Of a DNA stretch of 64,000 nt, positions 1-64,000 are shown in pieces. The DNA is from an uncultured Flavobacteriales bacterium (lineage in GTDB: Bacteria > Bacteroidota > Bacteroidia > CAIKAF01): assembly GCA_903825395.1 (NCBI GenBank), contig CAIKAF010000029.1, forward strand, positions 1 to 64,000. Direction: 5' to 3'. A model generated the notes under the pieces. The model was not told the DNA's origin. It did no database searches and saw only the letters and a list, made by a program, of their open reading frames with translations. The translations under genes were made by a program, and so were the position numbers. Every line of letters begins with the position of its first letter. Position 1 is the first letter of the stretch.

Positions 1-176
1 AGATCCTTAAGTTTACGCAGGTCTTCGCTTCCCATACCACTGTACTTTTTGTTCCAAGTGTAAAAGGTCTGCTTATTAATACCAAGTTCCCGACAAATGT
101 CTGCGGCTGATTTGCCCGCTTCGTACTCTTTTAACGCATGTGCAATCTGCGTTTCTGTGAATTTCGATTTTTTCAT
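1..176 (-). CDS. IS3-family transposase OrfA, N-terminal part
   Basis: The first 58 codons of a minus-strand gene are present and the rest is cut by the window edge. The protein starts MKKSKFTETQIAHALKE and continues through a helix-turn-helix containing the motif SAADICRELGINKQTFY. This is the standard N-terminal DNA-binding domain of IS3/IS911-type OrfA, which recognises the element's terminal repeats; a catalytic DDE OrfB normally follows by programmed frameshift. The start codon is 66 bp inside the element end, a normal distance. Confidence 0.85.
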   Translation of the reverse strand, partial: MKKSKFTETQIAHALKEYEAGKSAADICRELGINKQTFYTWNKKYSGMGSEDLRKLKD

Positions 177-242
177 GATTTGAACAGTGTTTAAAGTTAG
201 AAAATCTAATTTTAACCTGTCCTATTTTTGGGGGTGGTTACA
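1..242 (-). mobile_element. IS3-family insertion sequence, one end only
   Basis: This is the terminal part of an insertion sequence whose body lies beyond the left window edge. Read on the minus strand, the end begins TGTAACCACCCCC at 242 and is followed by the start of an orfA transposase gene at 176. A 5'-TG terminus and an OrfA of this type are characteristic of the IS3 family. The opposite end and the orfB integrase are not in the window, so completeness, subgroup and target duplication cannot be judged. Confidence 0.75.
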
Positions 243-302
243 CACGCAAACCCTTATAAGGAGTTTAACATACGCCAAAATCACCCAAAATAAATTTGAA
301 TA

Positions 303-321
303 AATACCAATATTTGGTATT
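303..321. promoter_or_regulatory. Probable ParD operator
   Basis: An 8-bp perfect inverted repeat, AATACCAA and TTGGTATT, is separated by TAT and lies just 5' of the antitoxin start at 341. ParD-type antitoxins use a ribbon-helix-helix domain to bind such palindromes and repress their own operon. The palindrome favours the 341 start over an in-frame codon at 296, which would place it inside the gene. Binding is inferred. Confidence 0.5.
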
Positions 322-340
322 TTTACCGAAATCAGTTGTT

Positions 341-583
341 ATGAGTAAAAACACTTCCATTACTTTGGGTAGTTATTTTGATCAATTTATTCAAGGTGTA
401 TTAAAACAGGGACGTTATAAAAACGCAAGTGAAGTGGTACGCGCTGGACTGAGACTTCTTGAAGAAGAAGAACAGAAAATAATTGCTTTGCGTCATGCAA
501 TTGACGAAGGTGTTAAAAGTGGTTTAGCTGAAGATTTTGATGCTGAAGAGCATTTAAAAATGGTAAAGGCAAAAAGAAAATAA
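341..583 (+). CDS. parD: ParD-family antitoxin
   Basis: This 80-residue protein (MSKNTSITLGSYFDQFI) is a type II antitoxin with an N-terminal ribbon-helix-helix domain. That domain carries the family pattern GRYKNASEVVRAGLRLLEE. A charged C-terminal tail (DAEEHLKMVKAKRK) is expected to wrap the toxin. It would neutralise ParE and, with it, repress the operon from the palindrome at 303-321. Its TAA is followed directly by the toxin ATG, so the two are translationally coupled. An in-frame upstream start at 296 would add 15 unlikely residues. The pair sits next to an IS end, a common accessory setting. Confidence 0.85.
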   Translation: MSKNTSITLGSYFDQFIQGVLKQGRYKNASEVVRAGLRLLEEEEQKIIALRHAIDEGVKSGLAEDFDAEEHLKMVKAKRK

Positions 584-883
584 ATGGCAACGTTTAAGTT
601 GACAAACAGTGCCGTAAATGATCTATCTAATATTTGGAATTACACCTTCGACACCTGGTCCGAAAGTCAAGCGGATAAATATTATACGCTTATTCTCAAG
701 TCATGTGCGGCAATAGCCAAAAAACCACAGCAAGGCAAAGTGTATGAAGAAATTTACCCGGAATTAAAGGGTAAAAAAGCCCCAAAGCATATAATTTTCT
801 ATCGGATAATGGACGATAGATCAATCGAGATTACGAGAATACTGCACGAAAGAATGGATTTAAAGAATACATTGAAAAAGTGA
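584..883 (+). CDS. parE: RelE/ParE-family toxin
   Basis: This 99-residue basic protein matches the ParE branch of the RelE/ParE superfamily. It has an N-terminal AVNDLSNIWNYT helix, a central KPQQGKVYEEIYPELKG segment, a HIIFYRI strand and a terminal EITRILHERMD, the usual order and length. ParE toxins generally poison DNA gyrase, whereas RelE-like members cleave mRNA. The sequence favours ParE, but the target cannot be proven from motifs. It starts at the base after the antitoxin stop. It is not the topoisomerase IV subunit of the same symbol at 9568-11427. Confidence 0.85.
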   Translation: MATFKLTNSAVNDLSNIWNYTFDTWSESQADKYYTLILKSCAAIAKKPQQGKVYEEIYPELKGKKAPKHIIFYRIMDDRSIEITRILHERMDLKNTLKK

Positions 884-1230
884 ACCCCTCATATCACGCA
901 GCAAGCAAGATGGCGCACGAAGATGCTGGATAGAAAGCGCCCCATCGCCTACTGAGGAACCGTTAAAAAAAACGTTTAGAAGAAAGCGACTATACCCTGC
1001 AACCAAGCTTCATGAATGGAATTAATTGGATTTACCTTGCAATTGCATAAAAGTTAGGTCATCTTAGATAACAATTTTTAATTTATAAAAGGGCTCATTC
1101 ATAGCCGAGGAGCGCTATGTGCAATCCAATTAAACCATTTGATAATGAAGTAGTTGTTCTTTTATTCGCCATTCTTTCAAATATCGAGATTTGTAACGCT
1201 TGCACGTTTCGATGTTTGTAGGGTGCCCAT
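884..1230. other. Intergenic stretch without a supported gene
   Basis: These 347 bp separate the toxin gene from the convergent aminotransferase gene. I see no complete coding region, RNA gene or clear terminator. A lysine/arginine-rich reading frame of about 33 codons on the minus strand (about 1230-1132) ends in a stop but lacks a start and was not called. Confidence 0.6.
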
Positions 1231-2418
1231 TCAATCAATAGCTTCAATCGCCCGGTGAATGAATCCTATTGCTTTTTTTAGTTCGGCCTGTCCTATGGTC
1301 AAGGCCGGAGCCACCCTTAAACTCTTGTCATTAAATAAAAACCAATCTGAGACCAATCCCAATTCCAGGGCCTTTCGAAGTACCGCAAAGTTGAAGGTGT
1401 TGGATTCAAATTCCAATCCCATTAACCAGCCTTTTCCACGGATGTGTTTTATTTTTTCATGGGCAACTTCGGTTTTGAATTGCGCCGACATTTCGGCCGC
1501 TTGTTCCCACAATCGATGTTTCAGTATGAATTTTAACTGGGCATACCCGGCGGCACAGCTCAAGGGGTGACCCCCAAAGGTGGTTAAATGTCCCAATACG
1601 GGTTTATGACTAAATAAGCCCATCAATTCAGGCGAGGCGATAAAGGCTCCAAGTGGAAGGCCGGCTCCCAGCGATTTGGCCAGCAATAATATATCGGGTA
1701 CAATCCCCGCTTGTTCCAGGCTAAATACACTTCCGGTTCTGCCCATACCGGTTTGTATTTCATCCAACACCAATAAGGCACCCACTTCGCGGCAGCGGGC
1801 TTGAATTTGCTGTAAAAATTCAGTCGATACGGGAACAGCACCGGCCTCAGCCCGAACTGTTTCAATAAAAACAGCGGCTGTTTTGTGGCTGATGCAGTTC
1901 AGGCTTTCAAGATCTTCATAGACCGTATGCTGTACATCGGGCAACAAGGGCAGGTAGGCATCGGTAAAATAATGGCTACCCATTAGGCTTAAGGCGCCTT
2001 GAGTACTGCCGTGGTAGGCCTGCTGAAAGGCCACAAACCCGGAACGACCGGTGGCGCGCTTTGCCAGCTTCATGGCTCCTTCGGTAGCTTCTGCTCCACT
2101 GCTGACAAAATATACAGAAGACAGTGGATCTGGCAAGCAGGAGCTTAATAGCCGCGCATATTTCACCTGAGGTCCTTGCACCATTTCACCGTACACCATA
2201 ACATGACTGAAGGTTCGGCTTTGTTTTTGAATGGCCCGAACGATGTAGGGATGTTGATGTCCTAAGGCGTTGACCGAAATTCCGCTGATTAAATCCAGGT
2301 AGCGTTTTCCGTCTATTCCTTTTAGGTAAAGACCTTTGGCTGAAACCACTTCCAGGCCCATGGGGGCAGGACTGGTGGGAGCCAGGTGGCGTAAGAAATC
2401 GGCGCGGTGGCTGAACAT
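1231..2418 (-). CDS. Class III PLP-dependent aminotransferase
   Basis: This 395-residue fold-type I aminotransferase belongs to the acetylornithine/ornithine/4-aminobutyrate group. Visible landmarks are the phosphate-binding SSGAEATEGAMKLAK (about 106-120), the YHGST turn near 135, DEIQTGMGRTG (219-229) and the Schiff-base lysine in LLLAKSLGAG (K248). The length is normal. Members transfer the distal amino group of ornithine, lysine or GABA-like donors to 2-oxoglutarate. Nothing here fixes the substrate, and no arginine-biosynthesis genes adjoin it, so argD is not assigned. It is followed at its 5' side by a family-A repeat that separates it from the fabG operon. Confidence 0.85.
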   Translation of the reverse strand: MFSHRADFLRHLAPTSPAPMGLEVVSAKGLYLKGIDGKRYLDLISGISVNALGHQHPYIVRAIQKQSRTFSHVMVYGEMVQGPQVKYARLLSSCLPDPLSSVYFVSSGAEATEGAMKLAKRATGRSGFVAFQQAYHGSTQGALSLMGSHYFTDAYLPLLPDVQHTVYEDLESLNCISHKTAAVFIETVRAEAGAVPVSTEFLQQIQARCREVGALLVLDEIQTGMGRTGSVFSLEQAGIVPDILLLAKSLGAGLPLGAFIASPELMGLFSHKPVLGHLTTFGGHPLSCAAGYAQLKFILKHRLWEQAAEMSAQFKTEVAHEKIKHIRGKGWLMGLEFESNTFNFAVLRKALELGLVSDWFLFNDKSLRVAPALTIGQAELKKAIGFIHRAIEAID

Positions 2419-2491
2419 GGCGGTAAAGGTACCAAATCAGCCCAACATCTGGTTGGAAGGTTAGCGTTCTGATTTGGGTATTGAGGCGGCC

Positions 2492-2636
2492 GCGGGCGGG
2501 ATTGAACAAGGTTGCCCGCAAAGCCGAAGGCCCGCTTGGGCGCTAGCCATGCCGGGCGACCTTGGGAGCCACGGCAGGGCAGCAGCCCAAGGGCCTTTGG
2601 ATGCGGACTACCTGTGAAAGCCCGGAACCCGCCCCC
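2492..2636 (-). repeat. Family-A structured intergenic element, copy 1
   Basis: This 145-bp GC-rich element is oriented on the minus strand. It starts 14 bp after the stop codon of the von Willebrand protein gene, in the same direction. The base GGGCGGG/CCCGCC pairs, AGGTAGTCCGCA pairs with TGCGGGCAACCT, and a copy-specific arm AAGGCCC..TTGGGC pairs with GCCCAA..GGGCCTT. The tip carries the conserved GGCTCCCAAGGTCGCC. No T-run follows, so it is not a standard terminator. Confidence 0.85.
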
Positions 2637-2650
2637 ATTTTCAAAAAAAA

Positions 2651-4717
2651 TTAAATGCGACCGTAGAATTTGCGTAAGGTCCATTCGCCCAGCAATAAAA
2701 CCAGCAGAAGGACAAGTGGCCACAGCGATTTCCATATTGGGAACTGGTCGGTGACTGCGCGCGAAATGCTTGGAATTTCAAGGTCTTGCACGATGGATTC
2801 CAGTGACTGGGTGTCGGCGAAGGGCAATAAACGGCCACCGCTGCTGCTGGAAATGTCGCTGAGCAGGGTATGGTTTGCTTGTTTTTGCAGTCCTTCGAGC
2901 GAGGTTTTTTCAACCACAAAGCTGCCCCGCAGCTCAGGGATCTCGTTCATGCTTTCTACTTTGGCGGTGTACTCATACCTGCCTGAGGCCAAGCCCCTCA
3001 CCTGAAGGCTGTACCCGGGACTGCCGGCTTGGAAGGGATAGTTCCATTGTTTGCCCAGTTCATCGGTAATTTTAATGCTAACATTGGCGTCAGCAACCGG
3101 TTGCAGAGCCGCGTCGAGGACTTCGGCCTGGAAGAGCACCGGACTGCCTTCTGCATGGCGTTTGCGGGTTTTTACCATAAACCGCCTGCGTTCTTCCTTC
3201 AAACTGAGCCACTGCAAAATCATGCCAATGGTTTCATCAAAGCCTTTGCTGTTGCCGTTTTCTTTGAGCAATGCAATGCGCCATTTCCACAGTCCTTCGC
3301 CCATCAATACCGAACTGCGGCGGCCGTTTAAATCTCGAAACACCCAGAGTGGTTGCGGGCTTACCACCGAACCGAGCTTCTTATATTGAAACACCGTACT
3401 GCCCGGCTGCAACGTGTAGTTGCCGAAGGGAGCGAGCAGGGGAGGCCAGGTTTCGGGTGTCCAATCGGCAGGCGTTTGAAACAGCGTAAAGCCCGCAGAG
3501 GGCGAAGCAAAAACCAGGTCGCTGTTGGCAGAGAATGCCGTTTGTAACCCGAGATTTAGGGAGGCAAACAATCCGCTGCTGTGTTCGCTGCCGGAAATCC
3601 ACCAGCAGGCCACACCTTGGTCCAGGGCTGTTTTTAGTGCAGGTGGAATGCTGTTTTGCGCGGTCAGGCCGTGCAAAATAAAGGCATCAAATTCCTCCAA
3701 ATTTGGAGGCGTTTGACTTAAACGAAAGGCTTCTACTTGGAGGTCTTCAGAACGTTCGGCGGCTGCGGTAATGGCCGCGATATCCGGATGCGGAGCGGCG
3801 GCGATTAAAGCTATTTTTTTTCGGTCGTCCAAGACCTCGATGCTGATGCTGGCTTTGTTGTTCGCCGGGATTTTATCGCCGGTTAGGGGTAGCAGTTCAG
3901 CCGTAAAAGTTTGCATGCCCAGGCTGGAAGCTTCCACATAAAAAATATGTTCGAGGGTTTGGCGCGGGTTAGGGGCTGAAAGCTGAACCGATTGGCGAAG
4001 GTTGGTTTTTTTGTTGCTAAGGCTTAAGGTGAAAGATTGAACCGGCATCAATTCCACACTCATCCGAATGCGTATGGGGAACCGGTTTCCTAAAAAGGCA
4101 ATGGGGTTGGCTTGCAGATCGATGATGCCGGCATCGGCCAGGGTTGTAGTGTCTCCACAGCCCATGCTAAACCAAGGGAAAGGGCTGTTTTCTGCCACGA
4201 AAACGGGATTGTTGCCTTGGTTGAACATGCCATCCGAAATCAACAGGCCTGCGGCTACCCGTTGGTTGGCAAACTGAGTTTGAAGTTGTTCTAAGGCAAG
4301 GCTTAAATTACTGGATTGCCCTTGGAAGGCGAATGCATCCGGGTTTGATTTGACCACATCTGAAAAGGCAAATGCCAAAATGTTATATCCGGTTTGGTTT
4401 TCTTTAATCCAGGGCTGCAAATCTTGGTTTAGAAATTGGCGAATTTGGCTGGAATCGGGATTGGCCATCATGGATTCAGAATCATCTACCAAAATCAACA
4501 GGATGGGATCTTCCGTGATTTTCTGGGTCCAAGTGAGCATAGGGTGTAGCAGAAGCATGGCAAGCAAACTGACGCTGAGGAAGCGAAAGGCCATGAGCAA
4601 ACGGCGAACCGGAGTAGAGAAGGAGCTGGGCTGGCGGTATAGAATAAATGCATACGCTGCGCCCAATGCCAGGCACAGCGGAATCCAAAACGGAGATGAG
4701 AGCAGATGGAGTTCCAT
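2651..4717 (-). CDS. Membrane protein with von Willebrand factor A-like domain
   Basis: This 688-residue protein has two N-terminal membrane segments (about 9-27 and 43-62). A von Willebrand A-like region opens with LILVDDSESM, whose D78-x-S80-x-S82 forms a metal-ion adhesion site. Long beta-rich and Ig-like segments follow, then a C-terminal membrane helix near 664-682. This layout matches Bacteroidota membrane proteins related to BatA-type or glutamine-amidotransferase-like proteins; the role is unknown. The start at 4717 lies 7 bp beyond the fabG stop. An upstream in-frame codon at 4750 would overlap fabG. A family-A repeat follows the gene. Confidence 0.75.
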   Translation of the reverse strand: MELHLLSSPFWIPLCLALGAAYAFILYRQPSSFSTPVRRLLMAFRFLSVSLLAMLLLHPMLTWTQKITEDPILLILVDDSESMMANPDSSQIRQFLNQDLQPWIKENQTGYNILAFAFSDVVKSNPDAFAFQGQSSNLSLALEQLQTQFANQRVAAGLLISDGMFNQGNNPVFVAENSPFPWFSMGCGDTTTLADAGIIDLQANPIAFLGNRFPIRIRMSVELMPVQSFTLSLSNKKTNLRQSVQLSAPNPRQTLEHIFYVEASSLGMQTFTAELLPLTGDKIPANNKASISIEVLDDRKKIALIAAAPHPDIAAITAAAERSEDLQVEAFRLSQTPPNLEEFDAFILHGLTAQNSIPPALKTALDQGVACWWISGSEHSSGLFASLNLGLQTAFSANSDLVFASPSAGFTLFQTPADWTPETWPPLLAPFGNYTLQPGSTVFQYKKLGSVVSPQPLWVFRDLNGRRSSVLMGEGLWKWRIALLKENGNSKGFDETIGMILQWLSLKEERRRFMVKTRKRHAEGSPVLFQAEVLDAALQPVADANVSIKITDELGKQWNYPFQAGSPGYSLQVRGLASGRYEYTAKVESMNEIPELRGSFVVEKTSLEGLQKQANHTLLSDISSSSGGRLLPFADTQSLESIVQDLEIPSISRAVTDQFPIWKSLWPLVLLLVLLLGEWTLRKFYGRI

Positions 4718-4724
4718 CAAGGCA

Positions 4725-5471
4725 TTACATCTGCATGCCGCCGCAGACATTAATCACCTGCCCTGTGATGTAGGCAGAAGCGTCAGAGCCCAAGAAAACA
4801 ACCAAATTGGCTACGTCTTGTGGACTTCCGCTGCGTCTAAGGGGTACCGATTCCATCCATTTGGCCACTTGTTCTTGGTCTAAAACATCCGTCATTTCTG
4901 TAGCAATAAATCCAGGTGCGATGGAATTGCATCGGATATTTCGTGAGCCCAATTCCTTGGCCACCGATTTAGTAAATGCGTTCATGCCGGCCTTTGAAGC
5001 GGCATAATTGGCTTGACCCGGATTTCCGGAAATACCAACCACCGAAGAAATATTAATAATGCTGCCGCTTTTTTGTTTTAACAGCTGCCGCATCACCGCT
5101 TTGGTAACATTAAAAACAGAATTCAGATTGTTTTGAATCACCTCATTGAATTGCTCTTCCGACATCCGCATCAGCAAATTGTCGCGGGTAATTCCGGCAT
5201 TGTTCACCACAATATCAAGTCCGCCTAAGAACTCTATGGCAGAATCTACCGCTGTTTGAGTGTCGAGCATGGAAGCTGCATCGCATTGAATGGCTAAGGC
5301 TTTTCTTCCAAGAGCCTCGACCGCTTCTTTAATCGTATTGGCTTCAGAGACTGAAGACCTGTAGGTAAATGCCACATCGGCTCCGGCTTCAGCCAAGGCC
5401 AAAACAATTCCTTTACCAATGCCCCGCGTTCCGCCGGTTACAAATGCTTTTTTTGATTGCAGTTGATTCAT
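4725..5471 (-). CDS. fabG: 3-oxoacyl-[acyl-carrier-protein] reductase
   Basis: This 248-residue classical short-chain dehydrogenase reduces 3-oxoacyl-ACP with NADPH in fatty-acid elongation. It shows the dinucleotide motif TGGTRGIG (12-19), NNAG (90-93), the catalytic Ser142 in INISSVVG, and Tyr156/Lys160 in ANYAASK. The C terminus ends in the Rossmann-type pattern YITGQVINVCGGM usual for FabG. Start codons at 5483 and 5486 are also possible; 5471 (MNQLQSKKAFVTGG) gives the family-like N terminus. The von Willebrand protein gene follows after 7 bp, implying co-transcription. The SDR family is certain, and FabG is the best fit. Confidence 0.88.
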   Translation of the reverse strand: MNQLQSKKAFVTGGTRGIGKGIVLALAEAGADVAFTYRSSVSEANTIKEAVEALGRKALAIQCDAASMLDTQTAVDSAIEFLGGLDIVVNNAGITRDNLLMRMSEEQFNEVIQNNLNSVFNVTKAVMRQLLKQKSGSIINISSVVGISGNPGQANYAASKAGMNAFTKSVAKELGSRNIRCNSIAPGFIATEMTDVLDQEQVAKWMESVPLRRSGSPQDVANLVVFLGSDASAYITGQVINVCGGMQM

Positions 5472-5897
5472 GTGAAGTTCCATCAAATTCAGGGTACGAA
5501 TTTAGGGAAACAGAATGAGAAATGGGTTCTTCGATGCTTTCGTGAAAAATTTGAAAAGCTACACGAAATTTATGTTGGAAATCAAATACGGAATGGTTTT
5601 CGGGGGAATTGAGAAATTTGATTTGATAATTTTTATAGCGCTAAGGCTGAAGGTTAGGGGTTGGAATTCCCTGATTATAAAGGAGATGTTTTAGATGCTG
5701 AAGTGTGATTTCATTGGACCTTAATGAAAAATCGGAATCAAATCAAATAATATTTATGTTGAAACCGGCTGTTAATAATCGTTAAATATTTAATCAATTT
5801 ATAGTGTAATTAATAGTAAATCAATTAAATACATTTTAAAATTAATCCAAAAAAATTGGGGTTTAAACAAATTGTGGTCGTAGGCATTTTAAATATG
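5472..5897. other. AT-rich divergent intergenic region
   Basis: These 426 bp lie between the divergent fabG and AT-hook protein genes. It is strongly AT-rich toward the right and contains no open frame I would call. It must hold the fabG promoter, for which I see no perfect -7 box, and the upstream part of the promoter at 5898. Confidence 0.5.
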
Positions 5898-5905
5898 TAA
5901 TTTTG
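5898..5905 (+). promoter_or_regulatory. -7 box of the AT-hook protein gene
   Basis: TAATTTTG matches the Bacteroidota -7 consensus TAnnTTTG exactly. The ATG at 5921 follows 15 bp later. A TTG near 5872 is a possible -33 element at a slightly long spacing. The box makes the in-frame TTG at 5903 unlikely as a start. Confidence 0.5.
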
Positions 5906-5920
5906 AAAAAAAATAAAAAA

Positions 5921-6514
5921 ATGGCTAGTACTACTGACATTATCCTTCAGCTCCAACAGGAAATTGCCCTCAGGAAATCTGAAATTGCCACCTTTGAATC
6001 GATCATTTCTCAGCTGTCGAACAATTCCAATTCAAGTCGGCCTGCACCGGTTGCCGTGGTTGAAAAACCGAAGCGTTCTGGTCCCGGTAGGCCGCCTAAA
6101 AATCCGAACCCTGTTTCAGAGGCTTCAGAAGTAGTTGCTATACAACCCAAACGCGCAGTCAAGGGGACAGGAAAAGTAGGTCGTCCAAAGGTGAGAAAGC
6201 GGGCCAAGGGAACTGTAGTAGAAACTACCCTTCGATTTTTGAAACGCAAAAAGCAATTTTGTGAGGCCGAAACCATTTTCCGGGGAATTAAATCAAAACA
6301 TAAAGAAAAAACACCAGAGGAATTGTACCGATATCTAACGGTGGTTCTTTCTAACTTAAAGCGTAAAGGCGATTTAGTTTCGGTAAAAGAAGATGAGAAT
6401 GGAGTAAAATTAAATCGGAATTATTGGGGTTTGCACCGCTGGGTAACTAAAGATGGAGCCATCAAACCAGCTTTTTTCTTTAGCGCAGCAACCTCTGAGG
6501 CCGCAGCCGAGTAA
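5921..6514 (+). CDS. AT-hook DNA-binding protein with C-terminal winged-helix-like region
   Basis: This is a 197-residue basic protein. Residues 1-40 form a probable coiled coil (LQLQQEIALRKSEIATFESI). A low-complexity linker follows with two AT-hook-like cores, GPGRPPKNP and KVGRPKVRK, each with the GRP that enters AT-rich minor grooves. The last 80 residues (ETTLRFLKRKKQFCEAE, then YLTVVLSNLKRKGDLV) look like a winged helix ending in a YWGL strand. A nucleoid or regulatory role is inferred. The gene stands alone with its own promoter box and a long AT-rich upstream region. I cannot name a family. Confidence 0.65.
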   Translation: MASTTDIILQLQQEIALRKSEIATFESIISQLSNNSNSSRPAPVAVVEKPKRSGPGRPPKNPNPVSEASEVVAIQPKRAVKGTGKVGRPKVRKRAKGTVVETTLRFLKRKKQFCEAETIFRGIKSKHKEKTPEELYRYLTVVLSNLKRKGDLVSVKEDENGVKLNRNYWGLHRWVTKDGAIKPAFFFSAATSEAAAE

Positions 6515-6618
6515 AACGTCCACACCTATTTTTGAGGTTAATTGCAGGTTTATGTAACTTAGAACTTGCAATTAGCCTTTTTTGTTGCGTTGAAAATTTT
6601 GCTGAACGGAGATGGAAT

Positions 6619-8028
6619 ATGAATGAGTATCTAAATCGAATTTATTTATTTCTTTTTTTTTCTGTCAGCCTGGGTTCTCTTCTAGCTCAACCGCTTAGCG
6701 ATTCAACCTCCCGACTTCCTCTGCCATCTGAGCACGGTTTTTGGGGTATTTCTGTACGGGATGTAAGCACTGGAGTAGAGTTGGGCAGCTTAAACTCCGC
6801 CCTGTCATTCACTCCCGCTTCTGTCCAAAAATTATTGACCACTGCTGCTGCTTTTTCATTATTAGGTCCTGATTTCTGCTTTAAAACCCGATTTTTTTTA
6901 TCGAAATCTGGGAACGATACCTATTTGGTTGTAGATGGCGGCTGGGATCCTACGCTGGGATCTACCCTTTTTAAAGGCTATTTTCCATCGGATTTAATGA
7001 AAGCGCTGTTCTCTTTTCTGGCGGTGCATCGGGTGGATTCGTTGGCCGGCATGTATGTCTTACCGCATCCTACATCAACCGATATAATTCCGGATGGCTG
7101 GCCTTGGGTAGATTTGGGGAATTACTACGGAGCCCCAATTTCTAAATTATCCTACAATCAGAATAAGTTAGATTTGACGTTTTGCAGCGAAGAGCCCGGA
7201 ACCTTAGTTACTTTAATTTCAGTGAATCCTCCTCAATCTGATGTGGAATGGAAAAATGAAGTAACCGCAGATTCCACGAATTTGGGAGATCGGGTGTTTA
7301 TTTACGGCGGACCTCAACAATTGGTGCGGGAAGCCAAGGGGAGCCTTCCTCCGTTCCAAAACACATTTACCGTGAAAGGTAGCGTGGCCCAACCTCAAAA
7401 ATCAGCCTTGGAACAACTTCGGCTTGGACTATGGGCCAAAGGGATAAAGGGCCTGTATAAATTGGGAGTAGCTCCCCAAGAAATGGGCCTGGATTCCAAT
7501 TCTGCCACCTTTACATGGAAATCTCCACCGCTTTCTGACCTTTGCTCCTACATCAACCATTTTAGCCACAACATCATGGCCGAACATATGCTGGTGGCGA
7601 TTGGGCAAGGAGACCATTTGGCAGGGCTAGAGGCGGTTCGTGCATGGCTGGCACATCAGCAGAACGATCCCTCCTTATTTTACGACGATGGCAGTGGATT
7701 GAGCCGCAGCAATGGCATTTCACCGGCTTTACTTACACTCAATTTGAGTAGATTTAGCCAAGAGCCCTGGGCCAAGGCCTGGATGGCTGGAATGCCTGTT
7801 TCGGGTGAATCGGGAACCCTGATTAGCTTTAGTAGCTCAGCCCTTAAATCGAAATTTCAAGGTAAAAGTGGCAACCTAACTCAAGTTAAAACCTACGCTG
7901 GATTTCTTAAGGCAAAATCTGGAAGGACCTTGGCCGTAGCTGTATTTGTAAATCGCATTCCTACCTCAGCTCCTTCCCTAAACTCCATTCTTTTAAAAAC
8001 CTTGGAAGAGATTCAGCGGCAATATTGA
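6619..8028 (+). CDS. dacB: D-alanyl-D-alanine carboxypeptidase/endopeptidase (PBP4 type)
   Basis: This 469-residue secreted penicillin-binding protein of peptidase family S13 trims peptidoglycan cross-links in the periplasm. A signal peptide covers residues 1-23 and ends LLAQ. The three catalytic motifs are present: SVQK (S68, K71), SHN in NHFSHNIMAEH, and KSG in GKSGNLTQVKTYAG. A further in-frame ATG at 6532 would put an odd 29-residue extension ahead of the signal peptide, so 6619 is preferred. Ten bases after the stop lies the ruvX promoter box, so ruvX is probably transcribed independently. Confidence 0.88.
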   Translation: MNEYLNRIYLFLFFSVSLGSLLAQPLSDSTSRLPLPSEHGFWGISVRDVSTGVELGSLNSALSFTPASVQKLLTTAAAFSLLGPDFCFKTRFFLSKSGNDTYLVVDGGWDPTLGSTLFKGYFPSDLMKALFSFLAVHRVDSLAGMYVLPHPTSTDIIPDGWPWVDLGNYYGAPISKLSYNQNKLDLTFCSEEPGTLVTLISVNPPQSDVEWKNEVTADSTNLGDRVFIYGGPQQLVREAKGSLPPFQNTFTVKGSVAQPQKSALEQLRLGLWAKGIKGLYKLGVAPQEMGLDSNSATFTWKSPPLSDLCSYINHFSHNIMAEHMLVAIGQGDHLAGLEAVRAWLAHQQNDPSLFYDDGSGLSRSNGISPALLTLNLSRFSQEPWAKAWMAGMPVSGESGTLISFSSSALKSKFQGKSGNLTQVKTYAGFLKAKSGRTLAVAVFVNRIPTSAPSLNSILLKTLEEIQRQY

Positions 8029-8038
8029 GCATTAGGTC

Positions 8039-8046
8039 TATCTTTG
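8039..8046 (+). promoter_or_regulatory. -7 box of ruvX-def, abutting the start codon
   Basis: TATCTTTG is a perfect TAnnTTTG box and ends only 4 bp before the ruvX ATG at 8051. Transcription would begin at or within a few bases of the start codon, predicting a leaderless message. Confidence 0.6.
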
Positions 8047-8050
8047 TGCT

Positions 8051-8467
8051 ATGGCAAGGATAATGGCTCTAGATATCGGAGAAAAACGTACCGGAATTGC
8101 TGTCACAGATCCCTTGGGCATGATAGCTCAAGGCTTAAGCACCGTTCCTACCGCCGACTTGCTTCCATGGCTGCAGACCTACTTTCAAAAAGAACCTGTA
8201 CAGGTTTTACTTTGGGGCCTGCCCAAAGACCTTTCCGGCGCCGATACCGACGGAACCATTTATGCTGTACAAACGGCAGCTGCCATTTCCCGCCGCTTCC
8301 CTGAGCTTAAATTAGAACCAGTTGATGAGCGCTTTAGCAGTTCCTTGGCCTTTCAAGGCCTACTTGATGCTGGAGCCAAACGTAAAAAGCGGCAGGAAAA
8401 AGGCCTGGTAGATAAAATGGCCGCCGTTCAACTTTTGCAAACGTATTTAACCCGCTTTAATCCATGA
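8051..8467 (+). CDS. ruvX: Putative pre-16S rRNA nuclease / Holliday junction resolvase homologue
   Basis: This 138-residue RNase H-fold protein belongs to the YqgF/RuvX family, implicated in 16S rRNA 5'-end maturation. It shows ALDIGEKRTGIAVTDP at the N terminus (Asp8), the GLPKDLSG segment, the PVDERFSS acidic strand and DKMAAVQLLQ near the C terminus, which supplies the last catalytic aspartate. The length is normal. Its end overlaps the def start by four bases (ATGA), so the two are translationally coupled. Confidence 0.9.
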   Translation: MARIMALDIGEKRTGIAVTDPLGMIAQGLSTVPTADLLPWLQTYFQKEPVQVLLWGLPKDLSGADTDGTIYAVQTAAAISRRFPELKLEPVDERFSSSLAFQGLLDAGAKRKKRQEKGLVDKMAAVQLLQTYLTRFNP

Positions 8468-9027
8468 TACGCCCAATTTTACCCTACGGAGATGTGATAT
8501 TGCGCAAAGCCACCGCCGAAGTGTTTCCTGATTTTCCCAATCTGCCTGGTTTGATTTCGGATATGTATGAAACCATGTATGCCGCCAGCGGAGTTGGATT
8601 GGCGGCTCCTCAAATCGGAGAATCCATTCGGCTCTTTATTGTGGATGGTACTGGTTTTGAAGAGGATGAACCCGGCATGCGAAACTTCAAACAGGTGTTT
8701 ATTAATCCTGTTATTTTAGAGGAAGAAGGCGAAGAATGGGCATTTAATGAAGGTTGCCTGAGTATTCCGGGAGTTCGCGAAGATGTGGTTCGGAAATCTC
8801 GGGTTTTGCTCGAATTTCAAGATGAAAAATTTGAATTCCACGAGGCCTGGTTCGACGGCATGTCAGCCCGCATCATACAGCATGAATACGATCATTTGGA
8901 GGGTATTTTATTTACCGATAAAATCAATCCCATGCGCAAAAAACTAATTCGTTCAGAGCTGGAGCACATCAGTCGGGGAAATCACCGTGCCGATTATAAA
9001 ATGAAAAAGCCATTTCAGCGTAGGTAG
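8464..9027 (+). CDS. def: Peptide deformylase
   Basis: This 187-residue metalloenzyme removes the N-formyl group from nascent proteins. All three family motifs are intact: GVGLAAPQIG (43-52), EGCLS (96-100, metal ligand C98) and HEYDH (140-144, two His ligands and the catalytic Glu). An acidic insertion around 61-75 is seen in many Bacteroidota copies. It overlaps ruvX by four bases and is the last gene of that small operon. Confidence 0.95.
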   Translation: MIRPILPYGDVILRKATAEVFPDFPNLPGLISDMYETMYAASGVGLAAPQIGESIRLFIVDGTGFEEDEPGMRNFKQVFINPVILEEEGEEWAFNEGCLSIPGVREDVVRKSRVLLEFQDEKFEFHEAWFDGMSARIIQHEYDHLEGILFTDKINPMRKKLIRSELEHISRGNHRADYKMKKPFQRR

Positions 9028-9249
9028 GGAGTTTTTTGAACCTTTTCTGTGGATTTGATTCGAGGATGGAGTTGGGGGCTATATACCTGGCCTAGTCCAC
9101 GCTGGGCTTTAACTCTGCACTTGTTTTTATTTTATTCCTGACTTCTCCACCTTTTTTCGATTAATTAAACCTTGATTGTTATCGTGGGTTTGTATTTCTT
9201 GTCCTGCGGCATTTGTTGGACTAAATTGGACAAGTTGGGTACGTGTTGG
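9028..9249. other. Intergenic region 3' of def
   Basis: These 222 bp separate def from the family-B repeat. I see no gene and no clear terminator here. The gap continues beyond the repeat from 9467 to 9567, also without a gene. Confidence 0.5.
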
Positions 9250-9466
9250 AATTACGCGGCTCCTTTGCGAACATTGCGGCTCCCATGGCGGCCTTTGCGT
9301 TGAAAAATGGCTTTGGGTCTTGATGCTTTTTTTTACCGCAAAGGGCTCAAAGTCGGCGCAAAGGGCACAGAGTTTATGGGATGTGGCGAGGGTGTGCAGG
9401 AGTTTGGAGGCTCCTTTGCGAACATTGTGGTTCCTATGGCGGCCTTTGTGGTGAAAAAACCACCAA
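9250..9466 (+). repeat. Family-B dispersed repeat, about 1.4 units
   Basis: A segment beginning GGCTCCTTTGCGAACATTG at about 9258 recurs at about 9409, giving a period near 151 bp. Between them lie a T-run, ACCGCAAAGGGCTCAAAG, TCGGCGCAAAGGGCAC and GTGTGCAGGAGTTT. The same blocks occur in reverse orientation at 58980-59228 with a 149-bp period. Open frames across it are incidental. Related CAAAG-rich repeats are, to my knowledge, common in environmental bacterial genomes. Confidence 0.75.
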
Positions 9467-9567
9467 GGCATACCAGCCAATTTTCAAAACAAAGATGCCA
9501 ATCCCCCTCCCTCCACTCCAGCCTGAACGGAACCCTTATCCTAAAAGAATACCAAAGACTACCCCCC

Positions 9568-11427
9568 TCACCCCAATTGCTTCGCCAAATCCGTATCCAA
9601 CTCCACCTTTAAGTTCTTGATTATAAAATCCTGCCGGTCCGGGGTATTTTTACCCATATAAAATTGAAGCAGCTGCTCTATGCTCACTTCTTTCTTCAAA
9701 ATCACGGGATCCAATCGTATGTCTTTTCCAATAAATTGCCTGAATTCATCAGGACTAATTTCACCCAATCCCTTAAATCGCGTTATTTCGCAGCCCTTCC
9801 CTAATTTTTCAATGGCTGAACTTCGCTCCTTGTCGTCGTAGCAATAAATGGTCTCTTTTTTATTCCTTACCCGGAATAAGGGCGTTTGTAAAATGAAAAG
9901 GTGACCCAATTTGACAACCTCAGGGAAGAATTGAAGGAAAAAGGTGATCAAGAGCAAGCGAATGTGCATGCCATCTACGTCCGCATCCGTGGCAATAACA
10001 ATATTGTTGTACCTCAAATCCTCTACATCTTCTTCAATGTTCAAGGCCGCCTGCAGCAGATTGAACTCTTCGTTTTCATACACAATCTTTTTATTCAGAC
10101 CGTAGCAATTCAAGGGCTTCCCCTTCAAAGAAAAAACCGCTTGGGTATTGACCTCTCTGGCTTTGGTAATGGAACCGGAAGCGGAATCTCCCTCGGTAAT
10201 AAATAGGGTAGAGTTCAGGCGATCCTCATGCTTTGAATTGTAGTGCACCCTGCAATCCCTAAGTTTTTTGTTGTGCAGAGCCGCCTTTTTGGCCCGTTCT
10301 CGGGCTATTTTTTTAATGCCGGCTAAGGCCTTTCGCTCCCGCTCTGAGGTTAGGATTTTTTCCAATATGGCTTGAGCTACATCCGGATTTCGATGTAGGA
10401 AGTTGTCCAGTTCACGCTTTAAAAAATCAACAATAAAGGTGCGAACGGTAATTCCATCGGGGGCAATGGTGTTGGAACCCAACTTGGTTTTGGTTTGCGA
10501 TTCAAAAACCGGCTCCATGACCTTAATGGAAATGGCCGAAATGATCGAGCTTCGCACATCGGCCGCATCAAAATCTTTTTTAAAAAATTCCCGGATGGTT
10601 TTTACCAAGGCCTCACGAAAGGCAGCTTGATGCGTTCCTCCCTGAGGCGTATATTGCCCATTTACAAAACTGTAATATTCTTCTCCATAGGCATTTCCAT
10701 GGGTAATAGCCACTTCAATGTCCTCTCCCTTCAAATGGATGATGGGATATAAAATCTCACCTGAAATTTCATTGTTCAGCAAATCAACCAGTCCATTTTC
10801 GGAACGAATATCCTGCCCATTTAGGTTTAAGGTTAAGCCGGTATTTAGGTAGGCATAGTTCCACAGCATTTTCTCAACATACTGCGGACGGTATTGATAA
10901 TTGGAGAAAATACTTGGGTCAGGAATAAAATGCACCAGGGTGCCAGAGCGTTCTTTTACTTCGTCTAAGTCTTCTTCACGGGTTAAATTGCCTTGCTCAA
11001 ATTCAGCTATTTTAGATTGCCCATCGCGCACCGATTGCACTTTAAAATACGAGGATAGCGCATTTACAGCTTTGGTACCAATTCCATTTAAGCCCACGGA
11101 TTTTTTAAAGACTTCCGAATCGTATTTGGCTCCGGTATTCGGCTTTGAAACACAATCTATCACCTTTCCCAATGGAATGCCACGACCGTAATCTCGAACG
11201 GTTACGGCTCCGTCTTGTACCTTGATTTTAATGGTACGACCATTGCCCATGACATACTCGTCAATGCTGTTGTCAATGATTTCTTTGAGCAAAATGTAAA
11301 TCCCATCGTCCACGGATGATCCATCGCCCAACTTTCCAATGTACATGCCTGGGCGCAGGCGGATGTGTTCTTTCCAATCCAGCGACCGTATGCTGTCTTC
11401 CGAATAATTTCCTGATTGCTGTGCCAT
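9568..11427 (-). CDS. parE: DNA topoisomerase IV subunit B
   Basis: This 619-residue type IIA topoisomerase ATPase subunit relaxes and decatenates chromosomes together with ParC. The GHKL ATPase domain shows [16 protein letters not shown] and [13 protein letters not shown]. The TOPRIM domain shows [12 protein letters not shown] and DADVDGMH. The C-terminal FKGLGE segment is present. The length and the divergence from GyrB favour topoisomerase IV, in its Bacteroidota form. The start at 11427 is chosen because a perfect -7 box lies 3 bp upstream. An in-frame ATG at 11490 would lie upstream of that promoter. parC is not adjacent. Confidence 0.88.
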
Positions 11428-11430
11428 GCT

Positions 11431-11438
11431 CAAAGATA
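11431..11438 (-). promoter_or_regulatory. -7 box of topoisomerase IV B gene, abutting the start codon
   Basis: On the minus strand the sequence reads TATCTTTG, then three bases, then the ATG at 11427. A perfect TAnnTTTG this close to the start predicts a leaderless transcript and decides the start codon. Confidence 0.6.
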
Positions 11439-11506
11439 GGGCTTTTTCGTCGATTCTAACCTGCATATCAATAGTCCTTTTCCTTGCCAAACCCCCTACA
11501 TTTTGC

Positions 11507-11514
11507 TACCTTCG
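11507..11514 (+). promoter_or_regulatory. Probable -7 box of ileS
   Basis: TACCTTCG is a one-mismatch TAnnTTTG. A TTG at 11484 lies 20 bp upstream as a possible -33 element. The predicted transcription start near 11520 excludes an in-frame codon at 11503 as the ileS start. Confidence 0.45.
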
Positions 11515-11532
11515 GGCCTTTATATGGAACAC

Positions 11533-14500
11533 ATGAGCGAACGATTTAAGGAGCATCAAGGGTTACAGCTGAATCAGGTTCAGGATGACATTCAAGCGCG
11601 TTGGAACGAAGAAAACACGTTCGCCCATTCTTTAAACAAAAAGGGCGGGCATTTTACGTTTTATGAAGGCCCCCCTTCCGCCAATGGAATGCCGGGCATT
11701 CATCATGTGATGGCCAGAGCGATAAAGGATTCGGTGTGTCGATATAAAACCATGCAGGGTTTGCGCGTAGAACGCAAAGCCGGATGGGATACGCATGGAT
11801 TGCCGGTGGAACTTCAGGTGGAAAAGGAACTGGGTCTGACCAAAGAAGACATTGGTAAAACCATTTCTATTGAAGACTACAATGCCGCTTGTAAGCAAGC
11901 GGTGATGAGGTTTACCGGCGAGTGGCAAAAGTTAACCGATTCAATGGGCTATTGGGTGGATATGGAAAATCCATACGTAACCTATGAACCAAAGTACATG
12001 GAATCGGTGTGGTGGATTTTACAGCAATTCTACAACAAAGGATTGCTGTATAAGGGGTACACCATTCAACCCTACAGTCCTGCCGCCGGAACGGGTTTGT
12101 CCTCCCACGAATTAAATCAGCCCGGGGCCTATCGCAATGTTAAGGATACCACCATTGTAGCTCAATTTCGGTTGCTGCCGAATCAAACCATTGGCGGATT
12201 GCAAACCCAGGAAGCTGATTTTGGAATGGCTTGGACAACTACGCCTTGGACCCTGCCATCCAATACGGCATTGGCCGTTGGTCCCAACATTACCTATGTC
12301 CTTATCGAAACCCTAAATCCCTACACCAAAGATTCCATCCGGGTGTGGTTGGCCGAAGACCGCATACCGGCCTATTTTGCCCCGGAAATGGAAAATCAGG
12401 CTCCAGAACCGGAACAAAAAAAACCGGGTTGGAAGCGCATTGCACAGGTCTTGGGCAAGGAACTTGCAGGTCTTAAATACGAACCATTGTTTCAATATGC
12501 TACGCCTAGCGGTGGAGATGCATATAAAATCATAACCGGTGATTTTGTAACCACACAAGATGGAACTGGCATGGTGCACATTGCTCCTAGTTTTGGTAGC
12601 GACGACTTTAAGGTGGCCGCACAAAATGGCATTGGCAGCCTGACTTTGGTAGATGGTCAGGGGCGTTTTTTACCCGAAGTAACCGATTTCGCCGGTGAAT
12701 TTGTCAAGGAATCCTATGTGTCCGATGCCGAAAAACCCCAGGGCTATGAATCGGTTGATGTTCGAATTGCCGTCCTGTTAAAACAAAAGAATAGGGCATT
12801 TAAAATTGAAAAATACGAACACAGCTACCCCCATTGCTGGCGGACAGATAAGCCCATTTTGTATTACCCGCTCGATTCCTGGTTTGTACGCACTACAGCG
12901 CTAAAAAGCCGGTTGTTGGAATTAAACAAATCCATCCGCTGGAAACCCGAATCAACAGGTACAGGACGTTTTGGAAACTGGCTCGAAAATCTAATCGATT
13001 GGAATTTGAGCCGGAGTCGGTTTTGGGGCATTCCTTTGCCCATCTGGCGCACCGATGACGGGGCGGAAACGCGCTGCATCGGCTCCATTTCCGAACTCAG
13101 TCAGGAAATTGATAAGGCCCTCCAAGCCGGGTTTATGCAGTCCAATCCCTATGCGTTGGTAGATGGAAAGGTAGATTACGCTACGGTTGATTTGCACCGC
13201 CCCAATGTAGATGCCATTGTACTTGTTTCGGAATCCGGCAAACCCATGCACCGCGAAACGGATTTGATTGATGTTTGGTTTGATAGCGGCTCAATGCCCT
13301 TCGCTCAATGGCATTATCCCTTTGAAAACAAAGAAAAAATTGACTCCGGTCTGGCCTTCCCTGCAGATTTTATCGCCGAAGGTGTTGACCAAACCCGGGG
13401 TTGGTTTTTTACTCTCCATGTTATCGCTGCCGGAATTATGGATTCGGTAGCCTACAAGGCCGTTATTTCAAATGGCTTGGTTCAGGATAAAAACGGCATG
13501 AAAATGTCAAAACGGCTGGGAAATGCAGTAGATCCGTTTCAGGCCATCTCCACTCACGGCGCCGATGCCCTCAGGTGGTATATGCTAACCAACGCCGCCC
13601 CTTGGGATGACCTGAAATTTAATCCGGCGGGCTTGGAAGAGGGAACCCGTCGATTTTTCTCTACCCTATACAATACCTATTCGTTCTTCGCATTGTACAG
13701 CAATGTGGACTGCCTGTCACCACGACAACCTCAACTTCCTCAACAACCCAGCGAACTCGACCGCTGGATGCTGTCTCGGCTCTCCCGACTTCAACAGGAG
13801 GTAACTCAAGCCTATGAGGATTTTGATTTGACTCAAGCCGGAAGGTTGCTGCAATCGTTTACGGATGCCGATTTGTCCAACTGGTACGTGCGCTTATCCC
13901 GGCGGCGCTTTTGGAAAGAAGCCGACGATCTGGATAAGCAGGCCGCCTTCGACACCCTACACCTGGCCCTGAATTACGTGGCTTTAATGATGGCTCCGTT
14001 GGCGCCTTTTTACAGCGATAGGTTGTACAGAGACCTAACCGGCTCCAACCAATCGGTGCATCTGGCCGATTGGCCCTCTTCATTGCCCGAGCAATTGAAT
14101 CCCAATCTGGAATACGCGATGGAATTGGCTCAATCTGCCTCCAGCTTGATTTTGTCCATTCGAAAGGCGGAAAAAATCAGGGTACGACAACCCCTAAAAC
14201 GGGTGTTGATTCCGGTGTTGAATCAGCAACAAGCCAAAGCGCTGGAACAGGTTTCAGATATTATTCGGTCTGAGGTGAATGTAAAGGCCATTGAACTGCA
14301 TTCCGAACCTGGAGATTGGATGGTATTAAAGGCCAAGGCAGATTTTAAAAAGTTAGGTCCCCGCTTCGGCAAAGACATGAAAATGGTGGCCAATGCCATT
14401 GAAAATTTAAACCAATCTGAAATTCAACAGCTCAATACTACGGGTTCTTGCCCGCTTCAGCTGTCGGATTCAAAAACGGTGGAGTTGCTCAGGGATGATG

Positions 14501-14859
14501 TTGAAATCCGTTCTCAAGATGTGCCAGGCTGGCAGGTGGCGACAAACGGCTTTTTGACGGTGGCCTTGGATTTGCAGTTGAATCCTGAATTGATTTCAGA
14601 AGGTACAGCCCGCGACCTAGTGAACCGAATCCAAAATCTACGGAAAGAATCCGGCTTGGATGTGGGCGATCGAATTCAGCTTGGAATTTTTGGCCCAACT
14701 GAGGTTGTACAGGCCGCCCAAGCCAATTATGATTATATTTGCACTGAAGTTCTTGCTGTTGACTTGCAAACCTCTGAGAACCCTCCTGCAGGTCAGGCGG
14801 TCAAAGTAGAACTGGAAGGGGAATTGACTGCGTTTATTGTTATTCAAAAAATGAATTAA
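11533..14859 (+). CDS. ileS: Isoleucine-tRNA ligase
   Basis: This 1108-residue class I aminoacyl-tRNA synthetase charges tRNA-Ile. It has the HIGH-type signature in PSANGMPGIHHVMAR, the family block AGWDTHGLPVE, an editing domain in the first half (GTGMVHIAPSFG), WFDSGSMPFAQWHYP, and the KMSKS-type KMSKRLGN. The length and the GIHH/KMSKR variants fit the eukaryote-like IleRS found in Bacteroidota. The start MSERFKEHQG matches related N termini; ATG at 11524 is also possible. It heads a run with the dksA-like gene (9 bp on) and lspA. Confidence 0.95.
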   Translation: MSERFKEHQGLQLNQVQDDIQARWNEENTFAHSLNKKGGHFTFYEGPPSANGMPGIHHVMARAIKDSVCRYKTMQGLRVERKAGWDTHGLPVELQVEKELGLTKEDIGKTISIEDYNAACKQAVMRFTGEWQKLTDSMGYWVDMENPYVTYEPKYMESVWWILQQFYNKGLLYKGYTIQPYSPAAGTGLSSHELNQPGAYRNVKDTTIVAQFRLLPNQTIGGLQTQEADFGMAWTTTPWTLPSNTALAVGPNITYVLIETLNPYTKDSIRVWLAEDRIPAYFAPEMENQAPEPEQKKPGWKRIAQVLGKELAGLKYEPLFQYATPSGGDAYKIITGDFVTTQDGTGMVHIAPSFGSDDFKVAAQNGIGSLTLVDGQGRFLPEVTDFAGEFVKESYVSDAEKPQGYESVDVRIAVLLKQKNRAFKIEKYEHSYPHCWRTDKPILYYPLDSWFVRTTALKSRLLELNKSIRWKPESTGTGRFGNWLENLIDWNLSRSRFWGIPLPIWRTDDGAETRCIGSISELSQEIDKALQAGFMQSNPYALVDGKVDYATVDLHRPNVDAIVLVSESGKPMHRETDLIDVWFDSGSMPFAQWHYPFENKEKIDSGLAFPADFIAEGVDQTRGWFFTLHVIAAGIMDSVAYKAVISNGLVQDKNGMKMSKRLGNAVDPFQAISTHGADALRWYMLTNAAPWDDLKFNPAGLEEGTRRFFSTLYNTYSFFALYSNVDCLSPRQPQLPQQPSELDRWMLSRLSRLQQEVTQAYEDFDLTQAGRLLQSFTDADLSNWYVRLSRRRFWKEADDLDKQAAFDTLHLALNYVALMMAPLAPFYSDRLYRDLTGSNQSVHLADWPSSLPEQLNPNLEYAMELAQSASSLILSIRKAEKIRVRQPLKRVLIPVLNQQQAKALEQVSDIIRSEVNVKAIELHSEPGDWMVLKAKADFKKLGPRFGKDMKMVANAIENLNQSEIQQLNTTGSCPLQLSDSKTVELLRDDVEIRSQDVPGWQVATNGFLTVALDLQLNPELISEGTARDLVNRIQNLRKESGLDVGDRIQLGIFGPTEVVQAAQANYDYICTEVLAVDLQTSENPPAGQAVKVELEGELTAFIVIQKMN

Positions 14860-14868
14860 ACCAACTGT

Positions 14869-15258
14869 ATGTCTGAGTTAAAAGTCCGTTATTCCGACGA
14901 AGAATTAGAAGAATTCCGAGTCTTAATTGAATCCAAACTGGAACGTTCACGCAAAGAGTTGGCCTTATTAAAAGAGGCCTTCGCACACCGCGATGGAAAC
15001 ACCACCGACGACACTTCGCCCACCTTCAAATTAATGGAAGATGGTGCTGAAGTATCCAGCAAGGAAGAAATTGGTCAATTGGCCGCCCGCCAGCAAAAGT
15101 TCATTACCAACTTGGAAAATGCCCTCATCCGCATTCAAAACAAATCCTACGGAATTTGCCGCGCCACCGGTCAATTGATTCCCAAAGAACGCTTGAGGGC
15201 CGTTCCTCATGCTACCCTTAGCATTGAGGCAAAAAATGCACCCAACCGCCGCGACTAA
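14869..15258 (+). CDS. TraR/DksA-family protein with degenerate zinc finger
   Basis: This 129-residue protein has an N-terminal coiled coil (residues 8-45) and a C-terminal DksA-type segment YGICRATGQLIPKERLRAVPHATLSI. DksA proteins bind RNA polymerase through the secondary channel and modulate initiation with ppGpp. Of the four zinc-binding cysteines only one remains (YGIC); the partner positions are Thr, His and Thr. This loss is usual in the Bacteroidota branch, so it probably folds without zinc. It lies between ileS and lspA with 9-bp and 2-bp gaps, so it is in the same transcript. Confidence 0.8.
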   Translation: MSELKVRYSDEELEEFRVLIESKLERSRKELALLKEAFAHRDGNTTDDTSPTFKLMEDGAEVSSKEEIGQLAARQQKFITNLENALIRIQNKSYGICRATGQLIPKERLRAVPHATLSIEAKNAPNRRD

Positions 15259-15260
15259 AA

Positions 15261-15857
15261 ATGAAAAAAGCGCTGGGGTTGATTTTGGGGTTGATTGCGA
15301 TTGATCAGTTAATCAAGATTTGGGTAAAAACATCCATGCGCATTGGCGAAGGTTTCCCATTGCTCGGAAATGCGCTTGAAATCTATTTCATTGAAAACAA
15401 TGGAATGGCCTGGGGCATGGAATTTGGCGGAGAAGGCGGCAAAATTGCACTCACTCTGTTTCGCTTACTCGCCGTGGGCGGCATTTTCTACCTGCTGTAC
15501 GACATGCTGAAAAAAGGCCCGCTGAATTTGATGTCTGTTGGTTTGGCAATGGTTTTCGCGGGTGCCCTTGGCAACATCATCGACTCGGTGTTTTATGGTC
15601 AATTGTTCAGCGAAAGCAATCGTTTTTTTGTGGCTGAAACCTTCCCTGAAACGGGCTACGCCCCTTGGCTGCAAGGCAAGGTGGTCGATATGTTTTTCTT
15701 CAACATCCGCTGGCCCGAATCCATGGGTGGAAGCCTGATTTTCCCACCCATCTGGAATTTCGCTGACGCCTGCATTTCGATCGGAGTCGCCTGCATGCTG
15801 CTCTTTTCCTTCTTCAAGCGAAAAGACAGCGCTCCCGAAACAAAACCTACTTCTTAA
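15261..15857 (+). CDS. lspA: Lipoprotein signal peptidase (signal peptidase II)
   Basis: This 198-residue inner-membrane aspartic protease cleaves prolipoproteins before the lipidated cysteine. It shows the N-terminal DQLIKIWVKT, the FIENNGMAWGM motif, GALGNIIDS with one catalytic Asp, and WNFADACISIG with the other. Four membrane segments are predictable. It is longer than the roughly 160 residues of proteobacterial LspA because of a periplasmic insertion (EFGGEGG and the FYGQLFSESNRFF region), as in other Bacteroidota. It ends the ileS run. A family-A repeat begins 14 bp after the stop. Confidence 0.93.
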   Translation: MKKALGLILGLIAIDQLIKIWVKTSMRIGEGFPLLGNALEIYFIENNGMAWGMEFGGEGGKIALTLFRLLAVGGIFYLLYDMLKKGPLNLMSVGLAMVFAGALGNIIDSVFYGQLFSESNRFFVAETFPETGYAPWLQGKVVDMFFFNIRWPESMGGSLIFPPIWNFADACISIGVACMLLFSFFKRKDSAPETKPTS

Positions 15858-15871
15858 GGATTTCTTTTTTA

Positions 15872-16013
15872 GGGCGGCTGCCGGGCTTTCCGGGCTACTC
15901 CGCAGCTGCCGGAAACTGCCCCAGCGGGCTTGCGTGGGCTCCTAAAGTCGCCTCCGCGCCACGCGGGGCAGGTTCCGCCACCATTGCGGGGTAGCCTCGT
16001 CAATCCCTGCCGC
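15872..16013 (+). repeat. Family-A structured intergenic element, copy 2
   Basis: This 142-bp element begins 14 bp after the lspA stop in the sense direction. The stem GGCTACTCCGCA pairs with TGCGGGGTAGCC. The copy-specific arm CGGAAACTGCCCC pairs with GGGGCAGGTTCCG. The apical segment GGGCTCCTAAAGTCGCCT carries two changes from the usual loop. The 3' side ends CAATCCCTGCCGC. Confidence 0.85.
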
Positions 16014-16032
16014 GGGCCCCCATGAATTAAGC

Positions 16033-16980
16033 CTAGCTCTTTCTCAACAGGCCTTTTAATTCCATTACAAAGGAGTGCCTGCTCCCTTGACGCTGCACCT
16101 GCGTGTACCTAACCGGATGGGCATTGAATGACCGGTTCCGCGCTTCAATGCCCTCCAACATGCTTCCCTCAAAATCAAAAATCAATCCCATTGTGCGGGC
16201 TTTCTTTATGCAGGCGTCATACAATATATACTCTGCATTTTGCTTCCGCCCATCTTCCGTCGAGCTCCCCAAAATCAAATAGCAGCACCGCGAATCGTAA
16301 ACGCAAGCGGCAGCGGCAACCACTTGGCCCTTGCTGTCCTTGGCCTGCAATAAAAATCCCGCGTTTTGGCGCTGAATGGCTTCGATGGCCCGCAGCAGCA
16401 CCTCATCGGAATACGGACAGGGCTTATTTTTTCGATCAAATGGGGCCCGAACAATGCGCAACAGCAATTCAATAGATTCCAAATCCCCAATCTCAAGCCC
16501 CAATTCTTCCGCTTTCCGTATGTTTTTTCTCGCCTGTGCCGAGGGCACATAGCCATCGCTCGGATAAATCCGGAAGGTATAACGCTCCTGAAGGGCATAT
16601 CCCCGCCAATAAAAGGGGAGAAGATACTCGGTTTCCGGACTCAATCTAAGTTCATGAAAATCATGCTTGGGCAGGCTGCTCAATAATGCCCCAATGGCTT
16701 TTTTTTGAAAGGAAAGCTGTTGGTACGTATCTGAAGCCTGAGGATTCACGATGCTCAACGGAAAAAATGGAGTTAAAGCAGGCATTTCAAACCGCATCAA
16801 TCCCCATCTCTTGATTTTACTGTAGGGCAAGGCCGCTTGAATGCGATGCTCAGGCTTCCACACCACTACATCCCAGCCGGCTTGGCCGCACACAGCATCC
16901 AGCCACCAAGGTTGCGCAAATACCGACAATTGAGCCTGCTCTTGGCAAAAAAGGCGGTATTGCTCTTGAAGGGTTGACAT
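16033..16980 (-). CDS. GNAT/FemAB-like acyltransferase of unknown substrate
   Basis: This 315-residue soluble protein resembles the double-GNAT proteins annotated as FemAB-like or BioF2-like acyltransferases. Supporting segments are QPWWLDAVCG near the N terminus, SAQARKNIRKAEELGLEI (about 150-165), and the second-domain GQVVAAAACVYDSRCCYLILGSS followed by FDFEGSMLEGI. Such proteins transfer acyl or aminoacyl groups, often in cell-envelope work, but nothing indicates the substrate. A near-consensus box TACCTTCG lies about 35 bp upstream of the start. It is flanked by purL upstream and a family-A repeat downstream. Confidence 0.6.
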   Translation of the reverse strand: MSTLQEQYRLFCQEQAQLSVFAQPWWLDAVCGQAGWDVVVWKPEHRIQAALPYSKIKRWGLMRFEMPALTPFFPLSIVNPQASDTYQQLSFQKKAIGALLSSLPKHDFHELRLSPETEYLLPFYWRGYALQERYTFRIYPSDGYVPSAQARKNIRKAEELGLEIGDLESIELLLRIVRAPFDRKNKPCPYSDEVLLRAIEAIQRQNAGFLLQAKDSKGQVVAAAACVYDSRCCYLILGSSTEDGRKQNAEYILYDACIKKARTMGLIFDFEGSMLEGIEARNRSFNAHPVRYTQVQRQGSRHSFVMELKGLLRKS

Positions 16981-17090
16981 CTGTTTTGGTGCGCAGGGCT
17001 TTCAGCTTGAACGAAGGTACACAATTGCACCTTTTTTCGACTCAAACCTGAAGGGGAACCCCAATAGAAATGGATTGGAATCAAGACAAC

Positions 17091-19337
17091 CTAATCCAGC
17101 CAGGGTTTTAAATGCCGCTCATTCCATGCATACAATTCGTCTAGGGTATGCCAGACTTCTCCGTCAAACACCAGGGAATTACCTCCCACCTCACCCAAGT
17201 AAAGGGCCGGTACTTCCAATTCGGCAAGGAGATCTACAACGGCGTCTTCATGCTCCTCTGGCACACTAACAACAACCCGGCCTTGCCCTTCTCCAAACCA
17301 AAACGCATCGGTACGGATATCGTCGTCAGAATAGACTTCAAATCCAATCTGTCCTGCTAAGGCCGACTCTTTCAAACACTGATAAAGCCCGCCTTCTGAT
17401 ACATCATGGGCCGATAGAATTAACCGGTGTTCGATTAAGCCGGCAATGCCTTTGTGCAACTGAATTTCCTGGTCTAGGTTAAAATAAGGTGCCGGTGACT
17501 TTTCAATTTTATGCCATTGCCGCAGGTATTCCGAACAGGAAACATCAGAGTTGACCACTCCGACAAGGATTATTTTGGCTTTTGCATTCGGAAAGGCCAA
17601 GCCGGTATGTAAATCTAGCCGGTCAAGAATGCCAAGCATACCAATGGAAGGACTGGGCGCCACAGGAAATACCTGCTCGCCTTCCCGGTATTGATTGTAA
17701 AAACTTACATTTCCTCCGGTAACAGGGGTTCCAAAGGCCTTACATGCTTTACCCATTCCTTTAATGGCACCTACAAATTGCCAATAGGCCTCAGGATTAT
17801 ACGGGTTACCAAAATTCAAACAATTGGTAATGGCGATGGGTCTAGCCCCAGAACAAACTATATTTCGGGCAGCTTCAGCCACAGCCATCATGCTTCCCTT
17901 TTCGGGATTAGCCTCAACGTACAATGGATTGACATCCACGGTCAGAGCAAGGGCGCTGTTGGTTTCTTTCACCCAGACTATGGCCGCATCCGAAGGCTTC
18001 CGACTGCTTAAATTGGCCGTTCCTATCATCGAGTCATATTGCCGGGTTATCCAGTGCTTTGGTACTAAATTGGGGGAGTTGCTCAAGCATTCTGTCACCT
18101 CTTTTAAACGAGGCGGAACCGGTACTTTGGACGGATGAAACGATTCAATTTCTGCCAAATACGACGGAGCTTTGATTTCACGCTCATACACGGGGGCACC
18201 GCCGCCCAACACCAACACCGATGCCGGCAATTGGGCCACCAGTGTTTCATGAAAGTAAAAATCAAGCCGATCTTCCTCAATGACTTCCCCAATACGAGAG
18301 CAATTCAAATCCCACTTTTCAAAAATGAGTTGAATATCAGCCTCATGCCCCTTTTTCCCAACTACCAACATCCGTTCCTGCGATTCCGATAGCAGCAATT
18401 CAAACGGCTGCATTTCTTCGCCCCGTGTGGGTACCCGTTCCAAGTGAATGCGCATGCCCGAATTTCCTTTCTCTGACATTTCGGATGTACTGCAAATGAT
18501 TCCTGCCGCGCCCATATCCTGAATTCCTATGGCATATCCAGCCTCAATCAATTCTAAGGTGGCCTCTAGAAGTAATTTTTCCTGAAATGGGTCCCCCACC
18601 TGAACCGAAGGAAGTTGCTTGGAGCTTTCTCCCGACATCTCAGCCGAAGCGAATGAAGCCCCATGAATTCCATCTTTTCCTGTGGCCGATCCAACAATAA
18701 AAACAGGATTCCCAGCCCCATAGGCCACCGCACTCATTACTTTATCATGCGCTACAATTCCTGCCGACATCGCATTTACCAAGGGATTTTGATGAAATGA
18801 GGAATGAAAAAAGGTTTGACCAGCCACCGTAGGCACACCAAAGGCATTGCCATAATCGCCAATTCCTTTTACTACTCCTTTTACAAGCCATTGGGTTCTA
18901 GCCTCAGTCGGCTCACCGAAAAACAAGGCATTTAATTGTGCAATGGGCCTTGCTCCCATGGTGAATATATCGCGGTTTATGCCCCCAACTCCGGTAGCTG
19001 CACCTTGATAAGGCTCAATGGCGCTGGGGTGGTTGTGGCTTTCGATTTTAAAAGCACAGGCCAGTCCCTGTCCTATATCCACCAAACCTGCATTTTCCTT
19101 GCCGGGCTCAGCCAGCAGCCCTTTCCCTTCGCGGGGAAGGGTTTTCAGCCAGCGTATGGAATTTTTGTACGAACAATGCTCGCTCCACATCCCCGAAAAG
19201 GCACAGAGTTCAGTGAAATTGGGTTGGCGCCCCAATTTTTCAACAATTAAATTAAACTCATCAGGTAGAAGACCTAATTTAACCGCAGTCTCAACGGTGG
19301 GAATGGGCGCTCCGTCGGAAGGCAATGAAGGTTGCAT
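17091..19337 (-). CDS. purL: Phosphoribosylformylglycinamidine synthase, PurL subunit (small type)
   Basis: This 748-residue ATP-dependent enzyme of purine synthesis converts FGAR to FGAM. It contains the N-terminal [14 protein letters not shown], the [20 protein letters not shown] nucleotide region, and two AIRS-like halves with QDMGAAGI and SAHDVSEGG. At about 750 residues it is the small form that lacks the glutaminase domain, so it needs separate PurQ and PurS; neither is in the window. The start is supported by a perfect -7 box 14 bp upstream. Confidence 0.95.
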
Positions 19338-19351
19338 AAAAAATCTTTGGA

Positions 19352-19359
19352 CAAAGGTA
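19352..19359 (-). promoter_or_regulatory. -7 box of purL
   Basis: On the minus strand the sequence is TACCTTTG, a perfect TAnnTTTG box, 14 bp before the purL ATG at 19337. Confidence 0.55.
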
Positions 19360-19502
19360 TGCGATTTCTTACACAGGCTAACCGAACAGTCCTAATTCAA
19401 ATTGGTTTTATCTGGGCAAAGCTTCCCTCCATTCCCAAAGGCCTAAAGCCGTACACGTGTTTTCTTCCATGCTTTGGATTCTTATCTGCATGGATTGAAA
19501 AC

Positions 19503-19532
19503 AAAAAACGCCGGATTTCTCCGGCGTTTTTC
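19503..19532. terminator. Bidirectional rho-independent terminator
   Basis: ACGCCGGA and TCCGGCGT form a perfect 8-bp stem around a short loop, flanked by an A-run on the left and a T-run on the right. It lies just 3' of the minus-strand PKD protein gene and can stop transcription in either direction. Confidence 0.85.
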
Positions 19533-19554
19533 CTTAAACACGATACCCCTTAAC

Positions 19555-22500
19555 TTATTTTTTCACCACTTTGTAGTGCTGATTTCCTGCGTCCGATTCT
19601 ACAGATAGGATGTAAACTCCGGCAGGTAGGGGGGCCAGCTCTGAGGCGCTCAACTGCAGGTTGGCTTGTCCGGAAGCGGGCTGGATGTGGTGCCGCACCA
19701 ATACGCGTCCGCTGAGGTCACGCAGGCGCAGCTCTGCCGCCTGATTCAATCCACTTAAAGCGACATTCAACTCCCGATCAAAGGGGTTGGGGTAGATGCT
19801 GCTGCTCCAATCTCCAAGCTGATCTAAACCTCCTGCTACATTTAACTGAACAGGATTGCAGGTGGTGCTGGAACATCCGTTGTCGGTAATGGTCAAGCAT
19901 ACGGTGTACAAGCCAGGGAAGAAAAACAACTTCTGAGGATTGATGTCGAGGCTATAGGTTCCGTCCCCAAAGTCCCAGAAGTAATCCAAGTATGGATCTA
20001 AGGTGTCGGGCAAGAAGTGAACCGTATTTGTGGTGAGTAGGGTAGGACTGAAGTTGGAGTTGATTATTTCTGTAACAATGACGTTTTGAGTCAGAGTATC
20101 CTTGCAGCCCAAATCGCTAGTTAACATTAAGGTTACTGTGTAGTTCCCTGCGTTTGCAAAGTAGAGGCTGGGCACCTGCATGGTGCTGTTCATTCCGTTG
20201 CTGGTGGTCCACTGTGTTGATACAATGCTTCCAGAACCAATGCTGGAAGAATTGGTAATGGGCATGATGGTTCCACGGCAATGGTCAGGCAGAGTAAATG
20301 CCGCTTGAGGCTTAGGCAAAATGGTGGTGCTGCCAGAAAAGACATCGGTACATCCGTGGTTGGTGGTTGCAGTGACATTCCAGCTGTAGTTGCCCCAGTT
20401 GGCATACACATGGTTTGGCGTACTGCCGCTGCCATTGTTTCCGTCGCCGAAGTTCCATTGATAAGCCGCGATGTTGGCTCCATTGATGTTTTGAACAGAA
20501 GCAGCCGCATTAAATGCACTGAACTCTTGCTGACACACATCCAATACCGAAGCCTGATTGATGGTTGGATTTGGATTGACCAAAACAGTGGCGGTTTGAG
20601 AGGTGCTGCAGCCGTTGTTGCTGGTTACAGTCAAGACGGTGTTGTATTGCCCGGGGCTGGCATACACATGGCTAAAGTTGGTTTGAGCACTTTGGTTTCC
20701 GTCGGCCAAATCCCAGTTGGTGGAGGCAATGACCGAACCATTGGCGGGAGCAACAAATGCAGAGGCATTGAAGGCGTTGCTAACCCCAAGGCAGACATCT
20801 GCTACGTTCATGGTAGAAATGACGGGGTTTGGATTTACAATGGCCGGGCCGGAAGAACTGCTGCTACAGCCGTAGTTGGTAGTAACAGTTACATTGGCGA
20901 TGTAGGTTCCTGGATTGGCATAGCTGAAGCTGGGGTTGGCCTGATTGCTGGTGTTTCCTCCCCCAAAATTCCATTGATATGCATTTACAATAGAACCATT
21001 GACCGGAGGCACCGAGCTGTTTTGCACAAAAGAACTTGGCGTTCCTTGGCAAACATCAGCTGCAGAAACGCTGCTGATAACAGGATAGGGGTTCACCAAC
21101 ACGGTGTCATAGAATACGGCAGGACAGTTTTGGTTGGTTTGAATGGTAAAACTAACGGGGAATGCTCCGGTTTGAGCATAGGTTTTGGTTGGATTCATGG
21201 AAGGACTGGTAGTTCCATCTCCGAAGGTCCAGAGGTATCCTGTAATTTGAGCACCATTGACATTGGCAAGTGTGGAATTCTGCAGAAACAGAGTGGGATT
21301 TCCGAAGCAAACATCAGGGAAGGTGGTACTGTTGATTTGAGGAGTGGGATTTACCACTGCCAAGCCAAAAGAAGTGTCGGTGCAACCGTGGTTGGTTGTG
21401 GCAACCACATAGGCGTTATAGGTTCCGGGCTGAGCATAATTGTAGGTGGTTTGAGCCCCATTGGCATTTCCACCGTCGCCAGAGGTCCAGACGGTAGAGG
21501 AAATAAGGGCCCCATTGACATTGGCCACAGACACATTGGTGTTTAGAGCCGTGGCCGCACCTTGACAACCTGAGGGGATGGATACAGAGCCCACTACGGG
21601 GTTTGGATTCACCACAGCGCTTAAGGTAGCGGTATCAGAACAGCCATGGTTGGTAGAAACAATCAGTTGTACTGGATACGTTCCGGGTTGGGCATAGGTG
21701 TGGTTGGGCGCCGTAGTTCCGCTTTGGTTTCCGTCGCCAAAGGTCCAAGCAAATCCATTCACTTGAGCCCCATTGACATTGGCTACCGTAGTGCTGTGAT
21801 TGAACAGTGTGGCATTGGTATGGCAGACGGCGGCTCCGGTGGTGCTTGCTATTGATGGTTTTGGATTGACCAGAACCGTGGTAAGCAAGGTGTCGCTACA
21901 GCCATGATTGGTGCTTACAATCAGGCTGACGGGATAGCTTCCGGTGTTGGCATAGGTGTGAGGACTATTGAGCGTATTTCCGGTGTTGTTATCGCCAAAT
22001 GCCCAAGCCACAGATGAAATGCTGGCATTGTTGGTGTTGCCCAACTGCACATTGGCATTGAAAGGCGTGGTCAATCCCAAACAGATGTCGGGAGTACTTG
22101 CCGAGGCAATAATGGGAGCCGGGTTAACCGTGACAGTTAATGGATTTGAAGGGGGAGAAATACAGCCATTCACATCCGTGACGGTGGCCGTATACGTTCC
22201 TTGAACGATGGCTGGAATGGTTTGGCCTGTATCACCACTGCTCCAAGTAATTCCTGACATCAAACTAGCTTGAAGAAACGTAGTGTCATAGGCACAACCA
22301 CTCAGGGGATTTAAATTGATGATGGAAGGGGCACTTGGACCAGGGAATAAATTAAGAGTAACGGGATTCGAAGCGTTGCTGGTGCATCCATTTCCATCGG
22401 TGTACGTTGCCGAATATGTTCCGGGTGTACTAACAGTGATGGTGGGAGTAGTGGCACCCGTGCTCCAAGTTAAACCAGTATTCTGATTGGTATTCAAGGT

Positions 22501-23265
22501 CACTGTTGTGCCCGTACATAAAATAGAATTCCCTACATATCCAATAACGGGAGCCGCAATTGGACTAGGATTTACAACAACGGGAGTAAAGCAAAGACTT
22601 TGGCAGGGCGCTGAGAAATTGGAAATGGTAGCATTGAACGTGCCGCAGCATCCATCTGTAGTGTAACCAGTAAACGAAAAGGTGGAGCCGGCCGAAACAG
22701 CAATGCTCGTAAAACCACTTCCGCTACCCCATGTTAAAGCAGTATTGGCTCCATTCAAGGTGTACCCAAAATAATCGTAGCTGCAGCAATCATTGTGCTG
22801 CACACTCCAGTTGAAAGAAAGGGTGCCCGTTGCGGGAATGGTAATCTGGTACCTAGTATATACGCCTCCACTAACTCCATTCGGACCAGTGAAAACAATG
22901 CTTGTAGGGGCATTCCCAGTATTGACGCTGCCGTTGGCATTTCCCGTTTGAGACAACGACCAATTGTTGGTGGCATAGCAGCTGGTAAACCCGCTAACAT
23001 TGCTCAGGCCTCCCGGAGAAGCAGCATAATAGGTGGTTGAGGTGGTAATCGGCGGAGTTGTAAAACTCGCCGAAGTACTCAGCGGATTGCCTGTACCTTG
23101 GTTGTTGTTAAACCATTGATAGTTGCTTCCTCCACTTGCAGTTAAAGTGGTCGTTTGTCCGCAGGTTGGAGAAGTGTTTCCACTAACAGTCGGACATTGA
23201 GCCTCTAAGCTGGAATAAGAGAAGATTAAACCTGCAATGAAAAGGAGTGTAAACCGTGCTTTCAT
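19555..23265 (-). CDS. Large PKD-repeat surface protein with type IX secretion sorting domain
   Basis: This 1236-residue exported protein begins with a signal peptide (MKARFTLLFIAGLIF, cleavage near LEAQ). An Ig-like region follows (TCGQTTTLTASGGSNYQW), then two gliding-adhesin-type Ig repeats. Then come nine PKD-like domains, seven of them exact 86-residue units from about residue 381 to 982. Each unit has a Cys pair (xDVC and HGCSD) and a WTFGDG-like core. The last 89 residues (YPNPF, LRDLSGRVL, LPAGVYILSV) form a type A sorting domain. It is probably an adhesin or matrix protein exported by the T9SS. The start at 23265 gives a proper signal peptide. A terminator follows. Confidence 0.85.
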   Translation of the reverse strand: MKARFTLLFIAGLIFSYSSLEAQCPTVSGNTSPTCGQTTTLTASGGSNYQWFNNNQGTGNPLSTSASFTTPPITTSTTYYAASPGGLSNVSGFTSCYATNNWSLSQTGNANGSVNTGNAPTSIVFTGPNGVSGGVYTRYQITIPATGTLSFNWSVQHNDCCSYDYFGYTLNGANTALTWGSGSGFTSIAVSAGSTFSFTGYTTDGCCGTFNATISNFSAPCQSLCFTPVVVNPSPIAAPVIGYVGNSILCTGTTVTLNTNQNTGLTWSTGATTPTITVSTPGTYSATYTDGNGCTSNASNPVTLNLFPGPSAPSIINLNPLSGCAYDTTFLQASLMSGITWSSGDTGQTIPAIVQGTYTATVTDVNGCISPPSNPLTVTVNPAPIIASASTPDICLGLTTPFNANVQLGNTNNASISSVAWAFGDNNTGNTLNSPHTYANTGSYPVSLIVSTNHGCSDTLLTTVLVNPKPSIASTTGAAVCHTNATLFNHSTTVANVNGAQVNGFAWTFGDGNQSGTTAPNHTYAQPGTYPVQLIVSTNHGCSDTATLSAVVNPNPVVGSVSIPSGCQGAATALNTNVSVANVNGALISSTVWTSGDGGNANGAQTTYNYAQPGTYNAYVVATTNHGCTDTSFGLAVVNPTPQINSTTFPDVCFGNPTLFLQNSTLANVNGAQITGYLWTFGDGTTSPSMNPTKTYAQTGAFPVSFTIQTNQNCPAVFYDTVLVNPYPVISSVSAADVCQGTPSSFVQNSSVPPVNGSIVNAYQWNFGGGNTSNQANPSFSYANPGTYIANVTVTTNYGCSSSSSGPAIVNPNPVISTMNVADVCLGVSNAFNASAFVAPANGSVIASTNWDLADGNQSAQTNFSHVYASPGQYNTVLTVTSNNGCSTSQTATVLVNPNPTINQASVLDVCQQEFSAFNAAASVQNINGANIAAYQWNFGDGNNGSGSTPNHVYANWGNYSWNVTATTNHGCTDVFSGSTTILPKPQAAFTLPDHCRGTIMPITNSSSIGSGSIVSTQWTTSNGMNSTMQVPSLYFANAGNYTVTLMLTSDLGCKDTLTQNVIVTEIINSNFSPTLLTTNTVHFLPDTLDPYLDYFWDFGDGTYSLDINPQKLFFFPGLYTVCLTITDNGCSSTTCNPVQLNVAGGLDQLGDWSSSIYPNPFDRELNVALSGLNQAAELRLRDLSGRVLVRHHIQPASGQANLQLSASELAPLPAGVYILSVESDAGNQHYKVVKK

Positions 23266-23595
23266 GGGCAAAAATTTTTGAAAGTTGTTTGTAAAAAACA
23301 TTAATGTTCAAGGTGTTGAATACATTAATGAATCTAAGATATAAAACTTTATAATAAATTAACAGCTGCGCCTTGTTAAAATTAAATTCGCATGAAAATA
23401 GATACAAATGCTAACACTTGAATTTTTCATTTAAGACCATGCCGTTTCATGTTCTTATTAGAAAATTGTTAATAAAAGATTAGAAGATCTCCCTCGGTTG
23501 ATGATTTTGTTTGTATCTTAGAACGTAAATTCGGTTCTGGGTTGGCCGGATGGTTTTTTTGGATTAAAGATGTTGAAGGCCTTTTGAAATTAGTT
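23266..23595. other. AT-rich divergent promoter region between the PKD gene and recQ
   Basis: These 330 bp carry no gene. A TATCTTAG at about 23514 is a near match to the -7 consensus for recQ, roughly 75 bp before its start. I see no confident promoter for the PKD protein gene. Confidence 0.4.
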
Positions 23596-25791
23596 ATGTC
23601 GTACGTCGAACACACAGCAGGAATAGAAGAGTCGCTAAAGCGTATTTTCGGGTTTAACCGGTTTAAAGGACAACAAAAATCCATTGTTGAAAATGTACTT
23701 GCCGGAAAAGATACGTTTGTAATTATGCCCACAGGCGGAGGCAAAAGTTTATGCTATCAATTGCCCGCTCTTTTAAGTGAAGGAACCGCCATTATTGTAA
23801 GCCCGCTGATCGCTCTGATGAAAAATCAGGTAGATAGCATTCGTGGCTTTGGCGAACAAGAAGGAGTAGCCCATTTTTTCAATAGCTCACTCTCAAAGGG
23901 AGAACGCGAAAAGGTGAAGCAAGACATTGTTTCCGGAAAAACAAAAATGCTTTTCGTCGCGCCGGAATCGCTTACCAAAGAAGAAAACATTCATTTTTTA
24001 CACTCCATTCAGGTCTCCTTTTTTGCCATCGATGAGGCACACTGCATCTCCGAATGGGGCCATGATTTTAGGCCTGAATACCGCCGCTTGCGTGCCATTA
24101 TTGAAGAAATCGATCGGGCTCCCATTATTGCATTGACCGCCACAGCAACGCCCAAAGTCCAGCAGGATATCCTGAAAAATTTGGGAATGTCCGATGCCAC
24201 TCTGTTTAAAGATTCGTTCAACCGCAGCAGTTTATACTACGAAATTCGGCCAAAGGTTGAAGTCAATAAGGAAATCATTCGCTTTATCCGTCAACATTCC
24301 GGAAAATCCGGCATTATTTACTGCCAAAACCGAAAGAAGGTGGAGGAGATTGCCGAGTTGCTCCAATTAAACGGTATTTCTGCCGTACCTTATCATGCCG
24401 GATTGGATAGCAAAACCCGCAACCTACATCAAGATTTGTTCCTGCATCAAGAAGTGGATGTAATTGTGGCTACCATCGCCTTTGGAATGGGCATCGATAA
24501 ACCCGATATTCGGTTTATCATCCACCACGACATCCCTAAAAGTTTAGAAAGTTATTATCAGGAAACGGGAAGAGCCGGCCGAGACGGAGGCGAAGGAATC
24601 TGTGTGGCTTTTTACGATTACAACGATGTGGTTAAACTGGAAAAACTACTCTCCGGTAAACCCCTGGCAGAACAAGAAATACATAAATTGCTCCTTCAAG
24701 AAGTGGTGGCTTTTGCCGAATCTGGCGGCTGCCGGCGGCAAGCTCTGTTGCATTACTTCGGGGAACATTTTGGCCCTGAAAATTGCCAGGAAATGTGCGA
24801 CAATTGCGCTAACCCAAAAGAAACGTTCCCGGCAAAAGAGGCCCTTCTGCTGCTCTTCGATACCCTGCTCGCCATGAAAGGCAAGTATAAAATGGCTCAG
24901 GTCCTAGATGTGCTGCAAGGCCGCCGAACCAACCATACTGAAACCTATCGGCATACAGAATTACCCCAGTTTGGTAAGGGCAAGGCCTTCCCAGATACAT
25001 ATTGGCTTGCGGTTATGAGGCAAGCGCTGGTCCACGATTTCCTCTTTAAAGAAGTAGAACATTACGGCACACTAATGCTTTCCAAAAAAGCGCTGGCATT
25101 CATCGAATCACCGTTCTCCATTGATTTTTTCAAGGATCGCGATTTTGCTAGCCTTCAATCCGATGAGCTCGGTACCCAACCCTCAAAAGGTGGCTCTGCA
25201 TTGGATGCCCTATTGCTAGCCCTGCTGCGCGACCTACGAAAACAAATCGCCCGGCAACGCAACCTGCCGCCCTTTGTCATTTTTCAGGATTTTTCCTTGG
25301 AAGAAATGGCCACCGCTTACCCCATTACCATGGAAGAGCTAAAACAGGTCAGCGGAGTAGGAGAAGGCAAAGCCATGAAATTTGGAAAGGCCTTCGTAGA
25401 ACTGATTGCTCGGCATGTGGAAGAACACGAAATCGATCGACCTATGGATGTCGGGTTTAAGTCGGTTGCCAATAAATCAGCCATTAAGGTGGCCATTATT
25501 CAATCGATCGATCGGAAAATCCCACTCGATGTCATCGCCAGAAATAAAGACCTGGAACTCGCAGAGCTCATCCACGAGCTGGAAGCCATTGTTCAGGCCG
25601 GCATTCGTCTCGATTTGGATTACTACGTAGGCAAATTGACCGATGCCGATGAGTTGGAAGGCATTTATGATTTGCTCAGAGAGTCTGATGATGCTGATAT
25701 TCAAGTGCTCATAGACGAGTACGGAGACGTTTATTCCGAAGATGAATTGCGGGTTCTTCGGGTAAAATTTCTCTCCGATATGGGCAATTAA
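23596..25791 (+). CDS. recQ: ATP-dependent DNA helicase RecQ
   Basis: This 731-residue 3'-5' superfamily 2 helicase acts in recombination and fork repair. It has motif 0 (FGFNRFKGQQKSI), Walker A MPTGGGKSLCYQLPA, the DEAH box in FAIDEAHCISEWGHDFRPEY, and motif VI QETGRAGRDG. The RecQ zinc-binding cysteines are present (CRRQALLHYFGE, CQEMCDNC), followed by winged-helix and HRDC domains. About 100 further C-terminal residues resemble the longer Bacteroidota RecQ. An in-frame start at 23542 would add 18 residues; MSYVEHTAG at 23596 is preferred. A family-A repeat starts 11 bp after the stop. Confidence 0.95.
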   Translation: MSYVEHTAGIEESLKRIFGFNRFKGQQKSIVENVLAGKDTFVIMPTGGGKSLCYQLPALLSEGTAIIVSPLIALMKNQVDSIRGFGEQEGVAHFFNSSLSKGEREKVKQDIVSGKTKMLFVAPESLTKEENIHFLHSIQVSFFAIDEAHCISEWGHDFRPEYRRLRAIIEEIDRAPIIALTATATPKVQQDILKNLGMSDATLFKDSFNRSSLYYEIRPKVEVNKEIIRFIRQHSGKSGIIYCQNRKKVEEIAELLQLNGISAVPYHAGLDSKTRNLHQDLFLHQEVDVIVATIAFGMGIDKPDIRFIIHHDIPKSLESYYQETGRAGRDGGEGICVAFYDYNDVVKLEKLLSGKPLAEQEIHKLLLQEVVAFAESGGCRRQALLHYFGEHFGPENCQEMCDNCANPKETFPAKEALLLLFDTLLAMKGKYKMAQVLDVLQGRRTNHTETYRHTELPQFGKGKAFPDTYWLAVMRQALVHDFLFKEVEHYGTLMLSKKALAFIESPFSIDFFKDRDFASLQSDELGTQPSKGGSALDALLLALLRDLRKQIARQRNLPPFVIFQDFSLEEMATAYPITMEELKQVSGVGEGKAMKFGKAFVELIARHVEEHEIDRPMDVGFKSVANKSAIKVAIIQSIDRKIPLDVIARNKDLELAELIHELEAIVQAGIRLDLDYYVGKLTDADELEGIYDLLRESDDADIQVLIDEYGDVYSEDELRVLRVKFLSDMGN

Positions 25792-25802
25792 ACCTGTTTT
25801 TT

Positions 25803-25945
25803 GGGCGGTGGCCGGGCTTTCTCCGGTAGTCTGCAGCTAAACCTGTTTGCCACACTGGCTTTGCGCGGGCTCCCAAGGTCGCCTGCGCAGCTCAGGTGGC
25901 CATACAGGTTCAGGCCGCAGAGCTACCCGGTTCAATCCCTACCGC
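25803..25945 (+). repeat. Family-A structured intergenic element, copy 3
   Basis: This 143-bp element starts 11 bp after the recQ stop in the sense direction. GGTAGTCTGC pairs with GCAGAGCTACC. The specific arm AACCTGT..TGCCAC..CTG pairs with CAG..GTGGCCATACAGGTT. The tip TGCGCGGGCTCCC..GCCTGCGCA contains the conserved loop. It ends TTCAATCCCTACCGC. Confidence 0.85.
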
Positions 25946-26034
25946 AAGCGCAGTCAAAACGAAGCTCCATTTCTGCTTTTCAACTGACTCTATTTTATTT
26001 GTACTTTTCTGCAGATTCTAATTAAATGTGTATG

Positions 26035-26586
26035 ATGAAATCGGTGCTTTCAGGATGTGCTATCCTAAACCTTTTTTTAATTTCCCTACAACTGAACGCT
26101 CAGGGAAGCCTGGAATTCAACCAAGTTAAACTCATTAGCCAGCAGGAAGATACTGTTCCCCAAGGAAAGGTGTGGAAGGTTGTGGCCTATTTTGGCTTTG
26201 AACAATACTACAATGCCTGCATCCATTACAGCGGAAATTCCAATTTATTTGGAGTTAACCGCTTGGCGGCATGCGGCAGCTATTTTAATGCCACTACGAA
26301 CTCCTCAGGCCGCTTTAATTACACCTCGGCCGAAATGATCATCAACGGAATTACCCTAGTGTTGGAAACCACCGGGTTTAATGCCATTAACGCAAACAAC
26401 CATTGGAACTCGCCCAATTGCAGCGGAAGTCAATGGAATTATGGAAACCCTCAGCCTACCTTTAATTTCAATTGCGCCAACATTGGTCCCGATGGGAAAC
26501 TACCCATGTGGTTGCCGGCAGGCAGCCGTTTAAAATCCAACGGTTCCAACACGTTTTTATCGGTGATTGAGTTCAATGTAATCTAA
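26035..26586 (+). CDS. Secreted protein of unknown function
   Basis: This is a 183-residue protein with a signal peptide of about 24 residues ending LNAQ. The mature part starts GSLEFNQVKLISQQEDTV and contains PQGKVWKVVAYF, a phrase frequent at the start of small Bacteroidota secreted proteins with a beta-sandwich-like body. Four cysteines (NACIHYSG, AACGSYF, PNCSGS, FNCANIG) could form two disulfides. I recognise no family. ATGs at 26026, 26032 and 26035 are all in frame; the last is chosen for the most compact signal peptide. It lies between two family-A repeats. Confidence 0.6.
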   Translation: MKSVLSGCAILNLFLISLQLNAQGSLEFNQVKLISQQEDTVPQGKVWKVVAYFGFEQYYNACIHYSGNSNLFGVNRLAACGSYFNATTNSSGRFNYTSAEMIINGITLVLETTGFNAINANNHWNSPNCSGSQWNYGNPQPTFNFNCANIGPDGKLPMWLPAGSRLKSNGSNTFLSVIEFNVI

Positions 26587-26655
26587 AAGAGGCGGGCGCC
26601 AACCGAATTTCCAGGTTTCAATCCGTTTCTGTTTGTAGTATGTTTGGAACCACCT

Positions 26656-26797
26656 GCGGCAGGGATTGAACCAGGTAGTGCGCATCTGGGCTGTGGCCTG
26701 CAGCGCGAGGTGCGGAGGCGACCTTGGGAGCCCCCGCAAACCCGCTGATGCAGCCCACAGCCGATGCGAACTACCGGTGAAAGCCCGCAGCCGCCCC
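26656..26797 (-). repeat. Family-A structured intergenic element, copy 4
   Basis: This 142-bp copy is on the minus strand and lies between two plus-strand genes, so it is not in the 3' region of a gene in its own direction. GGTAGTTCGCATC pairs with GATGCGCACTACC. The specific arm GGCTGTGGGCTGCA pairs with TGCAGGCCACAGCC. The tip TGCGGGGGCTCCC..GCCTCCGCA matches the other copies. Confidence 0.85.
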
Positions 26798-26930
26798 CAT
26801 AATATCTCCACTTTTAAACATTGTCCAACCTCCGTGTACCCATTAAGATAGATGGGGCAATGGCCTTGGTTACATTTTCTTAACATGCCCAGTTCGGCTT
26901 AATTCCTTAATTTAGAGCAAATTTTTACAC

Positions 26931-29600
26931 ATGAACCGAGTTCTTCCCTTTTTAACCCTGTGCAGTGGATTGTTGTGGTTTTCATCCGCTCAGGCGCAAA
27001 CTGACCCAACACCTCAGCTGCTGCCCTATTCTGAAAATTTTAACAACATGATTGCTCCTACCTATCCTGCAGGCTGGATGGGTTGGGCACAAGCTGTTCT
27101 TTCAGCCTCGTTTCAAACGGCGGCACCTACAGCCGACCGTGTTTTAACTGCTGGAACGGCCGCCAGCACAGGGAATAATGTCTATGATTTTTCTCAGAAA
27201 ATCGGATTTCTAAACAGCAGCACTTCGAACCATGCTCTTGCTACTGCTTTGGTAACTTCAGGATTGGCCAACATTACCATCAGCTATGATGTGATGACGA
27301 TTCGCGATCCGAACCAACGGATCAGTGTTCTGGGATTGCAATACCGCATTGGGAATACGGGGAACTTTACAGATATTCCCGGAAGTCAGTACAACAACAA
27401 TTTGACCAGCCAAACCAGTGGAACGGCAGGAATTAACATCCAAAACAGAACTTTGGTTTTGCCTCCGGTGTGCAACAACCAAGCCTTCATTCAATTGCGC
27501 TTTATTTCAAAAGACTCCTCAGGCAGTGGCTCGCGTCCCTCGTTTGCCATCGATAATTTTTCGGCCACGGGCAGCATCAATGCAGGCGAACCTGTTGGAA
27601 TTAGCTTGTCGGTGGATACGGCCTTTGAAGCCAATCAAACACAAATAACAGTTACAGCCACCGCGGCCAATCCGCTGACCAATACTGAAACGCTGGGCTT
27701 GAGTTTTAGCGGATTTGGAATCAGCCCTGGTGATTTTACCGGTCAGACCCAAATATCGATTCCAGCCGGGCAAGCCAGCGGCACCGCGACGTTCAATATC
27801 AACGATGATGCCTTTAATGAATCTTCAGAACTATTGGTGGTAGGCATTTCAACCTTGTCTTCCGGATTGGCATTGGGAAGCCCAACTTCCGATACGCTTA
27901 TTATTATTGACAACGATTTCGAAATTGATTTTAATGCCTTAAATCAACCCTTCGGAGTAGAGAATTTTGATTCCCTTAGGAATGCAGGGAATGTCAATAG
28001 CCTGCTGCCACGTGGTATTTATTTGAGAGAGAATGGGAGCGCGGCAGATCAGCTATATGGTTCTCAAAACGGTAGCTCAACAAGTGGAAATACCTACAGC
28101 TTAGGTAGTACTGGCTCTACCGACCGCAGTTTTGGATCGTTAACCACGGGCAGCGTATCTTCTGCTTTTGTAGGGGCTCGGTTCCGCAACAACACCGGAC
28201 AACCTTTTAATGCCCTAAAAGTGAGTTATACCGGAGAACAATGGCGTTGCGGAGGAAATGGACTTGGAGACACCTTGTTTTTTCAAGTAAGTACCAATGC
28301 TGATTCCTTGCACACCGGAACTTGGACAAGCATTTCGGCCTTGCATTTTTCTTCACCGGTTATCGATACCGTTTCCTTGGTTTTAGATGGCAATTTAGCT
28401 CAAAATCAAACCTTTGTTTCGGATACTGCAATCAATCTGGGAATCATTCAACCCGGCCAATCGGTTTGGATTCGTTGGAGAGACAACAATGTGGTGGGCA
28501 GCGATGATGCTCTTGGAATTGATGATCTTTCGGTAGAACCAATGGTGGTAGGTTGTTTGCCAGCAACGGCGTCGGATGTGTTGCTGACCGCAAATTCAGG
28601 AACAACCTCCATTTCATCTCTAAGTACAGGAAGCATTGTCAACGTTACCGATGGTTCGCAAATTTTGGAAATGCAGCTTCGGGACGGGGGCTCGATGGCT
28701 GACTTTGATAATTTACCTACTCAGCTGTTGAAGCTTGGTTTTGCAAAAGGAAACGGCCATACAGCCGGGCATTTCAACTTGATTTTTAGTGCTGCTGCAT
28801 TGTTTTCTGGAAATACAAAGTTGGCCGATGGCATCATCAGTGCCGATTCGTTGGTGTTTACCCTTCAAAATGTTGAAGCCGCCGACAACGACTCCATTCC
28901 TCTGGCATTGCGTGTAAGCCTACAAACCAATGGACAGATTCAGGATCAGGCCCAGATTCATATTGGCCTTAGTTCTGCAAATATGGTTTTGGGCGGGGTG
29001 TGTTCCTCCTCTCAATTTGGTGGTGTTTCTGCTTTTTCTTCCGATCCTTCAGCCAATCAGCTTGAGGTGGTGGCAACTCAATTGCAGTTTAGTAATATCA
29101 CTCAACCCTTGGCCATCAACACCGATTTTTCAGCCACTGTTTGTGCCGTCGATGTGAATGGAAATTACGACATTGACTCCCGTGACATTACCTTTAGTGT
29201 TGGGCAAGGGTCAGGAAATTTGAGCAGCGTAACTGGTTTAGGGCCAATTTCAGCGCTGAACGCCTGCGTGAGCCGCAACGACTTGCGGTACGATGTTGCT
29301 GAATCAATGGTTTTACGTGCCGGCGATAATACAGGTTTAACTGCCGATACCACGTTGGTTTTCCCCATGCAATCCATCAACACTACGAACGGAAATGTGG
29401 TTGGTTTGTATCCCAATCCTGCCATGAAGGGGGCTAAAGTTCATCTTTCACAGTCCATCGGTTCGTGGTCGGTTTTAGATTTGACCGGCAGAATGGTGTT
29501 GCAGGGCCAAGGCAAAACCATTGAAACTGCCGAGCTTCGTCCTGGCTTGTATCTGCTAAAAAATGCCCAAGGATTGACCTTGCGTTTATCTGTTCAATAA
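26931..29600 (+). CDS. Secreted Calx-beta-like protein with type IX sorting domain
   Basis: This 889-residue exported protein has a signal peptide of about 22 residues ending SAQAQ. The N-terminal region (LLPYSENFNNM, with FAIDNFSATG near residue 200) looks like a jelly-roll found in choice-of-anchor modules. A Calx-beta-like stretch follows (VSLSVDTAFEANQTQITVT-type strands, then FNINDDAFNESSELLVVGI). A second jelly-roll ends IRWRDNNVVGSDDALGIDDL. The C terminus (GLYPNPAMKGAKV, LDLTGRMVLQG, LRPGLYLLK) is a T9SS sorting domain. Surface or extracellular location is inferred; no catalytic motif is seen. A strong terminator follows 20 bp after the stop. Confidence 0.75.
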   Translation: MNRVLPFLTLCSGLLWFSSAQAQTDPTPQLLPYSENFNNMIAPTYPAGWMGWAQAVLSASFQTAAPTADRVLTAGTAASTGNNVYDFSQKIGFLNSSTSNHALATALVTSGLANITISYDVMTIRDPNQRISVLGLQYRIGNTGNFTDIPGSQYNNNLTSQTSGTAGINIQNRTLVLPPVCNNQAFIQLRFISKDSSGSGSRPSFAIDNFSATGSINAGEPVGISLSVDTAFEANQTQITVTATAANPLTNTETLGLSFSGFGISPGDFTGQTQISIPAGQASGTATFNINDDAFNESSELLVVGISTLSSGLALGSPTSDTLIIIDNDFEIDFNALNQPFGVENFDSLRNAGNVNSLLPRGIYLRENGSAADQLYGSQNGSSTSGNTYSLGSTGSTDRSFGSLTTGSVSSAFVGARFRNNTGQPFNALKVSYTGEQWRCGGNGLGDTLFFQVSTNADSLHTGTWTSISALHFSSPVIDTVSLVLDGNLAQNQTFVSDTAINLGIIQPGQSVWIRWRDNNVVGSDDALGIDDLSVEPMVVGCLPATASDVLLTANSGTTSISSLSTGSIVNVTDGSQILEMQLRDGGSMADFDNLPTQLLKLGFAKGNGHTAGHFNLIFSAAALFSGNTKLADGIISADSLVFTLQNVEAADNDSIPLALRVSLQTNGQIQDQAQIHIGLSSANMVLGGVCSSSQFGGVSAFSSDPSANQLEVVATQLQFSNITQPLAINTDFSATVCAVDVNGNYDIDSRDITFSVGQGSGNLSSVTGLGPISALNACVSRNDLRYDVAESMVLRAGDNTGLTADTTLVFPMQSINTTNGNVVGLYPNPAMKGAKVHLSQSIGSWSVLDLTGRMVLQGQGKTIETAELRPGLYLLKNAQGLTLRLSVQ

Positions 29601-29620
29601 GAAATTTTACCAGTGAACAT

Positions 29621-29654
29621 AAAAAGGCGATTGCGAAAGCGGTCGCCTTTTTTT
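29621..29654 (+). terminator. Rho-independent terminator of the Calx-beta-like gene
   Basis: AAAAAGGCGA and TCGCCTTTTTTT form a stem that continues as GC/GC around a GAAA tetraloop, followed by a T-run. It begins 20 bp after the stop at 29600. Confidence 0.85.
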
Positions 29655-29702
29655 GTGGGCGCTGGCATGGTGCGTAAAAATTCCGGTTCAGGCTTGGGTG
29701 TG

Positions 29703-29735
29703 TTTTTATACCACAAAGTCTTTGTGGTATAAAAA
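29703..29735. repeat. Perfect 16-bp inverted repeat with one-base spacer
   Basis: TTTTTATACCACAAAG is followed by one T and then its exact complement CTTTGTGGTATAAAAA. It lies between a terminator and the DPP-IV gene. The ACCACAAAG half-site also occurs within family-B repeats, so it may be a solitary relative of that family, a second terminator or an operator. Confidence 0.6.
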
Positions 29736-29851
29736 TACGTTTAAGTCTTTACCGCATGGTTCGCCGGCACAGCGCCCTTGCTCTAAAATAACCAACCGTG
29801 GCATAAAATCTCCCAAACCTTGAAATGCAATCTAGGATGTATCTTTATGGC

Positions 29852-31999
29852 ATGAATACATCCCGATTCTTTATTGCCGCCTTCTTTTCCTCCTCTTTTC
29901 TATGTGCTCAAGAAAGTCTCTCTCTGAATGAAGTTTGGAACTCCGGCCTTTTTTTTCCCGCATCAGCCAATGGGTATGATGCCATGCAGGATGGAAAGCA
30001 CTATTTGGTTTTAGAGGAAGATCTGATAAAATATCATTTTGAGAAGGAGGCAGCAACCGATACCTTTCGCTTTTTTGTTGGTTCACAGCCTTTAATTCCT
30101 GAAACCTATGAATTGAGTCCGGACGAAAACCGAATCATCCTAGGGACCGAGATAAAATCGGTGTACAGGTATTCAAATCAAGGTAGATACTTTTGGGCAA
30201 ATTTGAAGGACGGACAGGCTCACCCCCTAGGTAGTGGTCTGATTTCGTATCCTACATTTTCTCCCGATAATCGACACTTGGTTTTTCAACGGGAAAACAA
30301 CCTATTTCTAAAAAATGTTGAAAATGGAACGGAACGTGCTATAACCACTGACGGAGAAACAAATGCGATTATCCATGGCTCAGGAGATTGGGTCTATGAG
30401 GAGGAATTTAGCCTGGTTAAAGCCTTCGAGTTCTCTGAAGATGGCACTTGGCTGGCATGGCTTCGGTTTGATGAGCGGGATGTTCCGGAATACAACATGA
30501 CCATGTTTCAAGGCCAACTCTACCCATCCGATTATCGCTTTAAATATCCCAAAGTAGGGCAACCCAATTCTAGAGTAGATTTGATGCTTTGCCAAATTCC
30601 AGAGGGGCAGCCCAAACGGATTTCCTTGCCTTTGCATCTTGAATACGCACCGCGAATAGTATGGAACGGAAATGGAGAACTTCTGCTGATGGGATTAAAC
30701 CGCTTGCAAAATCACCTTTGGCTCTATGCCGTTAACCCTACAGATGCCACATTTAGACTGGTGTATGAAGATTCCAGCAATACCTATCTGGAAATACCCG
30801 ACCCCATTGTCATTGTTCCAGGAACTTCAGATGTGATTTTAACCTCGGAACGCAGCGGCTTCAAACACCTGTATCGGGTAAATGGATCTAGTGGGCAAAC
30901 CCTTCCCCTAACTTCCGGGAATTGGGAGGTGACGGGTATAGTAGGCTACCATGAAAAATCAAAGGAAGTGTTTTATTCTTCCACTGAAATTAGTGCCACC
31001 GAGCAAAAAATACATGCCGTTGATGCCAAGGGAAAGCGACGGATGCCCGTTTTAACCTCAGGACAGCAAACGGCAGATTTGTGTGGAGACTATTTGGTGT
31101 TGACCCACAGCGAAGCCCATCGTCCATTTCGTTCAGATCTGTATTCCTTAAAGGGCAAACGGATTAAGAATTTGGTTAATAATGACGAATTAGAAGAGGA
31201 ATATGCTCGGCGCGGCTTTACTAAGCCTGAATTTATTCAGGTTCCGGCCGCGGATGGCAGCGCTTTGAATGCGTATTTGATTAAACCAAGCTCTTTTTCA
31301 GCCCAGAAAAGGTATGGGCTTTTGATGTATGTGTATGGCGGACCCGGCAGTCAGCTGGTGCAAAACGACTGGATGGGGCCCAATTATGGATGGTTTCAGT
31401 ACTTGGCTTCTCAGGGGATTTTGGTGGCTTGCGTTGACAACCGGGGCACCGGAGGCAGAGGGAAGTCATTTCGAGATATCACCTATGGCCGCTTGGGCGA
31501 AATAGAAACAGCCGATCAACTGGCCGCAGTAGATTGGTTTGCCGGTCAGCCATGGATTGACTCCACTCGCATCGGTTATTTTGGGTGGAGTTATGGAGGG
31601 TATATGAGTGCCTTGTGTGTGCTAAAGGGAGCGGGTAAAATTCGAGCCGCAGTATCTGTAGCTCCGGTAACCAATTGGAAGTTTTATGACAACATTTACA
31701 CCGAACGGTATATGGGTACCCTAGAAACCAATCCCAAGGGTTTTGATGCTCAGTCTCCAATTTCTATGGCTGCCAATTTGGAGGGCGCTCTTCTGTTAAT
31801 TCATGGCAGTGGAGACGATAATGTACACTGGCAGAATGCGGCCGAATTAAGTTCCGCATTGGTTAAGGCCAACAAAGATTTTGAACAGTTTATTTATCCT
31901 GACAAAAACCATGGAATTTATGGTGGCCCAACCCGCAGTCATTTGTACCGAAAAATGACCAAATTTATTTTGGAGCACTTAGAGTCCGGGCGTCCTTAA
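29852..31999 (+). CDS. Dipeptidyl-peptidase IV-type S9 serine peptidase
   Basis: This 715-residue exported peptidase of family S9B releases N-terminal X-Pro dipeptides from oligopeptides, probably in the periplasm. A signal peptide (MNTSRFFIAAFFSSSF..CAQ) is followed by an eight-bladed propeller with the substrate N-terminus-binding glutamates in DWVYEEEF. The alpha/beta-hydrolase domain has the nucleophile in GWSYGGYMS, the Asp in HGSGDDNVH and the His in DKNHGIYGG. The start at 29852 gives the signal peptide; 29825 is upstream in frame. A near-consensus TATCTTTA lies 5 bp before it. The peptide transporter encoded at 32182-34044 could take up its products. Confidence 0.92.
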   Translation: MNTSRFFIAAFFSSSFLCAQESLSLNEVWNSGLFFPASANGYDAMQDGKHYLVLEEDLIKYHFEKEAATDTFRFFVGSQPLIPETYELSPDENRIILGTEIKSVYRYSNQGRYFWANLKDGQAHPLGSGLISYPTFSPDNRHLVFQRENNLFLKNVENGTERAITTDGETNAIIHGSGDWVYEEEFSLVKAFEFSEDGTWLAWLRFDERDVPEYNMTMFQGQLYPSDYRFKYPKVGQPNSRVDLMLCQIPEGQPKRISLPLHLEYAPRIVWNGNGELLLMGLNRLQNHLWLYAVNPTDATFRLVYEDSSNTYLEIPDPIVIVPGTSDVILTSERSGFKHLYRVNGSSGQTLPLTSGNWEVTGIVGYHEKSKEVFYSSTEISATEQKIHAVDAKGKRRMPVLTSGQQTADLCGDYLVLTHSEAHRPFRSDLYSLKGKRIKNLVNNDELEEEYARRGFTKPEFIQVPAADGSALNAYLIKPSSFSAQKRYGLLMYVYGGPGSQLVQNDWMGPNYGWFQYLASQGILVACVDNRGTGGRGKSFRDITYGRLGEIETADQLAAVDWFAGQPWIDSTRIGYFGWSYGGYMSALCVLKGAGKIRAAVSVAPVTNWKFYDNIYTERYMGTLETNPKGFDAQSPISMAANLEGALLLIHGSGDDNVHWQNAAELSSALVKANKDFEQFIYPDKNHGIYGGPTRSHLYRKMTKFILEHLESGRP

Positions 32000-32031
32000 T
32001 TAAAGGAAACGAGTTTAGAATAGAGGTCATG

Positions 32032-32175
32032 TGCGGGCGGGATTGACCAAGGTAGCCCGTACGGAAAACGGCCTAGGGCCCGCGCGCTGCGCAGGCGACC
32101 TTGGGAGCCCGCGCAAAGCCGCTGGGCCCAGGCCGGTTGCCGGCGGACTACCTGGGAAAGCCCGGAACCCGCCCC
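32032..32175 (-). repeat. Family-A structured intergenic element, copy 5
   Basis: This 144-bp minus-strand copy begins 6 bp after the stop of the peptide transporter gene in the sense direction. GGCGGG pairs with CCCGCC, and GGTAGTCCG pairs with CGGGCTACC. The specific arm CGGCCTGGGCCC pairs with GGGCCCTAGGCCG. The tip TGCGCGGGCTCCC..GCCTGCGCA is nearly identical to copy 3. Confidence 0.88.
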
Positions 32176-32181
32176 AAAAAA

Positions 32182-34044
32182 TTACTTAATTCCATGCATC
32201 CACTTGGAAACCATTGGGCCAAGCAGGAACAAGACAATGCCGCAGCCAATTGCAACAAAGCCAAGCAGTTGGAATACGCTAAGCCCAATTGAAAGCGACT
32301 GCTCCCGAAGGCTGGAAACGATGGTTCCGGTTGGACTGGCTTGAATTCGTGCTTCCGCGTCCTGAATTTGGGGAGCAGCAGTTACGGAAGTTGAATCGGC
32401 CTTTGGATTTCTAGATAAAAAGTATTCGGTCGTTGTGGCCTCAGCCGATTTCACAGAAACGCTGTCTTTAAAATAATTCCAGCTTGTGCTTTCAGAATTT
32501 AAGCGATCAATGGCCATAGGGCTTACCAGTGCCTTTTCAATGCTGAGTTCATCCAGACTTCCAATAAAGGCGGTATCAGCGAACAGGGTCTTGTATTCCG
32601 CATCCGATAGCGATTCGGTGAAGGCTTTATCTTCAACAATGGATTTTTCGCTTACAGTTGTCAATTTGGCAATGTGTTTACCAGCTTGGTGGGCAATAGA
32701 GGACGATAAAAACCAAATTCCCATCAGGAAGGCCACAATGCTGGCAGGACTTAATTTGGTCACCAGAGAAAGACCCACCGGAGATAAGGTAAGTTCCCCT
32801 AACGTGTGCAGCAAATAAAGCAATATCAGGAACATGGCAGGAACCAATCCTGCTACGGCATATCCTTTACCAAGAGTGAGTACAAGAAAACCGGCGCCCA
32901 ACAGTACTAGGCCTAAGGCAAATTTATAGGGGGCAGACGGCTCTTTTCCAGAGTTCGCAAGTTTAATCCAAAGCCAAGAGAACAATGGAGCGAACAGCAT
33001 AATAAAGAGGGGATTTACCGATTGGAAAAAGGTGGTAGGGATGTCCGTTCCTAAGAAATTCCGGTTCACATTGCGTTCGGTAAATAAATTCATGGCCGAT
33101 CCAGCCAACTCAAAGAAGGTCCAGAAAACCGTGGTGAATAGCAACAGAATTACAATAACCCAAATCCGTTGCCGTTGCACGATTTCGTAACGGGTAGATT
33201 GGAACAACAAATAACCTAGAATTAGAATGGCCAAGACCGCCAAACCTACATCCACCACATCATTTTGTTTGATGAGCAACCAGGCCAATGGAACCATAAC
33301 AGCTGTAGTCAGGTAGGGCAGCCATTTGTTGGGTAAGCCTTGCAGCATAGGCTTTTGTTCTTGAGGGGCAAAACCATACGATTCAAACCATCCCTTGGCT
33401 TGAGCCCACATGAAAATTCCAAATCCCAACATCATGCCAACACCGGCAGTTAGGAAACCGTATTTCCAACCTTCAATTTCACCGATGGCTCCGCAGGTTA
33501 ATGGAGTAAGGAAGGCACCAATATTAATACCCATGTAGAAAATAGTAAAGGCTCCATCGCGGCGGGGGTCACCATCCGGATAAAACTTCCCAATCATACT
33601 GCTGATGTTGGGTTTGAAAAAGCCATTTCCAATGACCAAAAGGGCTAGACCAATAAAAAAGGTAGTTTGATTGTCAGCGAACAAGGTGAATTGACCTGCT
33701 GCCATCAGCAATGCCCCCCAAATAATTGCGCTGCGAAATCCCATAATCCGGTCAGCAAAAACACCGCCAAGAATTGGAGTTAGATACACCAATGCTCCGT
33801 AGGCTCCATAAATACCATAGGCGGTGGCATCATCAAAGGCAAAGCCGCCCTTAATCAGTTCAGAGGTCATGTACAGCACCAAAATGGCCCGCATGCCATA
33901 ATAGCTAAAGCGTTCCCAAAGTTCAACCATAAATAGGGCAAACAAGGCTTTGGGATGAACTTTGCGGTTCATGAAAATAACCGCTGCTACCCAAACCGCA
34001 ACAGCGGCCCAGGATATTAGCATTAATTGATACGCTGGATTCAT
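32182..34044 (-). CDS. Proton-dependent oligopeptide transporter (POT/PTR2 family)
   Basis: This 620-residue inner-membrane MFS transporter imports di- and tripeptides with protons. The family signature ELWERFSYYGMRAIL lies near residue 41, with GGVFADRIMGFR and FTIFYMGINIGAF after it. Twelve or more membrane helices are predictable. Between the last two helices lies a soluble insertion of about 120 residues (from KLTTVSEKSIVEDK to SPTGTIVSS). This is longer than in Proteobacteria but typical of Bacteroidota homologues. A TAGTTTCG about 30 bp upstream is a possible -7 box. It converges on the DPP-IV gene, which suggests a shared role in peptide use. Confidence 0.9.
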   Translation of the reverse strand: MNPAYQLMLISWAAVAVWVAAVIFMNRKVHPKALFALFMVELWERFSYYGMRAILVLYMTSELIKGGFAFDDATAYGIYGAYGALVYLTPILGGVFADRIMGFRSAIIWGALLMAAGQFTLFADNQTTFFIGLALLVIGNGFFKPNISSMIGKFYPDGDPRRDGAFTIFYMGINIGAFLTPLTCGAIGEIEGWKYGFLTAGVGMMLGFGIFMWAQAKGWFESYGFAPQEQKPMLQGLPNKWLPYLTTAVMVPLAWLLIKQNDVVDVGLAVLAILILGYLLFQSTRYEIVQRQRIWVIVILLLFTTVFWTFFELAGSAMNLFTERNVNRNFLGTDIPTTFFQSVNPLFIMLFAPLFSWLWIKLANSGKEPSAPYKFALGLVLLGAGFLVLTLGKGYAVAGLVPAMFLILLYLLHTLGELTLSPVGLSLVTKLSPASIVAFLMGIWFLSSSIAHQAGKHIAKLTTVSEKSIVEDKAFTESLSDAEYKTLFADTAFIGSLDELSIEKALVSPMAIDRLNSESTSWNYFKDSVSVKSAEATTTEYFLSRNPKADSTSVTAAPQIQDAEARIQASPTGTIVSSLREQSLSIGLSVFQLLGFVAIGCGIVLFLLGPMVSKWMHGIK

Positions 34045-34233
34045 AGTTTTTTGATTTGTAGGTGAACGAAACTAAATAAAAAATACATTACCCCAAGATG
34101 TTGCTGAGGTTAAAACGCATTCTGCTCTAAAAACAAAGGCAAATGGCTGCTTGGTCTATGGGGCAATCACGCATTTTATTTCTTCCAACATTAAGAAATC
34201 AAATACAAGTAACAAATAATGGCATTTGAACGT

Positions 34234-34241
34234 TAATTTTG
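34234..34241 (+). promoter_or_regulatory. -7 box of the CAP-domain protein gene
   Basis: TAATTTTG is a perfect TAnnTTTG box 38 bp before the ATG at 34280. Confidence 0.5.
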
Positions 34242-34279
34242 TTGTGGGAAGTACGTAAAAAGAAATAAAATTGACTTGA

Positions 34280-34867
34280 ATGATGAAGCTAAGGCTGTAT
34301 GGCGGTTTGATTTTTATGTTGTTGGCCATTCCAATGAATACGAAGGCACAGGTGTACACCTATGGTCAATTCTCTGATTTCCAAAAGAAAGCAAAAACAG
34401 AAGGACTTGAAAAGATTCAATATGCCGTGGCTCAGCGTTTTCATGTGCTATTAAATCAATACCGTGAGCAAAAGAAGTTAAAGGCCTTGGTTTGGAACGA
34501 TGTCTGCTTTTTGGCTGCCCACAACCACAATGCATGGATGGCAGAAAGCAACAAGTTGAGTCATGAGCAAAACCAGCGGAATGCATTTTATACGGGCTTA
34601 AATCCGGGAGATCGGGTGGCTTGGTTGTTAAAGGGGAGTTCGATGCAGGTGGCCTGGAGTGCAGAAAACTGCCTTCTATCTTATGTTGATGACATGGATG
34701 CCATACAAATTGAACAGGTGGCTAAAGATGCTTTAGAACAGTGGAAAAATTCAGCCGGGCACAATGCCAACATGTTGGGTAAGAATCATGGCTCCTGTGG
34801 AACCGCTTTTCTGTTTAGCAATGGTGAGGTATGGGGCACTACCTTATTTGCCTTTCCGGGGCAGTGA
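34280..34867 (+). CDS. CAP/SCP-domain secreted protein
   Basis: This 195-residue protein has a signal peptide of about 23 residues (MKLRLYGGLIFMLLAIPMNT, cleavage near TKAQ) and a CAP superfamily domain. Supporting features are the helix HVLLNQYREQKKLKALVWND, the AAHNHNAWMAE and KLSHEQN histidines, SAENCLL, and the late ALEQWKNSAGHNANML, which is the classic CAP signature. Bacterial CAP proteins are extracytoplasmic, and their biochemical role is mostly unknown. Either ATG of the ATGATG at 34280 could be used. It converges on the lipoprotein gene with one base between the stops. Confidence 0.85.
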   Translation: MMKLRLYGGLIFMLLAIPMNTKAQVYTYGQFSDFQKKAKTEGLEKIQYAVAQRFHVLLNQYREQKKLKALVWNDVCFLAAHNHNAWMAESNKLSHEQNQRNAFYTGLNPGDRVAWLLKGSSMQVAWSAENCLLSYVDDMDAIQIEQVAKDALEQWKNSAGHNANMLGKNHGSCGTAFLFSNGEVWGTTLFAFPGQ

Positions 34868-34868
34868 A

Positions 34869-36038
34869 TTATTCTTCCTCCGGAAGATTCAATAAGCGAA
34901 CCACCTCGTCGGCATCCAATTTAAAAACTCCGGGCCGGGTGAATTGCCCAGCCACCATAAATTTTCCAAGAATAACGATGCCGTTGTCTTGGTCGATGTA
35001 CATGTCGGCGATGCTGGAAACTCCACTGCTCCCCAAATCGTATGTAACCACTGGAATTCCTAATGGACTATAAAACTGAAGGTGTATTTGTCCATCGGTT
35101 CCGCTGTATCCAATGACAGTGTATTGACGGTTTTGAATGACCATAGGTTTAAAGCAAACCCGAGTTTTGGGTCTCCAATTGAACAGATATTCTCCTCCCA
35201 AATCTTGAGCCGTAAATACTCCGTTTCCGACCTGAGCACTCCAGTTTAAATACATATCGTTGTTTAAAAACCGGTGCAGCAGCCAGCCTTGTGCATTGGG
35301 CATGGCCATGGCCACTCCTCCCTTATATTGGGTTCCTTGGTAAAGGGCGGTTTGATTTAGGTTGCCATCTAGAACCAAAAAGGAATAGCTGTAATTTACA
35401 AAGCCGTTGAAGTAATACTCACCCTTGGAATTTTGGCCTCCGAAAAAGGGGTAGATTTCGGTTCGGGTTAAATAATCGTATATGATTTCGTCAATTTCTT
35501 GGTAGTTGTTGTAGCCTTTGCTTTGGGTGATGGACCAAGATGGGCTAAGCAAGTGCAGTACGGTTTGTCTGGCATTTCTGTTGTAGGTAACCAACATGGG
35601 GTTGCCGTTGTTGTCGGTTCCGAGAAACAAAGGGTATTGCCCGCCGGGTAGCCTGGCCACTTCAACAGCTTGCCCATGCCCTTGGACGGCAAAAACAATG
35701 GGAGCGAGGCTGGCTCGATCCATACATACGAAATGAGGTAGTCCGTTGATGATAGCAAAACCATGCGCCGGATGGATGACTGAGGAGGGGGGAGTCCAAG
35801 TGGCTCTGAAATCTCCGTTGGCATCAAGCCAAGCCAAATGTGGATCCCATTGTCCGGTGGCAGAAAGCATAACCAAGCCGTCGTCGGTTGGAGCTACAGA
35901 TTCGGGATGGTAAACGCGCTGTGCGACATCGTCGTTCAGCAGATGAAAAAAAGAATCACCGGCTTCAAACGTATCGTCCACGCAACCGGGAAGGGTTAGA
36001 AGTATTGAGAGAGCGAAAAAAAGCCAGCGCATTGTCAT
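34869..36038 (-). CDS. Lipoprotein of unknown function, beta-propeller-like
   Basis: This 389-residue protein has a lipoprotein signal peptide (MTMRWLFFALSILLTLPGC; lipobox LPGC, Cys19). The mature part is rich in short beta strands with repeated phrases such as GDFRATW and GNPMLVTYNRNARQTVL, and with SPLGIPVVTYDLGSSG near the end. This suggests a propeller, but no family is recognised. Its ATG overlaps the stop of the barrel protein gene by four bases (ATGA on the minus strand), so the two are translationally coupled and probably act together in the outer membrane. Confidence 0.6.
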   Translation of the reverse strand: MTMRWLFFALSILLTLPGCVDDTFEAGDSFFHLLNDDVAQRVYHPESVAPTDDGLVMLSATGQWDPHLAWLDANGDFRATWTPPSSVIHPAHGFAIINGLPHFVCMDRASLAPIVFAVQGHGQAVEVARLPGGQYPLFLGTDNNGNPMLVTYNRNARQTVLHLLSPSWSITQSKGYNNYQEIDEIIYDYLTRTEIYPFFGGQNSKGEYYFNGFVNYSYSFLVLDGNLNQTALYQGTQYKGGVAMAMPNAQGWLLHRFLNNDMYLNWSAQVGNGVFTAQDLGGEYLFNWRPKTRVCFKPMVIQNRQYTVIGYSGTDGQIHLQFYSPLGIPVVTYDLGSSGVSSIADMYIDQDNGIVILGKFMVAGQFTRPGVFKLDADEVVRLLNLPEEE

Positions 36039-36931
36039 CGAATAAGGCGTTTACGTTTTTTGGATTTTTGACCAAAGCTGCAATTGGCGTAATTGCTTGG
36101 AGAAGAAGAAAATACGTTGCCGGGGGCAAAGACTACATAGAAACCTAAATCTAGGTGTTGAGTGGCAAATTCATCGAATACATCCAAATAGCCGGTGGCC
36201 CAGCCCTCAGTGTTGGCGTACCTGCGTGAAGCCAGAATGGGAGGGGTCAAGCCCCATCTGAAATCTGCCATAAATCCGACTTCCAAAACATTGGTTCTCC
36301 AACGAACCCCAATTCCCCCCAAGGCGCCGGCATCAAAATTTGAAACCGGATTTGAGGCAGGTCCGGAATGCGCGCGCAGGAATCCAATATCCTCATCGAG
36401 GGCGGGGAGTTCACTTTGCCGTAGGAATCGTTCATCTACTTGTTTGGTCCCACCGGTTAAAAAGCCGATGTATCCCCCTACCGAAACAAAAGGTGAAACG
36501 GCATTGGGCAATATATCCCAGCGCAGCATCAACGGCAGCTGAAGGTATTGAAATTGCTGACGAAAGCGTTGATCCATAACCAAGGGGTCAGAGGATGCAG
36601 TATCGTTAAAAAGCACTCGGGTATCGTACCTGAAGCTGTGTTGAGCATACCGAAGCATGGGGACTAAGAACACCTGATCGTTCAGAGCAATCAACGAAAT
36701 GACCCCGGCTTGAAATCCCAAATGATCGGCCGAAAACCAATCTTCGTATTGCTTGGCCTCGCGGTCAACAATCATTGGAGTTGGCTGAAGTACCGAATGC
36801 CGATTCAAAACCATCACATTGGTGAAATTGCCCCCGCCATAAGCCCCAATTCGAAAAACGGGCTGTGCCAGCATTTGAAGGGACAGAAGGGGTGCTAACA
36901 GCGCAATAAACGAGTTGAACGTAAGCTTCAT
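36035..36931 (-). CDS. Outer-membrane beta-barrel protein, PorT-like
   Basis: This 298-residue protein has a signal peptide of about 22 residues (MKLTFNSFIALLAPLLSLQMLAQ) and a porin-like beta pattern. It has alternating strands such as FRIGAYGGGNFTNV, LGFQAGVISLIAL, LQLPLMLRWDI and FVSVGGYIGFLTGG. The C-terminal strand (LDLGFYVVFA) is followed by a 26-residue tail ending QKSKKRKRLIR. This is the outer-membrane barrel type abundant in Bacteroidota. The start at 36931 is preferred over 36946 because it begins the signal peptide. It is coupled to the lipoprotein gene by a four-base overlap. Confidence 0.7.
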   Translation of the reverse strand: MKLTFNSFIALLAPLLSLQMLAQPVFRIGAYGGGNFTNVMVLNRHSVLQPTPMIVDREAKQYEDWFSADHLGFQAGVISLIALNDQVFLVPMLRYAQHSFRYDTRVLFNDTASSDPLVMDQRFRQQFQYLQLPLMLRWDILPNAVSPFVSVGGYIGFLTGGTKQVDERFLRQSELPALDEDIGFLRAHSGPASNPVSNFDAGALGGIGVRWRTNVLEVGFMADFRWGLTPPILASRRYANTEGWATGYLDVFDEFATQHLDLGFYVVFAPGNVFSSSPSNYANCSFGQKSKKRKRLIR

Positions 36932-37036
36932 GAAGGGAAAATACAATTAAAGGTACGTTTTCCTAAACATTTCTTTTGATGGAAGGTGTTAAGAAAAATT
37001 ATTTTCAAGCATGAGAGCGAATAATAGGTTAAGAGA

Positions 37037-37636
37037 TTACTGTATTCGGGCATCGTAGGTAGAGCCCATGCTTTGGTTGCTGTGCAATTCAGCCATCATG
37101 TGTTTTTTTACAATATTGAACACCGCCATATGCACATCTTCCACCACCTCCATATCGTGTATTTGGGCATGAATTACGACTTCAGCCATTTCCGCGATTT
37201 TTCCGCCTTTAAATCCACACATGGCAATGGTCTTTGCTTGATGATCGTTCGCAAATTGCAGGGCTTTGATTACATTTTCACTGTTTCCGCTGCCAGAAAT
37301 GCCGATGACCACATCGCCTGGATTTAAGTAATTTTTAAGCGCTTCAACAAAAATTTCCGACCAACTGGTGTCATTGGCTATGGCCATCATTGAGGGAATG
37401 TTGTCGTTTAGGCAAATCATTCTGAACCGTTTTTCAAGACCAAATGAGGCCCCTTTGATAAAATCTCCGGCTGCGTGGCTGGCCGTAGCTCCGCTGCCTC
37501 CGTTGCCAAAGGTGAAAATCTGTTTTTGTTCCCTTTGAGCATAAAAAAACAGTTCAATCATGGCATTCAACTGCCCGCGATTCAGGCCATCTAAGGTCGA
37601 TTTTAAATCATCGATGTACTGTTGAGTTCTGTCCAT
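37037..37636 (-). CDS. gmhA: SIS-domain phosphoheptose isomerase (GmhA-like)
   Basis: This 199-residue SIS-fold protein most likely converts sedoheptulose 7-phosphate to D-glycero-D-manno-heptose 7-phosphate. It shows the phosphate-binding FTFGNGGSGATASHAAGDF (about 40-58), VVIGISGSGNSENVIKAL, and KTIAMCGFKGGKI. The length and motifs match GmhA rather than glucosamine-type SIS proteins. The gene starts 11 bp after the end of a heptose-7-phosphate kinase-like gene, which supports the heptose assignment. The rest of the route to GDP-heptose (gmhB, hddC) is not in the window. Confidence 0.8.
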   Translation of the reverse strand: MDRTQQYIDDLKSTLDGLNRGQLNAMIELFFYAQREQKQIFTFGNGGSGATASHAAGDFIKGASFGLEKRFRMICLNDNIPSMMAIANDTSWSEIFVEALKNYLNPGDVVIGISGSGNSENVIKALQFANDHQAKTIAMCGFKGGKIAEMAEVVIHAQIHDMEVVEDVHMAVFNIVKKHMMAELHSNQSMGSTYDARIQ

Positions 37637-37647
37637 GGTTTAGAAGT

Positions 37648-38631
37648 TTATTCTTGATGACCGGGATAAATGATAGATGTACCTTCCTGTTCAAAGCCAA
37701 AATCAAAGGTACGTAAATTTGAAAGGGCTTGACGGAGTTTGGGTTGTGATTGTTTAGGACAATAAAAGAGTAGAAAGCCTCCCCCGCCAGCGCCCAACAA
37801 CTTTCCACCTTGTGCTCCATTCTTTAAAGCGGTTTCATAGGCTTGGTCAACCGCAGGATTTGAAATCCCGCCCGCCAAGCTTTTTTTCATTTCCCAGTTT
37901 TCATGCAATAAGGAACCCATAGCATCAAGGTTCCCCTTTTTCAGCTCTTCGGCAAGGACATCAACCAACGCGGTCATTTCCTTTAGGGCCTGAAAACGAT
38001 CCGACTGACCGGTATTCTTTTTTTGTTCTGCCAATATGCTAGAAGCTTTGCGCTGATTGCCGGTGTAGAACATAATCAGGTTTGAATCCAGCTCCTGTTG
38101 AAGCATTGGATTTAGGTTCAGAGGTTCGGTAATCACCTGGCCATCGGGCATAAATCGAAACACGTTTAGTCCACCCACCGCTGCACCATATTGGTCTTGT
38201 TTGCCGATGGGTTCGCCCAGTTCTTCAATTTCGAGTTGGCAGGCTTCTTCGGCCAATTGCTCCTTGGTTACATTGTGGCCTGAAACCGCGTGTAGGTTGT
38301 GAAGCAGGCCAACGGTGAATGCGCTGCTGCTGCCCATTCCTGTACCGGCCGGCACATCTGCAATAGAACTGATTTCAATCCCATTTAAGTGAAAGCGTTG
38401 TAGGGCAACTCTTAAAATGGGGTGGTTGAGTTCGGCAGCAGAAGATACAGTCTCTGTTTCGCTGTATTTTACCCGGATTTGATTGGGTTCAAAGAACCGG
38501 TGAGAGGAAATGTACATGTATTGATTGATGGAGGTGCTTAGGACAGCCCCCGGATGCCGTTCATAAAATGCGGCCAAATCTGAACCTCCCCCTACAAAAC
38601 TGATTCGGAAAGGTGTGCGGCTTATGATCAT
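37648..38631 (-). CDS. hddA: D-glycero-alpha-D-manno-heptose 7-phosphate kinase-like GHMP kinase
   Basis: This 327-residue GHMP kinase phosphorylates a sugar 7-phosphate at C1 (HddA type) on the way to GDP-heptose for surface glycans. It has the N-terminal ISRTPFRISFVGGGSDL, the ATP loop DVPAGTGMGSSSAFTVGLLH and the C-terminal KLLGAGGGGFLLF. The start MIISRTPFRIS at 38631 is fixed by a perfect -7 box 4 bp upstream. An in-frame codon 75 residues earlier would run through the promoter and the divergent fahA start. The gmhA-like gene follows 11 bp on. Confidence 0.85.
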   Translation of the reverse strand: MIISRTPFRISFVGGGSDLAAFYERHPGAVLSTSINQYMYISSHRFFEPNQIRVKYSETETVSSAAELNHPILRVALQRFHLNGIEISSIADVPAGTGMGSSSAFTVGLLHNLHAVSGHNVTKEQLAEEACQLEIEELGEPIGKQDQYGAAVGGLNVFRFMPDGQVITEPLNLNPMLQQELDSNLIMFYTGNQRKASSILAEQKKNTGQSDRFQALKEMTALVDVLAEELKKGNLDAMGSLLHENWEMKKSLAGGISNPAVDQAYETALKNGAQGGKLLGAGGGGFLLFYCPKQSQPKLRQALSNLRTFDFGFEQEGTSIIYPGHQE

Positions 38632-38635
38632 GCCC

Positions 38636-38643
38636 CAAAGATA
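38636..38643 (-). promoter_or_regulatory. -7 box of hddA-gmhA, abutting the start codon
   Basis: On the minus strand TATCTTTG (a perfect TAnnTTTG) ends 4 bp before the ATG at 38631, predicting a leaderless hddA message. Confidence 0.6.
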
Positions 38644-38752
38644 GGTAGTCAAGGCATTAAACCCCATGTCCTTGCATTTATTTTCATTCCAAGCTTTCGC
38701 AATTCCATGCTTCCAGTTTTCTGAATCTATGCTTAGCCCTAGTAAAATTCGG

Positions 38753-38760
38753 TACCTTTG
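38753..38760 (+). promoter_or_regulatory. -7 box of fahA
   Basis: TACCTTTG is a perfect TAnnTTTG box 19 bp before the fahA ATG at 38780. It excludes in-frame starts further upstream. Confidence 0.55.
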
Positions 38761-38779
38761 CCCTGCTAACGTTCTGCCT

Positions 38780-40051
38780 ATGTCTGCATCTATGTTTTCC
38801 GTTCCGGCCAAATCTTGGGTCGAAATTTCAGATGATTCTGATTTTAGTTTGCACAATTTGCCCTATGCTGTGGCTAGGTTGCCCAAGGGCGGTTCGACCG
38901 TGGTTGTGGCCATAGGTAGCTATGCCTTGAATTTATCAAGATTATATAAAAAGGGATTTTTCCCGGGGTTGAATGCCAACAAAAATCCGTTCCGTTCCAC
39001 CTCGTTGAATTCCTTTATTGCATTGGGACGGCCGGCCTGGATCTATGTGCGTCAACGTTTATTGGATGTGTTGGACGAGCAGTCAGATGAGTTGAAGAAT
39101 AGAAAGGATCTAGGGAAAATGTTGATTCCTCAACAGCTTTTGACTTTTTTGCTTCCCGTGAACATTGGTAACTACACGGATTTCTATTCCAGCATGGAAC
39201 ATGCCAGCAACGTAGGGAAGATGTTTAGACCCGATGGAGATGCCTTGCTGCCCAATTGGAAGCACATTCCTGTAGGTTACCATGGAAGAGCAAGTTCCAT
39301 TGTGGTTTCCGGTTATCCAATTCGCCGACCCAAGGGACAAACCCTGCCGGATGGAACGGATCAGCCCGTGTTTAGCCCCTGCAGATTGTTGGATTTTGAA
39401 TTGGAAATGGCCTTTATCGTTGGACAACCCAATCCAATGGGTGATTCCATTTCTGTCGATCGGGCTGAGGAACACATTTTTGGAATGACCATTTTTAATG
39501 ATTGGTCTGCCCGAGATATTCAAAAATGGGAATATGTTCCTTTGGGTCCCTTTCTAGCTAAGAATTTTGCCAGCAGCATGTCTCCATGGGTGGTGACATT
39601 GGACGCCTTGCAACCCTTTCGAACTGAAGCTCCGGCTCAAAATCCCGAAGTGCTGCCTTATTTGAAGGAAAAGCAACGCGGAACCTATGATATTCAGCTT
39701 TTTGTTGATTTGAAACCGGGGCAACATCGCCCCGTTACCATCTGTCGGTCTAATTTTAAATACTTGTATTGGACGATGGCCCAACAGCTGGCTCACCATA
39801 CCGTTGGCGGCTGCAACATGCAAGTAGGCGACGTGTGTGCTTCGGGTACCATTAGTGGCCCAACCACAGATTCCTTTGGAAGCATGCTGGAATTGTCCTG
39901 GAAAGGAACCAAGCCTTTGGTTTTAGAGGATGGGATTGAACGAAAATTCCTTCAAGACGGAGATGTTGTTGTGATGCGGGCCTATTGTGAAAAAGAGGGC
40001 ATTCGAGTCGGATTTGGCTCTGTTGAAACAGAAATTTTACCTGCCATATAA
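38780..40051 (+). CDS. fahA: Fumarylacetoacetase
   Basis: This 423-residue enzyme performs the last step of phenylalanine/tyrosine catabolism, splitting 4-fumarylacetoacetate into fumarate and acetoacetate. It shows the N-terminal SH3-like domain (HNLPYAVARLPKGG), the metal and substrate region DFYSSMEHASNVG, YHGRASSIVVSG, FELEMAFIVGQPN, NDWSARDIQKWEYVPLGPFLAKNF and the late SGTISGPTTDSFGSMLELSW. The length is normal for the family. The start is chosen after the promoter box at 38753; MFSVPAKSW four codons later is an alternative. No other tyrosine-degradation gene adjoins. Confidence 0.95.
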   Translation: MSASMFSVPAKSWVEISDDSDFSLHNLPYAVARLPKGGSTVVVAIGSYALNLSRLYKKGFFPGLNANKNPFRSTSLNSFIALGRPAWIYVRQRLLDVLDEQSDELKNRKDLGKMLIPQQLLTFLLPVNIGNYTDFYSSMEHASNVGKMFRPDGDALLPNWKHIPVGYHGRASSIVVSGYPIRRPKGQTLPDGTDQPVFSPCRLLDFELEMAFIVGQPNPMGDSISVDRAEEHIFGMTIFNDWSARDIQKWEYVPLGPFLAKNFASSMSPWVVTLDALQPFRTEAPAQNPEVLPYLKEKQRGTYDIQLFVDLKPGQHRPVTICRSNFKYLYWTMAQQLAHHTVGGCNMQVGDVCASGTISGPTTDSFGSMLELSWKGTKPLVLEDGIERKFLQDGDVVVMRAYCEKEGIRVGFGSVETEILPAI

Positions 40052-40098
40052 AGCTTGGCAAGGTTTTTGGCATACCTTCATTCTAAATTATAACAACC

Positions 40099-40707
40099 AT
40101 GAAACGCATCGTTTTTTTAATTCTCAGTTTACCCACGCTTCTGCTGGCACAAGCCCCTACCAAACCCTTTGATTTTGGAGCCAAGGTGGGCATCAACGTG
40201 AATACCTTAAGCACCAGTTTGCCGGATTATACCGGCGACTACTACACCGGGTTTGGAATCGGAGCCTTCGGCCGGATTAACATTCAAAAATTTTACGTGC
40301 AACCGGAACTGCTTTACTCTGCGGTGGGTGGAGATTTCACCTTTGAAGGAGTGGCGTATGAAGCCCGGCACCAGGGGTTGATGATGCCCATTTTGTTTGG
40401 GTATAAGTTTGTGGATTTTAAGTTGTTGAACATTCGGGCCTATGCCGGACCTTACTTCTTCTATCAATTTGGAAATCGAGTGGATCCTGTTGATCAAGTC
40501 ACTTCTGTAATTCAGGATGGACGGTTCAATGAAATGGGAGCTGGCATTCAAGCCGGGGCAGGACTGGACATTTGGAAACTTACGTTTGACCTTCGTTACC
40601 ATTGGGGTTTATCCAACAACTTAGGAAGTCGGCAATTTAATGGGCAGCCCAATGCCGGTTTAAAGAACGCCAACTGGGAGGTTTCGGTTGGCTTTAAGCT
40701 GTTTTAA
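40099..40707 (+). CDS. Outer-membrane beta-barrel protein, PorT-like
   Basis: This 202-residue protein has a signal peptide of about 18 residues (MKRIVFLILSLPTLLLAQ) and an eight-stranded barrel pattern. Strands include FDFGAKVGINVNTL, YTGFGIGAFGRINI, FYVQPELLYS, LMMPILFGYKF and the terminal WEVSVGFKLF, which ends in the C-terminal aromatic of outer-membrane proteins. This is the porT/outer-membrane-beta-barrel family, of unknown specific role. A near-consensus TACCTTCA lies about 20 bp before the start. A hairpin terminator follows. Confidence 0.8.
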   Translation: MKRIVFLILSLPTLLLAQAPTKPFDFGAKVGINVNTLSTSLPDYTGDYYTGFGIGAFGRINIQKFYVQPELLYSAVGGDFTFEGVAYEARHQGLMMPILFGYKFVDFKLLNIRAYAGPYFFYQFGNRVDPVDQVTSVIQDGRFNEMGAGIQAGAGLDIWKLTFDLRYHWGLSNNLGSRQFNGQPNAGLKNANWEVSVGFKLF

Positions 40708-40726
40708 ATTAAAAAAATAATGTTGG

Positions 40727-40757
40727 CGCCAAACCCTTTCACTGGGTTTGGCGTTTT
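40727..40757 (+). terminator. Rho-independent terminator of the barrel gene
   Basis: CGCCAAACCC and GGGTTTGGCG form a perfect 10-bp stem around a seven-base loop, followed by TTTTC. It lies 20 bp after the stop at 40707 and just ahead of the next promoter. Confidence 0.85.
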
Positions 40758-40764
40758 CATTTTG

Positions 40765-40772
40765 TACCTTTG
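40765..40772 (+). promoter_or_regulatory. -7 box of the fatty-acid hydroxylase gene
   Basis: TACCTTTG is a perfect TAnnTTTG box 14 bp before the ATG at 40787. Confidence 0.55.
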
Positions 40773-40786
40773 TGTAAACTCTTGTT

Positions 40787-41422
40787 ATGAGCGCTACGGC
40801 AGAACGAAAAAAGTTATTTGTATCGCACAAAGACGAATCCATTCGCATGTTTAAAAATCCGATTATGGATTTTTTCTCTAGGGTTCATTTTGCAGTACCC
40901 TTGTTGATTTACATTCCTGTAATTCTATGGTTTGGTTACCAGGCCTTTTTTGTTTCTACGTTGTTGTTTTGGCAGGCTGCCTTGTTGTTGGGTGCCGGTG
41001 TCGCCTTTTGGTCGTTTACCGAGTACATTCTTCATCGCTTTGTGTTTCACTACCATCCAAGCTCGGAATTCGGCAAGCGCATTCATTTTATTGCGCATGG
41101 GGTGCATCACGATTATCCAAATGATTCTATGCGGTTGGTGTTGCCTCCAAGCATTAGTGTTCCCTTGGCATTTTTATTTTATGGCCTGTTTTGGTGGATT
41201 TTAGGCGGATTGTATACAGCCCCTTTTTATGCCGGTTTTGTATTGGGATATTTGTTGTACGATGAATTGCATTATGCGACGCACCATGCCAACATTCAAG
41301 CTAGTTGGTTTCAAAAGTTGAAAAAACACCACATGAAGCACCATTATCAGGATCCCGATATGGGCTTTGGAGTAAGCTCGAATGTGTGGGATTTCGTATT
41401 TAGAACCCGCTTTAAATCTTAA
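40787..41422 (+). CDS. Fatty acid 2-hydroxylase-like membrane di-iron enzyme
   Basis: This 211-residue protein of the fatty acid hydroxylase superfamily has about four membrane helices and a full histidine set: HRFVFHYH, HGVHHDYPND, HYATHH and HHMKHHYQD. The block HGVHHDYPNDSMRLVLPP closely follows the HGxHHxxPxDxxRLVxPP pattern of ceramide/fatty acid 2-hydroxylases. That makes alpha-hydroxylation of a sphingolipid or fatty acyl chain the best guess. Carotene hydroxylase (CrtZ) is a relative and was considered because blh is next door, but its motif spacing differs. The stop overlaps the convergent blh stop by four bases. Confidence 0.75.
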   Translation: MSATAERKKLFVSHKDESIRMFKNPIMDFFSRVHFAVPLLIYIPVILWFGYQAFFVSTLLFWQAALLLGAGVAFWSFTEYILHRFVFHYHPSSEFGKRIHFIAHGVHHDYPNDSMRLVLPPSISVPLAFLFYGLFWWILGGLYTAPFYAGFVLGYLLYDELHYATHHANIQASWFQKLKKHHMKHHYQDPDMGFGVSSNVWDFVFRTRFKS

Positions 41423-42165
41423 GATTTAAGCCGTTTAAACACCAAGTGGAATAAAAGGGCGTGGGGTAGGGTCAGAGCGGCAAGGAGTCCCAACAAACCA
41501 ATCATTTTTTCCTGTTGAGGAAACCAATTCCAGGCCAAGGCAAACATGCCCCAGGCAGATAGAGTAATGCCGGTGAACGACAACAGAAAAGTTCGGTTCA
41601 TGCTTCGAACTGTCTTTATAACGGCAAGAGCACTGTGGGGGGTGTGCCAAATTAAAAAATAGAGGGTAAAGTGAACAAAAAATGGGAGTAGGGTGCCAAG
41701 CAGGGAAATGCCCAGCAGTAAAAAGGCACGGGGGGATTTATTGTGGAGCATTAAAAAAACAACCCAAGCCAATGTGAAACCAAGTCCAAGCCAGGGAATC
41801 AACTCATCGGCCGGCAAAAGGTTTGAAATGGCGGGAGCGGTGTAGGATTTCCATTCCTGCAAATGAACGGCCAGCAGAAAAACAATATGAAGGAGTCCGC
41901 CAAACGCTTGCCTTCCACTTGAATTTTTTTGAAAATCGGTTTCGCCGAAGTGCCATGCAGAGATTAGCATAAAAGCGGGAAAGGCCCATTGAAGAGAAAA
42001 GTGCCAAGCTAAAAAAACCAAGCCAACAAGAATGATGTAAAGGCCTAAATACAGTGGCCAGGGCCAGGATTTAAGGAGGGTTCGGCCCAAGTACAAATCG
42101 GCAGCCCCATGCGGAACGCCGAAGGCGATAACGGCAATCATTAAGGCGGTTTCTAGAGAATTCAT
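41419..42165 (-). CDS. blh: Blh-family beta-carotene 15,15'-dioxygenase
   Basis: This 248-residue integral membrane enzyme of the Brp/Blh family would cleave beta-carotene into two retinals for the rhodopsin. It shows the family motifs FGVPHGAADL (H19, D23), SAWHFGETDF (H72, D77) and LIWHTPHSAL, whose histidines bind iron, within six or seven predicted helices. It is somewhat shorter than many Blh proteins. It lies directly downstream of the rhodopsin gene on the same strand, but a strong terminator sits in the 66-bp gap. Its expression may therefore depend on readthrough or its own promoter. Confidence 0.88.
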   Translation of the reverse strand: MNSLETALMIAVIAFGVPHGAADLYLGRTLLKSWPWPLYLGLYIILVGLVFLAWHFSLQWAFPAFMLISAWHFGETDFQKNSSGRQAFGGLLHIVFLLAVHLQEWKSYTAPAISNLLPADELIPWLGLGFTLAWVVFLMLHNKSPRAFLLLGISLLGTLLPFFVHFTLYFLIWHTPHSALAVIKTVRSMNRTFLLSFTGITLSAWGMFALAWNWFPQQEKMIGLLGLLAALTLPHALLFHLVFKRLKS

Positions 42166-42182
42166 ATTGGGCTAGGATATGA

Positions 42183-42219
42183 AAAAAGGCGGAATTCCTT
42201 TCGAAATTCCGCCTTTTTT
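42183..42219. terminator. Strong bidirectional terminator between rhodopsin and blh
   Basis: AAAAAAGGCGGAATT and AATTCCGCCTTTTTT form a perfect 15-bp inverted repeat around a short loop. On the minus strand it follows the rhodopsin stop by 12 bp and precedes the blh ATG by 17 bp, so most rhodopsin transcripts should end here. Confidence 0.88.
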
Positions 42220-42231
42220 GAATTCAATGAA

Positions 42232-42984
42232 TTAAGCTTCTTTTGACTGAGACAAAGCGTAAATTACTAAGCCAAAACCAATTTTGTTTACTGCATCACC
42301 GATGTTGTACACAACGTCCATCATTGGATTGCCTTCAGCAGCACCCCACATTCCGAACAAACCACCGGGAGTTCCAATGATGTATCCCAATGGATAGATG
42401 GCCCAACCTACCAATACAAACCATGCCAAAACGTTCACCGCACGAGCTACAGCGGGTCCTGCGCTAGCAGCCAATTTGGCCACTTCACCAAACCAAACTA
42501 GGTAAGCAATGTAGAAGTAAGCTGCACCAGACAACACACCCCACAATACAGAGTTGTCGCGGTCGATGGTTTCGCCAAAGAAACCGGTTACCAACATAAT
42601 TACAGAGGCAACAATCAATTTCCATAGCAAACCGATTTTAGCACCTGCTTTCTTGGTAATGAGGTAGAACTCTACGCACATTAAAGGAACAGTAAGCAAC
42701 CAATCCACATACCGGAAGAAGGTAGGAGAGGTTTCGGTAGCGGTGTAAAATTCACGCATGTAGTAATAGTGTACTGCTGCAATGAAGGTAATTAAACCAC
42801 TAACCAACAAGGAAGTTCTCCATTTTTCAGGAACATTCCTCATTTCAAGGAAAAAGAAGGCAGAAGCTGCCATCATAGCCATTGTACCTACAAAAAAGGT
42901 AAAGGCAGTGTAGGTCGACAAGTCGTACCGGGTTAGCATTTCCAACATTTTTGATGGATCTGCAGAAAGCAAGTGTTGTACCAT
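42232..42984 (-). CDS. Proteorhodopsin-type light-driven proton pump
   Basis: This 250-residue seven-helix microbial rhodopsin exports protons on illumination. The retinal Schiff-base lysine is K234 in GDAVNKIGFG, with counter-ion D230. Helix C reads RYVDWLLTVPLMCVEFYLI, giving the DTE triad D94, T98 and E105 of outward proton pumps. H72 pairs with D94 as in proteorhodopsin. Met102 at the spectral-tuning site predicts green absorption. An ungapped helix E alignment places Gly149 at the site that is Phe152 in proteorhodopsin and glycine in carotenoid-binding xanthorhodopsins. It is a single-gene unit between two strong terminators, with blh next. Confidence 0.96.
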   Translation of the reverse strand: MVQHLLSADPSKMLEMLTRYDLSTYTAFTFFVGTMAMMAASAFFFLEMRNVPEKWRTSLLVSGLITFIAAVHYYYMREFYTATETSPTFFRYVDWLLTVPLMCVEFYLITKKAGAKIGLLWKLIVASVIMLVTGFFGETIDRDNSVLWGVLSGAAYFYIAYLVWFGEVAKLAASAGPAVARAVNVLAWFVLVGWAIYPLGYIIGTPGGLFGMWGAAEGNPMMDVVYNIGDAVNKIGFGLVIYALSQSKEA

Positions 42985-43190
42985 TTGTTTAATTTTTGGT
43001 TAATATCTCTTAAACACACGACTTAAATTTTTGTTTATGAATGGTTTGAAAAAAAGTTGTTGATTATCAATATTTTTGATGAAATAGATGGCTTGGGTTG
43101 AGTGAAAAGTTTAATAAAGAATGAAAATATTTGTTTAACGATAAGGCCTGCGGCCCTGATGGAGCCGGCACCGACGTATGCAAAAAATTA
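42985..43190. other. AT-rich rhodopsin upstream region
   Basis: These 206 bp upstream of the rhodopsin start are very AT-rich and contain no gene. No perfect TAnnTTTG box is evident on the minus strand, unlike most promoters here, so another sigma factor or a weak box may be used. Confidence 0.4.
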
Positions 43191-43191
43191 T

Positions 43192-43254
43192 CAGCGGCTT
43201 AGTTGGAGCGGGCGAGCAGAGTAAGCCCGCTGCAACTTAGTCCGCTGTTTTTTT
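43192..43254. terminator. Long hairpin terminator
   Basis: CAGCGG, CTTAGTTG and AGCGGGC pair imperfectly with GCCCGCT, CAACTTAG and CCGCTG to make a stem of about 22 bp, followed on the plus strand by TTTTTTT. On the minus strand the stem is followed by ATAATTTTTT. It lies 3' of the minus-strand hydrolase-like gene and shields the rhodopsin promoter. Confidence 0.8.
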
Positions 43255-43302
43255 GGAAAGGAGGTACAGGTGACAGCAGGAAAAGCCGCCCTCAAAAAAA
43301 CA

Positions 43303-44532
43303 TCAGTGGTGAGGATGGTATTTTTCGTGCACCTCAAAAAAGGGATGTTCGCCCGGAAAAGAAGGCTTAGGCAGTTCCGGCATATCATACTGCAATAACT
43401 TGTTCAACAGGGATTCCCGAACGAAAGCAACAGCTTCAGTAGCCGATTTGCCTTCGGCATTTGTGAGGACCACCACGCCAATATCAATGTCGGGAAAAAG
43501 GGAAACATGGCAATAGAAATTGCCTGCGCTGCCGTCGTGGGTAGATATTCGAGTGGCAGGATCGCGTCGGTTTAACCAACCCATTCCAAAGGTTTTTCGG
43601 CCAAAATGGATAAACTCATAGGTTTTTTTAGACATATCGGCGTTTTTACCTTTCAAACCACGCAATTGATGCTTTAGAAACAAGGTGTAATCCCAAAGTG
43701 GCATACTGATATCGCCAGCCGAAGCCAGCCAAATTGGAAGCTGATACGTTGTTGAGGGAGGGACGGGGCTAAAAAACGGACTTTTTGCATCGGTTTTCCA
43801 ATGCCCCCAAGGTTGGGCTGGGCTGATTCGGTTCGGCCAACCAATGGCATAGCGCAAGCCCAATCCTTTCTTAATGTATATATCCAATAACTGATTGAAG
43901 CTTTTGCCTGTGGCATATTCCATCATAAACGTTGCCAGGGCATAGCCTCCATTGGAATAGTGAATTCCAGAATCCAGTGGAGTTTTCGATAACAGCCATA
44001 GCGCGAATTTCGCTCGTTTTTGAAGGGCATTTCCTTTAAATGGGGGAATGGATTGGAAATCGGCCGGACGGGCAAGCTCGGCTACCTGAGCTCGATGGCT
44101 AAGTAAATCTGCCAAGGTGAAATTGGGGTAGCCGGGATGAGCTCTTTTTTTAAGTGCGGGAAACAAATCGAAAAAGGAGGTATTCCAACTTAGTTTCCCG
44201 GCTTCAACCAATCGGCCTGCAATGTATGAGGTAATACCCATGGAGTTGCCGCCCAAATGAAAATAGTTTTGTTCATTGATTAGATTGCCATTGGGCCATT
44301 TGTGGAGGCCCTCAAGTCGAACAGCCAACAACGTATCGCTGCGAAAAAGACCCGCACCAATAGCCGGAACCGGGAAGGCCCGATAGGTGTGGCCAATGGT
44401 TCGTTTAAGATGCGTAGTGTCGGTTAAAATGGCTTTCCACTGAATGGGGTCTTGTGCAAAAGTCCCTTTGACCAAACACATTAAAATGGCCAAGGCAAAC
44501 AGGGGATAACGGATAATTTTTTTTAGAGGCAT
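43303..44532 (-). CDS. Beta-lactamase-fold protein lacking the catalytic Ser-x-x-Lys
   Basis: This 409-residue exported protein has a signal peptide of about 26 residues (MPLKKIIRYPLFALAILMCL, ending TFAQ) and the class C beta-lactamase/serine hydrolase fold. YSN (192-194), HDG (332-334) and the helix GRLVEAGKLSW are present. The nucleophile motif is altered: where relatives have FHLGSNTK, this has FHLGGNSM, so the Ser is Gly95 and the Lys is Met98. It is probably a non-catalytic homologue. The start at 44532 is chosen because longer in-frame versions run through the divergent tRNA gene. Confidence 0.8.
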   Translation of the reverse strand: MPLKKIIRYPLFALAILMCLVKGTFAQDPIQWKAILTDTTHLKRTIGHTYRAFPVPAIGAGLFRSDTLLAVRLEGLHKWPNGNLINEQNYFHLGGNSMGITSYIAGRLVEAGKLSWNTSFFDLFPALKKRAHPGYPNFTLADLLSHRAQVAELARPADFQSIPPFKGNALQKRAKFALWLLSKTPLDSGIHYSNGGYALATFMMEYATGKSFNQLLDIYIKKGLGLRYAIGWPNRISPAQPWGHWKTDAKSPFFSPVPPSTTYQLPIWLASAGDISMPLWDYTLFLKHQLRGLKGKNADMSKKTYEFIHFGRKTFGMGWLNRRDPATRISTHDGSAGNFYCHVSLFPDIDIGVVVLTNAEGKSATEAVAFVRESLLNKLLQYDMPELPKPSFPGEHPFFEVHEKYHPHH

Positions 44533-44552
44533 AAACAAAAGTAAAGATATTT

Positions 44553-44560
44553 TACCTTTG
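44553..44560 (+). promoter_or_regulatory. -7 box of tRNA-Leu
   Basis: TACCTTTG is a perfect TAnnTTTG box 10 bp before the mature 5' end of the tRNA at 44571. Confidence 0.65.
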
Positions 44561-44570
44561 AAATCGAATT

Positions 44571-44652
44571 GCCGAAGTGGTGAAATTGGTAGACACGCAC
44601 GTTTCAGAGGCGTGTGTCGCAAGACGTGCCGGTTCGAGTCCGGCCTTCGGCA
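44571..44652 (+). tRNA. tRNA-Leu (anticodon CAG)
   Basis: This 82-base class II tRNA folds fully. The acceptor stem is GCCGAAG/CTTCGGC with discriminator A. The D stem is GTG/CAC with AAATTGGTAGA in the loop. The anticodon stem is CACGT/GCGTG with loop TTCAGAG. The long variable arm has the hairpin GTC-GCAA-GAC. The T stem is GCCGG/CCGGC with TTCGAGT. The anticodon CAG reads the leucine codon CUG. The 3' CCA is not encoded. Confidence 0.97.
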
Positions 44653-44653
44653 C

Positions 44654-44678
44654 AAAAGAGGCTTTCGGGCCTCTTTTT
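44654..44678 (+). terminator. Terminator of tRNA-Leu
   Basis: AAAAGAGGC and GCCTCTTTTT form a stem around TTTCGG with a T-run, beginning two bases after the tRNA. The tRNA is a monocistronic unit. Confidence 0.85.
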
Positions 44679-44721
44679 GATTAAACTGATAAATCTCATA
44701 ATCTTTAATACCTGAATACAT

Positions 44722-44729
44722 TACTTTTG
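44722..44729 (+). promoter_or_regulatory. -7 box of the universal stress protein gene
   Basis: TACTTTTG matches TAnnTTTG and lies 18 bp before the ATG at 44748. The in-frame TTG at 44727 falls inside the box and is not a credible start. Confidence 0.5.
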
Positions 44730-44747
44730 TTTTACAAACCTAATGCC

Positions 44748-45626
44748 ATGCTAAGTAAACAACACCAAGATTTAATTGTAGTTCCTTACGATTTTACCCC
44801 AGAAGCCGATTCGGCTGTGAACCATGCCTCCTCTATGGCAAAGGTGGGCAAGGATAAGGTAGCTTTGATTCATATTTTGAACAGCGAAAGCCGCTTTAAC
44901 ATTAAGAAAAAAGGGATAACTGAGGTTCAGCTTCGGGATAAACTGGCTCAAATTTGCGTGGAAAATACCAACAGCCATGGAGTGGAAACTGTTTTTGAAA
45001 TTCGTGAAGGCAGCATTTTTACTTCCATTAGTGATTATGTGAACGAAGAAAAGGCCGATTTAGTGGTGTTGGGAACCCATGGAGTGTATGGGATGCAGCG
45101 CTTTTTAGGAGCGGATGTTTTACGCATATTGCAGGGTTGTCATGCCCCCGGCATTGTGGTGCAAATGAAAGCCCCAGATGCGGATGGTTATTCTTCCATC
45201 GTTGTGCCCATCGATGAAAATAAATTTGGGAAGAACAAACTCGCGTATGCTTCTGCCGTTGCCAAATACTTTGATGCCTCCATCTGCATATATGCCGACT
45301 ACTCTTCAGATAAAGCCTTATCGGCTACGATTGCCAATAATGTTCGCTTTGCGAAGGAACTGTTCGAAAAGAACGGAGTGAAGGTCACTGTTGTGCAGCA
45401 TGAAGAAGCTAAAGGTGATTTTCCAAAGGCTGTAGTGCGCCATGCAACCGCCATTTCAGCCGATTTAATTGTCATTTCTTCCCGTCCCGATGAGGTCAAT
45501 ATTGTTGATTTGTTTTTCGGACGCACTGAAGAAGAATTGATTAATAATGAGGCTATGATTCCAGTGATGTGCGTAAATCCACACCAGGATCTGTCTCATT
45601 TGAATACCAACGTATTCAGCTGGTAA
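44748..45626 (+). CDS. Tandem-domain universal stress protein
   Basis: This is a 292-residue cytoplasmic protein with two UspA domains. The first begins LIVVPYDFTPEADSAVNHA and ends with the nucleotide-loop pattern VVLGTHGVYGMQRFLGADVL. The second begins SIVVPIDENKFGKNKLAYA and ends ISADLIVISSRPDEVNIVDL, where the glycine-rich ATP-binding loop is lost. Usp proteins are linked to stress survival; the exact role is unknown. Its stop codon shares one base with the next gene's start (TAATG), so the acyltransferase gene is in the same operon. Confidence 0.88.
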   Translation: MLSKQHQDLIVVPYDFTPEADSAVNHASSMAKVGKDKVALIHILNSESRFNIKKKGITEVQLRDKLAQICVENTNSHGVETVFEIREGSIFTSISDYVNEEKADLVVLGTHGVYGMQRFLGADVLRILQGCHAPGIVVQMKAPDADGYSSIVVPIDENKFGKNKLAYASAVAKYFDASICIYADYSSDKALSATIANNVRFAKELFEKNGVKVTVVQHEEAKGDFPKAVVRHATAISADLIVISSRPDEVNIVDLFFGRTEEELINNEAMIPVMCVNPHQDLSHLNTNVFSW

Positions 45627-46513
45627 TGAAGGAGCTCGGGCAGGGGGCAACCTACCTCTTGTTCCGCTTTTTTTTAGCGCAGGCTTGGCTTGTTTCTCGA
45701 ATTCCCGGAATTCGGTACGGTCTTGCTCTGCTTATTTCAAATGTGTTCGGCTACCGCAAAAAAGTGGTTACTTCGAATTTGAAACGGGCTTTTCCGCAGG
45801 CTTCAGAGGACGAAATTCAGGTCATTAGGGGCAAATTCTACAGTTATTTTTCAGGACTATTCCTTGAGCATCTTCAGGGGAAAGGGAAAGGCAAGGATGA
45901 ATGGAAAAGGCTTGTTCTATTTCCTGAAAATAACCTGTTGGAGCAATATGCATTAGCAGGTAAGACCTGCTTCGTTTTAATGGGGCATACAGGGAACTGG
46001 GAATGGGCAGGGTTGCGGGCTTCATTTGTTGAGGGGCTTAAAATGGCAACGGTCTATAAGCCCCAACGCAATCGAAGAATCACGGATTTTTTGGTCCGGC
46101 AACGCTCTACATTTGGAATGCAGCAGGTACCTATGAATGAGGTGGCTCGATTTGTTTTAACAACCAAAGAACCCTACGCTTTAACGTTTCTGGCTGATCA
46201 AAGTGGACCCCAATCCAGTCCATTTTATGCGGATTTTTTTGGATGCAATACCAGCTTTTTTGGGGGCTGGGCCAGTTTGGCTGTAAAATACCGCATTCCA
46301 ATCTTGTATGCCGGGGTGCATTCTTGTCCAAGTCCGCACAAGTATCGGGTTGATTTTAAGTGTATGTGGGATGGAAGCACTGAGGTAGAGCCTCAGGCTC
46401 TCGTTCAAGACTTTGCTAGAATGCTTGAAGCCGATATCTGCCAACATCCTTCTGAGTGGCTCTGGAGCCATAAACGCTGGAAGTGGATTAAGCCCAAAAA
46501 TACTCAGGATTAA
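45626..46513 (+). CDS. LpxL/HtrB-type lysophospholipid acyltransferase
   Basis: This is a 295-residue membrane-associated acyltransferase of the lipid A late-acyltransferase family, with an N-terminal membrane helix (YLLFRFFLAQAWLVSRI). The catalytic motif is GHTGNWEWAGL, an H-x4-E/D arrangement. It is followed by ATVYKPQRNRRI, FLADQSGPQSSPFYADFFG and the terminal EWLWSHKRWKW typical of LpxL/HtrB. It would add a secondary acyl chain to lipid A or another envelope lipid. The start overlaps the preceding stop by one base. Confidence 0.88.
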   Translation: MKELGQGATYLLFRFFLAQAWLVSRIPGIRYGLALLISNVFGYRKKVVTSNLKRAFPQASEDEIQVIRGKFYSYFSGLFLEHLQGKGKGKDEWKRLVLFPENNLLEQYALAGKTCFVLMGHTGNWEWAGLRASFVEGLKMATVYKPQRNRRITDFLVRQRSTFGMQQVPMNEVARFVLTTKEPYALTFLADQSGPQSSPFYADFFGCNTSFFGGWASLAVKYRIPILYAGVHSCPSPHKYRVDFKCMWDGSTEVEPQALVQDFARMLEADICQHPSEWLWSHKRWKWIKPKNTQD

Positions 46514-46609
46514 TTCAGATTTACATGAATTTTGGGCTCGATATTGAACCAATCGCTTGCCTTTGGGGTTAATGATTCGTTAAAAGCCATTCATTCTGCA
46601 TCAATTATT

Positions 46610-46617
46610 TAACTTTG
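46610..46617 (+). promoter_or_regulatory. -7 box of the thioredoxin-like protein gene
   Basis: TAACTTTG is a perfect TAnnTTTG box 31 bp before the ATG at 46649. Confidence 0.55.
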
Positions 46618-46648
46618 AATGTTAAACCACTTTGAAAACAAGAAAAAC

Positions 46649-48154
46649 ATGAAAAACCTGAAGGCCAGCATCGGATTGACATTTCTTTTATCGTGCTTTT
46701 TTACATTGAATTCAGTAACTGCCCAGGAATCCTTTCCGGAATATTCCTTCAAATTTAAAATTAAAGGCCTGAAGGATACTGTAGCCTATCTTGGATTTCA
46801 CATGGGGGAAAAGAAATACGTACGCGATACCTGTCGTGTCAATTCTAAAGGAGAAGTAGAATTCTCACATTTAACCCGCAAAGGTGCTACCGATGTATTG
46901 AAAGGTGGAATTTATTTGTTCGTACTGCCCAATATGCAATGGTTTGAATTTGTGGTGGCCGAGCCCAGTTTGTACATCGAAACCGATACGGCTAATTTTG
47001 TTGAAAACGCCGTTATAAAAAATAGCCTAGAGAACACCCTGTGGTTTGACTACTTAAGGTTTGTTTCAAAAGTGCAAAAGAAAGTCCAGCCCATGCAAAA
47101 TCAATTGAATGGCATGGACAAAGAAGACCCGGCCCGCAAAGAACTTGAGGCCAAATTGAAAGAAGAAAATAAGGTGATGATCGATTACCGCCACAACACC
47201 ATTTCTAAATATCCCAAGGCCTTTGTGAGCAGCATTTTTCGGGCAATGGAAGAACCGGAAATCCCAGCCGATATTATGGCCAAAGCCCAAAGCAAGGAAA
47301 ATGAAAACGGTCCCTATTGGTACTTACGCAATCATTATTTCGACCGCTTTGACTTAACCGATTCCAGAATTTTACGCACGCCCATATTTGAGCCAAAGCT
47401 GACCTACTATTTTGAAAAATTGCTGCCTCAATTGGCCGACTCATTGCTGCCCGAAGCCATTTCAATGATCAAAAAGGTGGAGAATAATCCTGAAATGTTC
47501 AAGTTCGTAGTGCATTCGTTAACCTACATGTTTGAGCGTTCAAACATCATGTGCATGGACAAGGCCTTTGTTCAAATGGTAAATACCTATTATAAAACCG
47601 GTCGGGCAGTTTGGTTGGATACTGCGACTTTGAATAAAGTGGTAGAGCGGGCCCGAAAACTGGAACCACTTTTGTGCAAAGAACGGGTCCCCAATATTAT
47701 TTTACCCGATACAGGAGGGGTTTGGCATAACCTCTATGCCCAAAATTACGATTACACGGTGTTGTATTTTTGGGATGCCACTTGTGGCCACTGCAAAAAA
47801 ACCACTCCCAAATTGCAAACCCTGTACAAAGAGTTCTTAGAGCCCAACCGAATTGGATTGTTTACCGTGGAAGGAGAAGTGGATACCAAGGAATGGAAGA
47901 AATTCTTAAAAGAACACAACCTGACCTTTATCTCGGTTTCTGACAATCCCGAAATCCGCGAAAAGCCTGAATCTGTAGTGCCTTTAAAAACCGATTTAAA
48001 CAGCCTTAATTTTAGAAACATCTACGATTTGTCTTCCTATCCGGTAGTGTATGTGTTGGACAAAGACAAAACCATCATCGCCAAAAAATTAGGAGTAGAA
48101 CAACTTCAGGATTTTTTGGAGAAGCGCATGGAATTGGATAAGAAGGCCAAATAA
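46649..48154 (+). CDS. Exported thioredoxin-like protein with N-terminal DUF4369-like domain
   Basis: This 501-residue protein has a signal peptide of about 25 residues (MKNLKASIGLTFLLSCFF, ending VTAQ). A beta-rich N-terminal domain (YSFKFKIKGLKDTVAYLGFH) is of the type found ahead of Bacteroidota thiol-disulfide proteins, and a long helical middle follows. The C-terminal thioredoxin fold has the active site FWDATCGHCKKTTP and the cis-proline region SSYPVVYVLD. It probably acts in the periplasm as a TlpA/ResA-like reductase. An earlier in-frame ATG at 46619 would add 10 residues. ppk1 follows after 37 bp. Confidence 0.82.
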   Translation: MKNLKASIGLTFLLSCFFTLNSVTAQESFPEYSFKFKIKGLKDTVAYLGFHMGEKKYVRDTCRVNSKGEVEFSHLTRKGATDVLKGGIYLFVLPNMQWFEFVVAEPSLYIETDTANFVENAVIKNSLENTLWFDYLRFVSKVQKKVQPMQNQLNGMDKEDPARKELEAKLKEENKVMIDYRHNTISKYPKAFVSSIFRAMEEPEIPADIMAKAQSKENENGPYWYLRNHYFDRFDLTDSRILRTPIFEPKLTYYFEKLLPQLADSLLPEAISMIKKVENNPEMFKFVVHSLTYMFERSNIMCMDKAFVQMVNTYYKTGRAVWLDTATLNKVVERARKLEPLLCKERVPNIILPDTGGVWHNLYAQNYDYTVLYFWDATCGHCKKTTPKLQTLYKEFLEPNRIGLFTVEGEVDTKEWKKFLKEHNLTFISVSDNPEIREKPESVVPLKTDLNSLNFRNIYDLSSYPVVYVLDKDKTIIAKKLGVEQLQDFLEKRMELDKKAK

Positions 48155-48191
48155 AACAGATTCGCTGCTCATTAACCCAAAATGATGAACA

Positions 48192-50219
48192 ATGGCAGGG
48201 GCATTATTTGATCGTGACCTGTCTTGGCTGACCTTTAACCTCCGGGTTCTGGAAGAAGCGGCAGACCCCTCCGTTCCTTTGTTTGAACGCATTAAATTTC
48301 TGGCCATTTACAGTTCAAACTTGGATGAGTTTTTTCGGGTTCGGGTGGCTTCTTTACAAGCAATTTGTTCCGATTCAGATGAAGAAAGCAAAGCATTGCT
48401 CGAAGAAATTTACCGAATGGTGCAAAGCCAGCAGGAGCAGTTTGGAAAAATCTTTTCTCAACAGATTATTCCCCTCTTAAAAGATGAAGGAATCCGCTTG
48501 AATTTAAGTGGAGACATTCCCAGTTCTTGGTCAACCGAAGTACGTAGGTATTTTATGGACCAGGTGGTGCATGAACTTCATCCTACGCTGCTCAAAAAAA
48601 GCATGGTGCGGCCGTTTCTATCCAACGGTTCTATCCACCTGTTGGTTGAACTTCATTCGCGCCGCCCCCTAAAAAATTCAGCCTCTGTTCGGAAACCCAA
48701 GTATGCTTTGTTGGCCATTCCAGACGGGCTACCCCGGTTTTTTCAGCGCGCCGATGGACATGGAGGCTATGATGTGTTGTTTTTAGATGATGTAATTCGG
48801 GCGAACCTAGCCCTTCTTTTTCCGGGATATTCTATTGTCCATGTACATTCATTTAAGGTTTCGCGAAGCGCAGATCTTGGAATTGAAGACGAGTTTGAGG
48901 GAAACCTGGTGGATAAAATTCGCAATAGCCTAAGCAAAAGAAAGGAAGGAATTCCAAGCCGCTTTTTGTACGACGAGAAGATGCCAATCGGAATGTTGAA
49001 TTTTATGGTTCAGTATTTTGGTTTGGGCAATGGGGAACCCATACCGGGAGGTCGATATCACCGGTTTTCTGATTTTTTCAGTTTCCCGAATCCATTCAGT
49101 CCTAGGCTAGAACGGCCATTTCCTCAGCCATTAAACATTCCGGGATTGGATGCCTTCAGCACCATGTTCGAGGCCATTAAACACCGCGATTGGTTGCTGC
49201 ATTTTCCATACCAAAGCTACGATTACGTGGTGGAGTTTTTCAACCAGGCCGCTTTTGACCCTAAGGTAGTTGAAATCAAAGCCACCCAATATCGGGTTGC
49301 ACAAAACTCATCCATCGTTCAGGCTTTGATAAATGCGGCACGAAATGGGAAAAAAGTAACTGTTTTTGTGGAAGTTAAAGCCCGGTTTGACGAAGAATTA
49401 AATTTGATTTCCGCTCAAAAAATGGAACAGGCCGGAGTACGGATAATTTATTCCTTGCCCGGATTGAAGGTCCACGCCAAGGTATGCCTGGTGACGCGCA
49501 AAAGCCGCAATAAAAAGCGCTTGCGCAGCTATGCTTATGTGTCAACAGGGAATTTCAACGAAAAAACAGCCCGGATTTATTCCGATCAAGGCTATTTTAC
49601 ATCAAATTCTGAAGTGTGTTCGGAACTGGAACACCTGTTCAAAGAACTCCATAAACCCACAGGGGTTTGGCCTTTTAAGCACATCCTAGTGGCGCGCTAC
49701 AATTTAGTGCCAGACCTTAAACGGCAGATTGATGTTGAAATTTCAAACGCAATGCAAGGCAATCCGGCAAGCATTTATTTAAAAATGAATAATTTGGAAG
49801 AGGAGGGCATGATTCACCACCTGCAGCTTGCCGCAGATGCCGGCGTTCAGGTGCGGGTAATGGTGCGGAGCATTTGCCGACTGAAGCCAAACGGCATCGA
49901 AGTGCGACGAATTGTAGATAAGTACCTTGAACATGCCCGCATTTTCTGCTTTGAAAATGGGGGAAATCCCCGTGTGCTGATGGGCAGCGCAGATTGGATG
50001 GGGCGAAACTTATTCAACAGAATCGAATTGGTTATCGAGGTGAAAGATCAGCAATGGAAAGAGCAATTGCTGGAATTTATGGAAATTCAATGGAAGGACA
50101 ACCTCTCTGCGCGTAGGCTCTTACCCAATATGAGTTCAGAACGAATTCCAATGCAGGGCGAGGCCATTCGGGCTCAAACTGCCTTTTACGACTTCTTGCG
50201 CGACTCAAATGCGAACTAG
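48192..50219 (+). CDS. ppk1: Polyphosphate kinase 1
   Basis: This 675-residue enzyme makes inorganic polyphosphate from ATP. It shows the N-terminal DRDLSWLTFNLRVLEEA and the SSNLDEFFRVRVA helix. The two phospholipase D-like catalytic domains include FNQAAFDPKVVEIKATQYR, GLKVHAKVCLVTR with the phosphorylated His, YVSTGNFNEKTARIYSD, and the later RSICRLKPN and MGSADWMGRNLFNRIE. The length is normal and all landmarks are intact. It follows the thioredoxin-like gene by 37 bp, possibly on the same transcript. Confidence 0.95.
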   Translation: MAGALFDRDLSWLTFNLRVLEEAADPSVPLFERIKFLAIYSSNLDEFFRVRVASLQAICSDSDEESKALLEEIYRMVQSQQEQFGKIFSQQIIPLLKDEGIRLNLSGDIPSSWSTEVRRYFMDQVVHELHPTLLKKSMVRPFLSNGSIHLLVELHSRRPLKNSASVRKPKYALLAIPDGLPRFFQRADGHGGYDVLFLDDVIRANLALLFPGYSIVHVHSFKVSRSADLGIEDEFEGNLVDKIRNSLSKRKEGIPSRFLYDEKMPIGMLNFMVQYFGLGNGEPIPGGRYHRFSDFFSFPNPFSPRLERPFPQPLNIPGLDAFSTMFEAIKHRDWLLHFPYQSYDYVVEFFNQAAFDPKVVEIKATQYRVAQNSSIVQALINAARNGKKVTVFVEVKARFDEELNLISAQKMEQAGVRIIYSLPGLKVHAKVCLVTRKSRNKKRLRSYAYVSTGNFNEKTARIYSDQGYFTSNSEVCSELEHLFKELHKPTGVWPFKHILVARYNLVPDLKRQIDVEISNAMQGNPASIYLKMNNLEEEGMIHHLQLAADAGVQVRVMVRSICRLKPNGIEVRRIVDKYLEHARIFCFENGGNPRVLMGSADWMGRNLFNRIELVIEVKDQQWKEQLLEFMEIQWKDNLSARRLLPNMSSERIPMQGEAIRAQTAFYDFLRDSNAN

Positions 50220-50360
50220 GATTGTTCATTTTTAATTGGCATTCAGCCAGCCCCAATTGAAACTTCACAACAATGGCAGTTTTTGGGCATTTATACGCTC
50301 AAAATTTTCCTGTATTCCGCACATTACCAAGCTCGGATTTGACAATGGCATCAAAAAGTA

Positions 50361-50368
50361 TATTTTTG
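50361..50368 (+). promoter_or_regulatory. -7 box of the TPR protein-ribH unit
   Basis: TATTTTTG is a perfect TAnnTTTG box 25 bp before the ATG at 50394. Confidence 0.5.
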
Positions 50369-50393
50369 TACCCTTATATTAAGACTACAGACC

Positions 50394-51071
50394 ATGGTAG
50401 AAGAATTCGAAGAAGTAAAAAAAACAAAGTCATTTGATGCTGAGGCTTGGTTTCGCAAGCATCAGAAAGTGGTTCTTGGAGCCTTGTTGGTTTTGGCCTT
50501 AGGTCTGGGCGCGTATTTGTACACCCGTGATGGAGCTGAAGACCCCGAAGAAATCGCCGCCGCAGAATCCTTGTTCATGGCCGAACATTATTTTGGTCAG
50601 GATTCTCTGGAAGTTGCTCTTAAAGGCAGGGCCGGAGATTTTGAAGGCTTTGAATCCTTGGCCGCTAGCCGGCAAGGAACCGACGCTGGAAATGTAGCAA
50701 ATCTGTATGCCGGACTTTGCCATTTGAATTTGGGGAATTTTCAAAAGGCCATTGATTATTTGCAAGCCTATAAAGGTAAAGATCAGGTTCTTTCTTCTAT
50801 GGCTATTGGTTGTCAAGGCGATGCCCAATGGGAACTTGGAAAGGCCCAAGAAGCAGCTGATTTGTATGTGAAAGCAGCTCGCAATTCTAAGAACAGGTTC
50901 ACCGCTCCAATGTACCTTGAAAAGGCCGCTTTGGTTTATGAGTTGGAGTTGAAAAACACGGAGAAAGCCATTGAATTGTACACTGAAATACGCGATAATT
51001 TCTACACCTCGTTTCAAGGCAGCAACAGCGAAAAGCAATTGCTTCGCCTAACTACCGCCCAAGGGCTTTAA
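50394..51071 (+). CDS. Membrane-anchored tetratricopeptide repeat protein
   Basis: This 225-residue protein has one N-terminal membrane helix (VVLGALLVLALGLGAYLY, residues 26-43) after a charged cytoplasmic segment. The outer part contains TPR-like helical pairs: NVANLYAGLCHLNLGNFQKA, SSMAIGCQGDAQWELGKA and FTAPMYLEKAALVYE. The layout resembles YfgM/Tol-Pal-adjacent TPR proteins that act as scaffolds in the envelope; the partner is unknown. ribH starts 4 bp after its stop, an arrangement that implies co-transcription but no obvious functional link. Confidence 0.78.
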   Translation: MVEEFEEVKKTKSFDAEAWFRKHQKVVLGALLVLALGLGAYLYTRDGAEDPEEIAAAESLFMAEHYFGQDSLEVALKGRAGDFEGFESLAASRQGTDAGNVANLYAGLCHLNLGNFQKAIDYLQAYKGKDQVLSSMAIGCQGDAQWELGKAQEAADLYVKAARNSKNRFTAPMYLEKAALVYELELKNTEKAIELYTEIRDNFYTSFQGSNSEKQLLRLTTAQGL

Positions 51072-51075
51072 TGCC

Positions 51076-51570
51076 ATGTCGTCTGCTGGTAAAAACCTTT
51101 CAGATGTAGCTGGAATTGCAAGCAATTTCAATACCCAGCATCTCAAAATTGGTATTGTTCAGGCCGTTTGGAATTCTGAAATTACCGGAAAATTACTGCA
51201 GGGAGCCCAAGATCATCTTCTTGAGCAAGGAATTCAGCCATCACAAATCACCTCAGTTCAGGTTTCCGGAGCTATGGAGTTGCCCCTGGCTGCCCAGTGG
51301 CTTTTGGAAAAAACCGATGCTGTGATGGTGCTTGGCTGTGTGATTCGCGGCGGAACGCCCCATTTTGAGTATGTGTGTCAAGGCACAACTCAGGGGGTAA
51401 TGCAGGTTCAATTGCACAGCCAAAAGCCCGTCATTTACGGTTTACTTACCGTGAATACGGAGCAGGAGGCCTTCGATCGTGCGGGTGGAATTCACGGAAA
51501 TAAGGGTACCGAAGCCGCGGCAACTCTGCTGCATCAAATGCAGCTGAAGCAGCACATCGATCAATTGTAA
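51076..51570 (+). CDS. ribH: 6,7-dimethyl-8-ribityllumazine synthase
   Basis: This 164-residue enzyme of riboflavin synthesis condenses 5-amino-6-ribitylaminouracil with dihydroxybutanone phosphate and usually forms icosahedral or pentameric shells. It shows IGIVQAVWNSEITGKLLQGA, VQVSGAMELPLAAQWL, VMVLGCVIRGGTPHFEYVC with the catalytic His, and PVIYGLLTVNTEQEAFDRAGG. An N-terminal extension of about 20 residues is usual. It follows the TPR gene by 4 bp. A family-A repeat begins 20 bp after the stop. Confidence 0.95.
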   Translation: MSSAGKNLSDVAGIASNFNTQHLKIGIVQAVWNSEITGKLLQGAQDHLLEQGIQPSQITSVQVSGAMELPLAAQWLLEKTDAVMVLGCVIRGGTPHFEYVCQGTTQGVMQVQLHSQKPVIYGLLTVNTEQEAFDRAGGIHGNKGTEAAATLLHQMQLKQHIDQL

Positions 51571-51590
51571 TTTTTAGATTTTTGTTTTTG

Positions 51591-51732
51591 GGGCGGCGGC
51601 CGGGCTTTCACGCGTAGTCCGCGGCTACAGGTCTAGCTGCCTGCGGGTTTACGGGGGCTCACAAGCTCGCCTCCGCACCTCGCGGCAGCTTGACCTGCAG
51701 CCTTGCGGGCAACGCTGTTCAATCCCTGCCGC
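51591..51732 (+). repeat. Family-A structured intergenic element, copy 6
   Basis: This 142-bp element starts 20 bp after the ribH stop in the sense direction. GCGGC pairs with GCCGC at the base. GCGTAGTCCGC pairs with GCGGGCAACGC. The specific arm GGCTACAGGTCTAGCTGCC pairs with GGCAGCTTGACCTGCAGCC. The tip GGCTCACAAGCTCGCC has two compensating changes from the common GGCTCCCAAGGTCGCC. Confidence 0.88.
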
Positions 51733-51759
51733 TCAAACCCAAAACGCCTCAAAACCAGA

Positions 51760-52242
51760 TTAGGGATTCGATTCAGAGCCTGAACCAATGGATTTCAATA
51801 TCCGGATGGATTCCTCAATATGCTTATTGATATTGAATTGACTGGAAAATACATGCCGGATTATCCCTTTTGAATCGATAATAAAGGTGGTTCTTCCCGG
51901 TAATAACAATAAAGTACTGGGAACGCCATACATTTTGCGAACCCGCCCTGCCGTATCGCTAAGTAAGGTAAAGGGCAACAGATACTTTTCGGCAAACTTC
52001 ATGTGCGCTTCCGGAGAATCAGAACTGATACCCACCACCAAGGCCCCCAATTCTAAAAACGATTCAAAGGCGTCCCTAAAGCACTTCGCCTCTGCAGTAC
52101 AGCCCGGCGTGTCGTCCTTTGGATAAAAATAAAGAACCACATTTTGGTTGGCCCGAAATTCAGAGAATTTAATGACTTGGCCATGCTGATTTTTCAAAAC
52201 AAAATCAGGAGCAAAATCTCCAACGGCACGCATTTTTCCCAT
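51760..52242 (-). CDS. bcp: Thioredoxin-dependent peroxiredoxin, Bcp/PrxQ type
   Basis: This 160-residue peroxidase reduces hydroperoxides. It shows GDFAPDFVLKNQHG, YFYPKDDTPGCTAEAKCFRD with the peroxidatic Cys48, and VVGISSDSPEAHMKFAEKY. The resolving cysteine of PrxQ proteins normally sits five residues on (pattern CTxxxC). Here that position is Lys and a Cys54 lies one residue later, so the disulfide geometry may differ. An alternative start is Met4 (52233). A TACTTTCG upstream is a near-consensus -7 box. It converges on ribH across a family-A repeat. Confidence 0.9.
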   Translation of the reverse strand: MGKMRAVGDFAPDFVLKNQHGQVIKFSEFRANQNVVLYFYPKDDTPGCTAEAKCFRDAFESFLELGALVVGISSDSPEAHMKFAEKYLLPFTLLSDTAGRVRKMYGVPSTLLLLPGRTTFIIDSKGIIRHVFSSQFNINKHIEESIRILKSIGSGSESNP

Positions 52243-52485
52243 TTTTCAAGCTTAGGTTCTTAGAAGAAACATCGAAAGTAGCCTTGGAGTTAACACCGAC
52301 CGACGAGTTTGCCGTTAAAACATGTTAATTAATAGATTTTCAAGGCATTGTATTTTAGGCTTTAGGTTGATTTTATTCCGTAGTTGCCGTAATCTATATA
52401 ATGTGTACCCAATTTAAGGTTGATTATAGGGTATTTATTTTGTTTTTTTGGGAAGTTCAAAGGCTAGAAGCGAGGGGTAAAATTG

Positions 52486-52493
52486 TACCTTTG
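52486..52493 (+). promoter_or_regulatory. -7 box of the ABC permease gene, abutting the start codon
   Basis: TACCTTTG is a perfect TAnnTTTG box ending 6 bp before the ATG at 52500. It excludes upstream in-frame starts such as 52401 and predicts a very short or absent leader. Confidence 0.6.
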
Positions 52494-52499
52494 AAAACC

Positions 52500-53729
52500 A
52501 TGAGGGGAATCGTAGCCGAAAACATTCAAATGGCGTTTAAGGCCCTAGCGGGTCAGCTGCTGCGTACGGTTATTACCATTTTAATTATTGGATTTGGCAT
52601 TATGTCCTTGGTAGGTATGCTCACTGCCATTGACGTTTTAAAACAGAGTATAAATACCACATTTGCAGCCTTTGGAAGCAATTCGTTTACCATTCAAAAT
52701 AAGGAATTTTGGCAACGCGGGGGGCAAAAACAAAAGCCACATCCAGCCATTACCTTCGAACAGGCTAAACAGTTTAAGGAACGATTTTCTTTTCCCTCGG
52801 TGGTAAGTATTTCATCGGTGGCTACCCGAACGGGGATTGTTAAAAGCGGTTCCTTAAAAACCCATCCTAAAATTATGGTTATGGGTGTAGATGAGGAATA
52901 TTTGGAGGTGGCCGGGTTTAAGCTGAAAAAGGGAAGGAATTTTTCTCAACAAGAAATTCAACAGGGAAGCCCGGTAGCCATTATTGGTCAAGACATAGCC
53001 AAAACTCTTTTTAAAGACAACACCTCCATTCAAAAGGCAGTTTGGGTGGGGAAAGTGCGACTTAAGGTCATTGGAGAAATTGAAGAGAAAGGTGCAGGTG
53101 GAGGCATGAGCAACGACCGGCAATTGTTTGTGCCACTTCGGCAACTTCAAATGTACTTTGCAGGCGATAGAGCTTCGTACGTGGTGACCGGACGAACCAA
53201 CTCGGCCGCTCTGCTTGATGAAGCCAGCAGCGAAGCCATTGGTTTATTTCGTTCTATCCGAAAGGATATTCCGGGGGAAGAAGATTCGTTTGAAATTGAG
53301 AAAAGCACAGGTTTAGTAGGCCAGGTGCTGGGTATGACAACCTATTTGCGCTTGGGAGCTTTTGCAGTTGCGCTTATTACCCTGTTGGGTGCCATGGTTG
53401 GCCTGCTGAACATTATGCTGGTATCAGTAACGGAACGCACACGAGAAATCGGAGTTCGAAAATCGCTGGGCGCAACCCGAAGAAGCATAGCGCAACAGTT
53501 TTTAATTGAAGCCATCGTAATTACCCAAATTGGAGGAGTTGTGGGAGTGATTTTGGGATTGGGATTGGGCAATTTGGTTTCCATTTTCTTAGGTGGTACC
53601 TTTTTAATTCCGTGGAATTGGATTGTCTTAGCCTTTTTGGTTTGTTTTATCACCGGCATAGGTGCTGGGTTGTATCCTGCACTGAAAGCCGCAAAAATGA
53701 ATCCGGTAGATTCACTGAGGTATGAATAG
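52500..53729 (+). CDS. MacB/FtsX-type ABC transporter permease
   Basis: This 409-residue inner-membrane permease has one N-terminal helix (LLRTVITILIIGFGIMSLVGM), a periplasmic MacB core domain of about 230 residues (ATRTGIVKSGSLK, SPVAIIGQDIAKTLF), and three C-terminal helices of the FtsX domain (GAFAVALITLLGAMVGLLNIML to LVCFITGIGAGLYPA). VTERTREIGVRKSLGATR is the cytoplasmic coupling motif. Such permeases export lipoproteins, antibiotics or peptides with a separate ATPase, which is not adjacent here. The start is set by the promoter box 6 bp upstream. hutI follows after 30 bp. Confidence 0.88.
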   Translation: MRGIVAENIQMAFKALAGQLLRTVITILIIGFGIMSLVGMLTAIDVLKQSINTTFAAFGSNSFTIQNKEFWQRGGQKQKPHPAITFEQAKQFKERFSFPSVVSISSVATRTGIVKSGSLKTHPKIMVMGVDEEYLEVAGFKLKKGRNFSQQEIQQGSPVAIIGQDIAKTLFKDNTSIQKAVWVGKVRLKVIGEIEEKGAGGGMSNDRQLFVPLRQLQMYFAGDRASYVVTGRTNSAALLDEASSEAIGLFRSIRKDIPGEEDSFEIEKSTGLVGQVLGMTTYLRLGAFAVALITLLGAMVGLLNIMLVSVTERTREIGVRKSLGATRRSIAQQFLIEAIVITQIGGVVGVILGLGLGNLVSIFLGGTFLIPWNWIVLAFLVCFITGIGAGLYPALKAAKMNPVDSLRYE

Positions 53730-53759
53730 TTCAAGCGAGGTGGTTCAAAAGCAGGTGCC

Positions 53760-55013
53760 ATGAAAACCTTGGTCTTCAATATTGGGCAACTTTGGCTTGC
53801 TATACCGGGTGAACAGCCCCTGGGCGGAGTTGAAATGTCGGCATTAAAGCCGTTGGAAAAGGCCTGGTTTCGCATTGAAGATGGGCTGATCACCCAAATT
53901 GGTCAGGGCAATCTTCCCTCGGCACTGCCAGATGAGGTACAGGTTGATTGCCATGGTGGAATGGTTTTTCCCGGTTTTTGTGATAGCCATACCCACCTGG
54001 TTTTTGCAGATTGGAGGCCTGAAGAGTTTTTGCAAAAGATAAAGGGCATGAGCTATGCCGAAATTGCCGCCGCCGGTGGTGGTATTTTGAATTCGGCTCA
54101 AAAGGTAGGCCTGGCTTCAGAAGAGCAGCTGTTTGAATCAGCCAAAAATCGATTGGCTGAGGTGATGCGGTTTGGAACGGCCGCCATCGAGGTGAAAAGC
54201 GGTTATGGCTTAAGCCTGAACAGCGAATTGAAAATGCTCCGAGCCATAGCTCGCTTAAAGGCCTGGGCTCCAATACCCATTCGGGCAACTTTACTTGGGG
54301 CACATGCCTTACCCCAAGATTTCAAAGAGAACAGAAAGGCCTACATCGATATGGTGGTTCAGGAATTGATTCCTGCAGCTTGCTCGGAAGGGTTGGCAGA
54401 TTACTTTGATGTGTTTTGTGATCAAGGGTTTTTTACCCAATCTGAAACGGAAGAAATGCTGAAGGCCGCATTAGAATCAGGACTGCAATCTAAAATCCAT
54501 GCCAATGAGCTGGGTTTGACCGGCGGTGTTCAGGCCGGGGTAAAGTACAATGCCCTGACCGTGGATCACCTGGAGCATCTTGGAGAAGAGGAAATCAATG
54601 CCCTAAAAGGCAGTCAAACCATGCCCACTTTGTTGCCAGGGACAGCCTTTTTCTTAAAATTGGAATATCCCAACGGCCGGCGTTTGCTGGATGAGAATTT
54701 ACCGGTAGTTCTAGCGACCGATTACAATCCAGGCAGCTCCCCCAGCGGTAACCCATGGTTTATTTGGTCCTTGGCTTGCATATTTATGAAGTTCAATCCG
54801 CAGGAAGCCTTGGTGGCTTTAACCCTGAATGGTGCGCATGCCATGGGACTGGGTTCTTCGCATGGCAGCATCTGGCCGGGAAAAGCGGCTTCGTTCGTGG
54901 TTTTGCCTACCATCCATCAATTGTCAATGGTTCCATACCGGTTTGGTGGCGGTTTCCCCTACCGTACCTTTATACATGGGAAGGAACTCAATTCCAGTAT
55001 GGATGTATTCTAA
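53760..55013 (+). CDS. hutI: Imidazolonepropionase
   Basis: This 417-residue amidohydrolase of histidine degradation opens imidazolone-5-propionate to N-formimino-glutamate. It shows the metal-binding FCDSHTHLVFADWR, the KGMSYAEIAAAGGGIL loop, EVKSGYGLSLNSELKML, KIHANELGLTGG and VVLATDYNPGSSPSGN with the catalytic Asp. The length is normal. No other hut gene is in the window, so histidine catabolism cannot be confirmed from context. It lies 30 bp after the ABC permease gene. Confidence 0.94.
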   Translation: MKTLVFNIGQLWLAIPGEQPLGGVEMSALKPLEKAWFRIEDGLITQIGQGNLPSALPDEVQVDCHGGMVFPGFCDSHTHLVFADWRPEEFLQKIKGMSYAEIAAAGGGILNSAQKVGLASEEQLFESAKNRLAEVMRFGTAAIEVKSGYGLSLNSELKMLRAIARLKAWAPIPIRATLLGAHALPQDFKENRKAYIDMVVQELIPAACSEGLADYFDVFCDQGFFTQSETEEMLKAALESGLQSKIHANELGLTGGVQAGVKYNALTVDHLEHLGEEEINALKGSQTMPTLLPGTAFFLKLEYPNGRRLLDENLPVVLATDYNPGSSPSGNPWFIWSLACIFMKFNPQEALVALTLNGAHAMGLGSSHGSIWPGKAASFVVLPTIHQLSMVPYRFGGGFPYRTFIHGKELNSSMDVF

Positions 55014-55038
55014 CCGCCTTCAATTCAATTTGCCTGTG

Positions 55039-55046
55039 TATCTTTG
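55039..55046 (+). promoter_or_regulatory. -7 box of the lipoprotein/DUF5723-like pair
   Basis: TATCTTTG is a perfect TAnnTTTG box 15 bp before the ATG at 55062. It rules out an in-frame start at 55044. Confidence 0.55.
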
Positions 55047-55061
55047 CTTATAATCCTACGC

Positions 55062-56054
55062 ATGAAACGGTACGCTTTACTATTTTATATTCTTGGAATC
55101 GGTTTGTTTTCCTGTTCGGGGGAAGACCCCATTCCAGTAGATAGCTATTTTCAAGGCAAATCAATCTACCTAAGTAGCGATATTGATGGGAAGCATCAAA
55201 TTTACCGATGGACTCCGGATTCATTGGTCCGAATTACGTTTGAACCCGATTTTCACTTTTGGTGGCCCAGATGCCAACCCAATGGAGATCGAATGATTTG
55301 CTTTCGAGGTCCCCTGATGAACGGACTTAGCACCAGCACATTGTGGAGGTTTAAAAAAGACGGGTCTGAGGGCGAAATGCTGATAGATCCCAGCCAATAC
55401 GGTTGGTTTGGAATGACCTCAGCCAACTATTCACCCGATGGGCGTTGGATTATCCTTGCTGCAGAAGTCATGGATTCCCTGGTCGGAGATGAACGCTGGC
55501 ACCTGTTCGTTTGCGATAGCTTAGGAGCCAATCCCAAGCGCATTACTCCTTGGGGACGAATGTATTATGACCCCTCATTCAGCAAATCGACCCCCTTGGG
55601 AATTGTATATTCTGCCTGGCCTGACGGAACCTTAGAACCCTTTACCTACAACATTCGTTGGAGCCTGGAAGTCCACACCGCGAAAATTGATACCAGCGTA
55701 TGGCAATTGATGGATGAAGTACGTTTGACCGACGACGATGTTCTGAATGCCAACCCCATGCAAACTTCAAATGGCCAACGCATCGTTTTTTCGTTTGTAG
55801 AAGACCAAATCAATCCCAGTACAAAGACCAATATCCACTCGGTATGGACCAATGGTACAGAGAACACCCAGCTTCTTCGAGACGGCCGTGCCAATTACCA
55901 TCCATGCTGGACTCCCGACGACCAAAACATTGTTTTTCAGCGGGGTGAGTTTGGTTTGTATTCCCTGTATGCGATTCGTTCAACCGGCGGAGGCTTGGTT
56001 CGAATTTTGGGGGATGATAACAACAATTATGTACAGCCATTCGTTGAAGACTAA
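55062..56054 (+). CDS. TolB-like beta-propeller lipoprotein
   Basis: This 330-residue lipoprotein has the signal MKRYALLFYILGIGLFSC, with the lipidated Cys at 18. The mature part has repeated propeller phrases of the WD40-like/PD40 type: IYLSSDIDGKHQIYRW, FWWPRCQPNGDRMICF, TSANYSPDGRWIILAAE, NPMQTSNGQRIVFSF and HPCWTPDDQNIVFQ. This is a TolB-like six-bladed propeller. No enzymatic motif is seen, and a binding or scaffold role in the outer membrane is inferred. A DUF5723-like gene starts 8 bp after the stop. Confidence 0.78.
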   Translation: MKRYALLFYILGIGLFSCSGEDPIPVDSYFQGKSIYLSSDIDGKHQIYRWTPDSLVRITFEPDFHFWWPRCQPNGDRMICFRGPLMNGLSTSTLWRFKKDGSEGEMLIDPSQYGWFGMTSANYSPDGRWIILAAEVMDSLVGDERWHLFVCDSLGANPKRITPWGRMYYDPSFSKSTPLGIVYSAWPDGTLEPFTYNIRWSLEVHTAKIDTSVWQLMDEVRLTDDDVLNANPMQTSNGQRIVFSFVEDQINPSTKTNIHSVWTNGTENTQLLRDGRANYHPCWTPDDQNIVFQRGEFGLYSLYAIRSTGGGLVRILGDDNNNYVQPFVED

Positions 56055-56062
56055 AAGAAAGA

Positions 56063-57586
56063 ATGGCTCGAAGTCCTTTTACTAAAGCTGCATTTGCTCT
56101 TTTAACGGCATTTCTGTCGTTTTCGTATGCCGAAGCTCAAGATTGGTTGGGGTATCACAGTTCCAATTATGCGGGTATCCATGCCGTAAATTACAATCCG
56201 GCATTCCTGGCTGGGAACAATTATAAATTGGATGTAAGCTTAATTGCAGGACACATTCAAGTGCAAAATGATTTTGTTGGCCTGGACAATCAGGTGATAT
56301 TTGAACCCACACGAACGGGGGCAGATCCTGATTTTAATCGACAATACCTGCGTTTCAGTGACCATACCCAATTTTATTCCGCATTTACCAACGTTCATCT
56401 TCAGGCCCCGTCTGTCCTCTGGCAATTTAGCCCCCGCGATGCCATAGGATTTGCTCCGGCACTGCGCGTTTTTATGAATGCAGATCATTTGGATCGGCGT
56501 CTTGCCCGACTGGCGATTGAAGGACTAGACTATCCGCCGTATTGGAACTATGATCAGGATAATTTATACATGCGCATTGACGCCCATGCCTATGCCGAAT
56601 ATGCCCTTTCGTATGCTCGAACCTTATACAATGATGAAGGCTTGGTAATCAAGGCTGGAATTACCGGCAAAGTGCTTCAGGGCATTTCTGCCGCTGAATT
56701 TCAAGGGACAGGATTCACGCATTCCTTACAGAATATGGATACCATCGATATTCGAAGGTTTTCGGGAGAATTGTACATGTCTGAAGGGGTAGCCAATCAA
56801 GCTCCCGGCTTCCGGTTTGAGGGCGGGCCTTCGTTTGGGCTTGATTTTGGAATGATTTTCGAAATTCATCCGGGGAATTATCGAAAAAAAGGACTGGTTT
56901 CGCAGCGTAATTATGTTCGGAAGAAAGGCCTTCTCACCGAGGATGAAACCCCATATACAGCTCGGTTTGGTTTTAGTGTTTCTGATATTGGTTCCATTTC
57001 CTACGCTACAGATCCCCGAAGTGCTATATTTTACATCAATCGAGATAGCATCCCATTGGATGAATTCAATTCCATCGGATCGGCATCCGATTTAGGCAAT
57101 TTTCTTGAAACCAATTACCAAGGAATTAATTCCAATGACAGTTCATTTTCGATGCTGCTGCCCACTACGCTTCGGTTTTTTGGGGACTTGCGATTTATTC
57201 ATAATGTTGGTTTGCATGCCGGTATGCAAATTGGCCTGTTTGGAGGACGCAGCACCCGTTTTAAAAATGCGCAACTTACCCAATTTAATGTAACACCAAG
57301 GTGGGAAATCAAATACTTTGGAGCCTATATGCCCTTCACTATTGATGAGATGGGACTTTTTAATTGGGGCATTTCTTTGCGAGCCGGACCACTGGTCATA
57401 GGCACCGGTGATTTGTTGAGCAACTTAGCTAAGGGCTACGTCATGGGAAGCAGCTTTCATTTTGGATTGCGCTGGGTGTTCCCCATAATCAACGCTCCTG
57501 CCAGAAATCCCGGCTGCAATCCCTATGACCGGTCTTACAAAGGGGCCACGTATATACGGAAGAAGGGAACTAGAAAGCGCAGGTAG
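56063..57586 (+). CDS. DUF5723-type outer-membrane protein
   Basis: This 507-residue protein has a signal peptide of about 25 residues (KAAFALLTAFLSFSYAEAQ). The opening LGYHSSNYAGIHAVNYNPAFLAG is characteristic of the Bacteroidota DUF5723 family, probably large outer-membrane barrels of the FadL/PorV-like kind. Alternating amphipathic strands run to the C terminus (FHFGLRWVFPI), followed by a basic tail ending RKKGTRKRR. The function is unknown. It lies 8 bp after the propeller lipoprotein gene, suggesting a lipoprotein-barrel pair like the one at 34869-36931. Confidence 0.75.
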   Translation: MARSPFTKAAFALLTAFLSFSYAEAQDWLGYHSSNYAGIHAVNYNPAFLAGNNYKLDVSLIAGHIQVQNDFVGLDNQVIFEPTRTGADPDFNRQYLRFSDHTQFYSAFTNVHLQAPSVLWQFSPRDAIGFAPALRVFMNADHLDRRLARLAIEGLDYPPYWNYDQDNLYMRIDAHAYAEYALSYARTLYNDEGLVIKAGITGKVLQGISAAEFQGTGFTHSLQNMDTIDIRRFSGELYMSEGVANQAPGFRFEGGPSFGLDFGMIFEIHPGNYRKKGLVSQRNYVRKKGLLTEDETPYTARFGFSVSDIGSISYATDPRSAIFYINRDSIPLDEFNSIGSASDLGNFLETNYQGINSNDSSFSMLLPTTLRFFGDLRFIHNVGLHAGMQIGLFGGRSTRFKNAQLTQFNVTPRWEIKYFGAYMPFTIDEMGLFNWGISLRAGPLVIGTGDLLSNLAKGYVMGSSFHFGLRWVFPIINAPARNPGCNPYDRSYKGATYIRKKGTRKRR

Positions 57587-57600
57587 ATTAACCAGTTTAA

Positions 57601-58119
57601 TTAAGCAATGGCCTGAGGATCAGAAAGCGCCAGCGCTACTTGTTTTCGTGCAAGAAAAATGCGGCTTTTAATGGTTCCAATGGGCAGATTTAGTTCGTCT
57701 GCAATTTCTTTGTATTTGAAACCTTCAAAGTACATTTTAAGAGGAACCCTAAACTCTTCAGGAAGGGCGGTCATTTCAGAATAAATCTCTTTGTACCGAA
57801 ACGCCGATTCAGGATTGAAGGCATCTTTAGAAGATTGAGGTAGGTCTGCCTGACCAATGTCAGTACCCAAATCAACAATGCTTCTGAATTTTATTGACCT
57901 CCGATAATTGTTGATAAAAATGTTTCTTAAGATGGTGTACAACCATGCTTTAAGGTTGGTATCGGCTTGAAATCTGTTTTCGTGCAAAAAGGCTTTGAGC
58001 ATCGTTTCTTGTACCAAGTCATTGGCTTCCTCTAAATTGGAAGTCAAGCTTAAAGCATAGTATCTGAGTTGCTCGCGGTAAGCTACCACATCGGAAGAAA
58101 AAGAAGAGGAAGTAGCCAT
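57601..58119 (-). CDS. ECF-type RNA polymerase sigma factor (copy 1)
   Basis: This 172-residue sigma-70 family protein has region 2 (ANDLVQETMLKAFLHENRF, then LKAWLYTILRNIFINNYRR) and region 4 (LPEEFRVPLKMYFEGFKYKEIADELNLPIGTIKSRIFLARKQ). It is a close paralogue of the sigma factor encoded at 58196-58732 on the same strand. No anti-sigma gene is adjacent. Its upstream region carries a 16-bp motif shared with the paralogue, 28 bp before the start, so the two may be controlled alike, possibly by one of them. Confidence 0.92.
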   Translation of the reverse strand: MATSSSFSSDVVAYREQLRYYALSLTSNLEEANDLVQETMLKAFLHENRFQADTNLKAWLYTILRNIFINNYRRSIKFRSIVDLGTDIGQADLPQSSKDAFNPESAFRYKEIYSEMTALPEEFRVPLKMYFEGFKYKEIADELNLPIGTIKSRIFLARKQVALALSDPQAIA

Positions 58120-58147
58120 AGTGTTGTTGTTTAATGTGAAGGTAGTA

Positions 58148-58163
58148 TAAGTTAAACAGAAAC
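58148..58163 (-). promoter_or_regulatory. Shared upstream motif of ECF sigma gene copy 1
   Basis: On the minus strand the sequence is GTTTCTGTTTAACTTA, 28 bp before the start at 58119. It matches the motif upstream of copy 2 at 15 of 16 positions. A role as an ECF-type promoter or operator is inferred. Confidence 0.45.
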
Positions 58164-58195
58164 CAAATTTTTGTTCAAATATTTCTCGAATTTGT

Positions 58196-58732
58196 TCAAC
58201 AATTCTCGAAATGTTCGTTGTTGTTGCTTTTTAATTCATGCAAAGGACCGTGCAGTTGTTTTCTGGCCAAAAAAATTCTGCTTTTAATTGTTCCCAGTGG
58301 CAATTGCATGATGTCTGCAATCTCTTTGTACTTATATCCTTCAAAGTATAAGTTCAGCGGAACTTTGTATTCGTCGCTTAACCGGTCAACCGCCATGGTG
58401 ATTTCATGAACTTGAAACAGTACCTCTGGATAAGCTCCTTGAGCGGACTCAATTTTAGCCAAGCCTTTTCCTTCGGGGCTAGAATCAGAAATGGTTTGCT
58501 TTCGACTTTTACGTCGGTATTCATTGATGAAGATATTTTTCATGATGGTGCAGAGCCATCCTTTCAGATTGGTGTTTTCTACATACCGAGTTTTGTAAAG
58601 CAGGGCCTTCAGAAAAGTTTCCTGCAAGAGGTCTTCTGCGTCGGATTCGTTTTTAGTTAGGCTAAGGGCAAAAAAGTACAAGGGTTGCCGTAGCCGGGTC
58701 AATTGGAAATCAAAGGTCGTATCTGGTGCCAT
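58196..58732 (-). CDS. ECF-type RNA polymerase sigma factor (copy 2)
   Basis: This 178-residue sigma factor has region 2 (DAEDLLQETFLKALLYKTRY, then LKGWLCTIMKNIFINEYRRKS) and region 4 (LSDEYKVPLNLYFEGYKYKEIADIMQLPLGTIKSRIFLARKQ). It is clearly paralogous to the sigma factor encoded at 57601-58119, with the same domain spacing, and lies 76 bp upstream of it on the same strand. No anti-sigma gene is adjacent. It carries the shared upstream motif 19 bp before its start. The last residues (ELKSNNNEHFENC) are unlike copy 1. Confidence 0.92.
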   Translation of the reverse strand: MAPDTTFDFQLTRLRQPLYFFALSLTKNESDAEDLLQETFLKALLYKTRYVENTNLKGWLCTIMKNIFINEYRRKSRKQTISDSSPEGKGLAKIESAQGAYPEVLFQVHEITMAVDRLSDEYKVPLNLYFEGYKYKEIADIMQLPLGTIKSRIFLARKQLHGPLHELKSNNNEHFENC

Positions 58733-58751
58733 GTTTAACTTTTTACAGCTC

Positions 58752-58767
58752 TAAGTTAAACAAAAAC
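58752..58767 (-). promoter_or_regulatory. Shared upstream motif of ECF sigma gene copy 2
   Basis: On the minus strand GTTTTTGTTTAACTTA lies 19 bp before the start at 58732. It differs by one base from the motif upstream of copy 1. A further GTTAAAC occurs just before the start codon. Confidence 0.45.
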
Positions 58768-58865
58768 TGTTTAATCAAAATCAAAAAATGTTAAACAAAT
58801 TAATGGGGCCGGATGACTGTATCCCAACAAACATGTAAAATACATTGTTGAATTTTAAATGCCAC

Positions 58866-58969
58866 CTACAATACTGTCACCCCTACGGGGTTCTGGTGGC
58901 CTGAGCTTCAATACGTTCTACAATACTATCACCCCCACGGGGTTCTTGTGGCCTGAGCTTTAATAGTGC
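58866..58969 (+). repeat. Tandem 52-bp repeat, two units (family C)
   Basis: The unit begins CTACAATACTGTCACCCC and continues TACGGGGTTCTGGTGGCCTG. A second copy starts at 58918 with only a few substitutions (CTACAATACTATCACCCC, CACGGGGTTCTTGTGGCCTG). Each unit holds a small CCCC-TA/CA-CGGGG hairpin. It is noncoding and next to a family-B repeat. Confidence 0.85.
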
Positions 58970-58979
58970 CAAGGGAGGT

Positions 58980-59228
58980 TTATGCCAAGAAATCGCCTCT
59001 GTGCCCTTTGCGCCGACTTTGAGCTCTTGGTGGTAAAAAACGTCAAGTCATAACGGCCAATTTTAACCACTAAGCCCGCAATGGGAGCCGCAATGTTCAC
59101 AAAGGAGCCTCGAAACTCCTGCACACTCGCTATCACTACATTCCCTCTGTGCACGTTGCGCCGACATTGAGTGCTTTGTGGTAAAAAAACATCAAGGCAC
59201 AACGGCCAATTTTAACCACAAAGCCCGA
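58980..59228 (-). repeat. Family-B dispersed repeat, about 1.7 units
   Basis: Read on the minus strand this contains the same ordered blocks as 9250-9466: a T-run, ACCACAAAG, TCGGCGCAA, GTGTGCAGGAGTTT, GGCTCCTTTGTGAACATTG and GGCTCCCATTGCGGGC. The block GGCCAATTTTAACCAC recurs at 59055 and 59204, giving a 149-bp period. The gap from the sigma gene start to the CarH-like gene (58733-59261) holds only this and the 52-bp tandem repeat. Confidence 0.75.
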
Positions 59229-59261
59229 ATGCTTTCAGCCCAAAATCAAGAATGGTTGGTC

Positions 59262-60155
59262 TTATTCCAAGGTCTCTAGGAGCTCGGTCATGCTTTCAAT
59301 AGAAGGCAGATGTTTTGAGTGCACGCTAAGCCCGGTTTTAATCTCATTGGCCAAGGGCCCGCAGATCAACAAGTTTGAGGAAGGGAATTCCTGTTGCATG
59401 CCTTGGATGTACTCCCTGGTTTTAGGAATTCCTTGTCCAAGTGTGAAGTAGGTTAAAAAGAAGTCGGGTTGATATTCTTGACCTACCGAGATTAAATCGG
59501 GCAGAGGGACGGATTGTCCCAGATAGATAATTTGAAATCCCCGTTTGCGAATCAAGAATTTTGCGAAAAGCAAACCCAATTCATGCAGTTCTCCATCAGG
59601 AAGGAATAGAATAAATTTGGATTTTTTAGAGGCCTTTCCCACATGTGCATCGATGGCCACCAGTAATTTTCTTCGAATCAGATTGGTGATAAAGTGTTCT
59701 TGGGCAACATTTATTTCGCCTGTGCTCCACAAAATACCCACCTTTTGAAGGAAAGGGATTATAAGACCTGTCATAACATGTTCAAAGCCATATCGAATGG
59801 AGCCTGAAGCGATGACTTTTTCAAAATGTTCTTCATCCAATTCAAGCATGGCTACCACTAGGGCATCGACCTGCACGTTGAAATAGTCTCCTTCCGTAGA
59901 ACTTTGATGCGCCAGGCGTTCTAATTCTTGGCGTATTTCGGGAGTGCTGAGTTTTGAAATTTGGGAAATGCGTTTACCGTTCTTAATCAACGCACTGATG
60001 TTGAGTAACGTTTTTAAGTGATTGTCATCGTAATACCGTATGTTGGAATCGGTTCGATGCGGTTCAATAAATTGATACCGCTGTTCCCAAATTCGGATAG
60101 TGTGGGCTTTAATGCCTGTAATTCGCTCGATGTCTTTTATGCTGTACTTGCCCAC
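59262..60155 (-). CDS. CarH/LitR-type B12-dependent MerR photoreceptor regulator
   Basis: This 297-residue regulator has an N-terminal MerR helix-turn-helix (YSIKDIERITGIKAHTIRIWEQRY, 4-27). A four-helix cobalamin-capping domain carries the W-x9-EH motif, W143 to E153-H154 (WSTGEINVAQEH). The B12-binding Rossmann domain has GELHELG (H191 as the lower axial ligand of cobalt). In CarH proteins, adenosylcobalamin holds a DNA-bound tetramer that light breaks apart, derepressing targets such as carotenoid genes. All diagnostic residues are present. The target is unknown. It follows metK by 64 bp, with a near-perfect palindrome in the gap. Confidence 0.9.
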   Translation of the reverse strand: MGKYSIKDIERITGIKAHTIRIWEQRYQFIEPHRTDSNIRYYDDNHLKTLLNISALIKNGKRISQISKLSTPEIRQELERLAHQSSTEGDYFNVQVDALVVAMLELDEEHFEKVIASGSIRYGFEHVMTGLIIPFLQKVGILWSTGEINVAQEHFITNLIRRKLLVAIDAHVGKASKKSKFILFLPDGELHELGLLFAKFLIRKRGFQIIYLGQSVPLPDLISVGQEYQPDFFLTYFTLGQGIPKTREYIQGMQQEFPSSNLLICGPLANEIKTGLSVHSKHLPSIESMTELLETLE

Positions 60156-60193
60156 GGAATAACCATTTCAACAAGAACACCTTAGTTCCTCCA

Positions 60194-60217
60194 AATGTTT
60201 AGGCGCGCCCAAACATT
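60194..60217. promoter_or_regulatory. 24-bp near-perfect palindrome upstream of the CarH-like gene
   Basis: AATGTTT, A, GGCGCGCC, C, AAACATT is symmetric except at one base pair. It lies between the metK stop and the regulator start, 39-62 bp upstream of the latter. No T-run follows, so an operator is more likely than a terminator. Autoregulation by the CarH-like protein is a guess. Confidence 0.5.
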
Positions 60218-60219
60218 CT

Positions 60220-61473
60220 TTATTTCATAGCCTCGGTTATGGCATCAACCAAGTCCAATTTTTCCCAAGTGAACAATTCTACATGTTTAACTATGGGTGC
60301 GGCATTGGGCACAGGGAATGTCTTGGTTACAGTTTCGGGTTGTCTTCCCATGTGACCATAGGCTGCTGTTTCCTGATAAATCGGGTTACGCAGTTTTAGT
60401 TTGGTTTCAATGGTGTATGGCGTCATGTCAAAGATTCGTAGGAGTCGATCTGCAATTTGGGCATCGCTGATGTTCACCTTTGATGTTCCATAGGTATTCA
60501 CATACAGATTCATGGGGTGTTTAACTCCGATGGCGTAAGCCACTTGCACCAAAACCTCATCGCAAATGCCTGCAGCGACTAAGTTTTTGGCTAAATATCT
60601 GGCGGCATAGGCAGCAGATCGGTCAACTTTGCTGGGGTCTTTACCAGAAAAGGCTCCACCGCCATGTGCTCCTTTACCTCCATAGGTATCCACAATAATT
60701 TTGCGGCCCGTCAATCCGGTATCACCATGGGGTCCACCAATCACAAATTTCCCGGTTGGGTTGATGTGATAGACGATATTTTCATCGAAGAACGAGGCGT
60801 ATTGGGCATATTGCTGACGAATTCTGGGCATTACATGATCCAGCACGTCTTGTTTAATTTTTGCCAACATTACCGTTTCATCGGCATCAAAATCATCGTG
60901 TTGGGTAGAAATTACGATGGCTTGAATGCGTTTGGGTTTGTTGTCGTCGCCATATTCAAGGGTAACCTGCGATTTTGAATCGGGGCGTAAATAGGGCATA
61001 GGGCTGTTTTCCATGCGACGCAAATCGGCCAGCACTTTCAGTAAGGCATGCGACATATCTAAGGCCAAAGGCATGTAGTTGGCCGTTTCGTTGGTGGCAT
61101 AACCGAACATCATACCTTGATCGCCGGCGCCCTGATCTTCAGGATTGCCCCGATCTACCCCTTGGCGAATATCACCGGACTGCTCATGGATGGCCGATAG
61201 GACTCCGCAAGAGTGCGCTTCAAACATGTATTCACTTTTGGTGTATCCAATTTTTGCAATCACACCGCGTGCAATGTCTTGCACATCCAAATACGCTGTG
61301 GAATGGACTTCGCCGGCCAAAACCACCTGGCCTGTGGTAACTAGCGTTTCGCAAGCCACTTTAGATTGTGGGTCAAGGGCTAGAAAGTGGTCAATGATGG
61401 CGTCAGAGATTTGATCGGCTACTTTATCGGGATGACCTTCACTAACGGATTCGGAGGTGAAAAAATACGGCAT
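60220..61473 (-). CDS. metK: S-adenosylmethionine synthetase
   Basis: This 417-residue enzyme makes S-adenosylmethionine from methionine and ATP. It shows the start block [50 protein letters not shown], the P-loop-like [21 protein letters not shown] and [20 protein letters not shown]. The start MPYFFTSES at 61473 is standard; in-frame codons further upstream run through a family-A repeat and the promoter. The CarH-like gene follows at 64 bp. No SAM riboswitch is visible in the short leader. Confidence 0.96.
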
Positions 61474-61491
61474 GGTAGTTAAATTAGTTCG

Positions 61492-61499
61492 CAAATATA
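61492..61499 (-). promoter_or_regulatory. -7 box of metK
   Basis: On the minus strand TATATTTG (a TAnnTTTG match) lies 18 bp before the ATG at 61473. Confidence 0.55.
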
Positions 61500-61563
61500 C
61501 ACCACAAATGACATTTTGAGCGATGAAATTGAAATCGGTTGCGATTTGCTCTTGGTTGGTTGT

Positions 61564-61708
61564 GCGGGCCGGATGGAGTAGGGTAGCGCGTAAAGGGCTG
61601 CCGGGCAGCAGAGCGGAGGGAGGCCGGGGCGACCTTGGGAGCCACCGGCCGCCCCCGCTCTGCCCCGGCGGCACTGCGTACTACCCACGACAGCCGGAGA
61701 ACCCGCCC
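61564..61708 (-). repeat. Family-A structured intergenic element, copy 7
   Basis: This 145-bp minus-strand copy lies between the divergent metK and Wzz-like genes, so it does not follow a gene in its own direction. GGGTAGTACGC pairs with GCGCTACCC. The specific arm GCCGCCGGGGCAGAGCGG pairs with CCGCTCTGCTGCCCGGC. The tip GGCCGG..GGCTCCCAAGGTCGCC..GGCC retains the conserved loop. The 3' base motif is more diverged than in other copies (CTCCATCCGGCC). Confidence 0.8.
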
Positions 61709-61791
61709 AAATAAACAATCTCAACACAATGCCCAGCCAAAAGTCCCTATAATTGCGCCGATTGGCTACCTTCGTACTCAAAGAAAATGCT

Positions 61792-62811
61792 ATGAATTCG
61801 GAACCCACTTTTTCGAAATCCTCTCCGGGCGTACTTGCCTTTATTCTTCAACATTGGAAAACCTTGCTGATTATTTCCGGATTCAGTGGCCTGGTTGCCT
61901 TGGGCGTTTCCTTTTTAATTAAACCGCTGTACAAGGGAACTGCCGTTTTTTATCCCGCAGTTACCCAGTCCATTTCAAACCTGGTTTCAACGGGGCGTGG
62001 GGCCGACAAGGATTTTTTGGATTACGGAGAAGAGGAAGAAGCCGAGCGGGTTATTCAAATTTTGCATGCCAACGAAATTCGTGAATACATTATCGCCAAC
62101 TACGATTTATGGAAGCATTACGATATTGATCCTAAATCGCCCAAAGCCCGCACCAAAATGATGCGGAAATACAAAGAAAACGTCTCATTTCGACGTACGG
62201 AGTTTAACTCGGTCGAAATTTCAGTATTGGACACTGACCCAAAGCGTGCTGCCGGCATGGCCAATGATTTGGTGCATAAGCTGGATACCATGAAAAACCG
62301 AATTCAACAGGAGCGAGCCAAGCAAGGCTTGCTGGTGGTCGAGGCAAAATATGCGGAAATGGAAAAGCGAATCGACCTGCTTTCGGATTCGCTGGGGGTA
62401 ATTCGCAGCAAGGGCATCAATGATTACGAGTCGCAGGCTGAAGTGGTAAATAAAGAGTATGCAGCGGCAGTGGCCAGCGGAAATCAACGGGCAATCGCCG
62501 CCCTGCAGCAAAAATTAGACACCTTATCTAAATATGGTTCTGCATATCAGGCCTTATCTTCCGAATTGGAACTGCTCACCGAGCAAAAGGTACTTTTGGA
62601 GCGCAAGCGCGAGGAAATTAAAACCGATGCAGAAAGTTTTGTAGCGCAAATTATGCCCATTGATTATGCCTATGAGGCCGATACAAAAACGTATCCTAAG
62701 CGCGCCTTAATTGGTTTGGGTGCAGCATTTGCTGGACTTATTCTAGGCGCTTTGTTTTTATTGGCTCAACAGCACATTCGAGCCCTTCAAGGCTCTGACC
62801 CTAAGTCCTGA
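61792..62811 (+). CDS. Wzz-like polysaccharide chain-length determinant protein
   Basis: This 339-residue inner-membrane protein has an N-terminal helix (WKTLLIISGFSGLVALGVSFLI, then KPLYKGTAVFYP). A long periplasmic coiled region includes RIDLLSDSLGVIRSKGIN and LQQKLDTLSKYGS. A C-terminal helix follows YPKRALIGLGAAFAGLILGAL. This is the Wzz/polysaccharide co-polymerase layout that sets glycan chain length. No kinase domain follows. The start at 61792 is preferred over 61753, since a TACCTTCG box lies between them. The O-antigen ligase-like gene starts 4 bp after the stop. Confidence 0.85.
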   Translation: MNSEPTFSKSSPGVLAFILQHWKTLLIISGFSGLVALGVSFLIKPLYKGTAVFYPAVTQSISNLVSTGRGADKDFLDYGEEEEAERVIQILHANEIREYIIANYDLWKHYDIDPKSPKARTKMMRKYKENVSFRRTEFNSVEISVLDTDPKRAAGMANDLVHKLDTMKNRIQQERAKQGLLVVEAKYAEMEKRIDLLSDSLGVIRSKGINDYESQAEVVNKEYAAAVASGNQRAIAALQQKLDTLSKYGSAYQALSSELELLTEQKVLLERKREEIKTDAESFVAQIMPIDYAYEADTKTYPKRALIGLGAAFAGLILGALFLLAQQHIRALQGSDPKS

Positions 62812-62815
62812 TTGT

Positions 62816-64000
62816 ATGGAAGGTACCCGGGCAAAGATTCCGGTTTGGTTGTGGTTTGCCATTGGATTGGCCATCATTCAGGGAGCCCTAGTTGCTGCTG
62901 AATGGTTTTGGTACATGGCCTTGCCGGTGCTATTGGTCGTGTTGGTATGGCTGTTTACTTCCTTGGATAAGTTTTTCCTGTTTACTGTATTGGTGACTCC
63001 CTTGTCGTTGGAGGTTAAAGAGGCTGATTTGGGTATGGCCATAAGCCTACCTGCCGAAGGACTGATTATCTTAATGACGCTGTTGTTTTTTGGTAAGTGG
63101 TGGCTGGAACGAGGAATTCCAACATCGTTTTGGAAGCATCCGGCCACGCTTGTTGTGTTGTTTCATTTGGGTTGGATGTTCGTAACCTCTTTAACGAGCT
63201 CGATGCCGATGGCCTCCTTTAAAGTCCTGGCCACTCGGATTTGGTTTATTACGGCATTTTATTTTGTATCCGTTCAATTGTTCCGTCAGCCCAAAACCAT
63301 GTTGCGTTTTTTCTGGGCATACTTATTGCCATTGTGCGGTGTAGTTATTTATACGGTTGTTCGGCATGCACAATTTGGATTTGCCAAACAACCAGCCCAT
63401 TGGGTAATGTCTCCTTTTTATAACGACCATACCCACTACGGAGCTGTATTGGCCATGTTTTTGCCTTTTTCATTTGCTATTTTGTGGAGGAAGCGTGCCG
63501 ATGGGTTATTGTGGATAGGATTCGCTTTGATTTTCACCATAATGATGTTGGGTTTTGTGCTGTCCATTTCAAGAGCAGCCTGGCTGAGTATTATGCTGTC
63601 CTTGGGTTTCTTTGCCATTGTTCGGCTTCGGATTCCTTGGAAATTCGTTATTGGGACCAGCTTGGTAGGCCTGATTGCTTTAGTGAGCCTTCAAACGGAA
63701 CTCATTATGGCCTTGGAAAAGAACAAACAGGAAAGCAGTGGAGATTTAGTTAAGCACTTTCAATCGGCTTCCAACATTAGCAGTGATGCCAGCAATGTGG
63801 AACGCATTTTACGCTGGAAATGTGCCTTACGTATGTTTGAGGAAAAGCCCATTTTCGGGTTTGGGCCCGGAACCTATGCCCAATCCTACGCTCCCTATCA
63901 GCGCAGTTATGAGATGACTGTCATCAGCACCAACTTTGGAAGTTTAGGAACAGCGCATTCGGAATATTTTTTAGCCTTATCGGAGCAAGGCGTGCTGGGA
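62816..64000 (+). CDS. O-antigen ligase/polymerase family membrane protein, 5' part
   Basis: The first 395 codons are present and the frame runs open through the window end. The protein has ten or so membrane helices from WLWFAIGLAIIQGALVAA onward. It has the large periplasmic loop with the Wzy_C/WaaL landmarks SISRAAWLSI, NVERILRWKCALRMFEEKP, IFGFGPGTYAQSY and HSEYFLALSEQGVLG. Members polymerise or ligate O-antigen repeat units at the outer face of the inner membrane. It starts 4 bp after the Wzz-like gene, which strongly suggests a surface polysaccharide locus continuing to the right. Confidence 0.88.
   Translation, partial: MEGTRAKIPVWLWFAIGLAIIQGALVAAEWFWYMALPVLLVVLVWLFTSLDKFFLFTVLVTPLSLEVKEADLGMAISLPAEGLIILMTLLFFGKWWLERGIPTSFWKHPATLVVLFHLGWMFVTSLTSSMPMASFKVLATRIWFITAFYFVSVQLFRQPKTMLRFFWAYLLPLCGVVIYTVVRHAQFGFAKQPAHWVMSPFYNDHTHYGAVLAMFLPFSFAILWRKRADGLLWIGFALIFTIMMLGFVLSISRAAWLSIMLSLGFFAIVRLRIPWKFVIGTSLVGLIALVSLQTELIMALEKNKQESSGDLVKHFQSASNISSDASNVERILRWKCALRMFEEKPIFGFGPGTYAQSYAPYQRSYEMTVISTNFGSLGTAHSEYFLALSEQGVLG

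Follow-up and report, generated by a model that had tools for sequence, protein, structure and literature searches.

An open reading frame on the minus strand of the window (the whole 64,000-nucleotide stretch analyzed here, from an uncultured Flavobacteriales bacterium) runs from position 44532 to position 43303 and encodes a 409-amino-acid protein that belongs to the PF00144 / MEROPS S12 fold and lacks both catalytic residues of that fold. Since the catalytic Ser and Lys are gone, acyl-enzyme chemistry by the family mechanism is, as judged from the sequence, not possible. We consider it probable that the product is a secreted, probably periplasmic pseudoenzyme, which binds a ligand without cleaving it and carries a putative metal-binding tail. 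An earlier note made from the DNA alone had placed an intact frame at 43303-44532, and this proved right; the strand, which the note did not give, is the minus one, and reading the same coordinates on the plus strand produces 14 in-frame stops. The gene is supported by the open frame, by a Pfam match and by its dN/dS values.

The Pfam PF00144 (Beta-lactamase) model matches residues 84-368 with an E value of 4.8e-23 and 82.3 bits against a curated cut-off of 27, which establishes fold and homology. The scores against NCBIfam equivalogs stayed far below their cut-offs (19.4 of 415 bits for class C beta-lactamase, 23.3 of 266 for AmpH and 18.4 of 385 for PBP4B). A profile built from ten rows, of which the pseudoenzyme is one (profile A3), matched Flp (4gdn), R61 (1cef), 4y7p and ClbP (3o3v), and the pseudoenzyme used alone as a query matched ClbP, 4y7p and R61. 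In the phmmer match to the ClbP peptidase, GSMSK of ClbP lies opposite GGNSM of our protein. The domain, with YSN and HxG in register, is thus common to the pseudoenzyme and to S12 enzymes such as R61 DD-peptidase, alkaline D-peptidase, ClbP and S. aureus Flp; unlike them, the pseudoenzyme is devoid of the catalytic Ser and Lys, has a His-rich C-terminal extension, and contains an N-terminal segment (residues 32-43) and a WPNG turn that are specific to its genus. AlphaFold2 run on a four-row alignment yielded a mean pLDDT of 30.6, and the model was not used; the putative active-site pocket is placed by alignment only.

The nucleophile motif reads FHLGGNSM (residues 91-98, positions 44239-44262, minus strand), with Gly95 standing for Ser and Met98 for Lys, while YSN (residues 192-194, positions 43951-43959) and HDG (residues 332-334, positions 43531-43539) are intact. 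The residue numbering of the earlier note is correct throughout, and the FHLGSNTK that it ascribed to relatives is found exactly in L008, one of the two nearest matches outside the genus; the other, L010, reads FHIGSNTK. Both come from another genus of the same family and align to the pseudoenzyme without gaps at the Ser and Lys columns, and L008 also has FHLG and HDGSAGTFYCH in common with it. Over the matched stretch, SxxK-bearing homologues from Bacteroidota (L008, L010, L009, L031 and others) are 26-39% identical to the pseudoenzyme and read GSNTK or similar at the motif. The signal peptide that the note had also called is consistent with an N-terminus that, by eye, resembles a type I signal peptide ending in AFAQ (residues 1-27, MPLKK...AFAQ, positions 44452-44532, minus strand).

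A search of 60 relatives retrieved an orthologue from five other genomes of the genus; with the source genome this makes six, and the 16 family and order genomes searched include no further member of the genus. Of the three motifs of an active enzyme, YxN and HxG / KTG are present in all six as YSN and HDG, and SxxK is absent from all six, the sequences being GGNSM in four, GGNTV in one and GGNAV in one. The Ser column therefore contains Gly in 6/6 genomes; in the Lys column, four genomes have Met and two have Val. The earlier note proposed checking whether the Gly/Met pair holds across a clade; given the split Lys column, it is Gly that defines the clade, and Met marks a part of it. The occurrence of the same loss in six genomes excludes a sequencing error and, because G001, G003 and G005 are differently named MAGs, a single assembly error does not explain it either. 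No genus member has Ser and Lys restored at the locus. Position 97, which the note had named as a possible shifted nucleophile, is Ser in four members, Thr in L006 and Ala in L007, the latter two forming the second sub-clade, and Ser97 was rejected on these grounds. A search for a Ser/Cys/Thr-x-x-Lys conserved within the genus as a replacement found none except Thr40-x-x-Lys43, which lies N-terminal to the stretch matched by Pfam and was not adopted as a nucleophile. A role of Met98 in binding metal was likewise discarded, the second sub-clade having Val at this position.

Outside the genus, all 24 outgroup rows with letters at the motif have Ser and 23 of the 24 have Lys (L041 has Thr). The 25 outgroup rows, one of which (L049) is without letters at the motif and was left out of this count, are matches passing E limits of 1e-10 to 1e-35 drawn from relatives, class, phylum and one further family, and are not a random sample; duplicates of the same place (L012-L014, L030, L042, L046, L050 and L053) were removed before counting. 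A maximum-likelihood tree calculated without the motif columns unites the six genus members in one clade (support 100/99) and places the L008/L010 pair in the group neighboring that clade (83/83). On this tree, the loss of Ser and Lys is one change of state, on the genus stem. Long end branches were flagged for L002, L018, L040 and L041, none of them within the clade of six. Among viral contigs, one distant relative was found (L055), and none was matched by the genus profile.

A different departure from the canonical motifs was noticed in 13 of the 25 outgroup rows, the FRxGSxTK group (L011, L015-L017, L036-L039, L044, L045 and L047-L049), where the Tyr of YxN is replaced by Trp, Phe or Gly and Ser and Lys are kept (the Ser/Lys motif is covered by letters in 12 of the 13 rows). 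Provided that the alignment is in register, these rows would be the mirror image of the Ser/Lys loss; a Tyr located one residue earlier may act as a substitute in some of them.

The 16 family genomes contain 66 distinct PF00144-matching ORFs (E up to 1e-10). Of these, 57 have both Ser and Lys, six are the pseudoenzymes with Gly, one (L084) reads Glu-x-x-Lys and two are without letters at the motif. L084, from genome G008, is a short PF00144 copy beside paralogues (YRIGEWSKTF); its first ORF, at about 303623-304225 of G008 contig 14, opens a tandem array of SxxK paralogues and is possibly a decaying copy. Three of the SxxK proteins are encoded by the source genome itself, which is compatible with the pseudoenzyme regulating one of these SxxK-bearing PF00144 paralogues in the same cell or acting as a decoy for it; in other families, regulation of active members by dead relatives is known, iRhoms being an example. 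As a query, however, the pseudoenzyme finds just one of the three paralogues (E 1.4e-5, 22% identity), and all three lie on other contigs, so that no linkage is seen. We regard such a role as very unlikely.

The dN/dS of the pseudoenzyme gene (NG86) is 0.060 between the source genome and G003 (dS 0.64), 0.054 between G001 and G005 (dS 1.74, near saturation) and 0.069 between G002 and G004 (dS 0.34); three other pairs are saturated at synonymous sites. For the same three pairs, in the same order, values of 0.169, 0.173 and 0.106 were obtained for the neighboring acyltransferase gene, 0.029, 0.029 and 0.031 for the thioredoxin-like gene, and 0.039, not computable due to saturation, and 0.065 for the Usp gene. 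By these codon comparisons, the gene has been kept under strong purifying selection since Ser and Lys were lost. Loss of catalytic residues across a clade under maintained selection is the mark of a pseudoenzyme, and, as far as the aligned genes indicate, this protein would count as one. That a decaying gene or a sequencing error accounts for the motif is highly improbable: nothing beyond the substitution itself speaks for it, and against it stand the open frame, the identical loss in 6/6 genomes and dN/dS values of 0.05-0.07. Together with the conserved locus, these values bear out the earlier proposal of selection rather than decay.

The orthologous locus is marked by a divergent neighbor, the tRNA-Leu(CAG) gene at 44571-44653 on the plus strand, which together with a divergent Usp gene lies beside the pseudoenzyme gene in the source genome and in the other five genomes of the genus. 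Beyond these two, the conserved neighbors are genes for a lipid A acyltransferase and a thioredoxin-like protein, and much of the remaining neighborhood is unlike between the two sub-clades. Comparison of the genus loci revealed no functional partner among the neighbor genes, and with conserved neighbors of this kind, an operon partner was ruled out. In other genera of the family, ten Usp-like loci (from matches as low as 25% identity, with flanks of up to about 1.5 kb, some of them cut by contig ends) showed no tRNA gene, and the tRNA-Leu/Usp arrangement is therefore seen only in the genus. Since just 38 bases (44533-44570) separate the start codon of the pseudoenzyme gene from the tRNA-Leu gene, the promoters of the two probably overlap or sit inside each other's gene. 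Downstream of the pseudoenzyme gene, genes for a rhodopsin (PF01036) and then a beta-carotene dioxygenase (PF15461) occupy 41419-42984 on the minus strand; both are at the locus in the source genome and G001 and not in G002 or G004, and they are unseen in G003 and G005, where the contigs end. Elsewhere in the window, at 9243-9458, a direct repeat of 65 bases occurs in two copies, 83% alike and 151 apart, in a stretch with no convincing gene.

We compared conservation close to the three motifs with that in the rest of the domain, using 48 motif-near columns marked by hand with the Ser and Lys columns excluded. Between the two sub-clades, 35 of 48 near columns are identical (73%) versus 117 of 280 (42%) elsewhere in the domain (Fisher p 7e-5, OR 3.8); a second pair gave 35 of 48 versus 129 of 280 (OR 3.2). 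Nine SxxK-bearing homologue pairs, picked by hand, gave OR values of 1.5-4.1, and the value for the pseudoenzyme is within this range. A measure based on outgroup-conserved columns is less favorable than this identity comparison. Near the motifs there are 11 such columns; genus rows retain 9-10 of them, and 16 of the 25 outgroup rows retain all. Elsewhere there are 30, with 23-24 retained in genus rows and 28-30 in 20 of the 25 outgroup rows. Two pocket-side positions have drifted: position 97 is Thr in 24/24 outgroup rows and Ser, Thr or Ala in the genus, and position 273 is Gly in 25/25 outgroup rows and Gly, Ala or Cys in the genus. Despite this drift, the alignment indicates that loss of the nucleophile did not free its surroundings.

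Conserved surroundings are predicted by ligand binding without acylation, and constraint from the fold could be part or the whole of their source. They lend indirect support to the ligand binding that the earlier note gave as an example of a non-catalytic role. An alternative is a scaffold or interaction protein, in which the fold would be maintained because of a surface or of the tail, with no ligand in the pocket. The residues that are invariant and specific to the genus (WPNG at 79-82, the N-terminal segment 32-43 and the tail) lie outside the three motifs, as new interaction surfaces might, and the conserved columns elsewhere are also mostly kept (the 23-24 of 30 per row given above). Near-motif columns are nevertheless still more constrained than the rest of the protein, and we consider a pure scaffold unlikely.

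Past the last helix of the domain, all six genus members have an extension of 28-30 residues with 5-6 His, in which a Pro-rich linker is followed by a His-rich end; its sequence is GEHPFFEVHEKYHPHH in the window (residues 380-409, positions 43306-43395, minus strand) and GHHPLLDGHDHHDH in the other sub-clade. The SxxK-bearing outgroup proteins, in contrast, stop 1-10 residues past this helix in 22/22 complete rows, a count that omits L010 (contig end), L047 (ambiguous base, read-on) and L049 (incomplete). The last 16 residues of the pseudoenzyme contain 5 His; none of the 43 other window ORFs of 150 amino acids or more, which were found mechanically and some of which may not be genes, has more than 2 there. 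Eleven His are invariant in the genus, and four of them (H396, H402, H406 and H408) are in the tail. A His-rich stretch conserved across a clade (here 6/6) is one feature of a His-rich metal-binding protein, and perhaps the tail binds metal. The gain of the tail and the loss of Ser and Lys map to the same branch.

The invariant His residues and the conserved surroundings of the motifs could also belong to a re-tooled enzyme with other chemistry, for example metal-dependent or His/Tyr-assisted hydrolysis with no covalent intermediate, in which the conserved residues His92, His146, His244, His332 and His342 and the His-rich tail would assist. In some peptidase families, many homologues are non-peptidases, usually with an active-site residue replaced, as in S9, where, according to MEROPS, such homologues are often enzymes of other kinds (PMC3964991). 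These five His, however, also occur in L008, an SxxK-bearing protein of the same family, and are therefore not a new metal site, and the domain matched by Pfam shows no new nucleophile that is conserved. To our knowledge, catalysis by the S12 fold without Ser and Lys has no precedent. We find a new catalytic activity rather unlikely.

The sequences thus look like those of an enzyme turned binding protein, and the following course of events can be proposed for the pseudoenzyme. On the genus stem, the catalytic Ser changed to Gly and the Lys to a hydrophobic residue, after which the gene was retained by strong purifying selection, with YSN, HDG and the columns next to them preferentially conserved. 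The protein would be secreted to the periplasm, where its pocket may bind the old type of substrate or a related ligand without cleaving it; candidate ligands are a peptide with a D-amino-acid end, an ester or an amide. It could then serve as a binding, sensing or sequestering factor, to which the new His-rich tail may add metal binding or metal-dependent attachment. A more specific version, which we put forward tentatively and with considerable doubt, is that a cell-wall- or D-peptide-processing hydrolase became a metal-coupled periplasmic receptor, in which a non-acylating pocket would take the ancestral ligand and the tail acquired on the same branch would couple this binding to a transition metal.

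Among the matches listed, the open-access literature contained no description of an S12 / PF00144 protein without its nucleophile, and no S12 protein is named as such in the available portions of PMC2266909, PMC7804941, PMC3964991, PMC1560137, PMC11112869 and PMC8780938. As far as the text available goes, all metazoan LACTB homologues keep the active-site motifs, by which they were selected (PMC2266909), and a 'pseudo-beta-lactamase' is listed among pseudogenes (PMC8780938). In ESKAPEE bacteria, fewer of the canonical motif residues are retained by two groups of hypothetical proteins resembling class C, the accessible part of the text being unspecific as to which (PMC11112869), and earlier cases of Ser loss may therefore exist there. 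Loss of a nucleophile under maintained selection is shared with pseudoproteases such as iRhoms, whose fold is unlike that of the S12 proteins, as far as the available sources describe them. The idea of a pseudoenzyme is an ordinary one; the genus branch and the tail are, as far as our searches of the open-access literature reach and among the matches listed, new.

The SxxK fold owes its definition to the nucleophile and has a central place in the biology of beta-lactams. By its domain match alone, the gene would be named a serine hydrolase or a beta-lactamase, which by sequence it cannot be. What the fold does beyond acylation is put to a natural test by a branch in which both catalytic residues have gone and the active-site surroundings have stayed. 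Before-and-after comparisons are possible, since the loss lies on a single stem branch and another genus of the same family has SxxK-bearing relatives.
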